Under the pieces are notes generated by a model. The model had not been told where the DNA came from. It ran no database searches and saw only the letters and a list, made by a program, of their open reading frames with translations. Positions 1 through 39,187 of a stretch of 39,187 nucleotides of DNA are shown one piece after another. Where the stretch lies: assembly GCA_945897885.1 (NCBI GenBank), contig CAMDGU010000028.1, positions 1 through 39,187 on the forward strand, written 5' to 3'. Position 1 is the stretch's first letter; each line of letters starts with the position of its first letter. This stretch comes from Chitinophaga pinensis. GTDB lineage: Bacteria > Bacteroidota > Bacteroidia > NS11-12g > UBA9320. The position numbers were made by a program, and so were the translations under genes.

Positions 1-1
1 A

Positions 2-178
2 GCAGGAGCGAGCATTGAAAATAGCGTGATGATAGGTGATAATTATGAAGCTGATATTTTAGGGGCTTATAATTTGGGAATTAAATGTGTTTTTTATAAT
101 CCCGATTCGGTGAAAATTGAAAATATGCCGGAGGATATTGTTGTGATAAAGGATTTGATAGAAATGTTGGAATTTTAA
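2..178 (+). CDS. HAD-family hydrolase, C-terminal fragment (window edge)
   Basis: The frame is open from base 2 to a TAA at 176-178 and encodes the last 58 residues of a protein whose start lies outside the window. The segment contains a VMIGDNYEADILGA stretch, which is HAD motif IV (G-D-x3-x-D) that binds Mg2+ in haloacid-dehalogenase-type phosphatases. It is followed by the usual GIKCVFYN strand and a short C-terminal helix. This tail resembles YjjG/pyrimidine-nucleotidase-like HAD phosphatases. The substrate cannot be told from the tail. It converges on the duplicated SGNH fragment only 6 bp downstream. Confidence 0.8.
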   Translation, partial: AGASIENSVMIGDNYEADILGAYNLGIKCVFYNPDSVKIENMPEDIVVIKDLIEMLEF

Positions 179-184
179 ACCTTT

Positions 185-589
185 TTAAATCGCCCCAATC
201 TCTCTCAAATACTCCTGATATTCATCCCTCAAGGTGTTGTAAAGCATTTCGCTAACGTAGCGGGCTCCTTCAGTGCTAAAGTGGGTAAAATCTTTGGCAG
301 CTAATTTATTGCTAACCCAACTGCTCATACTGTTTTGGCCACCCATAGCAATGTACAAATCCCAAAAAGCACACCCATTGTCAAAAGCAGCTTTTTTCAT
401 GGCATCGCGAATAAGGGGAACGTTTGGATAGGATTCATAACCTGAAGCAGTTTTGCGGCTCATATCGGATGGGCCAATGATAAGGATAGATGCATTGGGC
501 GATGCTGCTTTAATTGCTGCTACCTCTTTTCCAAAAGCTTTGGCATACCAGTCGTAATTGGTTTTTCCCTTATCGGTCGGTGTCTTCAC
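185..589 (-). pseudogene. Truncated duplicate of the SGNH hydrolase C-terminus
   Basis: This open frame encodes about 126 residues nearly identical to the C-terminus of the full SGNH hydrolase at 1203-2795, starting at the KTNYDWYAK segment. The first residues before that point (MKTPTDKG) are unrelated and come from the cassette side. It keeps the D-x-x-H block V (DFTHFSTEG) but lacks the GDS nucleophile block, so it cannot be an active hydrolase. I count 7 mismatches over 378 bp against the intact copy, with no indels. Most likely it is the displaced original 3' end of the gene, or a tandem duplicate, and not an expressed protein. Confidence 0.85.
189..566. repeat. 378-bp direct repeat, copy A
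   Basis: Bases 189-566 align without gaps to 1210-1587 at a constant offset of 1021 and about 98% identity (7 mismatches by eye). Homology stops abruptly at both ends. Copy A is the 3' end of an SGNH hydrolase gene in the same orientation as the intact gene. Confidence 0.93.
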
Positions 590-643
590 CGAACAAAACC
601 ACCCATCCTATATTTTTTTAAAACAACCTAATCATTGATTTTG

Positions 644-651
644 TAAATTTG
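644..651 (+). promoter_or_regulatory. Candidate -7 box for the toxin-antitoxin operon
   Basis: TAAATTTG matches the Bacteroidota -7 consensus TAnnTTTG and lies 33 bp before the antitoxin ATG. I see no clear TTTG at -33, so this is only a candidate. Confidence 0.4.
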
Positions 652-683
652 TGGCAGTTAATCCTTTTAAACACTAAAAAATT

Positions 684-905
684 ATGACCACCGAAAATAT
701 AATTATCGCTTACCCCACCACTACCGAGCAAGTAAATGCACTAAAGGCTGTGGTGAAAGCTCTTAAAATTAAATTTAAAGAAACGAAACTGGAAAAACCC
801 TATAATCCAGAGTTTGTAGCTAAAATTCAAAAAAGCCGACAAGATTATAAAGATGGAAAAGGAACGGTTATGACTGTAGAAGAACTTAATGAGTTATGGA
901 AATAG
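684..905 (+). CDS. Antitoxin of a YoeB-type toxin-antitoxin pair
   Basis: A 73-residue protein encoded directly upstream of a YoeB-like toxin. The N-terminal half (about 5-30) has alternating hydrophobic residues followed by a helix, and the C-terminal half is charged and ends in a VMTVEELNELWK helix, typical of the toxin-wrapping tail of antitoxins. It does not look like a classical YefM/Phd sequence. It resembles small Bacteroidota antitoxins annotated as DUF2683, a resemblance given from memory. Its last codons overlap the toxin start (TTATGGAAATAG), which is usual for translationally coupled TA operons. It is expected to neutralise the toxin and, with it, repress the operon. Confidence 0.75.
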   Translation: MTTENIIIAYPTTTEQVNALKAVVKALKIKFKETKLEKPYNPEFVAKIQKSRQDYKDGKGTVMTVEELNELWK

Positions 906-1153
906 TTTTTTTGCCTGATGCCAAGGATGATTTAAACTATTGGGTAAAGACGGGAAACAAGCAAATCATTAAGAAAATAGCTCAGCTTATAGAATCCATT
1001 AAAAAAACTCCTTTTGAGGGAATTGGTAAACCCGAGCCTCTTAAATTCTACCTCATAAATTCATGGTCACGCCGGATTAATCAGGAACATCGTCTTGTTT
1101 ATGAAATTCAAGACAATAAAATTTTAATCCATTCGGCAAAAGGTCATTATTAG
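896..1153 (+). CDS. yoeB: YoeB/Txe-family mRNA interferase toxin
   Basis: The 85 residues match the YoeB/Txe family along their full length: a TPFEGIGKPEPLK core, WSRRINQEHRLVYEI, and a C-terminal His-Tyr. The YoeB catalytic residues have clear equivalents: Glu47, Arg66, His84 and Tyr85 (E. coli Glu46, Arg65, His83, Tyr84). YoeB toxins bind the ribosomal A site and cleave mRNA during translation. Length and residues are intact, so the toxin should be active. The ATG overlaps the last codons of the antitoxin. It converges on the SGNH hydrolase gene 49 bp downstream. Confidence 0.92.
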   Translation: MEIVFLPDAKDDLNYWVKTGNKQIIKKIAQLIESIKKTPFEGIGKPEPLKFYLINSWSRRINQEHRLVYEIQDNKILIHSAKGHY

Positions 1154-1202
1154 TTTTGATATTTTTTTCGTCTTGCAGTAACTTCGTCGACCGATAAACA
1201 GC

Positions 1203-2795
1203 TTACTGCATCGCTCCAATCTCTCTCAAATACTCCTGATATTCATCCATCAAGGTGTTGTAAAGCATTTCGCTAACGTAGCGGGCTCCTTCAGTGCTAA
1301 AGTGGGTAAAATCTTTGGCAGCTAATTTATTGCTAACCCAACTGCTCATACTGTTTTGGCCACCCATAGCAGTGTACAAATCCCAAAAAGCACACCCATT
1401 GTCAAAAGCAGCTTTTTTCATGGCATCGCGAATAAGGGTAACGTTTGGATAGGATTCATAACCTGAAGCAGTTTTACGGCTCATATCGGATGGGCCAATG
1501 ATAAGGATAGATGCATTGGGCGATGCTGCTTTAATTGCTGCTACTTGTTTTCCAAAAGCTTTGGCATACCAGTCGTAATTGGTTTTTGGGTCGGGCACCA
1601 AATTAATACCATATTGCAATACAATAAGTTTTACATTCATTTGGCTGTAAAGCTGTGAAAGCATTGGAATATTAATGGCATCAAATCCCAAAGCAGAACT
1701 TCCCCGCATCGGGAAATTATCTACGGCTATTCCTGTATTTCCATCTAAAGCAACCCCATATAAGAAAGGGCTTTTGCCAGTAAAATTTAGATTAACTCCG
1801 GTTGTAACATCACCAAGGTTAAACGTTTTTGCTGCGGCAGATGTGGCCGGCAGAAATTCATTTATTTCAAGGCCATCATTTACTTTTAATTTAAAATTAA
1901 AGGCTTCATCAGCCGAATAAAGTAAGGTTAGTTTATTGTATTGTCTAACTCTGGGATAACTTCCGGTAGCATTTAATAATCGTATCCAGGCACCTCCTGA
2001 CATTTTTAGAGGAGATGATTTTGTGGTATTGCTATCGTAGAAAAATTTATTGGAATCTATTTCATAGTATACACTATCGTTAGCCGAAACCATTTTTTTC
2101 TTTAAGAATTTTTTAATGGATTCTTTCTTTTCTCCTCCATCAGTTTTAATAGCTACACCACCGGCATAGCGATAAGAAGATGCACCAATCCCGTAATAGC
2201 CGTTGGCTAGTTTTTGAGTTTTCCCATAAATGGCATATTTCACCCAATTGTTGCTTTCGCTTTGTCGAACAGAAATACGCGAATTAGAAATATCATAAGG
2301 TAAAATTATACCAGGTCCCCAGCCACCAAATCGCAATTGCAATCGGTTTCTTAGGTAATCACTTATTCTATCACCTTCCAATTGCGAATCGCCATAATGA
2401 ATGATTCGAATATGGCTCGTTTGTTTTTCGAGTTCAGCCAAAGCTCTAAAAAAAGCAGACATGGCTGTGCGGGTATTATCAGGATATTGAATTTGCTTTT
2501 CTTCAGGTACTTCTATTTTCTCTTTTTTAATTTTTGCCAGAGTTTTGCTGTCAAGCGTTACCAAATTAGTATCTACTGTTTCAATATTTGCAATAACTTT
2601 TTTGGCATCTACCACCACAATAGCTTCTTTTTCAAATATTTTTTTTAAGGGAACAAAATCCAGAGAGTATTTTCCCAAAGCTATTTTTCCCGAAGGGAAA
2701 ATAACAACCACCATGGCCAGCAAAAGATTTAAAAGAATTAAAGCCCCAAAAATTTGAATGGGAGAAACTTTTGCATTTGCTTTTTCCTTTTCCAT
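1203..2795 (-). CDS. Membrane-anchored SGNH/GDSL hydrolase
   Basis: A 530-residue protein with one N-terminal transmembrane segment (about 14-34) and a large extracytoplasmic part. SGNH blocks are visible: block I IHYGDSQLEGDR (nucleophile Ser137), a QYGIN block III near residue 395, and block V DFTHF with Asp495 and His498. Such proteins in Bacteroidota are often encoded near O-acyltransferases and may handle acetyl groups on cell-surface glycans. Here the neighbour is a LysM/transglycosylase-like protein 6 bp upstream, so a cell-wall role is plausible but inferred. The last ~126 codons are duplicated beyond the TA cassette. It appears to be the last gene of tatA-gatA-LysM-SGNH. Confidence 0.8.
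   Translation of the reverse strand: MEKEKANAKVSPIQIFGALILLNLLLAMVVVIFPSGKIALGKYSLDFVPLKKIFEKEAIVVVDAKKVIANIETVDTNLVTLDSKTLAKIKKEKIEVPEEKQIQYPDNTRTAMSAFFRALAELEKQTSHIRIIHYGDSQLEGDRISDYLRNRLQLRFGGWGPGIILPYDISNSRISVRQSESNNWVKYAIYGKTQKLANGYYGIGASSYRYAGGVAIKTDGGEKKESIKKFLKKKMVSANDSVYYEIDSNKFFYDSNTTKSSPLKMSGGAWIRLLNATGSYPRVRQYNKLTLLYSADEAFNFKLKVNDGLEINEFLPATSAAAKTFNLGDVTTGVNLNFTGKSPFLYGVALDGNTGIAVDNFPMRGSSALGFDAINIPMLSQLYSQMNVKLIVLQYGINLVPDPKTNYDWYAKAFGKQVAAIKAASPNASILIIGPSDMSRKTASGYESYPNVTLIRDAMKKAAFDNGCAFWDLYTAMGGQNSMSSWVSNKLAAKDFTHFSTEGARYVSEMLYNTLMDEYQEYLREIGAMQ
1210..1587. repeat. 378-bp direct repeat, copy B
   Basis: This is the partner of 189-566. Here the repeat is the native 3' end of the intact SGNH hydrolase gene. 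Beyond 1587 the sequence continues into the rest of that gene, while beyond 566 copy A turns into unrelated cassette-side sequence. Confidence 0.93.
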
Positions 2796-2801
2796 TAAGG
2801 T

Positions 2802-4049
2802 TTATCTGATCTTTTTGTATTTGCTAAGTTTAGATTTTGGGACGTAAATTTTTAATTTTTGTCCCGGCATAATGGTGTTTGATTTAAGCTTGTTCCATTT
2901 TTTTATTTCGGTAATGGTACAATCATATTTATCGGCAATTCTACCCAATCCATCCCCTCTTTTAACAGTATAGGTAAGCATTGCCAATCCTTTGGTACTT
3001 TCTATTTGAGGTTTTGGCTTTGGTTTGGTTTCGGGCTTTACATCGTCATCATCTCTCCCTGTTTGGGTTGAATCGCCGTCAGTGCTGTCAGAAGGCTGAG
3101 TTGGTTTGGGGCGATTGTCGGGTATGGTTACTAATCCCGGTTCTTTATCCTTAAATACGTATAAAGAATCTTGTAATTGATGAAAGATTTTGGTTTTATG
3201 AGATGGAATACTGATGTAGTATTTTTTTGGGGTGTATGGAATAATTGATTTTTTGAAAATTGGGTTGTAATCCTTTAAAAAATCCATATCAATGGCCATT
3301 ACTTTTTCAATTTGTTCAAAGGTGGTCCAATTTTTAATTGCGACAGTATCTGTTTGGATGGACTTAAATGCTTGTGCAGATAGTTTATGGTCTCTGAAAT
3401 GGGTAAACAAATAAAAGCTTGCAATAAATCGGGGAACCGTGTTTTGATATTCTTCGGGCAAGTAGCTGTGTATTTTCCAATACTCCAAATTTCCACCACT
3501 TTGACGAATGGCTTTGTTTACGTCTAAAGGTGAAGAAAAAAATGCAGCAATAGTTAGGTCCCAGTCTTCATATATTTTATAAAGGTCTTCAAAATATTTC
3601 GAAGCTGCCTCAGTTGATTTTATTGGGTCGCGGCGCTCATCTATGTATGAATTTATTTTTAAACCATAGGTTTTGGCCACATGGTATTTCAATTGCCAAA
3701 TTCCCGAGCCTCCATCGTTTGATACTTTTCTTGAATCCAATCCACTTAGCGCCACAGCTACAAAACGAAGTTCACCGGGAAGGCGGTTTTTCTTTAGTAT
3801 TTTTTCAATTTCGGGCAACTGATACAATCCTTTGCCCAATAAAGTATTGGTTTTAGAGTAATCGTTCTTTAAAAATTCATTGATATGCAGTTGAACATAT
3901 TGATTATACTCAATAGGAACGGTTGTTTTAATTTTTACAATTCTCTTGGCAATGGAATCGTAATCATCAAACAGATTATTGGTTTTTCCTTGCGAAATAA
4001 AGGGAATACAACCAAGGCTGAGAATGAGAAGTAGTATTTTAAATTTCAA
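2802..4049 (-). CDS. MltD-like transglycosylase-fold protein with LysM, probably catalytically dead
   Basis: The 415-residue protein has a signal peptide (about 1-21), a transglycosylase SLT-like domain (about 85-240), a Pro/Lys/Asp-rich linker (about 310-350) and a C-terminal LysM domain (360-404) that should bind peptidoglycan. Against the MltD pattern LPPELALLPIVESAFD it reads LPGELRFVAVALSGLD, so the catalytic Glu is replaced by Leu101. The later AYNSG motif is AFFSS. The structural GSGIWQL and YIDERRDP segments are kept. I infer a binding or scaffold protein, not an active lytic enzyme. It starts 27 bp after gatA and ends 6 bp before the SGNH gene. Confidence 0.85.
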   Translation of the reverse strand: MKFKILLLILSLGCIPFISQGKTNNLFDDYDSIAKRIVKIKTTVPIEYNQYVQLHINEFLKNDYSKTNTLLGKGLYQLPEIEKILKKNRLPGELRFVAVALSGLDSRKVSNDGGSGIWQLKYHVAKTYGLKINSYIDERRDPIKSTEAASKYFEDLYKIYEDWDLTIAAFFSSPLDVNKAIRQSGGNLEYWKIHSYLPEEYQNTVPRFIASFYLFTHFRDHKLSAQAFKSIQTDTVAIKNWTTFEQIEKVMAIDMDFLKDYNPIFKKSIIPYTPKKYYISIPSHKTKIFHQLQDSLYVFKDKEPGLVTIPDNRPKPTQPSDSTDGDSTQTGRDDDDVKPETKPKPKPQIESTKGLAMLTYTVKRGDGLGRIADKYDCTITEIKKWNKLKSNTIMPGQKLKIYVPKSKLSKYKKIR

Positions 4050-4076
4050 ATTATGGTTAATGGGTTTAGCAAGATA

Positions 4077-5507
4077 TTAATTTATCAATTCTGTAAGATA
4101 TTTAGCAAAATCCAACATCTCTTTTTCCTTAAATAAATCGGTCATTACCTGAACGCCTATTGGCATTCCATTATTATCTGTTCCAGCCGGAATATTAATA
4201 GCGGGATTGCCTGCCAACGGAGCTTGAACTGTAAAAATATCTGCAAGGTACATGGCAATTGGGTCGGTTATTTTACCACCTAATTCAAAGGCGGTAGTAG
4301 GAGTGGTTGGATTAATTACAAAATCATAATTGGCAAATAATGCTTTGGTTTGGTCACTTATTTCCCGTCTTACTTTTTGAGCTTTTGAATAATAAGCATC
4401 ATAGTAATCAGAACTCAAAACAAATGTTCCGGCCATAATACGGCGTTTTACTTCATCGCCAAATCCTTCACTTCTTGATTTTTTTATGGTTGATTCTAAA
4501 TCGGTGCTGTTTGGGCTTCGGTAACCATACAAAATTCCAGAATAGCGGCTAAGATTAGAGGATGCTTCAGCAGTAGTTAAAACATAATAACAAGGTACCA
4601 GATAATCTAACAAATCAAAACTTACAGGTTCAACAGTGTGGCCTTCGTTGCGCAGTTGTTCTACAATTTCTAAAGTTTTGTTTTTAATCTCAGGCTGCAC
4701 CCCGTCTGCATTCACATAATTTTCGAGATATGCAATTCTGGTTTTGGGTTTTATTGCTGAAAAGTTTGAATACGTTTCTATGGGTTTGTCGGAAGCGGTA
4801 GCGTCCATTCCGTCATCCCCTGAAATAATTTCCATCAACAAAGCCATATCTTGTATTGTTGAGGTAACGGGCCCTATTTGGTCAAACGATGAAGCATAAG
4901 GCAACAAACCATAACGGCTTATTCGCCCGTAAGTTGGTTTTATCCCAAAGTTCCCTGTAAAAGCGGCAGGCTGTCTTACCGACCCACCTGTATCAGAACC
5001 TAAAGTTGCGGTGCAAAGATTGGCTTGAACAGCTACTGCTGCTCCACCCGATGATCCTCCTGAAACTTTGGTATTATCTTGAGCATTAAGAACCGGGCCG
5101 TAAGCAGAGTTTTCGTTAGAAGCTCCCATGGCAAATTCGTCACAGTTTAATCGGCCAATGATTATTGCATCTTCAGCTAAAAGGCGTTCGGTAACTGTAG
5201 CTGAATATAAGGATTCAAACCCTTCTAAAATTTTGCTGGAGGCTGAAACTTTATGATTTTTATAGCAGATGTTGTCTTTGAGGCCAATGAACATTCCTGC
5301 CAGCTTACCAACTTTGTCTCCGCTATTTATCCGCAGGTCCAGCTCAGCAGCTTTTTGCAATGTTTCATCCTTGTATACTTCCAAAAAAGCATTGAGATGC
5401 CTATTGGCTTCAATATTTGACAAATAAAAACGTGCCAAATCGGTACAAGAATACTTGCCCGAAGCAACCTCAGGTTGTATAATGTTAAATCCTTTTGGGT
5501 AACTCAA
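4077..5507 (-). CDS. gatA: Asp/Glu-tRNA amidotransferase subunit A
   Basis: A 476-residue amidase-signature protein. The Ser-cisSer-Lys triad is present: Lys77 in GLKDN, cis-Ser152 in GGSSGG and nucleophile Ser176 in DTGGSVRQPA, with the same spacing as in bacterial GatA. GatA releases ammonia from glutamine for GatB, which converts Glu-tRNA(Gln) or Asp-tRNA(Asn) to the correct aminoacyl-tRNA. Length and the GatA-type N-terminus favour GatA over a general amidase. gatB and gatC are not in the window. It starts 7 bp after tatA, so the two are probably co-transcribed. Confidence 0.93.
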   Translation of the reverse strand: MSYPKGFNIIQPEVASGKYSCTDLARFYLSNIEANRHLNAFLEVYKDETLQKAAELDLRINSGDKVGKLAGMFIGLKDNICYKNHKVSASSKILEGFESLYSATVTERLLAEDAIIIGRLNCDEFAMGASNENSAYGPVLNAQDNTKVSGGSSGGAAVAVQANLCTATLGSDTGGSVRQPAAFTGNFGIKPTYGRISRYGLLPYASSFDQIGPVTSTIQDMALLMEIISGDDGMDATASDKPIETYSNFSAIKPKTRIAYLENYVNADGVQPEIKNKTLEIVEQLRNEGHTVEPVSFDLLDYLVPCYYVLTTAEASSNLSRYSGILYGYRSPNSTDLESTIKKSRSEGFGDEVKRRIMAGTFVLSSDYYDAYYSKAQKVRREISDQTKALFANYDFVINPTTPTTAFELGGKITDPIAMYLADIFTVQAPLAGNPAINIPAGTDNNGMPIGVQVMTDLFKEKEMLDFAKYLTELIN

Positions 5508-5514
5508 ATCCGAA

Positions 5515-5742
5515 CTATTTTTCGTCTGTAGGTTTTTTAATATCCTTTGGTTCTTCGTTCATGCCTTCACGTATTTTATCTTTCACATCGTTTTTGGCAT
5601 TGTTAAATTCACGAATACCTGAACCTAAACCACGCATAAGTTCCGGAATTTTTTTACCACCAAAAAGTAACAGAACTACGATAAAAATTAATATCCATTC
5701 CGACCCACCGGGCATTCCAAATAAAAGTGTTGAATTCATCAT
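5515..5742 (-). CDS. tatA: Sec-independent translocase subunit TatA, copy 1
   Basis: A 75-residue TatA/B protein: a short periplasmic N-terminus, one transmembrane helix (about 15-31), the Phe-Gly hinge ([11 protein letters not shown]), an amphipathic helix ([13 protein letters not shown]) and a charged tail. TatA multimers form the translocation pore for folded Tat substrates. Two start codons stand in tandem (ATGATG). The coding region is about 85% identical by eye to a second tatA at 8255-8458. It lies 7 bp upstream of gatA. Confidence 0.93.
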
Positions 5743-5752
5743 GATTTTTTTG

Positions 5753-5760
5753 CAAAATTA
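5753..5760 (-). promoter_or_regulatory. Candidate -7 box for the tatA-gatA operon
   Basis: On the minus strand this reads TAATTTTG, matching TAnnTTTG, 10 bp before the tatA ATG. If used, the transcript would be leaderless or nearly so. No convincing -33 element is seen. Confidence 0.35.
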
Positions 5761-5915
5761 AACTTTTTCACTCACGAAATATATGCTTTTATGCCTTAAG
5801 AAATAAGGATGTTTAAGTTTGGCTATTCTTAGACCACAGAATTGATAGCAAGATACTAAATTCATAATCTTAATATGAAACAAAACTCCTACCATGATAT
5901 AAAAAAATTGAAAAT

Positions 5916-6503
5916 TTAGTGAAATTGAAAACCAACAAGAAATTCAATTCGATGATTAATGTACCAATCACTTAATCCTATTTTATTGTAATTGTAGGTA
6001 TAGCGAGATATTCCATACCCATATGATAAACTGCACAGGATGTCGTTTTTTTTGAGCTTAATTTTTTCACCAAAGCCTACTCGGTATCCAATTGGCTTAT
6101 TTTGGCCTCCCCATTTTTTATGTTCAATGAGAGTTTGAAGGTCAGAAAAAATATAGGTCTGAGTATGTTTTCTGAATGGAATGTATGAAAACCTAAGAAA
6201 AATAGGGTAACTTAAATAAGGATAATAATAAATATAACCTTGTTTTGGACGTGTTTCCATTATACCTGTTCCAATACCGAAATAGAATCTCTTATTATAA
6301 AGTGAATAACCTTTATTAAATCTTAAAGCCATTGAATTTATATTAAATCTAGCTTTAGATATTGCAAATTCCATTTGCCAAGATGACTCTATTTTTGAAG
6401 AAATCCTAAAAGTTGAATCATGAGTTTTTGTTGATGAAGCTAAAGTGTTATAACCTGCGAAGAACGTAATATAGGCTATAATATATTTCAATATTTTAAC
6501 CAT
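5916..6503 (-). CDS. Exported protein, probable outer-membrane beta-barrel; function unknown
   Basis: I do not recognise a family. The 195 residues begin with a likely signal peptide (about 1-22, ending near LASS) and continue with many short aromatic amphipathic stretches (YFGIGTGIM, YPYLSYPIFLRFSYIPF, SLSYGYGISRYTY). The sequence ends in FLVGFQFH, similar to the C-terminal beta-signal of outer-membrane proteins. A small 8-stranded barrel is a reasonable guess. Its start overlaps the end of the upstream gene by 16 bp, so the two are translationally coupled. It belongs to the AT-rich island between the two tatA genes. Confidence 0.55.
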   Translation of the reverse strand: MVKILKYIIAYITFFAGYNTLASSTKTHDSTFRISSKIESSWQMEFAISKARFNINSMALRFNKGYSLYNKRFYFGIGTGIMETRPKQGYIYYYPYLSYPIFLRFSYIPFRKHTQTYIFSDLQTLIEHKKWGGQNKPIGYRVGFGEKIKLKKNDILCSLSYGYGISRYTYNYNKIGLSDWYINHRIEFLVGFQFH

Positions 6504-7150
6504 ATGTTGGGATTGGTTTCGGAAGGATAAACTTTTTTAATAAGCTTCTTTTCTTTAGTTGCCCTAGAATGAACAAGAAGGTTAATGAAAATATAACAGT
6601 ATGAAGGTGCACTGGCAGTTAAAATATGTTGCTGAAACTTGGGAACGGAATCAAATTTTTCAAACTCCTTGTAAGTTTGGGTAAGTGAGTTATAACATTC
6701 ATAAGTTTCTAATTCGTATTTACCCGCTGAATCTTCTAATGTTATAAGCCTCCGCCATTTTGGTTTGATTCCAAAACCAGCAATATTATCTATACCTTCA
6801 ATTATTCTATGTTCTTCTTTTAAAGGTAGTTGCCATCTGCTTTCTATAAGTTCCACTGAATAATATTCTTTCTTATTAAGTGGTTGTAATCCTAAAACTA
6901 CTTTTGCAAAACCAAATGAATCTGTCCAAATTGTATCAATAATACTGCTTGAGGTGATAATTTTGTCTTCCACACTATTTAATTTAAGAAGTACAATACA
7001 TGGGTTTACTTTAAGTTTTTGAATTCCTGAATTAATAGAGACATTTAAAGTAGTAATGAATGATTCCTTGCAGCCATGAATAAATTGTAAAATAATACAC
7101 AAGCATAATAGACAAACTTTAAAACCAAGTGCTTTTCTATAATTTAACAT
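6488..7150 (-). CDS. Hypothetical exported lipoprotein-like protein
   Basis: The 220-residue protein is not recognised. Residues about 8-26 form a hydrophobic signal peptide ending in FIHGC-K, so Cys27 may be lipidated, although His at -2 is atypical for a lipobox. The mature part has a beta-rich pattern (TLNVSINSGIQ, FGFAKVVLGLQ), possibly a small Ig-like or carboxypeptidase-regulatory-like fold. It lies 27 bp after the Cys-rich gene and overlaps the next gene by 16 bp, so the three genes look like one transcript. Confidence 0.5.
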   Translation of the reverse strand: MLNYRKALGFKVCLLCLCIILQFIHGCKESFITTLNVSINSGIQKLKVNPCIVLLKLNSVEDKIITSSSIIDTIWTDSFGFAKVVLGLQPLNKKEYYSVELIESRWQLPLKEEHRIIEGIDNIAGFGIKPKWRRLITLEDSAGKYELETYECYNSLTQTYKEFEKFDSVPKFQQHILTASAPSYCYIFINLLVHSRATKEKKLIKKVYPSETNPNIWLKY

Positions 7151-7177
7151 AACTTTTTGATATTAAGGATTAGCAGA

Positions 7178-7996
7178 TTAATCAAAAAAACCTAAAGTGA
7201 TTTCCATTTCACCATCAAGTTGGAAAGTTTTTGTAAAACCATTTCTTCCCCTTCCGTTTATAGTTTTAGTAGTTGCTATCCATCCATTAGACGTTGGGCT
7301 AATTCCAGGTGCCTTTATTTTTAATATTTCAGTATTTATTCCTCCTACAACACCAGAAGTCCAAGCTTTTTGACGGGCTCTTTCTCTTAATTCAGTGTTG
7401 GTGCTTGATGGGATAATTCCGTCAATATCATGTATGCTATGGTCTTTGTGTCCAATACCTCCATCGTACTCATAAAGAATTAAATATACATTTTCCGCCA
7501 AGTGATTATAATTTTGAAATATAAGCCTATCGGCATTCTTAAATTTATTTTCTATTCCTCTATTACATGAGGAGTTGCCATTGCTTTTTGTTTTAAATCT
7601 TTTAATATCACAGTTGGCACCCCAAGCAGATGCGTCCCATGAGGCTTCCATTCTTCTGCAAGGTCCGTCATCCAAGTTAAGCAGGTCTACCTTTTTATGA
7701 GGATTTCCTCTTGATGAAACAGTTGAAGCATCAATTATAGCATAGGCCGCTAATATATCGTACTTAAATTGTAAATGTTTTTCTTGAAAATCTTCAGTTG
7801 GATGTGAACTTGAGTTCTTATCAAGAACATCCTTAACCGATTTGAGATCTACAATAAATAGCTCCTTTCTTCCAGAAATTTTACCGTTCACAGTATTATT
7901 TGATGAGCAATCAGCGCAATTCGTGGAATCTTCTCCGTACTCTTCTTCGCATACACCATAACCATCACAAGGCTCTGAAGAACTAGACCCTCCCAT
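7178..7996 (-). CDS. Cys-rich hypothetical protein, apparently missing its N-terminus
   Basis: From the only in-frame ATG the protein has 272 residues. The N-terminal 35 residues hold a C-DGYGVC-EEEYGEDSTNC-ADC pattern, like Cys/acidic repeats of secreted proteins of the CGDGxC...GEDxxNCPxDC kind. The rest, including WDASAWGANCDIKRF, is not recognised. There is no signal peptide, which is odd for such a Cys pattern. The same frame stays open for 19 codons upstream (another Cys and a glycine run) back to a TAA, with no usable start. The gene may therefore have lost its original 5' end by deletion or frameshift. Confidence 0.5.
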   Translation of the reverse strand: MGGSSSSEPCDGYGVCEEEYGEDSTNCADCSSNNTVNGKISGRKELFIVDLKSVKDVLDKNSSSHPTEDFQEKHLQFKYDILAAYAIIDASTVSSRGNPHKKVDLLNLDDGPCRRMEASWDASAWGANCDIKRFKTKSNGNSSCNRGIENKFKNADRLIFQNYNHLAENVYLILYEYDGGIGHKDHSIHDIDGIIPSSTNTELRERARQKAWTSGVVGGINTEILKIKAPGISPTSNGWIATTKTINGRGRNGFTKTFQLDGEMEITLGFFD

Positions 7997-8125
7997 ACCA
8001 AATCCATCTACACATAAGTCATAGACACTGACTACCCATACATAACAACATTAACCTGAAGATTTTTTAAATCAATCAATTTTAATTGAAATTGTTGAAT
8101 TAGTTTTCAGAATTCCAGATTTACG

Positions 8126-8156
8126 TTGGACCTCAAATATAATTAATTGAGTCCAA
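8126..8156. repeat. Inverted repeat TTGGAC(C)TCAA / TTGAGTCCAA
   Basis: The arms at 8126-8136 and 8147-8156 pair over 10 bp with one bulged C and a 10-nt AT-only spacer. It lies between tatA copy 2 and the Cys-rich gene. No T-run follows on the minus strand, so it looks more like an operator or hairpin than a terminator. A TAnnTTTG match on the minus strand (8134-8141) falls inside it. Confidence 0.6.
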
Positions 8157-8254
8157 GATAATTTGCTTTTAAGAATGTGGGGTAATTTATAGAATACACT
8201 TTAAGAATAATACATATATAAAACACCCCTAAGTAATAGTAGAATGTGGGTTCC

Positions 8255-8458
8255 CTATTTATCGTCAGATGTCTTTTTGGGTTCCTTTGGTTCTTCCATG
8301 CCTTCACGAATTTTATCTTTCACATCGTTCTTAGCATTGTTAAATTCCCTTATTCCTGAACCCAATCCTTTCATAAGTTCCGGAATTTTTTTACCACCAA
8401 AAAGTAAAAGCACTACTATAAAAATAAGGATCCATTCTGATCCACCTGGCATTCCCAT
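8255..8458 (-). CDS. tatA: Sec-independent translocase subunit TatA, copy 2
   Basis: A 67-residue TatA with the same architecture as the copy at 5515-5742: [10 protein letters not shown] transmembrane start, FGG hinge, amphipathic helix and a Lys-rich tail. Protein identity is very high over the first 55 residues. DNA identity is about 85%, so the duplication is not recent. Both copies look intact. Outside the coding region the flanks are not similar. Multiple TatA paralogs are common, but the 2.5-kb spacing with an unrelated gene cluster between them is notable. It is divergent from the methyltransferase gene at 8565. Confidence 0.92.
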
Positions 8459-8564
8459 AATTTTTTTTGATAAAGGTAAACCATTAAATAATTTTTATGG
8501 AAAGGATTAGGCTGATTTTTAATATCCTTTATCCAATTAATGCCTTATTTTGTGGCTTACTAAA

Positions 8565-9743
8565 ATGAGCATAAAAATATTTTTAAAACCTGGTAAGGAA
8601 AAGTCGTTAAACCGTTTTCACTTATGGGTTTTCAGCGGTGCCATCCAATACAAGGAAGGGAATCCTGAAGATGGAGATGTGGTTGAAGTTTTAACGTCGG
8701 ATAAAAAATTTATAGCCCGGGGCCATTATCAAAATGGCTCTATTATGGTTCGAATTCTGACCTTTAAAGATGAACCGATAAATATTGAATTTTGGGTTAG
8801 GAGACTAACAGAAGCTGTTGCCTTGCGAAAAGCAATTGGCTTGCTTGGAGACAAAAACACGAATGTTTTCAGGGTTTTTCATGGTGAAGGAGACCATTGT
8901 CCGGGTTTGGTAATTGATAATTACAATAACACATTGGTAGTGCAAACTCACTCCATTGGGATGCTTCGTCAGGTGGGTGAAATTGCAGAAGCTTTAAAAA
9001 AAGTATGGGGAAAATCATTGGTTGGAATTTTTACAAAGGGCGATCAAACGCTAAAACAGAAAGAAAACACAGGCGATTTAAAAAAAGTATTATTTGGTGA
9101 AGTAGGTGAAACCGGGGTGATGGAAAATGGCCATAAATTTAAGGTTGATATTTTGGAAGGACAAAAGACAGGATTTTTTATCGACCAAAGAGACAATCGT
9201 TTTTTGCTGGAAAAGTATAGTAAAGGAAAAAATGTAATGAACCTTTTTGGTTATACCGGCGGATTTTCTGTGTATGCCTTGGGTGGCGGAGCCAGTGAGG
9301 TTCATACCATTGATGTTTCGGCCAAAGCTGTGGAGCAAGCCAATGCTAACATTGCTTTAAATAATTATAAAGGAAAGCATGAGGGAATAACGGCCGATGC
9401 GTTTGAATTTTTTAAACAATTGCCTTTGGATTATGATATAATGGTACTCGACCCACCTGCATTTGCCAAGCACCAAGGAGCATTGGCAAACGCACGTGAA
9501 GCTTATAGAAGATTGAATAAATTAGCTTTTGATACCATTAAGCCTGGTGGAATAATTTTTACATTTTCGTGTTCGCAGGTTATTACCAAAGATATTTTTA
9601 GAACGGCCGTGTTTTCAGCAGCGGCACAAAGTGGCCGAACTGTAAGAATTTTGCACCAGCTTACCCAACCGGCCGATCATCCTGTTAATTTGTTTCATCC
9701 TGAAACTGAATACTTGAAAGGATTGGTACTTTATGTAGAATGA
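8565..9743 (+). CDS. rlmI: Class I SAM-dependent 23S rRNA (cytosine) methyltransferase, RlmI-like
   Basis: The 392-residue protein has an N-terminal PUA-like RNA-binding domain (about 1-75, with FSGAI and ARGHYQ) and a C-terminal Rossmann methyltransferase domain. SAM and catalytic motifs are visible: MNLFGYTGGFSVYA, VHTIDVS, LDPPAFAK and the TFSCSQ cysteine motif. This is the COG1092 group, whose E. coli member RlmI makes m5C in 23S rRNA. Specificity in this organism is inferred. I take the ATG at 8565. A TTG 15 bp upstream in the same frame is less likely. Confidence 0.87.
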   Translation: MSIKIFLKPGKEKSLNRFHLWVFSGAIQYKEGNPEDGDVVEVLTSDKKFIARGHYQNGSIMVRILTFKDEPINIEFWVRRLTEAVALRKAIGLLGDKNTNVFRVFHGEGDHCPGLVIDNYNNTLVVQTHSIGMLRQVGEIAEALKKVWGKSLVGIFTKGDQTLKQKENTGDLKKVLFGEVGETGVMENGHKFKVDILEGQKTGFFIDQRDNRFLLEKYSKGKNVMNLFGYTGGFSVYALGGGASEVHTIDVSAKAVEQANANIALNNYKGKHEGITADAFEFFKQLPLDYDIMVLDPPAFAKHQGALANAREAYRRLNKLAFDTIKPGGIIFTFSCSQVITKDIFRTAVFSAAAQSGRTVRILHQLTQPADHPVNLFHPETEYLKGLVLYVE

Positions 9744-9823
9744 TTTTATGGGTCGAACGATGAAACCTGTATTTTGACAATTTATAAAAACTAGTTTCGT
9801 TATTACTTAAAAATTCAACCAAC

Positions 9824-10390
9824 ATGAATCAAAAAATTAAATTTACAACTATTGGTATTTCGCTGGCAATTCTATTCTTCATAGTACTTTCAGCTAGCTC
9901 AAGTTCAAAATTTTCCTATGGAAAAGGGAGGTATAATTTGGTAGACAAATACTATCAGGAAATTGTAAACGAATCGCCCGAGTTAAAGATTTTGGAATCG
10001 GAACTTAGAAATTTACAAAACAAACAGGAAAAACTGGAAGATGATTTTAATGACTACAACAATAAATCAAAAGAATATTACAAGGATGCAACGGATGTCA
10101 TGAATGAAATTTCTGATTCAGCCTTAAAAAGAAAAATGTTAAGTTTAATCACCAAAAGTGCTGAAAATTATAATTCTAAAACCTTGGCACTTTCAAATAA
10201 TTTGAAAACCATTACCAAAAATGATGTGGTTTTATCCGATTATCACCGGGTTTTGAAACTTGTTAAAACACTTGCCTTTATTGAGAAATATCAAAATGAA
10301 GCCAAACCGCAAGTTAAACTTTATGAAGATTTCATAACTGAACAAACCAATATGGTTGAAAAGATTAAAACTCAAACGCCTAAATATTAA
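9824..10390 (+). CDS. Exported helical/coiled-coil protein, function unknown
   Basis: A 188-residue protein with an N-terminal hydrophobic segment (about 7-24) followed by a Ser-rich stretch, so it is either secreted or anchored by this helix. The rest is Lys/Glu/Asn-rich and strongly helical (LKILESELRNLQNKQEKLEDDFNDY), with heptad-like spacing over about 50-90 and 110-180. There are no Cys residues and no recognised domain. It starts 81 bp after the rRNA methyltransferase and ends 37 bp before the beta-helix lipoprotein gene, all on the same strand. Confidence 0.6.
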   Translation: MNQKIKFTTIGISLAILFFIVLSASSSSKFSYGKGRYNLVDKYYQEIVNESPELKILESELRNLQNKQEKLEDDFNDYNNKSKEYYKDATDVMNEISDSALKRKMLSLITKSAENYNSKTLALSNNLKTITKNDVVLSDYHRVLKLVKTLAFIEKYQNEAKPQVKLYEDFITEQTNMVEKIKTQTPKY

Positions 10391-10427
10391 ATAGCACCGA
10401 CAATTAATTCATTATTTATAATTTGAT

Positions 10428-11876
10428 TTGCATCCTCATTTGAATTTTAACAGAATCATAATCGCTTTTTTGTTTGTAGCCTATATAGTTGGGTGCAAAC
10501 CTGAAAAATTTACTACCAATACGGGTGATAAATTGAATTTTAGTAATGATACCATTCTTTTTGATACTATTCTATCACAGCTTTATGTTGGAACACCCAA
10601 ATCGGTAAACAGGCAGTTTGTGGTGAGAAATCCAAATAAAAAGGAGAAGATTAAAACCTCACTTTTTTTGGCTGGTGGTGTCAAATCGCCATTCAGATTA
10701 AATGTAGATGGCGAACCCGGTATCCGCTTTGATGATATAGAGATAAGAGGAGGGGATAGCATTTTTGTATTTGTTGAAGCTTATGCAAATCCAAACCTTG
10801 ACCCCACAGGAAATGCTTTAATAATTCGCGATTCCATCGTTTTTTTAACCAACGGAAATTTTCAAAATGTGCAATTGTTAGCCTGGGGGCAGGATGCTAT
10901 TTATCATATCCGAGATTCTATAGAAAAAGATATGGTATGGGCTGATAAAACTAAACCTTACGTTGTTTATGATTATTTCTATGTGAAACCGGGGGTTACA
11001 TTAACTATAAAAGAAGGGGTAAAAGTGTATTTTGCTCCATATTCTACTTTATACACCGAGGGGACTTTAATAATAGAAGGAACAGCAACCGAACCGGTAA
11101 CATTTGAGGGAGACAGAACTTCTGATAAATACTCTGATAAGTTTTCGGTGTTTAAATATTTTAATATTCCCGGACAGTGGTTTGGCTTGCGATTTGGCTG
11201 GCCGGCTAAAAATAATACCATTAAATATGCCCGAATAAAAAATGCCTCCTATGGTATTTTTATGGATTCGTCGTCGGTTGATGGGCAACCATTGGTTAAA
11301 GTTTTTAATACTTGTATTCAAAATATTTCATCGTATGCCGTGGTTGGAAATCGTTCCAAGGTGTATATTGAAAACAGCGTTTTGGCCAATTGTGGTTCAG
11401 CATGTCTTTATACATTCAAAGGCGGAGATTATGATTTAAGGCATGTTACCATTTCAGGATATTGTGATTTTGGAGGAGGAAATGACCCTGCTTTGGCAGT
11501 TACCAATCGTTTGCGTGATAATTACGGAAGAGTAATTGAAACGTATCCTATTAAGTTTACTTTTCTTAACTCCATTACCTATGGCGATGTATCGGATGAA
11601 ATAGCGTTGGATATTGATACCAAAGAACCTGTTGAACTTACACTTTTGGGTTCTCTTTTTAAAAGTACCAATACATCACTTCTTCAAGCCGGAACGCAGA
11701 ATGTGTTAACCAAAAATTTTAAATTTAAGGACCATACAAAAGACCGTTTTGATCTGGATACATTATCTCAGGCAAGAGATATCGGATTTATAGTAAGTCC
11801 CCCAATTCTTAAAGATTACACTGATAAACTTCGCGATACTAAGCCTGATGCCGGGGCTTTTGAGAGGATGGAGTAG
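10428..11876 (+). CDS. Lipoprotein with a right-handed beta-helix
   Basis: The 482-residue protein begins with a signal peptide ending in AYIVGC, a good lipobox (Cys23), so it should be a lipoprotein. The central part (about 180-400) shows repeated beta-helix-like turns: VTLTIKEGVKVYFAP, GTLIIEGTATEPVTFEGD, SYAVVGNRSKVYIENSVLANC. The pattern resembles Bacteroidota surface lipoproteins annotated as choice-of-anchor or pectate-lyase-like. No catalytic residues stand out. The start is a TTG, preceded three codons upstream by an in-frame TAA, so no longer start exists. Confidence 0.65.
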   Translation: MHPHLNFNRIIIAFLFVAYIVGCKPEKFTTNTGDKLNFSNDTILFDTILSQLYVGTPKSVNRQFVVRNPNKKEKIKTSLFLAGGVKSPFRLNVDGEPGIRFDDIEIRGGDSIFVFVEAYANPNLDPTGNALIIRDSIVFLTNGNFQNVQLLAWGQDAIYHIRDSIEKDMVWADKTKPYVVYDYFYVKPGVTLTIKEGVKVYFAPYSTLYTEGTLIIEGTATEPVTFEGDRTSDKYSDKFSVFKYFNIPGQWFGLRFGWPAKNNTIKYARIKNASYGIFMDSSSVDGQPLVKVFNTCIQNISSYAVVGNRSKVYIENSVLANCGSACLYTFKGGDYDLRHVTISGYCDFGGGNDPALAVTNRLRDNYGRVIETYPIKFTFLNSITYGDVSDEIALDIDTKEPVELTLLGSLFKSTNTSLLQAGTQNVLTKNFKFKDHTKDRFDLDTLSQARDIGFIVSPPILKDYTDKLRDTKPDAGAFERME

Positions 11877-11938
11877 TATGTCTAAAATTTTTGTGATGAT
11901 GAAGATTATTCGATTATTTCAAAAGATTGTCGAAGAGA

Positions 11939-11970
11939 ATTCCCCTCTTGAGAGGGGTTAGGGGTGTGTT
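11939..11970 (+). repeat. Left inverted repeat of the nuclease cassette
   Basis: This 32-bp arm contains the hairpin CCCCTCTTGAGAGGGG followed by a GGGGTGTGTT tail. It ends 10 bp before the nuclease ATG, so it would sit in the mRNA leader. Confidence 0.9.
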
Positions 11971-11980
11971 ATATAAAAAT

Positions 11981-12415
11981 ATGGAACGAAGAAAAATATA
12001 TCCATACAATCCAAAACTAACACAGGTTGCAAGAAACTTAAGAAACAACAGCACACTTTCTGAGGTTTTATTATGGAATCAACTCAAAGGGAAAAAAATG
12101 TTGGGATACGATTTTCATCGGCAAAAACCAATTTTAAACTATGTAATGGATTTTTTTTGCCATGAATTGGAATTAGCCATTGAAATAGATGGAAACAGTC
12201 ATGATTTAGGGTATAAAATTCAATTGGATATTCAAATGCAAAAAGAAATTGAAGGTTTAGGAATTTCTTTTTTGAGATTTGCTGATGGAGATGTAAAGTT
12301 TGATATTAGTAATGTTTTAAGGTCAATTGAAGGATGGATATTGGATTTTGAAGAAAAAAAAAACACACCCCTGACCCCTCTCAAGAGGGGAATCCATTCT
12401 TCTAACATTATTTAA
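11981..12415 (+). CDS. DUF559 / Vsr-like PD-(D/E)XK endonuclease-domain protein
   Basis: From the ATG at 11981 the protein has 144 residues. It fits the DUF559 family: AxxLRxNxTxxExxLW at the N-terminus, then FHRQKPILNYVMDFFCHELELAIEIDGNSHD. The putative nuclease residues are Asp57, Glu68 and Asp70, with His74 nearby, as in Vsr-type endonucleases. The C-terminal codons (NTPLTPLKRG) are read from the right inverted repeat and the last residues from the flank, so the repeat is part of the gene. An upstream TTG at 11927 would translate the left repeat and is less likely. The biological role of this family is not established. Confidence 0.82.
   Translation: MERRKIYPYNPKLTQVARNLRNNSTLSEVLLWNQLKGKKMLGYDFHRQKPILNYVMDFFCHELELAIEIDGNSHDLGYKIQLDIQMQKEIEGLGISFLRFADGDVKFDISNVLRSIEGWILDFEEKKNTPLTPLKRGIHSSNII
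12362..12393 (-). repeat. Right inverted repeat of the nuclease cassette
   Basis: It is the reverse complement of 11939-11970 with a single mismatch (C against T in the TTAGGGG segment). It overlaps the 3' coding end of the nuclease gene and encodes TPLTPLKRG. Confidence 0.9.
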
Positions 12416-12466
12416 AAAAACTCAAAGAATAGCCCAAAATTGCCTAAATTTTTTCCCAAGAAATAA

Positions 12467-12474
12467 TATTTTTG
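12467..12474 (+). promoter_or_regulatory. Candidate -7 box upstream of the Cys-cluster gene
   Basis: TATTTTTG matches TAnnTTTG and ends 4 bp before the GTG start at 12479. Transcription from it would start at or near the start codon, giving a leaderless mRNA. Confidence 0.35.
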
Positions 12475-12478
12475 CCAT

Positions 12479-12961
12479 GTGAACATTGCCCAGCTAAAAA
12501 TAAAAGCTGCCGCTAAACACAAAGAAACTTCTGTGTTTTTGGCGAAACTTAAACAAAAGCCTCCTAAAAAACTGGATCAAATAGTAGAGGAAATTCACGA
12601 AACCGTATTTGAAGAAACCGATTGTTTGCAATGTGGCAATTGTTGCCGAACCACCGGTCCTTTGTTATTACCAAAAGATATTGAAACGTTAGCGGCCCAT
12701 TTAAAAATGAAACCGGGAAAGTTTATGGAAATGTATTTAAGAGTAGATGAAGATAATGACACTATTTTTAAGTCCATGCCTTGCCCGTTTTTAGGCCATG
12801 ATAATTATTGTTCGGTTTATGAATACCGACCAAAGGCCTGCCGCGAATTTCCGCATACCAATCGCAAAAAAATTTATCAAATAAACCATCTTACCATTCA
12901 AAATGTGGCTATATGTCCTGCTGCATTTGAGGTAGTGGAACGGTTGAAAAAAGTGGTCTAA
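12479..12961 (+). CDS. YkgJ-family cysteine-cluster protein
   Basis: The 160-residue protein carries the YkgJ/CxxCxxCC zinc/iron-chelating cluster: C-LQC-GNCC at Cys49, 52, 55 and 56, followed by CPFLGHDNYCSVYEYRPKAC (Cys102, 111, 121) and a final Cys146. The family is a putative metal-binding fold of unknown function. The start is GTG, placed so that its codon overlaps an ATGTGA. No in-frame ATG precedes the conserved part. It converges on the large membrane-protein gene 35 bp downstream. Confidence 0.82.
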   Translation: MNIAQLKIKAAAKHKETSVFLAKLKQKPPKKLDQIVEEIHETVFEETDCLQCGNCCRTTGPLLLPKDIETLAAHLKMKPGKFMEMYLRVDEDNDTIFKSMPCPFLGHDNYCSVYEYRPKACREFPHTNRKKIYQINHLTIQNVAICPAAFEVVERLKKVV

Positions 12962-12996
12962 ATTTGGTTTTGCAGGATTTTTTTCTGACTGAATAA

Positions 12997-14955
12997 TCAA
13001 ACTTTTTCTTCCTTTACAGGAATAAAAAACTGTCGCTTGTTCTTGCGCCATATTTTGCCAATAGCAGCCAATACTTCCGGTATTTTGGTAAAACTAATAC
13101 TGCGTGACCTAAGGGCAACAAACAATGACATTATAAAGCTTATTAAAAAGTTAAATCCTCCTATTAAAATGATTCCTATAAGGGTAAAAATCCAATCGGC
13201 TAATGTTAGAATATTATCAAGCCCTGCCAATGCCACACCAAATGTGCCTGCCGAAAAAGTAATGTGACGGATATCGATATTTAATCCTAAAAATCTACCT
13301 ATAACAAAGGTGCTACCTAAAAAAAATCCTAACGAAATATTACCGGAGATGGGTCCGGCATGAACTCTAAAAAATTGACTGATTTTTTGAAGCTTTACTT
13401 TGGAAAAATTTCTTCTTAAAAAAGGCTGCCTTTCTATACGTTCGGGTAATTTATAATACACACTCAGGTTTTCGGTGTAGCCTGCAATTATACCTGATAG
13501 AAACAAATAAAACCCGGCAATGGAAGCATGCAAAAGAGCCAAACTTATAAAAGGATTTTGGTCATGAACGGAATGAATGGCCTTATCTGGGTCCATAATA
13601 TGGTTGCCTGTAAAGTAAAAATATAATGCCGAAACACAATAGCTTATAGGGAAAGCTACAATAACGTTGCCTGTAAAAGCAATGGTTTGTGAACGGGATA
13701 CTTTAGCCACCAATGAGGCAAATTTTGAAAAATCACCTCCTTTTTGAGCTGTTTGTAAGGCATGGCTCAGAGTAGAGGCTGTCATGGCAGGCTGCTTGGT
13801 GGCCAATGTAAATCTCAATAAGTATATGGCAACAAAGCCAATGGCGTAATTCAATGAATAAAGTAAAGTGGTTAAAAAAGGGGGGGCATGCAGGTAATAA
13901 ATCAGGGTTTTAAAAACCACCAAAAATCCAACTACCAAACCTGCTCCGCAAGCTGAGCGAAATAGTTCCCAATATTCACTTCTATTGCTTGTGATATAGC
14001 GTTCGCCTGATTTACTGTTGTGTTCGGTAATTTGATGAGCCAATACACCTAAATTATCATTTATTATTTGAGATAAACTATACCTCCGACTATGCCATGT
14101 TACCAATTCAATAAACAACTTTGTTACAGGAATTTTAAAGTCACCACGCTTATCAAGGCAATTGATTAATAAAATAAGGCGATTATTTAGCTGGTGCATC
14201 CGCTGTAATTTGTAGGTAATTCCTAAAGTGATACCAAATTTTGCCCTGTTGCGGCGAGCCATGGCAGTAAAAAAATCAATTTGTCGGTGCAGCTTTTTTA
14301 TTTCATCAAAAATAGCTTCAATGGAATCGGTGAGTTTGTTTTTTTTACGCTTAATTATTTCGTCGGTATAATCATTTAACATAAAAAATGGGGATTGCAG
14401 ATTATTGAAATCCGGAACCATCCCAATAACTTGAGGATCATGCCCAAGGTTGCAAATACGATTTGTTATAATTTCAAGGGAGGCGATGAGTTGAACATCT
14501 AAGGTTTCTTCTGTTTCTGAATTGGCATTGCTCCAAAGCAAATCAACTACTTGATGCAATAGGTGTTTATCTAAAACCGAAAGCCAGTTTCCGTCACTTC
14601 TTAAGTTAAATAGTTTATCAAAAACATATTCGAGCGAATTTTTTTCAAGCAAAGGTGGCAAAATCCTTCGGCCAATTCTGTTTTTTAGTTCTTTTTGAAA
14701 AGCCGTGGGAGGTAAAATACCGTTCTCGGTAAGTATTTGACGGGTATTAAGATTGCTTATAAATCCCGATAATTCGCGTGAAAAGTCATTTTTTAGCTGA
14801 CTGTTCTTGTCCAGAACATTTATAAGTCCCAGTAAATTTTTGTTGGCAGCTAAAGCGTCAGAAGCTTCTGCAGGTCGCAAAAGAGTTATTAATTCGGCTA
14901 GTACATTTAGCCTGTTTTCAGGTGCTTCACAAAAATTTTGTAATAACGATTCCAA
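12997..14955 (-). CDS. Polytopic membrane protein of the 'site-specific recombinase' (COG4389) family
   Basis: The 652-residue protein has a soluble, helical N-terminal half (about 1-330) and a C-terminal half with about seven hydrophobic segments (from about 335 to 640). It resembles the family named site-specific recombinase Gcr (COG4389, Pfam SpecificRecomb), in segments such as MARRNRAKFGITLGITYKLQRM and LRFTLATKQPAMTASTLSHAL. I see no Ser- or Tyr-recombinase catalytic motif, and the protein is clearly an integral membrane protein. The recombinase name should not be taken as evidence of DNA rearrangement here. No repeats or attachment sites flank it. Confidence 0.75.
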   Translation of the reverse strand: MESLLQNFCEAPENRLNVLAELITLLRPAEASDALAANKNLLGLINVLDKNSQLKNDFSRELSGFISNLNTRQILTENGILPPTAFQKELKNRIGRRILPPLLEKNSLEYVFDKLFNLRSDGNWLSVLDKHLLHQVVDLLWSNANSETEETLDVQLIASLEIITNRICNLGHDPQVIGMVPDFNNLQSPFFMLNDYTDEIIKRKKNKLTDSIEAIFDEIKKLHRQIDFFTAMARRNRAKFGITLGITYKLQRMHQLNNRLILLINCLDKRGDFKIPVTKLFIELVTWHSRRYSLSQIINDNLGVLAHQITEHNSKSGERYITSNRSEYWELFRSACGAGLVVGFLVVFKTLIYYLHAPPFLTTLLYSLNYAIGFVAIYLLRFTLATKQPAMTASTLSHALQTAQKGGDFSKFASLVAKVSRSQTIAFTGNVIVAFPISYCVSALYFYFTGNHIMDPDKAIHSVHDQNPFISLALLHASIAGFYLFLSGIIAGYTENLSVYYKLPERIERQPFLRRNFSKVKLQKISQFFRVHAGPISGNISLGFFLGSTFVIGRFLGLNIDIRHITFSAGTFGVALAGLDNILTLADWIFTLIGIILIGGFNFLISFIMSLFVALRSRSISFTKIPEVLAAIGKIWRKNKRQFFIPVKEEKV

Positions 14956-15013
14956 CGCCTCTAAATTACTACAATGAAATTTATTAAACGGAAATGGAAG
15001 GTTCCTTTTTTAG

Positions 15014-15241
15014 CTATTTTTCCTTCTCGTTGTAATAAAAACTTAGGGCCTTTCTTGGGCATTGATTTATTTGATGGATGATGGATTGGGTATTAGCATT
15101 GTGCTCCCTAATCCATAGTCTTTCTCTGGGGTCAAACACCTGCGGTAAACCCTTGAAACATAAAGCAGAATGAATACACGTATCCGGTTTCCATACAATG
15201 GTGATTTCACCATTGGAATATTCTTTAACATTTTCAGCCAT
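15014..15241 (-). CDS. Small Fe-S (Fer4_19/YjdI-like) protein
   Basis: The 75 residues match the divergent mono-cluster [4Fe-4S] family (Fer4_19, E. coli YjdI type): VWKPDTCIHSALCFKGLPQVFDP, then WI and NQCPRKAL. Cysteines are Cys22, Cys28 and Cys61, with His24 in the CIH motif. The family normally shows three Cys plus His, so the set looks complete. Proteins of this type usually pair with CDGSH or GNAT domains. Here it stands alone, 58 bp upstream of the COG4389 gene on the same strand. The redox partner is unknown. Confidence 0.82.
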   Translation of the reverse strand: MAENVKEYSNGEITIVWKPDTCIHSALCFKGLPQVFDPRERLWIREHNANTQSIIHQINQCPRKALSFYYNEKEK

Positions 15242-15380
15242 TGTTTTTTATTTGAATCACGAATTTCATTAAATCCAATCAGTATTAAAATAAAAGTATC
15301 ATGTTTATTCAAAAAAATTTAGTGTTTGTTTTAAGCATTTCATCTCCTGTTCTTCAAATTATTCTTCCTAATTTCGCCCA

Positions 15381-16712
15381 ATGCGGGTACATTTTATTTC
15401 GATAGGCGGAGCTGTAATGCACAATATGGCTTTGGCCTTGCACAGCATGGGTTATGAGGTTTCAGGCAGCGACGATGAAATTTTTGAGCCGGCCCTTTCA
15501 AGGCTTAAAGATAAAGGGTTATTACCCGAAACATTTGGTTGGGATGAGAACCGAATTACCCCAGATATTGACTTTATAATATTGGGAATGCATGCCAGGG
15601 CTGAAAATCCGGAGTTGATTAAAGCAAAGTCACTGGATTTAAAAATTTATTCATTTCCTGAATATGTGTATGAGCACAGTAAAAATAAAACCCGCATTGT
15701 AGTAGGTGGCAGCCATGGAAAAACCAGCACCACGGCTATGATTATGCATGTACTAAACCATAAAAATATTGAGTTTGATTATTTGGTAGGTTCACAATTG
15801 GAGGGTTTTGAACGCATGGTAAAACTGAGCCATGCCCCTGTTATTGTAATTGAGGGGGATGAATATTTAACATCGGCATTGGATTTAAAACCAAAGTTCC
15901 ATTGGTATAAGCCGCATACAGCCATACTTACTGGCATAGCCTGGGATCATATCAATGTATTTCCTACTTATGAATTTTATGTAGAGCAGTTTAAAATTTT
16001 TATTGACAGCATAGAACCGGGCGGAACATTAATCTATTGCAATGAAGACAAAGATTTGGTAAAGTTAGCTACTCAAGCCAGCTGCAAAGCTTTGCCTTAT
16101 GATGTACCCGAACATACTATTGAAAACGGCACAACAACTATTCATAAAAATGGAGTAGATTATCCGCTGGAAGTATTTGGAAAACATAATTTGTTAAACC
16201 TTCAAGCAGCCATGATGGCTTGCAAAACTATAGGAGTTAGCGAGCCTGATTTTTGGAAGGCCATTTTTACGTTTACCGGTGCTGCCAAAAGGCTTGAAAA
16301 AATTAGAGACGCGAAAACTTTAAAAATTTATCGCGATTTTGCCCATTCACCATCAAAGCTTAAAGCAACAGTAAAAGCAGCTATTGAACAATTTGACGGT
16401 TTTAATATCGTCGGAGTTTTTGAGCTTCATACTTTTAGCAGCCTTAATGCCGATTTTTTAAAGGAATATAAAGATGCTATGAAGGGGCTAAATACAGCCA
16501 TTGTGTATTACAACAGTCATGTATTTGAACTTAAAAAAATGAAAATGCTGAGTCCTGATTTTGTAAGCGAACAGTTTGGTGGCGTAATGGTTATAAACGA
16601 CAATGCTCAATTGCAGGAAACAATTCAATCCAGCCTTAAAGGAAAAGATGTATTGTTGTTAATGAGTTCGGGCAACTTTGACGGAATGGATATGCTGAGT
16701 TTCGGGAATTAA
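15381..16712 (+). CDS. mpl: Mur ligase, UDP-MurNAc:tripeptide ligase (Mpl)
   Basis: A 443-residue Mur-ligase-fold protein: an N-terminal UDP-binding Rossmann domain (MRVHFISIGG), an ATP-binding central domain with the P-loop GGSHGKTSTT (110-117) and a C-terminal domain with RDFAHSPSKLKATVKA. Mpl attaches recycled murein tripeptide to UDP-MurNAc. The related MurC adds L-Ala and has a similar start, but GSHGKTSTT and the ISIGGxxMHNMA pattern fit Mpl better. No other peptidoglycan genes are adjacent. It converges on nhaD 25 bp away. Confidence 0.85.
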   Translation: MRVHFISIGGAVMHNMALALHSMGYEVSGSDDEIFEPALSRLKDKGLLPETFGWDENRITPDIDFIILGMHARAENPELIKAKSLDLKIYSFPEYVYEHSKNKTRIVVGGSHGKTSTTAMIMHVLNHKNIEFDYLVGSQLEGFERMVKLSHAPVIVIEGDEYLTSALDLKPKFHWYKPHTAILTGIAWDHINVFPTYEFYVEQFKIFIDSIEPGGTLIYCNEDKDLVKLATQASCKALPYDVPEHTIENGTTTIHKNGVDYPLEVFGKHNLLNLQAAMMACKTIGVSEPDFWKAIFTFTGAAKRLEKIRDAKTLKIYRDFAHSPSKLKATVKAAIEQFDGFNIVGVFELHTFSSLNADFLKEYKDAMKGLNTAIVYYNSHVFELKKMKMLSPDFVSEQFGGVMVINDNAQLQETIQSSLKGKDVLLLMSSGNFDGMDMLSFGN

Positions 16713-16737
16713 AATTTAAGCCAAACTATCTTAAATA

Positions 16738-18051
16738 TTAGTGACTCAGCCACACTTGCAATAGGAACACTGAAATCCCGGCTCCAAAACCGAGTAAAGC
16801 CACAAAACTGATTTTTTTAAGGTACCACATAAAATTAATCTGTTCAATACCCATAACGGCCACACCAGCTGCCGAGCCAATAATAATAGCACTTCCGCCC
16901 GTTCCGGTGGTAAGAGCCAAAAATTCCCAAAACGGATGATCGGTAGGGTAGGTGGTTAAATCATACATGCCTTGCGAAGCTGCTACCAATGGCACATTAT
17001 CCACTATGGCTGAAAGCACTCCCAAAGCGGTACCGATTAAGTAATCATTTTTTAAAGTGGTGCTAAGCACCGTTGCCAGTTCTTTTAATACACCAACAGA
17101 TTGCAAGGCTGAAACAGCCAACAATATTCCCAAAAAAAATAAAATACTGGGTGTATCTACTTTTTGTAAAGCATTTGCAACCGTGTATTTTTTTGCATCT
17201 TCAGGTTGTTTGCGCTTATGAATTAGAGTGGTTATTACCCACATTAATCCTAATGCCAATAACATTCCCATAATAGGGGGCAAATGTGTAAGGGTTTTAA
17301 AAATTGGCACAAAAATGAGTAATCCAATACCTACTATCAAAATAATACGGCCTTCTTTTTTTTCTTGCTCCGAAATAGATGATAATGCCGGTACAGTTAA
17401 TTTTTTGCCTTTAAAACGATAAGCAATGATAATTGCGGGGATTAAAGCAGCTGCAAGACTTGGCAGTATTAATTGCTTCATAATATTAAGGGCTGTTATT
17501 TGTCCTCCAATCCAAAGCATGGTAGTGGTTACGTCGCCTAGTGGCGACCAAGCCCCACCGGCATTAGCAGCAATTACAATTATACCTGCAAACCACAATC
17601 TGTCTTCCTTTTCGGTGAGCAGTTTTGAACAAAGCGAGGTCATTACAATTGCCGTGGTTAAGTTATCCAGCAAGGCTGAAAGGAAAAATGTAATTACAGT
17701 TATCATAAACAGTAATTTTTGCTTGCTGTTGGTTTTTATTTTTTGAGTCAGTATTTCAAACCCATTGTGAGAATCTATAAGTTCTACAATGGTCATGGCA
17801 CCCAGCAGAAAAAACAGAATGGAGGCAATTTCACCAAGGCTATGAAGCAATTCCTCATTCACCAAATGCGAGGACTGACTTTGTAAAATATAAATAGTCC
17901 AGCAGACCACTGCTGTCATCAATGCTGATGCGGCTTTATTCAGGTTTAAAGGATGCTCAAAAGCAATGGCTATGTAGCCAACAATAAAAACAAGGAGAAT
18001 AAGTGTGACAGTCATTTGTGAAAAACCAATTGGTTGGCAAATATAGTCCAA
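16738..18051 (-). CDS. nhaD: NhaD-type Na+/H+ antiporter
   Basis: The 437-residue protein has about 11-12 hydrophobic segments and NhaD-type signatures such as AFEHPLNLNKAASALM near the N-terminus, FLLGAMTIVELIDSHNGFE, FFLSALLDNLTTAIVM, ANAGGAWSPLGDVTTTMLW and a terminal TGTGGSAIIIGSAAGVAVMG. NhaD exports Na+ (or Li+) in exchange for H+. A second start at residue 13 (MTVTLILLVF) would put the first transmembrane segment at the very N-terminus and is a plausible alternative. It ends 25 bp from the convergent mpl gene. Confidence 0.88.
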   Translation of the reverse strand: MDYICQPIGFSQMTVTLILLVFIVGYIAIAFEHPLNLNKAASALMTAVVCWTIYILQSQSSHLVNEELLHSLGEIASILFFLLGAMTIVELIDSHNGFEILTQKIKTNSKQKLLFMITVITFFLSALLDNLTTAIVMTSLCSKLLTEKEDRLWFAGIIVIAANAGGAWSPLGDVTTTMLWIGGQITALNIMKQLILPSLAAALIPAIIIAYRFKGKKLTVPALSSISEQEKKEGRIILIVGIGLLIFVPIFKTLTHLPPIMGMLLALGLMWVITTLIHKRKQPEDAKKYTVANALQKVDTPSILFFLGILLAVSALQSVGVLKELATVLSTTLKNDYLIGTALGVLSAIVDNVPLVAASQGMYDLTTYPTDHPFWEFLALTTGTGGSAIIIGSAAGVAVMGIEQINFMWYLKKISFVALLGFGAGISVFLLQVWLSH

Positions 18052-18116
18052 AGTTTATGTTTGGATTTGCTTATGGCAACCTACAGAATAGCTAGGCTTC
18101 GTAGTAAAAGTCTTAA

Positions 18117-18566
18117 TTAATCTATATTTTGATATTTAAGAAATGTAAAACCATTTATCACACTATTCGACATTTCATCTAAGGTGGTTTCACTAAGCAT
18201 TTTTATCAATTCCTTGTTTATGGCCTTAAACTTATGATGAATGGGACAAGGCTTTGTGGCCGAGCATTCTTTTAACCCCAAAACACAAGCATTATTTTTA
18301 ATTGGTCCCTCTAATGAAATTACAATATCGAGCAGTCTGACATTGCTTAGAGTTTCCGTTTCTAAATGAAAGCCACCTTTAGGTCCCTGGGTGGATTTTA
18401 TAATTCGGTCCTTAACCAAGGTTTGCAAAATTTTAGCCGTAAAGGCTTCCGGTGAATCTATTTCTTTGGCAATGGTTTTTAATCCCACCCTCTTGTTACC
18501 TATTGACTGCTGGGCTATATACACCGCGGCCTTAATTCCGTACTCACTAGCCTTTGTAAAAATCAT
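18117..18566 (-). CDS. Rrf2-family transcriptional regulator (NsrR/IscR-like)
   Basis: The 149-residue protein has the Rrf2 winged helix (MIFTKASEYGIKAAVYIAQQ, then VKDRIIKSTQGPKGGFHLE). It also carries a Fe-S type cysteine triad at Cys94, Cys101 and Cys107 (C-x6-C-x5-C), close to the spacing of IscR and NsrR. It therefore probably senses NO or Fe-S status by its cluster. It follows norB by 67 bp on the same strand. NO-sensing by NsrR-type Rrf2 proteins is established for other bacteria. For this protein it is inferred from context. Confidence 0.85.
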   Translation of the reverse strand: MIFTKASEYGIKAAVYIAQQSIGNKRVGLKTIAKEIDSPEAFTAKILQTLVKDRIIKSTQGPKGGFHLETETLSNVRLLDIVISLEGPIKNNACVLGLKECSATKPCPIHHKFKAINKELIKMLSETTLDEMSNSVINGFTFLKYQNID

Positions 18567-18581
18567 ATGCTATTGTATGCT

Positions 18582-18589
18582 CAAAATTA
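18582..18589 (-). promoter_or_regulatory. Candidate -7 box for the rrf2 gene
   Basis: TAATTTTG on the minus strand matches TAnnTTTG and ends 15 bp before the rrf2 ATG, so the regulator may have its own promoter besides read-through from norB. Confidence 0.4.
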
Positions 18590-18591
18590 GG

Positions 18592-18605
18592 ATAATAATT
18601 ACTAT
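18592..18605. promoter_or_regulatory. AT-rich near-palindrome, possible Rrf2 operator
   Basis: ATAATAATTACTAT is palindromic around TAATTA except for one base pair. It lies directly upstream of the rrf2 -7 box, in the spacer where a repressor would block transcription. Assignment as an autoregulatory operator is inferred. Confidence 0.3.
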
Positions 18606-18633
18606 TCTTATGATTGACTTTGGTTATAATAAA

Positions 18634-19974
18634 TTACTTTAAATGAATGATAAACCTGTTTTTCCAGTAGGTTTTTATCAAAACGATAGCCAAAATGGTA
18701 AATGAAATTAGGAGGCCTAGACCTGCCACAAAAAATGTAGTAAAATATGGGGTTAAACTAACCATCATTTTAGAATAACTGGATTGATTTTCACTCATTT
18801 GCCAAATACTCTTTTTAATGCCGGCCATAATTAAGGATAACCAAAAAATCAACAAACTGAATTGTAAAAACCAGAAAGATAGGGTAGAAAGGTTGGTTAC
18901 TATTTTACTGGTTTCTCTTTTAAAATCGAAGAACTCAAAGCAGGCGGCAAAAATAATCATACTGTTGATGCCAATTGTGGTACCCATAGCATGAGATACC
19001 GTAATATGTGTGCCATGAGTGTATAAATTTATGGCTGGAATTGACATTAAAATAGCTTGTCCCATGTTAATGAAAACCCAAATATCAGCGGCTATTATAA
19101 ATCGGTATGGAAAATAATGGTAGTGTTTTTGAACATCACTAACGGTTTGTTTCCATGTGTAAAGTATTCGCACAAAAAATATCCATTCAGTCATGCTTAC
19201 TATATACCCAACATACCGAATATATTGCTCTGTAGGTAGTGTATAAATATGATGTCCCCAGTTAAACATTAAATTAAATAACCCTAAAAAAAACATACCA
19301 AACGCCAGTTTGCTGCGGCCAACGTGCTTGTTGTTTTCAAATTTATCCATCAAAAAGAAAGCGGTTCCATAAAGAATCTGATTCCATGAACCAACTAACG
19401 AACCGTTGACTTTCCATTGTATGGTCATATCAGTTACAAAATGTTCGCGGAAATATGAAAATATCCAAAGGTAGTTTTCGATAAAGGTGAAGAGGAAGAA
19501 AATAATTCCAGTTAGCCACATCCAAATATAGACTGGCCAATCCTTTATCTTTTTTGAAATTTTTACAAAATTCACCAAAAAAATAATCCAAGCAATGGTA
19601 ATTGGAAGTGCCCATATTGGATTAAACTCCCAATACTCTCTTCCTCCAAAGCTTTTAGTAAAATAGGAATTAAAAATACCTGCCAGTGCTATTATCCAAA
19701 GTACCCATTGTGTTAGGTCGGCAAAGTTGCTTAATTCTTTATCTGTATAAAATTGCAAGCAGCAATACACACATCCTGTGGCACCAAGTATAATCCAAAA
19801 TACTGCAGATGAAACATGCAATGGCCTTAGGGTTGTAAAACCTAACGTATCCTTTAAAAAATCGGGAACCAAATAACTAATGGTTGATAATACGCCAAAG
19901 ATTAAACCCAATAAAAGCATAACCAATGCAGTTAATAAAAAAAGTTTGCCGATGGATAAGTTTGTCCTTTTCAT
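18634..19974 (-). CDS. norB: NorB-like heme-copper oxidase subunit with an altered active site
   Basis: A 446-residue protein with about 12 hydrophobic segments and the cNOR large-subunit layout. Compared with P. aeruginosa NorB (from memory): His60 is His53; FeB ligands His258-His259 are His241-His242; Glu280 is Glu263; heme b3 ligand His347 is His328. FeB ligand His207 is Asn190 (WKVNGSLVGSWN), Glu211 is Val194, Glu215 is Asn198, and low-spin heme ligand His349 is Met330 (TVSHAMG). FeB would keep only two His, and heme b may be His/Met. It overlaps norC by 4 bp. NO reduction cannot be assumed; another NO chemistry or sensing is possible. Confidence 0.8.
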   Translation of the reverse strand: MKRTNLSIGKLFLLTALVMLLLGLIFGVLSTISYLVPDFLKDTLGFTTLRPLHVSSAVFWIILGATGCVYCCLQFYTDKELSNFADLTQWVLWIIALAGIFNSYFTKSFGGREYWEFNPIWALPITIAWIIFLVNFVKISKKIKDWPVYIWMWLTGIIFFLFTFIENYLWIFSYFREHFVTDMTIQWKVNGSLVGSWNQILYGTAFFLMDKFENNKHVGRSKLAFGMFFLGLFNLMFNWGHHIYTLPTEQYIRYVGYIVSMTEWIFFVRILYTWKQTVSDVQKHYHYFPYRFIIAADIWVFINMGQAILMSIPAINLYTHGTHITVSHAMGTTIGINSMIIFAACFEFFDFKRETSKIVTNLSTLSFWFLQFSLLIFWLSLIMAGIKKSIWQMSENQSSYSKMMVSLTPYFTTFFVAGLGLLISFTILAIVLIKTYWKNRFIIHLK

Positions 19975-20378
19975 TTCTGATTAATCATTCCTGTTTTTGA
20001 AATAGTATACTTGCGTGGATCTGCTAATCCGCTGGCATCTACTGATTTTAGAAACTCAATAAGGCATTTATAGTCGTCATTCGGCATGTTATAACATGGC
20101 ATTTGTTTTACCCCGTATTTCAGTATTTGCTTTATCATCCTTTCTCCCTTTTTAGGATTGGATACTACGTTGGTTAAGTCGGGACCCAAATATCCTCCCA
20201 ATCCATACAATTGATGGCAACTCTGGCAATTGTATTTTTGCCAGACAATGCGCCCAGAAACAGCTTTTTCGGAATCAATAGTTGACATTTTGGCTACCGT
20301 TAAAGGAGTTAAATAAATGGAAAGAGTATAAATCAGGAATAAAAAGCAAAGTGAAAAAAACAGATGAATCGGTTTCAT
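19971..20378 (-). CDS. norC: NorC-like membrane-anchored cytochrome c
   Basis: A 135-residue protein with one N-terminal transmembrane helix (about 5-27) and a single c-heme site CQSCH (Cys51, Cys54, His55) in the NorC-type context GRIVWQKYNC...GGYLGPDLTNV. A later MP (MPCYNMPNDDY) supplies the Met ligand. NorC passes electrons from a soluble donor to the NorB hemes. It starts 18 bp after the tyrosine phenol-lyase gene, with no promoter motif seen between, and overlaps norB by 4 bp (ATGA-type). Unlike its partner it shows no missing key residue. Confidence 0.9.
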   Translation of the reverse strand: MKPIHLFFSLCFLFLIYTLSIYLTPLTVAKMSTIDSEKAVSGRIVWQKYNCQSCHQLYGLGGYLGPDLTNVVSNPKKGERMIKQILKYGVKQMPCYNMPNDDYKCLIEFLKSVDASGLADPRKYTISKTGMINQK

Positions 20379-20396
20379 ACAGAATGATTTTAAAAA

Positions 20397-21782
20397 TTAC
20401 ATCTTTTGAAATTTAGCCTGAAAAAAACGTAAGTATTTTGGTTCGTAAACCATTTTTAATCCTTTTATGGATTTTCGTTTGTCGTACACATTTGCGGCCG
20501 ATTCGGCAATTACATCCATATGAGCCTGAGTATAAACCCGCCGAGGAATGGTAAATCTAACGAGTTCAAGTTGAGGGTAATAATTTTCACCGTTGGCTTT
20601 TCTTCCTGCCGATACAATGCCTCGTTCCATTGTTCGAACACCAGAATCAATATACATTTCGGCAGCCAAAGTTTGTGCCGGAAACTGGTCTTGAGTAAGG
20701 TGAGGTAAAAATGCTTTGGCATCAACAAATATGCCGTGTCCGCCAATGGGTTTCACTATGGGAACACCATATTCCATCATTCTATGTCCCAAATATTCTA
20801 CTTGCCCAACTCTGGCACGCTGGTGATTATCATCCAAGCTCTCGGCTATTCCTACAGCAATGGCTTCCATGTCGCGACCTGCCAAACCTCCGTAGGTGTG
20901 TAACCCTTCATACACCACCACTAAATTTCTAGCTTCTTCAAAAACATCCCACTCGTTGGTAGCCATAAATCCGCCAATATTAACCAAAGCATCTTTTTTA
21001 GCACTCATTGTGGCTCCGTCAGTAAGTGAGCAAATTTCAAAAACTATTTCTTTAATGGTTTTCTTATCATACCCTTCTTCGCGTTGTTGAATGAAGTAAG
21101 CATTTTCAGCCACGCGGGTCATGTCGTGTATTATTCTGATTTTGTGTTGGCTGGTGTAGGCACGCAATTCTTTCAAATTGGCCATGCTTACAGGCTGACC
21201 TCCGGCTAAGTTTACATTGGTAGCCAAACTTACATAAGGAATTTTTGAAGCCCCATGTTCTTTTACCAGTTTATATAACTTAGCTAAGTCTACATTGCCT
21301 TTAAACGGATGATCATTAAGCGGTTCATGAGCTTCGTCAATAATAATATCAGCAAAAATGCCTCCCGCCAATTCCTGATGTAAACGGGTAGTTGTAAAGT
21401 ACATATTGCCCGGAATGATGTCGCCTTTTTTGATTAAGATTTTTGATAAAATATTTTCGGCAGCCCTTCCCTGGTGGGTAGGTACAATGTATTTATAACC
21501 GTAATATTTTTGAATGGCAGCTTCCAGTTTGTAATAACTTTTACTTCCTGCATAAGCCTCGTCACCGGTCATAAAAGCACCCCATTGGCGGTCGCTCATG
21601 GAGTTGGTGCCACTGTCGGTCAGCAGATCGATATATACATCTTCCGATTTCAGTAAAAATGTATTGTATCCGGCTTTTTTAATTGCTTTTATCCGTTGCT
21701 GTCTGGTTGTCATTTTCAATAATTCAACCATTTTCATTTTGTAAGGCTCAGCCCACGAATGTTTGTTTATTGTATGTTTCAT
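20397..21782 (-). CDS. tpl: Tyrosine phenol-lyase (beta-elimination PLP enzyme)
   Basis: The 461-residue protein belongs to the tyrosine phenol-lyase/tryptophanase family: LTDSGTNSMSDRQWG, IVPTHQGRAAEN, NMYFTTTR, and a PLP-binding SAKKD (Lys263). Residues reported to separate the two activities point to tyrosine phenol-lyase. TMERG gives Arg387 (Arg381 in C. freundii), where tryptophanases have Ile/Val, and LRFF gives Phe453 (Phe448), where tryptophanases have His. It would convert tyrosine to phenol, pyruvate and ammonia. It overlaps nadB by 4 bp and precedes norC by 18 bp. Confidence 0.82.
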   Translation of the reverse strand: MKHTINKHSWAEPYKMKMVELLKMTTRQQRIKAIKKAGYNTFLLKSEDVYIDLLTDSGTNSMSDRQWGAFMTGDEAYAGSKSYYKLEAAIQKYYGYKYIVPTHQGRAAENILSKILIKKGDIIPGNMYFTTTRLHQELAGGIFADIIIDEAHEPLNDHPFKGNVDLAKLYKLVKEHGASKIPYVSLATNVNLAGGQPVSMANLKELRAYTSQHKIRIIHDMTRVAENAYFIQQREEGYDKKTIKEIVFEICSLTDGATMSAKKDALVNIGGFMATNEWDVFEEARNLVVVYEGLHTYGGLAGRDMEAIAVGIAESLDDNHQRARVGQVEYLGHRMMEYGVPIVKPIGGHGIFVDAKAFLPHLTQDQFPAQTLAAEMYIDSGVRTMERGIVSAGRKANGENYYPQLELVRFTIPRRVYTQAHMDVIAESAANVYDKRKSIKGLKMVYEPKYLRFFQAKFQKM

Positions 21783-23323
21783 AGTGAATGATATAATTGT
21801 TTGTTATGTTTTGTTAAAGTTTCTTTTTTGGTAATGTATTGAAGCGACTGGCTTACAATAAGTTTTGCCACGGCCAGTAAATTTTTAAGTTCCCATAAAT
21901 CAGTATGAGGCGCATTGCCCTTAAATTCTGAAAATATTATGTTTTCAATTTTAATAAGTCTTTGCCGGGCTTCTTGCAAATTGGTTTGGATTTTTACAAT
22001 ACCTGCTTTTTGTATCATCAAGGTTTGTATTTCATTTTTAATTTCGTTTATTCGTTTTGAATCTACTGTTTGTTCCCGAACGGATTCGATTTCAAAATTT
22101 GTTGGTTGTTCAAAAGTATCAATGGTTTGTAATACATGCAAGCCGGCTTCATTTGCAAAAACCACCGCTTCAAGCAAGGAGTTGGAAGCCAAACGGTTTG
22201 AACCATGTAACCCGCTGCAAGAGCATTCGCCACAGGCATATAAATTTGGTATAGAGGTTTGTGCTTTTTTATTAACCGCAATACCCCCGCATTGGTAATG
22301 AGCTGCCGGAGCCACCGGTATCCAATCGTTGCTTATATCTATTCCTACCTTAAGGCAGTAGCTATAAATATTAGGAAAATGGGTTTTGAAATTGGTAAGG
22401 TCAAGATGTCGGCAATCCATAAATACATGCTCTTCTCCCGATTTTTTCAGTTCGGTATAAATGGCTTCTGAAATAATATCACGTGTAGCCAGTTCGCCTC
22501 GTGTGTCATAATCAAATAAAAATCGCTGCCCTTTTTTATTTACCAAAGTAGCTCCAAATCCTCTTACGGCTTCCGAAATTAAAAAAGAAGGTGACTGGCC
22601 TTTTTGGTAAAATGCTGTGGGATGAAACTGGATAAACTGCATATTTTCTATAGCCACATTGGCTCTATAAGCCATAGCAACGCCATCGCCGGTTGAAACC
22701 GTTGGGTTGGTTGTGGTTTTATAAACCTGACCTGAACCACCGGTTGCCAGTATGGTTACTCGCGAGGTAAATATGTCAATGGTATGGTCTTTTTGATTTA
22801 AAACCGTGGCTCCATAACAAACGGAATGGTTAGTATCGGTTATTAAATCCAAAGCAAAATGATGTTGAAAAATTTTAACATTTGGAAACTGACGGCTGTA
22901 AAGAAGCAGTTTTTTTTCAATTTCTAAACCTGTGGTATCCTGATGGTGCAGTATGCGAGCTTGTGAATGCCCACCTTCCAATCCGGCAGAAAATTTCCCA
23001 TTCTCTTTTTTGTCAAATTCAACACCCCACTCAATCAATTCTTTCAGGCGTTCGGGGGCTTTTTTTACCACCATTTCTACCACACTCTTATTGCAAAGTC
23101 CACCACCTGCCTTTAGGGTGTCGTCAATATGTTGCTGAAACGAATCGGTAAGTTTATTCAATACCACCGCTATACCCCCTTGGGCATAGCGTGTGTTGCT
23201 TTCGGCTTTATCAGCTTTGGCAAGTATGCAAATAGATAAATCGGGTCGTTCTTTAGCTATGTGAAGCGCAAATGAAAGTCCGGCAATTCCGGAACCTATT
23301 ATCAGTATATCGCTTTTATGCAT
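21779..23323 (-). CDS. nadB: L-aspartate oxidase NadB
   Basis: The 514-residue flavoprotein starts with the FAD dinucleotide motif ILIIGSGIAGLSFALHIA (about 5-22) and shows the fumarate-reductase/NadB active-site segments NTRYAQGGIAVV, GGHSQARILHHQDTTG, ATGGSGQVY and GLHGSNRLASNSLLEAVVF. NadB oxidises L-aspartate to iminoaspartate, the substrate of NadA, at the start of de novo NAD synthesis. It begins 3 bp after nadA ends and overlaps tpl by 4 bp, so the three are probably translated from one mRNA. Confidence 0.95.
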   Translation of the reverse strand: MHKSDILIIGSGIAGLSFALHIAKERPDLSICILAKADKAESNTRYAQGGIAVVLNKLTDSFQQHIDDTLKAGGGLCNKSVVEMVVKKAPERLKELIEWGVEFDKKENGKFSAGLEGGHSQARILHHQDTTGLEIEKKLLLYSRQFPNVKIFQHHFALDLITDTNHSVCYGATVLNQKDHTIDIFTSRVTILATGGSGQVYKTTTNPTVSTGDGVAMAYRANVAIENMQFIQFHPTAFYQKGQSPSFLISEAVRGFGATLVNKKGQRFLFDYDTRGELATRDIISEAIYTELKKSGEEHVFMDCRHLDLTNFKTHFPNIYSYCLKVGIDISNDWIPVAPAAHYQCGGIAVNKKAQTSIPNLYACGECSCSGLHGSNRLASNSLLEAVVFANEAGLHVLQTIDTFEQPTNFEIESVREQTVDSKRINEIKNEIQTLMIQKAGIVKIQTNLQEARQRLIKIENIIFSEFKGNAPHTDLWELKNLLAVAKLIVSQSLQYITKKETLTKHNKQLYHSL

Positions 23324-23326
23324 GGT

Positions 23327-24265
23327 TTAGGCAGAAATTTCAAGCATTCGTCTTAAAGGTATCAGTGCTTTTTTCCGTGTAATTTCAGGTACGTTTACCT
23401 CGGGGGTTTCGTCTCTTAGGCAACGGTAAAGTTTTTCTAATGTATTCATTTTCATATACGGACACTCACTGCAAGCACAGGTATTGTTCTCTACCGCAGG
23501 TGCCGGTATCAGTAATTTTCCGGGCACTTCCTTCTTCATTTGATAAAGGATTCCGGCCTCGGTGGCTATAATAAATTCAGGGCAATCGCTATTTTTTATG
23601 TAATTAATCATGCCGCTGGTAGAGCCAATGTAATTTGCCATTTCCAAAATCGGAGTTTCTGATTCGGGGTGTGCTACGATATCAGCATTAGGAAATTGTT
23701 TTGATAAAGCTTTTAGTTTGTCAACCGAAAAAGCCTCGTGAACCATGCAAGCTCCTTGCCACAAAACCAGCTCTCTGCCGGTTTCATTTATCAGGTATTT
23801 TCCCAAATTTTTATCAGGACCAAATACGATTGGTTCCTCTTTTGGCAGAGATTCAATCAACTTTTTGGCATTGGCGGATGTGCAAATAATATCGCTTAGT
23901 GCTTTTACCTCAGCCGAACAGTTTACATAGGTAATTACTGTATGGTTGGGGTGCAAATGAATGAAATTTTCAAAAGCATCAGATGGACATGAATCGGCTA
24001 ATGAACAACCTGCATTCAAATCGGGTAAGAGGACTTTTTTGGCAGGGTTTAAAATTTTTGCTGTTTCGGCCATGAAATAAACACCGGCAAATACAATAAT
24101 ATCCGCATTGGTTTTAGCCGCTTCAATGGATAATCCCAAACTATCCCCTACAAAATCGGCTATATCCTGAATAGCGGGTTCCTGATAGTAATGGGCCAGT
24201 ATAATAGCATTCTTTTCTTTTTTCAGTTCAAGAATTTTTTGAGTTATAGTTAGTTCTCTCATCAA
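23327..24265 (-). CDS. nadA: Quinolinate synthase NadA ([4Fe-4S])
   Basis: The 312-residue protein matches Nad[41 protein letters not shown], and cluster cysteines Cys87 (NAGCSLAD), Cys173 ([11 protein letters not shown]) and Cys268 (CACSECPYM). NadA condenses iminoaspartate with DHAP to quinolinate, using an exposed Fe-S cluster that is sensitive to oxygen and, in general, NO. It follows the 611-aa unknown gene by 12 bp and precedes nadB by 3 bp. Co-location with a NOR-like complex and an Rrf2 regulator is unusual. Confidence 0.95.
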
Positions 24266-24277
24266 ATGCTAATTTTA

Positions 24278-26113
24278 TTAATTATTTGCTTTAAACATCG
24301 GCTCTTTGGCAAGCAAATCTTCAATGGAATAGGATTGGAGTAAATTTCTAAATTCATTAAGTTGTTTGGTCATCTGATCGCAGGCATCCGTTCCTTTTTT
24401 GTGAATCTCATTGCATTTTGAATTATAATAGTCAATTCCTTTCAACAGATTGTCTTTAAAGGTGATGAAATACGATTGTTCCTTATTGGAAATAGAAACT
24501 ATCTTTTTTGAGAGTTCCTTTTTATAATAATCAATATAAAGTTGAAGCTCATTGACAAATACATTGGGGCGGTGCAATTTATTTAAAACATTTACCCGGC
24601 CATAAATATGATCTACCATTTGGCGTAGCGAGAAAACCCCTGAAAAATAAGCTAAATTGGGCCCGGGGCAAATGGTAACTGCACTTAATTTGTGTGATAA
24701 TTCTGCATCATTTTTCAATAGAGCTGAGGCCCCTAATCCTTCACACAAGCAGTCTTTTTCAATTACCTTTTCAATTTCTTTGGCCAATTCTACGTCGTCG
24801 GTTATATCGGCTTTCAGTTGCTTTATTTTTAGGTTTTGATATTCGCGGGAGGCTGTGCAAATGGGTTTATCTGTAAATTCTTTGTTCATGGAAAGAAACT
24901 TCTTATAGCACGGGCTTCCGGGTCTGTTTTTCAATATCCTGGCCATGCGCTGTTGGTCGGAGGTGGTATTTTTAAGGTTATTAAACGGAACACCTAAAGG
25001 CGAGGCATTACTCAGGTAATAGTCGTCTTTTTTAGCTTCTACTAATTTTGTTAAGGTTTCATCATCCACGTTGGTGGCTTCGGGAACCAGTAAAAATGGA
25101 CTTCCCCATCCGGTGGCATCCAAGTCATAATAATCCATCATAAACTCGTTCTCACCTGCAGTTCCTATACCGCCTTGTGCCGTAATTTTTAATATGGGTT
25201 TTGTTTTAAATGGCAGTTTTCCCAATAGATTAATGGCGTTAGAGCAATCGGTATACAGTTCTTCAAACAGTTCGGTTCGCTTATTTTTAAAGTCTTCTAA
25301 AATCGGACCAAGCGGGGTTCCGTTTGAAATAAAGGCATGACCACCGCAGTTGATTCCTGATTCAATTCTGAACTCGGAAACCCACAGCCCTTTTTTGGCT
25401 AAGTATTTTCCTTGTATCAATGCCGAACGATAATCGCTAACCTTTAAAATTATTTTTTTATTAATTACCCCTTCTTCATTGGGATAAAAATCTTTGAAGG
25501 CTTCGCAATAGGCGTATAATCGGGGGTTTAAACCGGCAGAAAAAATAATGGACGATTTTACATCGCTATTAGCATAGCCCCGCAATGCAGCCATGGCATC
25601 CGAATATTCTGTAGGCAATTCATTCCCATCTGTATCATAATTGGCTTTGTCCAATTTGGTCATAATGTTCACATCTATAGAACCGGCCACTATTAATTCT
25701 TTTAATTTATGCTGCAGAATGTGTTTTTCTTCACCAGTGCTTAGCAGCATAGTGTTATAAAGCTGTCTGGTTTCGGAGTCATCGGGCAACATTTCAAAAT
25801 ATTGTTTAATAGTAGCGCCTGTTTCAAAGTCTTCTTTCTTGATATCCTCAATTTGGCGGTTTACAACAGTATTCATTAAATTTATATAGGCTGTAATCCG
25901 TTTTGCCCTGTTATCGTCTTCTGTTACCGGAATTTCAATATAACTCAGATTTTCATTTTTGCATATTACCTTTCTCATTTGTTCAATAAGTTGGTCTTCT
26001 ATAATGGAAATAACGGAGGAAATGCCAAACTTGGCAACTTTAACAGGCGTGTCAATTGTAAAAGCCAACCCCATAACCGGAATGTGGAAGGTATGCGTAG
26101 AACTATTTCTCAT
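24278..26113 (-). CDS. Large conserved-looking protein of unknown function, possible FMN barrel
   Basis: From the ATG at 26113 the protein has 611 residues. A start 18 codons upstream is possible, but the extra residues look unlike protein. The N-terminus FHIPVMGLAFTIDTPVKVAKFGISSVISI and a GGIGTAGE stretch followed by YYDLDATGWGSPFLLVPEAT suggest a TIM-barrel FMN enzyme related to nitronate monooxygenase/PfaD-type proteins. This is a pattern impression, not a search result. Many Cys are present (PICTAS, CLCEGLG, TICPGP). It is probably the first gene of the nadA-nadB-tpl-norCB run, 12 bp from nadA. Confidence 0.6.
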   Translation of the reverse strand: MRNSSTHTFHIPVMGLAFTIDTPVKVAKFGISSVISIIEDQLIEQMRKVICKNENLSYIEIPVTEDDNRAKRITAYINLMNTVVNRQIEDIKKEDFETGATIKQYFEMLPDDSETRQLYNTMLLSTGEEKHILQHKLKELIVAGSIDVNIMTKLDKANYDTDGNELPTEYSDAMAALRGYANSDVKSSIIFSAGLNPRLYAYCEAFKDFYPNEEGVINKKIILKVSDYRSALIQGKYLAKKGLWVSEFRIESGINCGGHAFISNGTPLGPILEDFKNKRTELFEELYTDCSNAINLLGKLPFKTKPILKITAQGGIGTAGENEFMMDYYDLDATGWGSPFLLVPEATNVDDETLTKLVEAKKDDYYLSNASPLGVPFNNLKNTTSDQQRMARILKNRPGSPCYKKFLSMNKEFTDKPICTASREYQNLKIKQLKADITDDVELAKEIEKVIEKDCLCEGLGASALLKNDAELSHKLSAVTICPGPNLAYFSGVFSLRQMVDHIYGRVNVLNKLHRPNVFVNELQLYIDYYKKELSKKIVSISNKEQSYFITFKDNLLKGIDYYNSKCNEIHKKGTDACDQMTKQLNEFRNLLQSYSIEDLLAKEPMFKANN

Positions 26114-26153
26114 GTATTTATTTTTAAATAACCTTTTTGTTATAAATGCCCTG

Positions 26154-26161
26154 CAAATATA
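26154..26161 (-). promoter_or_regulatory. Candidate -7 box for the nad/nor run
   Basis: On the minus strand this reads TATATTTG, a match to TAnnTTTG, 40 bp upstream of the ATG at 26113. A -33 element is not evident. Confidence 0.4.
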
Positions 26162-26273
26162 CCACAATAATCATATTCGGATATTTTTGTCTTTTTTTAT
26201 TAAAACATGATTTTCGTCATATAATAATAGATTACATGTGTATTTCTTTGCATCAATATTTAAACTAAATACC

Positions 26274-26831
26274 ATGAAATCATCATTTAAGTTCCTATTT
26301 ATCGCAGGCATTCTTAGTATAGTAAGCTGCGGCCCCAAGGGCGATTCAACAACCGAAGAATCCAAAACATCCGGCACCGAAACCGTTACAGGGCAATCAG
26401 GAGTTCAAGATGACGTATCTAACCCCAATGCAGTGCAGGTGGCCCTGAGCAGTATAGACCACACCACCTTGGTGACGGCTGTAAAAGCAGCCGAACTTGT
26501 GGATGCCCTGAGTAATGCCGGACCATTTACAGTGTTTGCTCCTACCAATGCCGCTTTTGATAAATTACCTGCCGGAACCGTAGGAGGATTATTGAAACCT
26601 GAGAAAAAAGATGCCTTAATCGATATTTTGCAATACCATGTTTTTGTAGGGGTATTAAATGCCGAAAATTTAGCCGAAGGCCAAACCTATGGCCAGGTAA
26701 ACGGCGGTAATATTAAAATTACAATGGTTGACGGGAAACCGGTAATAAATGGCAAAGCCCATATTTTGGCTTCCATCAAAGCATCCAACGGAATGATACA
26801 TGTAATAGACGAAGTGTTATTACCACAATAA
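26274..26831 (+). CDS. Fasciclin (FAS1)-domain lipoprotein
   Basis: From the ATG at 26274 the protein has 185 residues: a signal peptide ending in SIVSC (lipidated Cys19), a Ser/Thr-rich linker (to about 55), and one FAS1 domain. The FAS1 motifs are clear: FTVFAPTNAAFDKLP, LIDILQYHVFVG and MIHVIDEVLLP. FAS1 domains mediate adhesion and protein-protein contacts on the surface. An upstream ATG 12 codons earlier would spoil the signal peptide. It is divergent from the 611-aa gene, across 160 bp. Confidence 0.9.
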   Translation: MKSSFKFLFIAGILSIVSCGPKGDSTTEESKTSGTETVTGQSGVQDDVSNPNAVQVALSSIDHTTLVTAVKAAELVDALSNAGPFTVFAPTNAAFDKLPAGTVGGLLKPEKKDALIDILQYHVFVGVLNAENLAEGQTYGQVNGGNIKITMVDGKPVINGKAHILASIKASNGMIHVIDEVLLPQ

Positions 26832-26876
26832 ATTAAAAGTAAGTTATTTTTCAGAAACGTTTTTTTAAGTTTAAGA

Positions 26877-26909
26877 AGGGGTTTTTCGGGTAAGGAACCT
26901 CTTTTTTTT
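26877..26909 (+). terminator. Rho-independent terminator after the fasciclin gene
   Basis: AGGGGTT (26877-26883) pairs with AACCTCT (26896-26902), with one G-T wobble, and is followed by a T-run at 26903-26909. It lies 45 bp after the fasciclin stop codon. Confidence 0.65.
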
Positions 26910-27084
26910 GTAGTAAAATTTTAAAGCTTTTTGCAATCCGGTGGCTGGTTTTGATCTAGGATATGTAATATTAATTACCTTAGCAGCAAATAAATAATAA
27001 GTGTTTTTATTCTTTATCCTAGTAACTTTAAAATTCAGGATATTTATAAGTTTATATAAATATTCACTATACAAATAGTTCAAA

Positions 27085-27436
27085 ATGCAAACAGAAACCC
27101 AAAACAGAACCCTTCGAACCATTGAAATATTTAAGATTTCCATAGGGCTTATATGTGAGGTTTGGACGAATCCTAATCATATCCTCAATTGGTGGGGACC
27201 AACTGGGTTTACCACCACCATTCATAAAATGGAGGTGAAGGAAGGAGTTGAATGGAACTTAACCATGCATGTGCCAGAAGGTGCATACTGCCCCATCCGA
27301 AGTATTTTTAAAGAAATTATAGCGTTGTACTAAAAATGGGAAGCATACAGTGGTAAAAGCCCGTAAAGCCGATGAAGGACAGAAACAGAATATGGAAAAA
27401 CTTGAAAAATATATAGACAACTTAACAAAAGACTAA
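27085..27436 (+). pseudogene. AHSA1/SRPBCC-domain gene with an internal deletion
   Basis: The first 82 codons encode a typical AHSA1/SRPBCC start (VWTNPNHILNWWGPTGFTT...VEWNLTMHVPEGAYCPI) and run into IFKEIIALY and a stop. The family's C-terminal helix is found in another frame from about 27350 (VVKARKADEGQKQNMEKLEKYIDNL, TAA at 27434-27436). Perhaps 30-45 residues of the middle are missing by comparison with family length. It is best read as a decayed gene, with no functional product expected. It precedes a methyltransferase gene by 12 bp. Confidence 0.8.
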
Positions 27437-27448
27437 AATACATCAACA

Positions 27449-28072
27449 ATGAATGAATCATGGACCGACCGGTGGAATGAACGCTACAGCAAGGATGAGT
27501 TTGCGTATGGTGTACTCCCCAATGCATATTTAATGAAACAAATTGAAAAACTGCCCGCAGGGAAAATCCTTTTTGCAGCAGAGGGGGAAGGCCGCAATGC
27601 AGTATTTGCAGCCAAGATAGGTTTTGAAGTTTCAGCATTTGATATTAGTATAGAAGGGAAAAATAAAGCTTTAAAACTAGCCGAAGCCAATAGTGTAACT
27701 ATACATTATGAAGTTGGCGAACTGCACACCTTAAATTATAAACCCGAACATTTTGATGCCATAGCCCTTATTTATGCTCATTTTCCGGCCGACATCAAAT
27801 CATCATTGCATAAAACCCTCAACACCTATTTGCGAAAAGGCGGGGTTCTGATTTTTGAAGCTTTTAGCAAAAAGCACCTTGACTACCTAGCAAAAAATGA
27901 AAATGTTGGCGGACCAAAAGAACTGGCCATGTTATTTTCTATAGATGAGATAAAATCGGATTTTGAAAATTATGAAATTTTGGAACTGGAAGAAAAGGAA
28001 ATTGAATTGAGTGAAGGATTGTTTCATAACGGAACAGGTTCGGTGATACGATTTGTGGGACGGAAGAAATAA
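27449..28072 (+). CDS. Class I SAM-dependent methyltransferase (small-molecule type)
   Basis: The 207-residue protein has a Rossmann methyltransferase core: motif [17 protein letters not shown] (about 40-55), an acidic SAM-ribose strand [19 protein letters not shown] and a GGVLIFEAF strand. The N-terminal [17 protein letters not shown] resembles TehB/thiopurine-like methyltransferases of Bacteroidota. The substrate is unknown. It begins 12 bp after the AHSA1 pseudogene, probably a remnant of an older operon. Confidence 0.82.
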
Positions 28073-28230
28073 AGTACCCTAAACTGGTCGAAGCTCAAAA
28101 GTTAATTTTACATTTAAGAGAAAATATAGTCCGAATGGCATCATCCGCATGGGTGCGGCTGGGATCCAACACATGCGAAGCATTGCATAAGACCTTTGAA
28201 AATAAACATAGATTACTTATAAAAAGAGCG

Positions 28231-28294
28231 AACTGCAAAATTTTCATAACTACTTCTTAACCTAACGAGTAATTTATATTAAAATTTTGCAGTT
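28231..28294. repeat. 14-bp perfect inverted repeat with 36-nt spacer
   Basis: AACTGCAAAATTTT (28231-28244) is the exact reverse complement of AAAATTTTGCAGTT (28281-28294). Confidence 0.88.
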
Positions 28295-28459
28295 GGTTTT
28301 GTTGGTGCCTTTTTTTGCTCCTTTTTTGGGCAAACAAACCGAGGAACGAGGTTCATGAAAACCTATAAAAAATAAACAGCAAATCAGTGAACTAAAAAAG
28401 GAGAGAGATAAAAGAAGAAAGCATATCAGTTCAATATGTTTATATATTATTGAGTTAAC

Positions 28460-28485
28460 GTTCTTTTTCCTTGATGAAAAAGAAC
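28460..28485. repeat. 10-bp hairpin GTTCTTTTTC / GAAAAAGAAC
   Basis: A perfect 10-bp stem with loop CTTGAT. It is a candidate dispersed repeat; only one copy is present in the window. Confidence 0.8.
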
Positions 28486-28684
28486 CAAAAAATGCTCACT
28501 CGTTTATGTTAATTTTTTAGGCGTTTGCTAATGCTTTGCATTTCAAGCAAAAAATATGCTTCCTCCCGCAAATCCGGGTCGCGGCCCGCATTTTTGGCAA
28601 CCTAACGCACGACTAATCACACCAAAGCTTTCGTATTAATTGATTTGGTAGGACTTTTGAGGTTCGACAAATTAAATCCAACTT

Positions 28685-29452
28685 CTACAAATCTTTCTTT
28701 CTGAATTTTCGTAAAGAAATTAAAAACGGAACGGCAACCCACAGAAGCAAAATAGTAAAGGCAGCAATAATACCAACCTGATTACCAAAAAAGTTTTTGA
28801 AAATAGCCCCGGTATAACCCATCATGGCTGATACATCCAAATGAAGGAGGATTAATATTCGGGCTAAATCAATGGGATTAAGAGCCGTAATGCCTACCAT
28901 TATTTTTTCGATAGGGTAATCGGCAAATTGGAAAATTAAAAACAAAACGACCCCGTCAAACAACAAGGCAAAAAACATCCATAGCAAAATGGCAATACCT
29001 ATACCTTTGGCCTTATCGCGGGTGGCAATGGAACTTAAAAAAGCAATAGCTACAAAAACTACCGTAATAAAAATACCAACCAAAAGCATCATAATTCCTA
29101 CATCTGATGGAGCATAAAATAAAATGGGAATACCTGCTCCAATAAAAAAAGCCAGCAATAAGGAAATGGATAATCCGAAAAAAAGGCTGAACCAAATTTT
29201 ACTCCTGCGAATGGGTTGGCTTAACAAGAGTTCAATAAACTCGGAGCTATTGTAAATATATATGGTAGAAAAGATAACAGATACTAAAGGTACTGTTAGC
29301 AAAATTACATTTAGTAAAGTGAGCAATCCCTTGGTACTGTTATCTTCCAAACTAAATACACTCCAAGAAAGTATGGCCAGTATTAAAGTATAAACCAATA
29401 CAATTTTATTTTTCAGAATATCTAAAACAATAAACTTCCCTATCCTATTCAT
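28685..29452 (-). CDS. nosY: NosY, ABC permease of the nos system
   Basis: A 255-residue protein with six hydrophobic segments and the IRRSKIWFSLFFG region of ABC-2 permeases. With NosF and NosD it forms the complex needed to deliver sulfur or copper for the CuZ site of NosZ. It overlaps nosF by 8 bp and is the last gene of the nos operon in the window. Confidence 0.88.
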   Translation of the reverse strand: MNRIGKFIVLDILKNKIVLVYTLILAILSWSVFSLEDNSTKGLLTLLNVILLTVPLVSVIFSTIYIYNSSEFIELLLSQPIRRSKIWFSLFFGLSISLLLAFFIGAGIPILFYAPSDVGIMMLLVGIFITVVFVAIAFLSSIATRDKAKGIGIAILLWMFFALLFDGVVLFLIFQFADYPIEKIMVGITALNPIDLARILILLHLDVSAMMGYTGAIFKNFFGNQVGIIAAFTILLLWVAVPFLISLRKFRKKDL

Positions 29453-30158
29453 GCGTATTGTTTTTTAGTATGTGAGCAATGGCTTTCGAAATTTTTTCCT
29501 CACCGGTGGATGATTTTAGCTCGTCTACGGTTTTGTGAAACTGCACGTTTCCATCTTGCATAAAAATAATTTGGGTAACCAAGTCATCCAGTTCACTGAG
29601 TAAATGCGAAGTAATGAGTATTAATTTACCTTTCTTTTTTTCGGCAATAATCTTTTCTTTTAATATTTCGGAGGCTAAAGGGTCAAGTCCTGCCGTAGGC
29701 TCATCTAAAATAAGCACATCGGGATTAAACAAAAATGCCAGGGTTGCACTTACTTTTTGGGTAGTACCTCCTGAAAGGGTTCGCATTTTTTTGTTAAGTA
29801 TATCCTTTAGTTTAAACTGATGAAACAGGTCTTCATCGATCGGTATATCTGATTTTCGGAGCTCCTTAATCATATCCAATATTTGTCCTATGGACATATT
29901 ATCAGGATAGCGGCCGATTTGCGGCATATAGCCTATATGATTTCTATACTCAAAATTATTGGTAATAAACGTGTCTTTAAATTTTATGGTTCCCTCGGTA
30001 GGAATAACCATGCCCAAAATACTTTTGATAAGCGTTGTTTTCCCACAACCATTAGGACCAATAAGGGCGATACATTCCCCTTGGTTGCAACTTAGACTAA
30101 CATTATTCAGAACTTTAAGTCGTGCGAAATTTTTTGATAGATTATTTATTTCAATCAT
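29445..30158 (-). CDS. nosF: NosF, ABC ATPase of the nos system
   Basis: A 237-residue ABC ATPase: Walker A GPNGCGKTT (34-42), signature LSGGTTQKV (129-137) and Walker B/D-loop VLILDEPTAGLD (149-160). NosF powers the NosFY transporter that, with NosD, matures the copper centre of N2O reductase. It overlaps nosD by 4 bp at its start and nosY by 8 bp at its end. Confidence 0.92.
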   Translation of the reverse strand: MIEINNLSKNFARLKVLNNVSLSCNQGECIALIGPNGCGKTTLIKSILGMVIPTEGTIKFKDTFITNNFEYRNHIGYMPQIGRYPDNMSIGQILDMIKELRKSDIPIDEDLFHQFKLKDILNKKMRTLSGGTTQKVSATLAFLFNPDVLILDEPTAGLDPLASEILKEKIIAEKKKGKLILITSHLLSELDDLVTQIIFMQDGNVQFHKTVDELKSSTGEEKISKAIAHILKNNTHE

Positions 30159-31390
30159 AAATCCACAGAGTGCATCAGGGGGGTGTTATCAATAAAATTA
30201 TCGGGGGTTAAACTGGGTATCATTTTTTCGGATTTATCAAGCAAGGTTACCATAAAACTGCGAAATAAAAGCATTGCAGGTGGATTATTTTCAACAATTA
30301 CCGAAAACAAACTGAGCGGATGGTAAGGCACATCACCAATGTGATTGCGGTCTAAGTCATATCCATCATACTTATCCCAATAGTTGCCGTTAAAGGTGTT
30401 TAAAACCAACGAACCGTTTGTGCTTATGTCAAATGTGTTGGCTATAAAATTATTGGTTACCACTTCATTTTCCATACAACTGGCTTGTATCTTCATTCCC
30501 CATCCGTTGGATTCAAACACATTTTTTTCAACCTTTATGCGGCTGGTTCCTTCCATATGAATACCGGATGTGTTTCGAATAAACGTGTTTCCAAAAATAT
30601 AGCTGTCGGATATTTCCTTTAAGAATAAGCCATAGGAGGCATCTCCCCAATTTTCTTCAAAGGTGTTATTAATCATGGTTACATTTTTTGTAAACATAAC
30701 CGCCACTCCTGCACCATTATTTTTGAAAACATTTGTGATATAAGCATCGTTGTTTGAAAACATGAAATGCAGTCCATACCTTATATTTTTTGTTGAGATA
30801 TTTCGCCAAATAACCGAGTTGGTTACAAATTCAAAATAGATACCATCGCGATGGCCCGAAATTCTGTTTCCAATAATTTGAAGGCTATCGCTTTTCCAGC
30901 AATGAATACCGTTTCCAATTTGTTGCTCTTCTACACCATAAGCTTTTATTCGGTTGTTTTTTACAACAGTGTTTTTGCAATATTGCAGATAAATGCCAAA
31001 AAAATTGTCGTCCAAAATATTATCACAAACCGTTACATGATTGGCTTCATAAACTTTTATAGCTCCAGGGTCGTCTAAGGTAGCGTATCCTGAGTTTTCA
31101 ACCCTAAACCCTGTGATTACCGTATTGTTGGATTTTATAGAAAGTATCTCATATTTCTTTTGACCATCTAAAATTGGCCAGTTTTTTCCAATTAACGTTA
31201 CTTCCTTATCTACTATAATATTCCCTTCTTTGTAAATACCTTGGTGTATAAGGATTGTGTCGCCATTGATGGCTTGTGCCAATGCGTCTTTAATTTTTTT
31301 GAACGATTTATTTTGCCCAACCTCCAAAACTTTGGAATGAGCAAATTGAGAAAGAATGAGAAAAAAAAATGTTAAAAATTTAACCTTCAC
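30155..31390 (-). CDS. nosD: NosD, periplasmic beta-helix maturation factor
   Basis: The 411-residue protein has a Sec signal peptide (about 1-19), a start typical of NosD (QNKSFKKIKDALAQAINGDTILIHQGIYKEGNIIV) and PbH1-type beta-helix repeats (FGIYLQYCKNTVVKNN, GIHMEGTSRIKVEKN). NosD assists assembly of the CuZ sulfide cluster. It abuts the nosL-fusion gene (stop at 31391) and overlaps nosF by 4 bp. Confidence 0.92.
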   Translation of the reverse strand: MKVKFLTFFFLILSQFAHSKVLEVGQNKSFKKIKDALAQAINGDTILIHQGIYKEGNIIVDKEVTLIGKNWPILDGQKKYEILSIKSNNTVITGFRVENSGYATLDDPGAIKVYEANHVTVCDNILDDNFFGIYLQYCKNTVVKNNRIKAYGVEEQQIGNGIHCWKSDSLQIIGNRISGHRDGIYFEFVTNSVIWRNISTKNIRYGLHFMFSNNDAYITNVFKNNGAGVAVMFTKNVTMINNTFEENWGDASYGLFLKEISDSYIFGNTFIRNTSGIHMEGTSRIKVEKNVFESNGWGMKIQASCMENEVVTNNFIANTFDISTNGSLVLNTFNGNYWDKYDGYDLDRNHIGDVPYHPLSLFSVIVENNPPAMLLFRSFMVTLLDKSEKMIPSLTPDNFIDNTPLMHSVDL

Positions 31391-32413
31391 TTAGTTTGTC
31401 AATGTAGTCCAGTTTACCAAGGTCGCCTTGTATTTTGTGGCATATTCATAAGCGGTAGTTTTATTATTAAAGGCAGCCATATTTCCGCCCATCGGGCTAT
31501 TTAATTCCTCACCTTTTATCAAAAATACGGTTTCTATGGATAGCAAGCCATTGTCAGCTAAAAAATTGGAAACGTAATATTGTGCAGCCTCCAATTTAGC
31601 CAAGTTGTCTTTTCTGTAGTTCAGCATACATTTCAGATCGTCGTATTTATAAACTCTTCCTTTTTTTGTAACCAATTCGGCGGCAAATTTAGGGTCAGTT
31701 ATAGTCATCCCGCAATTGTCGCATTTATCTTTATTTAGTTTTATAGGTTCTGATTTTGGATTAATGCATGAAGAAAGAGCTAAAAATGAAACCACCAAAA
31801 TAGGGGTAATGCCTTTTGCTTTTTTAAATCTTTTTAGAATTTTGGATTCAACGGTAAATGAAATACCCATTAATAAACCGCTGGCAATAAAAAGCCATCC
31901 ACCTAAATCGGGTATAGAGTATGCTCCAAAATTAAGAAGCTGTTTAAATCCTATTAACGGAGGTTGGTAGGCCATTCCTGGAACAATAATAGCAGCGCTG
32001 GGGTCTAAGTTATGACCATAATTGTATTCCCATCTCCAAAAATCTACCATTGCTACTATGCCAAAAAGCACGAAAGCTGCAAACAAAATGTAAAGAGCTT
32101 TCTTTTTATTAATAAAAACAACCAAGAATGAAAATAAGGCATAAAAGCCTATGATATATGGTAAAACGGTGAATTCAATAAATTCTTCAGCATGTAATGT
32201 TTTCATTCCTATGTAATGGTTCAGCCCATTGATAATGTCTACATCACCGGCTAATTTGTTTGCATAAATAAGTAAAGCCAACCCTTCTGGATATTGCGGA
32301 GCATCCAGTTCAATGCGCCAAATAGGTGTAAAAATAGAAGTTACAAGTAATGCAGCGGCTACTATAAGCAATACCTTTGATAGGGTTCCAAGTTTGTTTT
32401 CAGTGCTTTTCAT
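31391..32413 (-). CDS. nosL: Membrane domain fused to NosL copper chaperone
   Basis: A 340-residue protein in two parts. The N-terminal part (1-200) has about five hydrophobic segments and no recognised domain. The C-terminal part is NosL: the CDNCGMTITD motif (Cys231, Cys234, Met236), MLNYRKDNLAKLEAAQYYVSNF and SPMGGNMAAF. NosL binds Cu(I) for NosZ. Between the parts is VVSFLALSSC, an intact-looking lipoprotein signal peptide with lipobox Cys216 inside the fused protein. NosL is usually a separate lipoprotein, so this is probably a fusion of two neighbours. It begins after a hairpin downstream of nosZ. Confidence 0.85.
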   Translation of the reverse strand: MKSTENKLGTLSKVLLIVAAALLVTSIFTPIWRIELDAPQYPEGLALLIYANKLAGDVDIINGLNHYIGMKTLHAEEFIEFTVLPYIIGFYALFSFLVVFINKKKALYILFAAFVLFGIVAMVDFWRWEYNYGHNLDPSAAIIVPGMAYQPPLIGFKQLLNFGAYSIPDLGGWLFIASGLLMGISFTVESKILKRFKKAKGITPILVVSFLALSSCINPKSEPIKLNKDKCDNCGMTITDPKFAAELVTKKGRVYKYDDLKCMLNYRKDNLAKLEAAQYYVSNFLADNGLLSIETVFLIKGEELNSPMGGNMAAFNNKTTAYEYATKYKATLVNWTTLTN

Positions 32414-32438
32414 AATTATTTTATTGGGAATTAAATAA

Positions 32439-32474
32439 AAAGGGAGCAGATTAATTTAAATCTCTGCTCCCTTT
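32439..32474. terminator. Hairpin between nosZ and nosL (likely attenuating terminator)
   Basis: AAAGGGAGCAGA (32439-32450) pairs exactly with TCTGCTCCCTTT (32463-32474). On the minus strand it is followed by TTTTATTTAA. It lies between the nosZ stop and the nosL start, so it may reduce read-through and leave less accessory mRNA than nosZ mRNA. Confidence 0.8.
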
Positions 32475-32495
32475 ATTAATATTAGCTAATTTTAA

Positions 32496-34478
32496 TTATT
32501 TGGCCGGAGCTGTTGCCGGAGTTACACCTGTTCCATAAGAAATTGGAACATTACTTCCTGCAGGTGAAACTCTAACATAACCTGTCATTTCCTGATGCAA
32601 TGCACTACAAAAATCTGTGCAATACATTGGAGAAATTCCAACTCTTGTAGGAATCCATTTCAAGGTTTGAGTTTCACCAGGCATCACTAATAATTCAGCA
32701 TTATCTGCTCCTTTAATAGCAAAGCCATGTGGTACATCCCAATCTTGCTCAAGGTTTGTTACATGGAAATATACCTCGTCACCCATTTTTATTCCTTCAA
32801 TATTATCAGGAGTTAAATGCGACCGAATGGCTGTCATATACACATGAACTTTATTTCCTTCTCTTACCACCTTAGTTTCTTTTTCACCTTTGGCCACGTA
32901 TGGGTGACTGTTATCTTCAATTTTAAACATTTTTAAAGAGTTCTTTTTGATAACATCCGCTACAATAGCTTGAGCATAGTGAGGCTCTCCAATGGTTGGG
33001 AAGTCTAAAATTAATTTCATTTTATCACCGCCTATGTCAAACAATTGAGCACTTTGCGATAACTCAGGACCGGTTGGTAAATAACGATCTTTCGTGATTT
33101 TGTTATAAGCTATTAAGTATTTACCGTATGGTTTTTTGGTGTCGCCACCTACTACACACAAGTGACCAATAGAATAAAATGTAGGAGCTCTGTCTAATAC
33201 TTTAAGGTCTTTAAGATTCCATTTAACAACTTCGGATGAAACAAACATTGAAGTATAAGCATTTCCATTGTCATCAAATTCGGTGTGTAATGGTCCTAAA
33301 CCTGGCTTTTTAACCTCACCGTATAATGCTGATTCGTATTTAATAACAGGAATACCATCAAATTCACCATCAAAACTTTTAGCTGCAATAGCTTTAATCA
33401 TTTTATCAAAGCTAAATACAGGAATAACAGAAGCTAATTTGCCACTTGCCACAATGTATTCACCTGTTGGAGAAACATCACAACCATGTGGCGATTTTGG
33501 ACAAGGAATAAAGTAGCAAATATCTTTTAAGGTTTTTGAATCAAGTACAATTACTTCAGTTTTAATTTCGGAAGTAGCAGTATGTGTTTTTTCGCTGTAT
33601 GTATTGTGAGCATACCTAACGGTTTGTTTTCTGCCTTTATCTGCTTTTAGGTATTCCTCAGCTTTTTTCCAGTTTACTGCCATTACAAAGTCTTTGTCTT
33701 TTTGTGAAGCATTTACTTCTAATAAAGTATTGGCTTGTTCTGTATTGTAGCAAGAGAAAAAGAACCAGCCATGAGATACACCTTTACCGGCACGGCTCAA
33801 GTCAAAGTTAACACCTGGGCACTGAATCTGAAAAGCAATGTCCATTTTGCCATCTTCTTTGCCTACGCTGATAAAGCTGATGGTTCCTTTAAAATTTTCT
33901 TTATAACTATTAATAGGAACATCGCCATTGGCATCATCCGGAGGAACGCTAAAACGAGTTCCTGCTACTACATACTCTGTATTTTCAGTGATAAATGGAG
34001 AAGAGTGATTTCCACCACTGTTTGGTAACTCAATAATTTCAGCGGTTCTAAAGGTTTTTAGATCGATACGCGCTACACGAGGTGTATTATTTGCATTACC
34101 AAAAACCCAGCGGCCATCAGCTTCACCATTAGTTTTAGATAATTGAGTATGATGTAAATCGTCCCATGGAACAAAACCGTGAGAGGTGTTTAACATTGGT
34201 TTTGTTTCTTCACTATATCCCCAACCTTTTTCCGGATCTACCGAAAATACCGGAATAACACGTAATAAACGGCCGGATGGTATTCCGTAGCAACTCATTT
34301 GGCCACTGAAACCACCGCTCACGAAGTTATAAATTTCATCGTACTTGCCTGGTGCTACATAAACTTTTTGTGCAGCATCGCCACTTACAGCATTGCTTGA
34401 ATCTTTAGGCTTACAGGATTGTAAGGCAGTTGTTAAGGCTAAGGCAGCCAATGCAACTAGGATTGATTTATTTTTCAT
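32496..34478 (-). CDS. nosZ: Nitrous oxide reductase NosZ, clade II type, lipoprotein
   Basis: The 660-residue protein ends in a cupredoxin domain with the CuA site CTDFCSALHQEM. The N-terminal beta-propeller has the CuZ histidine segments DDLHHTQL, VSHGWFFF, SPHGCDV, GLGPLHTEF, SIGHLCVV and GEPHYAQ. It reduces N2O to N2. The export signal is Sec-type with lipobox LQSC (Cys22), without a twin Arg, as in clade II NosZ. Lipid anchoring follows from the lipobox. It starts 26 bp after the cytochrome gene. Confidence 0.95.
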   Translation of the reverse strand: MKNKSILVALAALALTTALQSCKPKDSSNAVSGDAAQKVYVAPGKYDEIYNFVSGGFSGQMSCYGIPSGRLLRVIPVFSVDPEKGWGYSEETKPMLNTSHGFVPWDDLHHTQLSKTNGEADGRWVFGNANNTPRVARIDLKTFRTAEIIELPNSGGNHSSPFITENTEYVVAGTRFSVPPDDANGDVPINSYKENFKGTISFISVGKEDGKMDIAFQIQCPGVNFDLSRAGKGVSHGWFFFSCYNTEQANTLLEVNASQKDKDFVMAVNWKKAEEYLKADKGRKQTVRYAHNTYSEKTHTATSEIKTEVIVLDSKTLKDICYFIPCPKSPHGCDVSPTGEYIVASGKLASVIPVFSFDKMIKAIAAKSFDGEFDGIPVIKYESALYGEVKKPGLGPLHTEFDDNGNAYTSMFVSSEVVKWNLKDLKVLDRAPTFYSIGHLCVVGGDTKKPYGKYLIAYNKITKDRYLPTGPELSQSAQLFDIGGDKMKLILDFPTIGEPHYAQAIVADVIKKNSLKMFKIEDNSHPYVAKGEKETKVVREGNKVHVYMTAIRSHLTPDNIEGIKMGDEVYFHVTNLEQDWDVPHGFAIKGADNAELLVMPGETQTLKWIPTRVGISPMYCTDFCSALHQEMTGYVRVSPAGSNVPISYGTGVTPATAPAK

Positions 34479-34504
34479 ATAAATATTTATTTGAGTAATA
34501 AAAA

Positions 34505-34981
34505 TTATTTTAAACCGTCATTCTTTCTCATAAATTCCAGGAGGTTACGAGCCTCTTCATCAGCCAAATTTTGGTTAGGCATTCTCACCAAGCAAAGTTC
34601 TAACATAGCTTGAGCTTCAGGGTCTTTGTCAAGCATTGGGTCAGGATTGGTGATAAAGTTCATAATCCACTCAGGAGCACGGCGTGTAGTAACACTTTTC
34701 CATCCTGGACCCACTAATTTTTCATCCGTCATTTTGTGGCAGGAAGTACATTTTACTAAGGAAACAGCTTCCCCTGCTTTTGCTTTGGTTTCATCCAATT
34801 TGTCGGTTAAGGCTAAAAGTTCAGCGGTAAATTTACCTTGCCCTCTTTTTGGGTCATACGATTCTGGGTCAGCATTTGCAGTTTCTATAGTTTGCTCTTC
34901 GGCGGCTTTTCCCGAATCCCCTCCACACGAAGCGAAGATTACAGCTGTAAAAAGGGTTGCAATAAATGTCAATTTTTTCAT
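34505..34981 (-). CDS. c-type cytochrome lipoprotein of the nos operon
   Basis: A 158-residue protein with a lipoprotein signal (IFASC, Cys19), an acidic linker and one c-heme site CTSCHK (Cys78, Cys81, His82). A Met ligand is possible in the C-terminal VRMPNQNL segment. It directly precedes nosZ by 26 bp and is most likely its electron donor. In clade II clusters such cytochromes are named NosC1/NosC2. It is the first gene of the operon, with an FNR-like site upstream. Confidence 0.88.
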   Translation of the reverse strand: MKKLTFIATLFTAVIFASCGGDSGKAAEEQTIETANADPESYDPKRGQGKFTAELLALTDKLDETKAKAGEAVSLVKCTSCHKMTDEKLVGPGWKSVTTRRAPEWIMNFITNPDPMLDKDPEAQAMLELCLVRMPNQNLADEEARNLLEFMRKNDGLK

Positions 34982-35040
34982 GATTATTTTTTATGTTTAA
35001 GATGTGTAAATTATTGTTTTACTTTTTTAATAACATGGCA

Positions 35041-35048
35041 CAAATGTA
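35041..35048 (-). promoter_or_regulatory. Candidate -7 box for the nos operon
   Basis: On the minus strand this reads TACATTTG, matching TAnnTTTG, about 60 bp before the cytochrome ATG. No clear -33 TTTG is seen. Confidence 0.45.
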
Positions 35049-35098
35049 TTAATTATATAAATACCTTTTTATCCTTTATAATCTAATTTGTATAAAAC

Positions 35099-35110
35099 TG
35101 ATAAAAGTCA
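35099..35110. promoter_or_regulatory. FNR/CRP-like half-site pair
   Basis: TGATAAAAGTCA fits the FNR/CRP core TGAT-N4-RTCA. It is centred about 70 bp upstream of the start site expected from the -7 box at 35041-35048, a spacing used by class I activators. This is inferred from one imperfect match. Confidence 0.35.
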
Positions 35111-35261
35111 TCTGCGATTTTTTAATCATAAAAATGAATAAGATTCAGCTTGTTTTTAAAATAACGTATTCAAAAGTAACTTAACTCTTTCCTACAATTC
35201 TCTTTTTTGAAAATAAATAATTTAACTTAAAGATTACTGCTTTCTATTTTATTTTTGATGA

Positions 35262-35675
35262 ATGTTAAAACGACTTCTCTCCCCAAAACTTAATGATAAC
35301 GGAATAAACAGTGCCTTATTAATTCTTCGCTTGGTTTCTGCTTCTCTTATGATTCCACATGGGTTTAAAAAGCTTATGCACTTTAGTGAAAAATCAGAAG
35401 ACTTTATGAGTTTTATGGGTTTAAGTGGTGAAATATCACTAGCCCTTGTGGTAGGTGCCGAATTTTTTTGTGCTATTTTATTAGTAGCAGGTTTATTTAG
35501 CCGGGCAGCTGTAATACCAATGGTAGTGGCTATGCTTGTAGCCGCATTTGATGCACACAATGGAGAAATATTTGGTGACGGAGAAACCTCGTTTCTCTTT
35601 TTGGCTTGTTATGTAACGGTGCTTATTGCCGGTCCGGGAAAATACAGTTTGGATACTTATATTTTTAAACGATAA
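35262..35675 (+). CDS. DoxX-family membrane protein
   Basis: The 137-residue protein has four hydrophobic segments and the DoxX pattern LLILRLVSASLMIPHGFKKLMHF, then GAEFFCAILLVAGLFSRAAVIPMVVAMLVAAF and a C-terminal AGPGKYSLDTYI. DoxX-like proteins are often linked to oxidative stress or redox partners, with unclear activity. It is divergent from the nos operon across 280 bp and converges on gcvH with a shared terminator. Confidence 0.88.
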   Translation: MLKRLLSPKLNDNGINSALLILRLVSASLMIPHGFKKLMHFSEKSEDFMSFMGLSGEISLALVVGAEFFCAILLVAGLFSRAAVIPMVVAMLVAAFDAHNGEIFGDGETSFLFLACYVTVLIAGPGKYSLDTYIFKR

Positions 35676-35701
35676 GGGATTATTTTATTACCCAAAACAA
35701 A

Positions 35702-35731
35702 AAAGGACCAGATTTAATAATCTGATCCTTT
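35702..35731. terminator. Bidirectional terminator between doxX and gcvH
   Basis: AAAGGACCAGATT pairs with AATCTGATCCTTT, with one mismatch and a short TAAT loop. T-runs on both strands fit termination of both convergent genes. Confidence 0.8.
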
Positions 35732-35751
35732 AAAAAATGTATTTAATGTTT

Positions 35752-36129
35752 TTATCCAGCTATGGCAGCATAATCATCTGCCGATAGAAGCGCATCAACC
35801 TCAGATGGGTTGCTCATTTTTACTTTTATCATCCAGCCTTTTCCGTATGGATCTTCGTTCACATTTTGAGGGTCATTATCCAATCCTTCATTTTTTTCAA
35901 TTATTTCACCACTTACCGGTAAAAATAAGTCAGATACTGTTTTTACAGCTTCTACCGTACCGAAAATTTCGTGAGCATTTAAAGACTGTCCAACAGTTTC
36001 TATTTCTACAAAAACAATATCACCCAATTCGCCTTGTGCAAATTCAGTAATACCAATGGTGGCTAAATCACCTTCTACTTTTACCCACTCGTGGTCTTCG
36101 GTGTATTTTAGGTTGGCTGGAAAATTCAT
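35752..36129 (-). CDS. gcvH: Glycine cleavage system H protein
   Basis: The 125-residue protein is a full-length GcvH: YTEDHEWVKVEGDLATIGITEFAQGELGDIVFVE, then the lipoylation site GTVEAVKTVSD (Lys63), and NEDPYGKGWMIKVK. The lipoyl arm carries the aminomethyl group between P and T proteins. No other gcv gene is adjacent. It ends at the shared terminator with doxX. Confidence 0.95.
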   Translation of the reverse strand: MNFPANLKYTEDHEWVKVEGDLATIGITEFAQGELGDIVFVEIETVGQSLNAHEIFGTVEAVKTVSDLFLPVSGEIIEKNEGLDNDPQNVNEDPYGKGWMIKVKMSNPSEVDALLSADDYAAIAG

Positions 36130-36235
36130 GTTTTTTATTTTTAATAATTATTGGTTGCGAAATTAATTATTTACTCGGTTTGATAGGGTATTTATTTTTT
36201 GATTTTAATCATTCTAAATTCCTGCTGATAAACTT

Positions 36236-37126
36236 TTAATTCTCGTTAGGGATTTCTTCGATTTCCTTTTTCTTACTTTTTTTATCCCAAATAATGGAGA
36301 ATAGGGTAGTAAGATTTTGCTTTAACTCTTTTCTATTTACTATATAGTCCAAAAATCCTTTTTCTACCAAAAATTCAGCACGCTGAAATCCTTTTGGTAA
36401 ATCTTTACCAATGGTTTCTTTGATAACACGTGGTCCGGCAAATCCTATAAGTGCTTCAGGTTCGGCAATATTTAAATCGCCCAGCATAGCATACGAGGCG
36501 GTTACTCCACCTGTGGTGGGGTCGGTCATGAGCGAAATGTATGGAATACCTTCTTTGTCTAATAAAGCTAATTTGGCGGATGTTTTGGCCATTTGCATCA
36601 ATGAAAATGCAGCTTCCATCATTCGAGCTCCACCTGATTTTGAAATAATCAAAACCGGGATTTTATGTTCGCGACCGTAATCTATAGCCCGTGATATTTT
36701 TTCACCTACCACACTACCCATGGAGCCGCCTATAAAACTGAAATCCATGCAGGCTACTACTAACTTCCGTCCGTTCATTTTTCCGGTGGCACAGCGCACA
36801 GCATCTTTTAAACCCGACTTGGCCATCGAATCTTTTATACGCTCGGGATATGGTTTTGAATCGGTGAAATTGAGAGGATCGGCTGAAATTATATTTTCGT
36901 TTAACTCTGTAAATTTATTTTCATCAAATAAAATGGAGAAGTACTCTTCAGACCCTATTTTTTCGTGATAATCGCAATGAATACAAACCCAACAATTTTC
37001 TTCAAATTCTTTGGTTAATATTGGCTTTTTACACCGTGAACATTGATACCAAAGACCATCAGGAGTTTCCTTTTTGTCTTTAGTTTTGGTAACTATTCCT
37101 TCTTTTACTCTTTGAAACCAACTCAT
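36236..37126 (-). CDS. accD: Acetyl-CoA carboxylase carboxyltransferase subunit beta
   Basis: The 296-residue protein has an N-terminal zinc ribbon (Cys29, Cys32, Cys48, Cys51) followed by the carboxyltransferase fold: [36 protein letters not shown] and [11 protein letters not shown]. With AccA it transfers the carboxyl group from biotin to acetyl-CoA. Length is normal. It begins 118 bp after the aldolase gene, across a repeat-containing spacer. Confidence 0.95.
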
Positions 37127-37133
37127 GTTTTTT

Positions 37134-37204
37134 TGATTTGAAAATTTGGAAATTTGGAGATTTGAAAATTGGTGTAATTGTCATTCCAACGAAGGAGGAA
37201 TCTA
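37134..37204. repeat. AT-rich tandem motif and dispersed-repeat-like tail
   Basis: Bases 37134-37168 are built of variants of GAAAATTTGG and GATTTG. Bases 37179-37202 (CATTCCAACGAAGGAGGAAT) resemble a repeat I recall as frequent between Bacteroidota genes. Copy number cannot be judged from this window. Confidence 0.45.
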
Positions 37205-37244
37205 AAAAGTGATACTTCTTTCCTCAAATTGACAAAAACATATT

Positions 37245-38303
37245 TTATGCAATAGTAACTTCTTTTGATAAATAAACATCCTGAATAGCATTTAATAAAG
37301 CTACTCCCTCGTTCATTGGTTTTTGAAATGCCTTACGACCCGAAATTAAACCACAACCTCCGGCTCTTTTGTTGATAACGGCTGTTTTTACAGCATCACT
37401 TAAATCGGTAGCTCCTTTGCTTTCGCCACCTGAATTAATCAAACCTACTTTGCCCATGTAACAATTAGCTACCTGATAGCGGCAAAGGTCAATTGGATTA
37501 TCCGTTGTAAGTTCGCTATAAACCTTAGGATGGGTTTTGCCAAAATGAATGGCCGTATATCCTCCATTATTTTCAGGCATTTTTTGTTTAATAATATCAG
37601 CCTGAATAGTAACTCCTATGTGATTGGCCTGACTGCTTAAATCAGTGCTGTTGTGATAATCAATGCCATCTTTTTTGAAACCATTGTTTCTTAAATAGCA
37701 CCAAAGAATGGTTGCCATTCCCAGTTCATGGGCTCTTTCAAAAGCTTGTGCTACTTCTATTATTTGACGGTCGCTTTCAGGTGAACCAAAATAAATGGTA
37801 GCACCTACAGCCACGGCGCCTAAATTCCAGGCTTCATCCACGCTGCCAAACATTATTTGGTTGTATCTGTTTGGGTAGGATAAAAATTCATTGTGATTTA
37901 GTTTTACTACAAACGGAATTTTATGAGCATACTTGCGAGAGCAAGAAGCTAAAACCCCAAAGGTAGAAGCTACCGCATTACAACCTCCTTCAATGGCTAA
38001 TTTTACAATATTTTCAGGGTCAAAAAAGGCAGGGTTTGGTGCAAAAGAGGCACCGGCACTATGCTCTATTCCTTGATCTACCGGCAAAATAGAAACATAA
38101 CCCGTATTGGCCAAACGGCCTGAATTAAATATTTGCCCAAGACTACGCAATACCTGAGGGTTGCGATTGCTCATACCAAATGAATCCATGTAATAGTTTG
38201 GATTTGGCAAATGAAGAGACTCTTTGCTAAAGGTTTTACTTGTATGATTTAAAAGAGAATCGGCAGAGGAGCCTAAGAGCTCAGAAATTTTTGATATATT
38301 CAT
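37245..38303 (-). CDS. fbaB: Class I fructose-bisphosphate aldolase (FbaB/DhnA type)
   Basis: From the ATG at 38303 the protein has 352 residues. It matches the DhnA/FbaB family: [43 protein letters not shown] and the phosphate-binding [39 protein letters not shown]. It cleaves fructose 1,6-bisphosphate by Schiff-base chemistry. A TTG nine codons upstream is in frame, but the ATG is preferred. Confidence 0.9.
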
Positions 38304-38432
38304 TTCTATTTGAGAATAAACGGATGGCAAACTTACATTAAATTAAAAAAAATACCAATCCTGATTTTAGGGCTACTTATTTGATGATTTTATTAGCTTT
38401 GAATAGTGCAAATTGTTTTAATATTGAAACTT

Positions 38433-38864
38433 ATGTCACTAGAAATTATACGGTTTACTTTTGGGGAGACTTCATTTATTGAAAAAGCCTTTGAAATAAG
38501 GCGACATGTATTTGTTATAGAGCAGGATTGTCCGCCGGAGTTGGAGTATGAAAATGAAGAAATTTGTCAGCATTATTTAGCATATTATGACGGAGAGCCC
38601 GCTGCTACAGCTCGCTACCGACAAACGGATAAGGGAATGAAACTGGAACGCTTTGCTGTGTTGGCCGAGTACCGAAAAAAGGGAATAGCTTTGGCTTTGG
38701 TAAACCGATTACTTGATGATGTAAAACCATTTAATAAAACCATTTATCTACATGCTCAAGTAGATGCCATGCCATTGTATGCCAAAGCCGGTTTTAAACC
38801 GACAGGGCCTCAGTTTGAGGAGGCTGGGATACAGCATTATAAAATGATATACAGTATTAGTTAG
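38433..38864 (+). CDS. GNAT-family N-acetyltransferase
   Basis: From the ATG at 38433 the protein has 143 residues. It fits the YjcF/ElaA-like GNAT pattern: RRHVFVIEQDCPPELEYENEE, ATARYR, LERFAVLAEYRKKGIALALVNRLLDD (acetyl-CoA pyrophosphate loop) and LHAQVDAMPLYAKAGFKPTG. The substrate is unknown. A GTG nine codons upstream is possible but unlikely. The 3' end overlaps the decayed hydrolase remnant on the other strand by 3-8 bp. Confidence 0.88.
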   Translation: MSLEIIRFTFGETSFIEKAFEIRRHVFVIEQDCPPELEYENEEICQHYLAYYDGEPAATARYRQTDKGMKLERFAVLAEYRKKGIALALVNRLLDDVKPFNKTIYLHAQVDAMPLYAKAGFKPTGPQFEEAGIQHYKMIYSIS

Positions 38865-39036
38865 TATTTAAAATAGTTAAGATTAATCTATTAATTCCCT
38901 CGCCGCAATTTAGGGCCATCATGTGTGAGCCGTTGGTAATTTTGTAATGAACTTTCACATTTCTTATAGGTATGGTGTGGTCTTTATCTTCCCTCCCGAG
39001 TCTCAACATTGTAAACTTCCCAGCCACCGTCTCGCC
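38857..39036 (-). pseudogene. C-terminal remnant of an alpha/beta hydrolase
   Basis: The minus-strand frame from 39036 to a TAA at 38857-38859 encodes a short peptide with LGREDKDHTIPIRNV and ITNGSHMMALNCGEGIN. These match the catalytic Asp loop and the catalytic His (GSHMM) of the alpha/beta hydrolase C-terminus. An in-frame TAG stands directly upstream (39037-39039), and no nucleophile elbow is found in the last 150 bp. It is a fragment with no functional product expected. The rest of the window (39040-39187) shows nothing recognisable. Confidence 0.7.
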
Positions 39037-39187
39037 CTAGTGGGCCTGAGTGGTGGATGGCTGACGTGGCGGCTTTCTGATACTATACTTATTATATATT
39101 TTACACAAAATCAAAAGCGGCAAGTTTCTAATAATTAGTAAGGCAATAATAAGTAGTTTTTAAAATGGTTGATTAAAATAAGTTTAA

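Follow-up and report, generated by a model that had tools for sequence, protein, structure and literature searches.

A conserved, nosZ-linked NorC-like/NorB-like pair of Bacteroidota with altered metal and haem ligand positions is probably a working enzyme of nitrogen-oxide metabolism

Six histidines are described as the signature of the haem-copper oxidases (HCOs), and the same account of Nod gives one FeB histidine as replaced by Asn and a nearby Glu by Gln (PMC3413370). For cNOR, Glu135 is described as a Ca ligand, Glu138 and Arg57 are placed in a periplasmic cavity, and an Arg134–Asp198 salt bridge and a path through Ser277 and Glu280 are presented (PMC3431322); NorQ and NorD are reported to be required for FeB insertion (PMC9976466). 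Further families, eNOR, bNOR, sNOR, gNOR and nNOR, are described as related to the B-family oxidases (PMC11388526). The analyses presented here concern a NorC-like/NorB-like pair which, judged by its sequence, is cNOR-like in plan yet lacks five of the seven tested features of cNOR and the tested features of CcoN and Nod. Since the altered NorB-like form is kept in many relatives and travels with nosZ, we suggest that it probably functions in nitrogen-oxide metabolism as a hitherto undescribed enzyme.

Within the window (the whole stretch of 39,187 nucleotides analysed, all features given below lying on its minus strand), a NorC-like c-type cytochrome of 135 aa (19971..20378; Pfam Cytochrome_CBB3, with CxxCH and a Met) precedes, with an overlap of 4 bases, a NorB-like haem-copper-fold subunit of 446 aa (18634..19974), in which COX1 (119 bits) is the sole Pfam domain. 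Both ORFs are intact, in agreement with an earlier sequence-only reading that described the subunit as full length with no frameshift and whose residue letters (H53, N190, V194, N198, H241-H242, E263, H328, M330) were all correct. That reading also found NorC normal in appearance, and CxxCH with a Met >30 residues downstream is indeed present in 79/79 NorC-like sequences (the window's locus counted twice). At the positions that would correspond to Glu57, Glu70, Gly71 and Tyr73 of NorC, the glycine is kept in 78/78 sequences and the tyrosine in 74/78, and Gln and Leu stand for Glu57 and Glu70, respectively, each in 78/78. When the NorB-like protein was compared with solved structures by phmmer, only three matches passed E 0.01, namely cNOR chains 4xyd_A and 3o0r_B and, after them, a cbb3 subunit. 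An AlphaFold2 model built from a 78-row alignment (mean pLDDT 84.9, pTM 0.89; confidence low at residues 181–190, mean 64, and 241–250, mean 58) gave, with VIA, Z values of 40.0 to 4xyd_A, 38.6 to 3o0r and 40.2 to cbb3 chains, and the predicted fold thus appears about equally near cNOR and CcoN.

Relatives were drawn from one scan of a species-genome collection, from which the best 80 of 209 confirmed stretches were taken; a Bacteroidota taxon stands in the record titles of 77 of these best 80 loci. One locus (L053, 58% identity) carries a Thermoanaerobaculia title and may reflect a binning error or a transfer. Flavobacterium antarcticum DSM 19726 and F. orientale are cultured carriers. Among the plasmid-record matches listed (40 of 223), those covering most of the query were all ≤ ~25% identical. 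An alignment of 83 sequences (the 80 loci, the window, its own locus L003 and its own CcoN) contained 57 entries of an Asn190 type, 19 with Tyr190, two truncated, four variable at residue 190 or 194, and the CcoN; one of the two signatures is therefore found in 76/80 untruncated NorB-like entries (57 N-type, window and L003 counted, and 19 Y-type), a likeness due partly to selection, as the scan that supplied these 80 entries looked for close relatives. Residue counts below refer to 78 sequences, namely the window and 77 relatives, after removal of L045 and L079 (both truncated), L053 and L003; the most distant of them is 48% identical to the window. A norC-like gene lies directly upstream of the norB-like gene in 78/78 scorable loci (L003, from the window's own genome, among them; L041, L053 and L079 offered no target ORF that could be scored), overlapping or ≤30 bases apart in 77/78.

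Invariant in 78/78 NorB-like sequences are R50, H53, R112, E113, E116, D182, K188, G191, G195, N198, N234, N238, H241, H242, S260, E263, H328 and M330. These include the residues that had been listed as kept: His53 (codon 19816..19818), at a low-spin haem b ligand position; His241–His242 (19249..19254), at the two remaining FeB ligand positions; Glu263 (19186..19188), at the Glu280 position; and His328, at the haem b3 ligand position. H241, H242, E263 and H328 stand unambiguously opposite His258, His259, Glu280 and His347 of NorB (P. aeruginosa numbering, used throughout for His207, Glu211, Glu215 and His349). Met330 (codons His328 to Met330, 18985..18993) occupies the position of the low-spin haem b ligand His349, as had been proposed, and this assignment is firm because the surrounding THGT...H motif aligns gap-free. 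Since methionine is able to ligate a b haem, for example in cytochrome b562, a low-spin haem held by His53 and Met330 would be the simplest reading, and His241, His242 and Glu263 could together form a two-His-one-carboxylate iron site.

Helix VI (K188–N198, 19381..19413) has lost the FeB His207 and Glu211 positions. No His occurs at residues 183–205 in any of the 78 sequences, and Cys204 is found in 4/78; residue 190 is Asn in 58, Tyr in 19 and Ser in one of them, and Gly191 and Gly195 are without variation. Pairwise alignments, which place a single-residue gap before this point of the helix, set Asn190 opposite His207 and Val194 opposite Glu211, which is what the sequence-only reading had claimed; however, MAFFT alignment with cNOR (12 rows), CcoN (4) and qNOR/Nod (15) sets Gly191 opposite the FeB/CuB His in all of them, pairs Val194 with Val210 and leaves Glu211 facing a gap. 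Spacing points both ways: Asn190–His241 is 51, as in cNOR, and Gly191–His241 is 50, as in CcoN; Asp182–Gly191 equals Asp198–His207 of cNOR. In a helical-moment test the conserved face included G191 (−26 degrees) and G195 (+14) and excluded N190 (−126), which backs Gly191 at the His207 position weakly, as the controls failed (moments of 0.04–0.06 versus 0.22, with the true FeB/CuB His at −49 in cNOR, 177 in CcoN and −151 in qNOR/Nod). We therefore favour Gly191 over Asn190 as the residue that replaces His207, and under either pairing helix VI is, as aligned, without an FeB ligand. The claimed loss of helix VI ligands thus stands, although the pairing attached to it does not hold firm; Glu215, too, is absent, as had been stated, and whether Asn198, which is invariant, faces it depends on the alignment.

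The NorB residues of the cNOR proton path are retained: in the phmmer-based alignment R50, R112, E113, E116, D182 and S260 match Arg57, Arg134, Glu135, Glu138, Asp198 and Ser277, although E113 is no firm cNOR mark because its column holds Lys in 6/12 cNOR rows. With Gln and Leu at the NorC Glu57 and Glu70 positions, the entrance of the cNOR ‘Channel 1’ appears altered and the cavity common to cbb3 appears kept. That both residues of the HH pair and the proton path are retained argues for turnover at a metal-bearing b3 site.

Comparison with cNOR (3o0r of P. aeruginosa and 4xyd of Roseobacter denitrificans) shows a likeness in the NorC partner, the fold, the positions of His53, His241, His242, Glu263 and His328 and those of Glu138, Arg57 and Asp198, and cNOR is the nearest family by profile score (87–107 bits). 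The NorB-like protein differs in that it is only ~20% identical, has two of the three FeB His positions, lacks Glu211 and Glu215 and, with Met for His349, has a broken bis-His low-spin haem b site (His60 and His349). It also falls outside the cNOR plus qNOR/Nod clade (support 98–99, with long branches and a quick method), and its own genome has no NorD-like match. Hence, of seven cNOR features examined, only the NorC-type partner and the Glu280 position were found, and simple membership of cNOR was rejected on the FeB His, Glu211/Glu215, the bis-His haem b, the clade and the NorD-like gene. A maximum-likelihood tree of 109 proteins places the NorB-like sequences, 78 in number, on one side of a branch with an SH-aLRT of 99 and groups cNOR with qNOR/Nod (98), with CcoN apart. 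If CcoN is taken as the outgroup, the family would be sister to cNOR plus qNOR/Nod and not a recent cNOR copy; the depth of the split is provisional, as branches are long and the tree method quick. A decaying cNOR copy, which the loss of canonical ligands might suggest, is extremely improbable given one clade outside cNOR with substitutions invariant in 78 sequences down to 48% identity; this strongly supports the earlier view of a maintained variant, and the eight family matches of a phylum sample had no internal stops, which also speaks against decay.

The cbb3 subunit CcoN (3mk7) resembles the NorB-like protein in fold (Z 40.1) and in the equal spacing of a helix VI Q-W and V. In contrast, the NorB-like protein lacks the CuB His of helix VI, the second His of H-x-H and the helix VII Tyr that has a role in CcoN; it scored 48.3 bits against NCBIfam ccoN (cut-off 583.15), a model of which canonical cNOR also falls short (36.2 bits), and CcoN membership was rejected because the six metal and haem His are incomplete and the cut-off is not reached. 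Nod, too, lacks one FeB His, and Nod-like genes adjoin the pair in five loci. However, in the 13 Nod-like proteins from holder genomes the Nod changes affect the alignment columns that hold the window's His242 and Glu263, both of which are kept in 78/78; the NorB-like protein keeps HH and Glu and alters helix VI instead, and it has no long N-terminal extension (446 versus ~770–826 aa). The analogy with Nod that had been drawn from an Asn at an FeB-His position therefore fails. The eNOR, bNOR, sNOR, gNOR and nNOR families are likewise non-canonical NORs or NOR candidates; the NorB-like protein is nearest to cNOR and CcoN, and we provisionally set it apart from these families by the way they are described.

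In the window the pair forms part of a run of genes (gaps of −4 to 67 bases) comprising, in order, a 629-aa protein with no Pfam or NCBIfam match at E 0.001 (24278..26167), nadA for quinolinate synthase (23327..24265; NF006878, 448 bits), nadB for L-aspartate oxidase (21779..23323; TIGR00551, 526 bits), a tyrosine phenol-lyase/tryptophanase-family gene (20397..21782; TIGR02618, 731 bits, over cut-off) 18 bases before the norC-like gene, the pair itself and, 67 bases downstream of it, an Rrf2-family regulator (18117..18566; Pfam Rrf2, 87 bits). Members of the Rrf2 group and of the group of the 629-aa protein lie within six genes of the pair in 32 and 26 loci, respectively. Elsewhere the genes of this run recur beside the pair, as do genes for proteins that, by sequence reading, are proline dehydrogenase-like, anaerobic ribonucleotide reductase-like, RIC-type and NnrS-like, with RIC/hemerythrin-type proteins near the pair in 16 loci and NnrS-like proteins in eight. 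Together the neighbours suggest that these genes serve anaerobic growth.

The window also carries nosZ, for a Sec-dependent (clade II) nitrous oxide reductase (32496..34478; TIGR04246, 935 bits, over cut-off), nosD (30155..31390; TIGR04247, 417 bits, over cut-off) and an ABC ATPase (29445..30158; ABC ATPase families, none over cut-off among the 25 matches listed) whose position suggests nosF. Clade II nosZ was found in 43/50 holder genomes from the 80 loci, 30 of the loci having been left out by eye before the nosZ result was obtained. Among 395 genomes sampled from the phylum, nosZ was present in 8/8 pair holders (two of them partial family matches) versus 120/387 others (Fisher p 1e-4), in the window's family (38 genomes) in 4/4 holders versus 3/34 others (p 5e-4), and in its genus in 4/4 holders versus 0/3 others; these statistics ignore kinship, and the counts are not fully independent, as the holder, phylum and family samples share at least G383=G432, G450=G395 and G447=G433, matched by their identical nosZ positions. 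Both residue-190 types occur within the genus, Asn190 in G000 (the window's own genome) and G450 and Tyr190 in G446 and G447 (~49% identity to the window); nosZ accompanies each of them, which suggests that the pair and nosZ were gained or kept together on repeated occasions. Further, nosZ lies after the pair in two loci (L075 and L082), separated from it by a single cytochrome c gene. Four holders (G403, G407, G408 and G435) have cNOR and nirK and no nosZ match; the pair therefore does not serve NosZ alone.

The only HCOs seen in the window's own genome (98.5% complete) are CoxA, CcoN and the NorB-like protein. Among 51 genomes (the 50 holders and this one, many of them MAGs, with HCO matches followed down to ~115 bits), canonical cNOR occurs in nine, Nod-like proteins in 13 and an HCO of 475–500 aa (open frame), with Asn four residues after the first CuB-type His, in six, together 24 genomes, HCOs of unassigned type (~555–594 or 725–735 aa) being left outside the NOR count. 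In the other 27, of which 24 carry nosZ, none of these three types was seen, an absence that is soft, as are the other HCO absences, because many of the genomes are MAGs, matches stop near 115 bits and some extra HCOs are of unassigned type. NirK is present in 17/51 genomes (15 over cut-off), including all nine with cNOR (one partial match) and four of the 27 (G400, G412, G431 and G441, with a further HCO of unassigned type in G400 and G441). The NirS query matched in none of the 51 genomes, and its control likewise matched nowhere. NorD-like proteins were found in 9/51 genomes, each beside canonical cNOR. All 13 qNOR-like proteins of these genomes (~770–826 aa; L103, L104, L106, L114–L117 and L122–L127) bear the Nod signature, HN for HH and Q for E, and in L060, L064, L072, L074 and L083 a Nod-like gene lies divergent beside the pair.

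Considering the observed gene pair, its predicted fold, the ligand losses, the kept residues, their conservation and the genomic links, we tentatively propose, as the reading with the most support (probability about 0.45), a cytochrome c-fed membrane haem b/b3 enzyme that reduces a nitrogen oxide, most likely NO, at a remodelled non-haem site; haem and metal occupancy, ligand roles, substrate and direction are what we infer. In this proposal the NorC-like/NorB-like complex would act in anaerobic or low-oxygen growth and feed or complement NosZ, low-spin haem b (with His53 and Met330 as ligands) would relay electrons from haem c to haem b3 (His328), the retained Glu/Asp/Arg path would bring in protons from the periplasmic side, and instead of three His and Glu211 the non-haem metal would have His241 and His242, and perhaps the Glu263 carboxylate, as its ligands. 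The links to nosZ, to nirK and cNOR and to Nod-like genes speak for an N-oxide substrate and favour the possible ‘distinct NO chemistry’ of the sequence-only reading; invariance of HH, Glu263, the haem b3 His and the proton path speaks for turnover at the b3 site. Against NO reduction, the aligned protein is without His207 and Glu211 of helix VI, which are credited with FeB binding or NO catalysis, and without Glu215, the NorC Glu57 and Glu70 positions appear altered in 78/78, the window's own genome is without a NorD-like match, another NOR-type HCO is present in 24/51 genomes, and nosZ and the pair could merely share an anaerobic lifestyle. The lost FeB ligands, the altered low-spin haem ligand and the tight nosZ co-occurrence would also suit a non-catalytic conduit in which the haem b/NorC pair hands membrane electrons on to periplasmic reductases such as NosZ, with the b3 pocket a mere vestige, and the gene order in L075 and L082 could be read in the same way. 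We consider this unlikely, since invariant H241, H242, E263 and H328 are unexpected for a vestigial site, four cNOR and nirK holders lack a nosZ match, and the pair is absent from 120 of the 128 nosZ carriers of the phylum sample.

A different N-oxide chemistry, with another substrate or direction such as NO oxidation or a Nod-coupled step, would draw on a pocket re-lined by Asn198, Asn234, Asn238, Lys188 and two Gly, residues that never vary and that put polar groups at positions occupied in cNOR by Glu, Ser/Thr, Gly and mostly Trp. It might account for the Nod-like genes beside the pair in five loci and in 13/51 genomes, but 38/51 genomes, the window's own included, have no Nod-like match above ~115 bits, and the pocket-facing of the re-lining residues is drawn only from helix periodicity; we regard such a chemistry as improbable. 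More doubtful still is an NO sensor or scavenger without turnover: the Rrf2, RIC/hemerythrin-type and NnrS-like neighbours noted above would be in keeping with it, yet nothing specific to the sensor suggested earlier was found, COX1 is the only Pfam domain, the proton-path residues do not vary, and the pair is packed among metabolic genes. 

Returning to the proposed N-oxide reductase, we suggest, a little more tentatively still, that the family could represent a third C-type-branch lineage beside cNOR and qNOR, with an N-oxide reaction at haem b3, a two-His (perhaps one-Glu) site and a His/Met low-spin haem b, in which the ‘histidine sextet’ rule is broken twice.

In searches of an open-access library, which does not include the key NOR survey of Murali et al. 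(2024), we recognised no description of the family, and novelty is provisional to that extent. A conserved, nosZ-linked family that does without two signature His would make the roles of the third FeB ligand and of the bis-His haem directly testable. In addition, nitrogen accounting may be affected, as surveys might take such genes for norB or a cbb3 oxidase, or drop them.

Finally, other unusual loci were seen in the carrier genomes. In L107 and L108 (from the genomes of L018 and L020) a run of cNOR, RIC-type, NorQ-like and NorD-like genes lies directly upstream of the pair, the names other than cNOR and NorD being given by sequence reading. Two holder genomes encode a 555-aa HCO with GHFK at the H-x-H site (L103:12267-13634 and L106:3088-4455), in which Lys perhaps replaces the low-spin haem His. 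A- and B-type oxygen reductases have a Tyr four residues after the first CuB-type His; an HCO of 472–493 aa (L105, L106, L113, L118, L128 and L129) has Asn as the fourth residue after it, lies in some loci beside a cytochrome c gene and an SCO1-like gene (SCO1 by sequence reading), and is possibly a B-family-related NOR.
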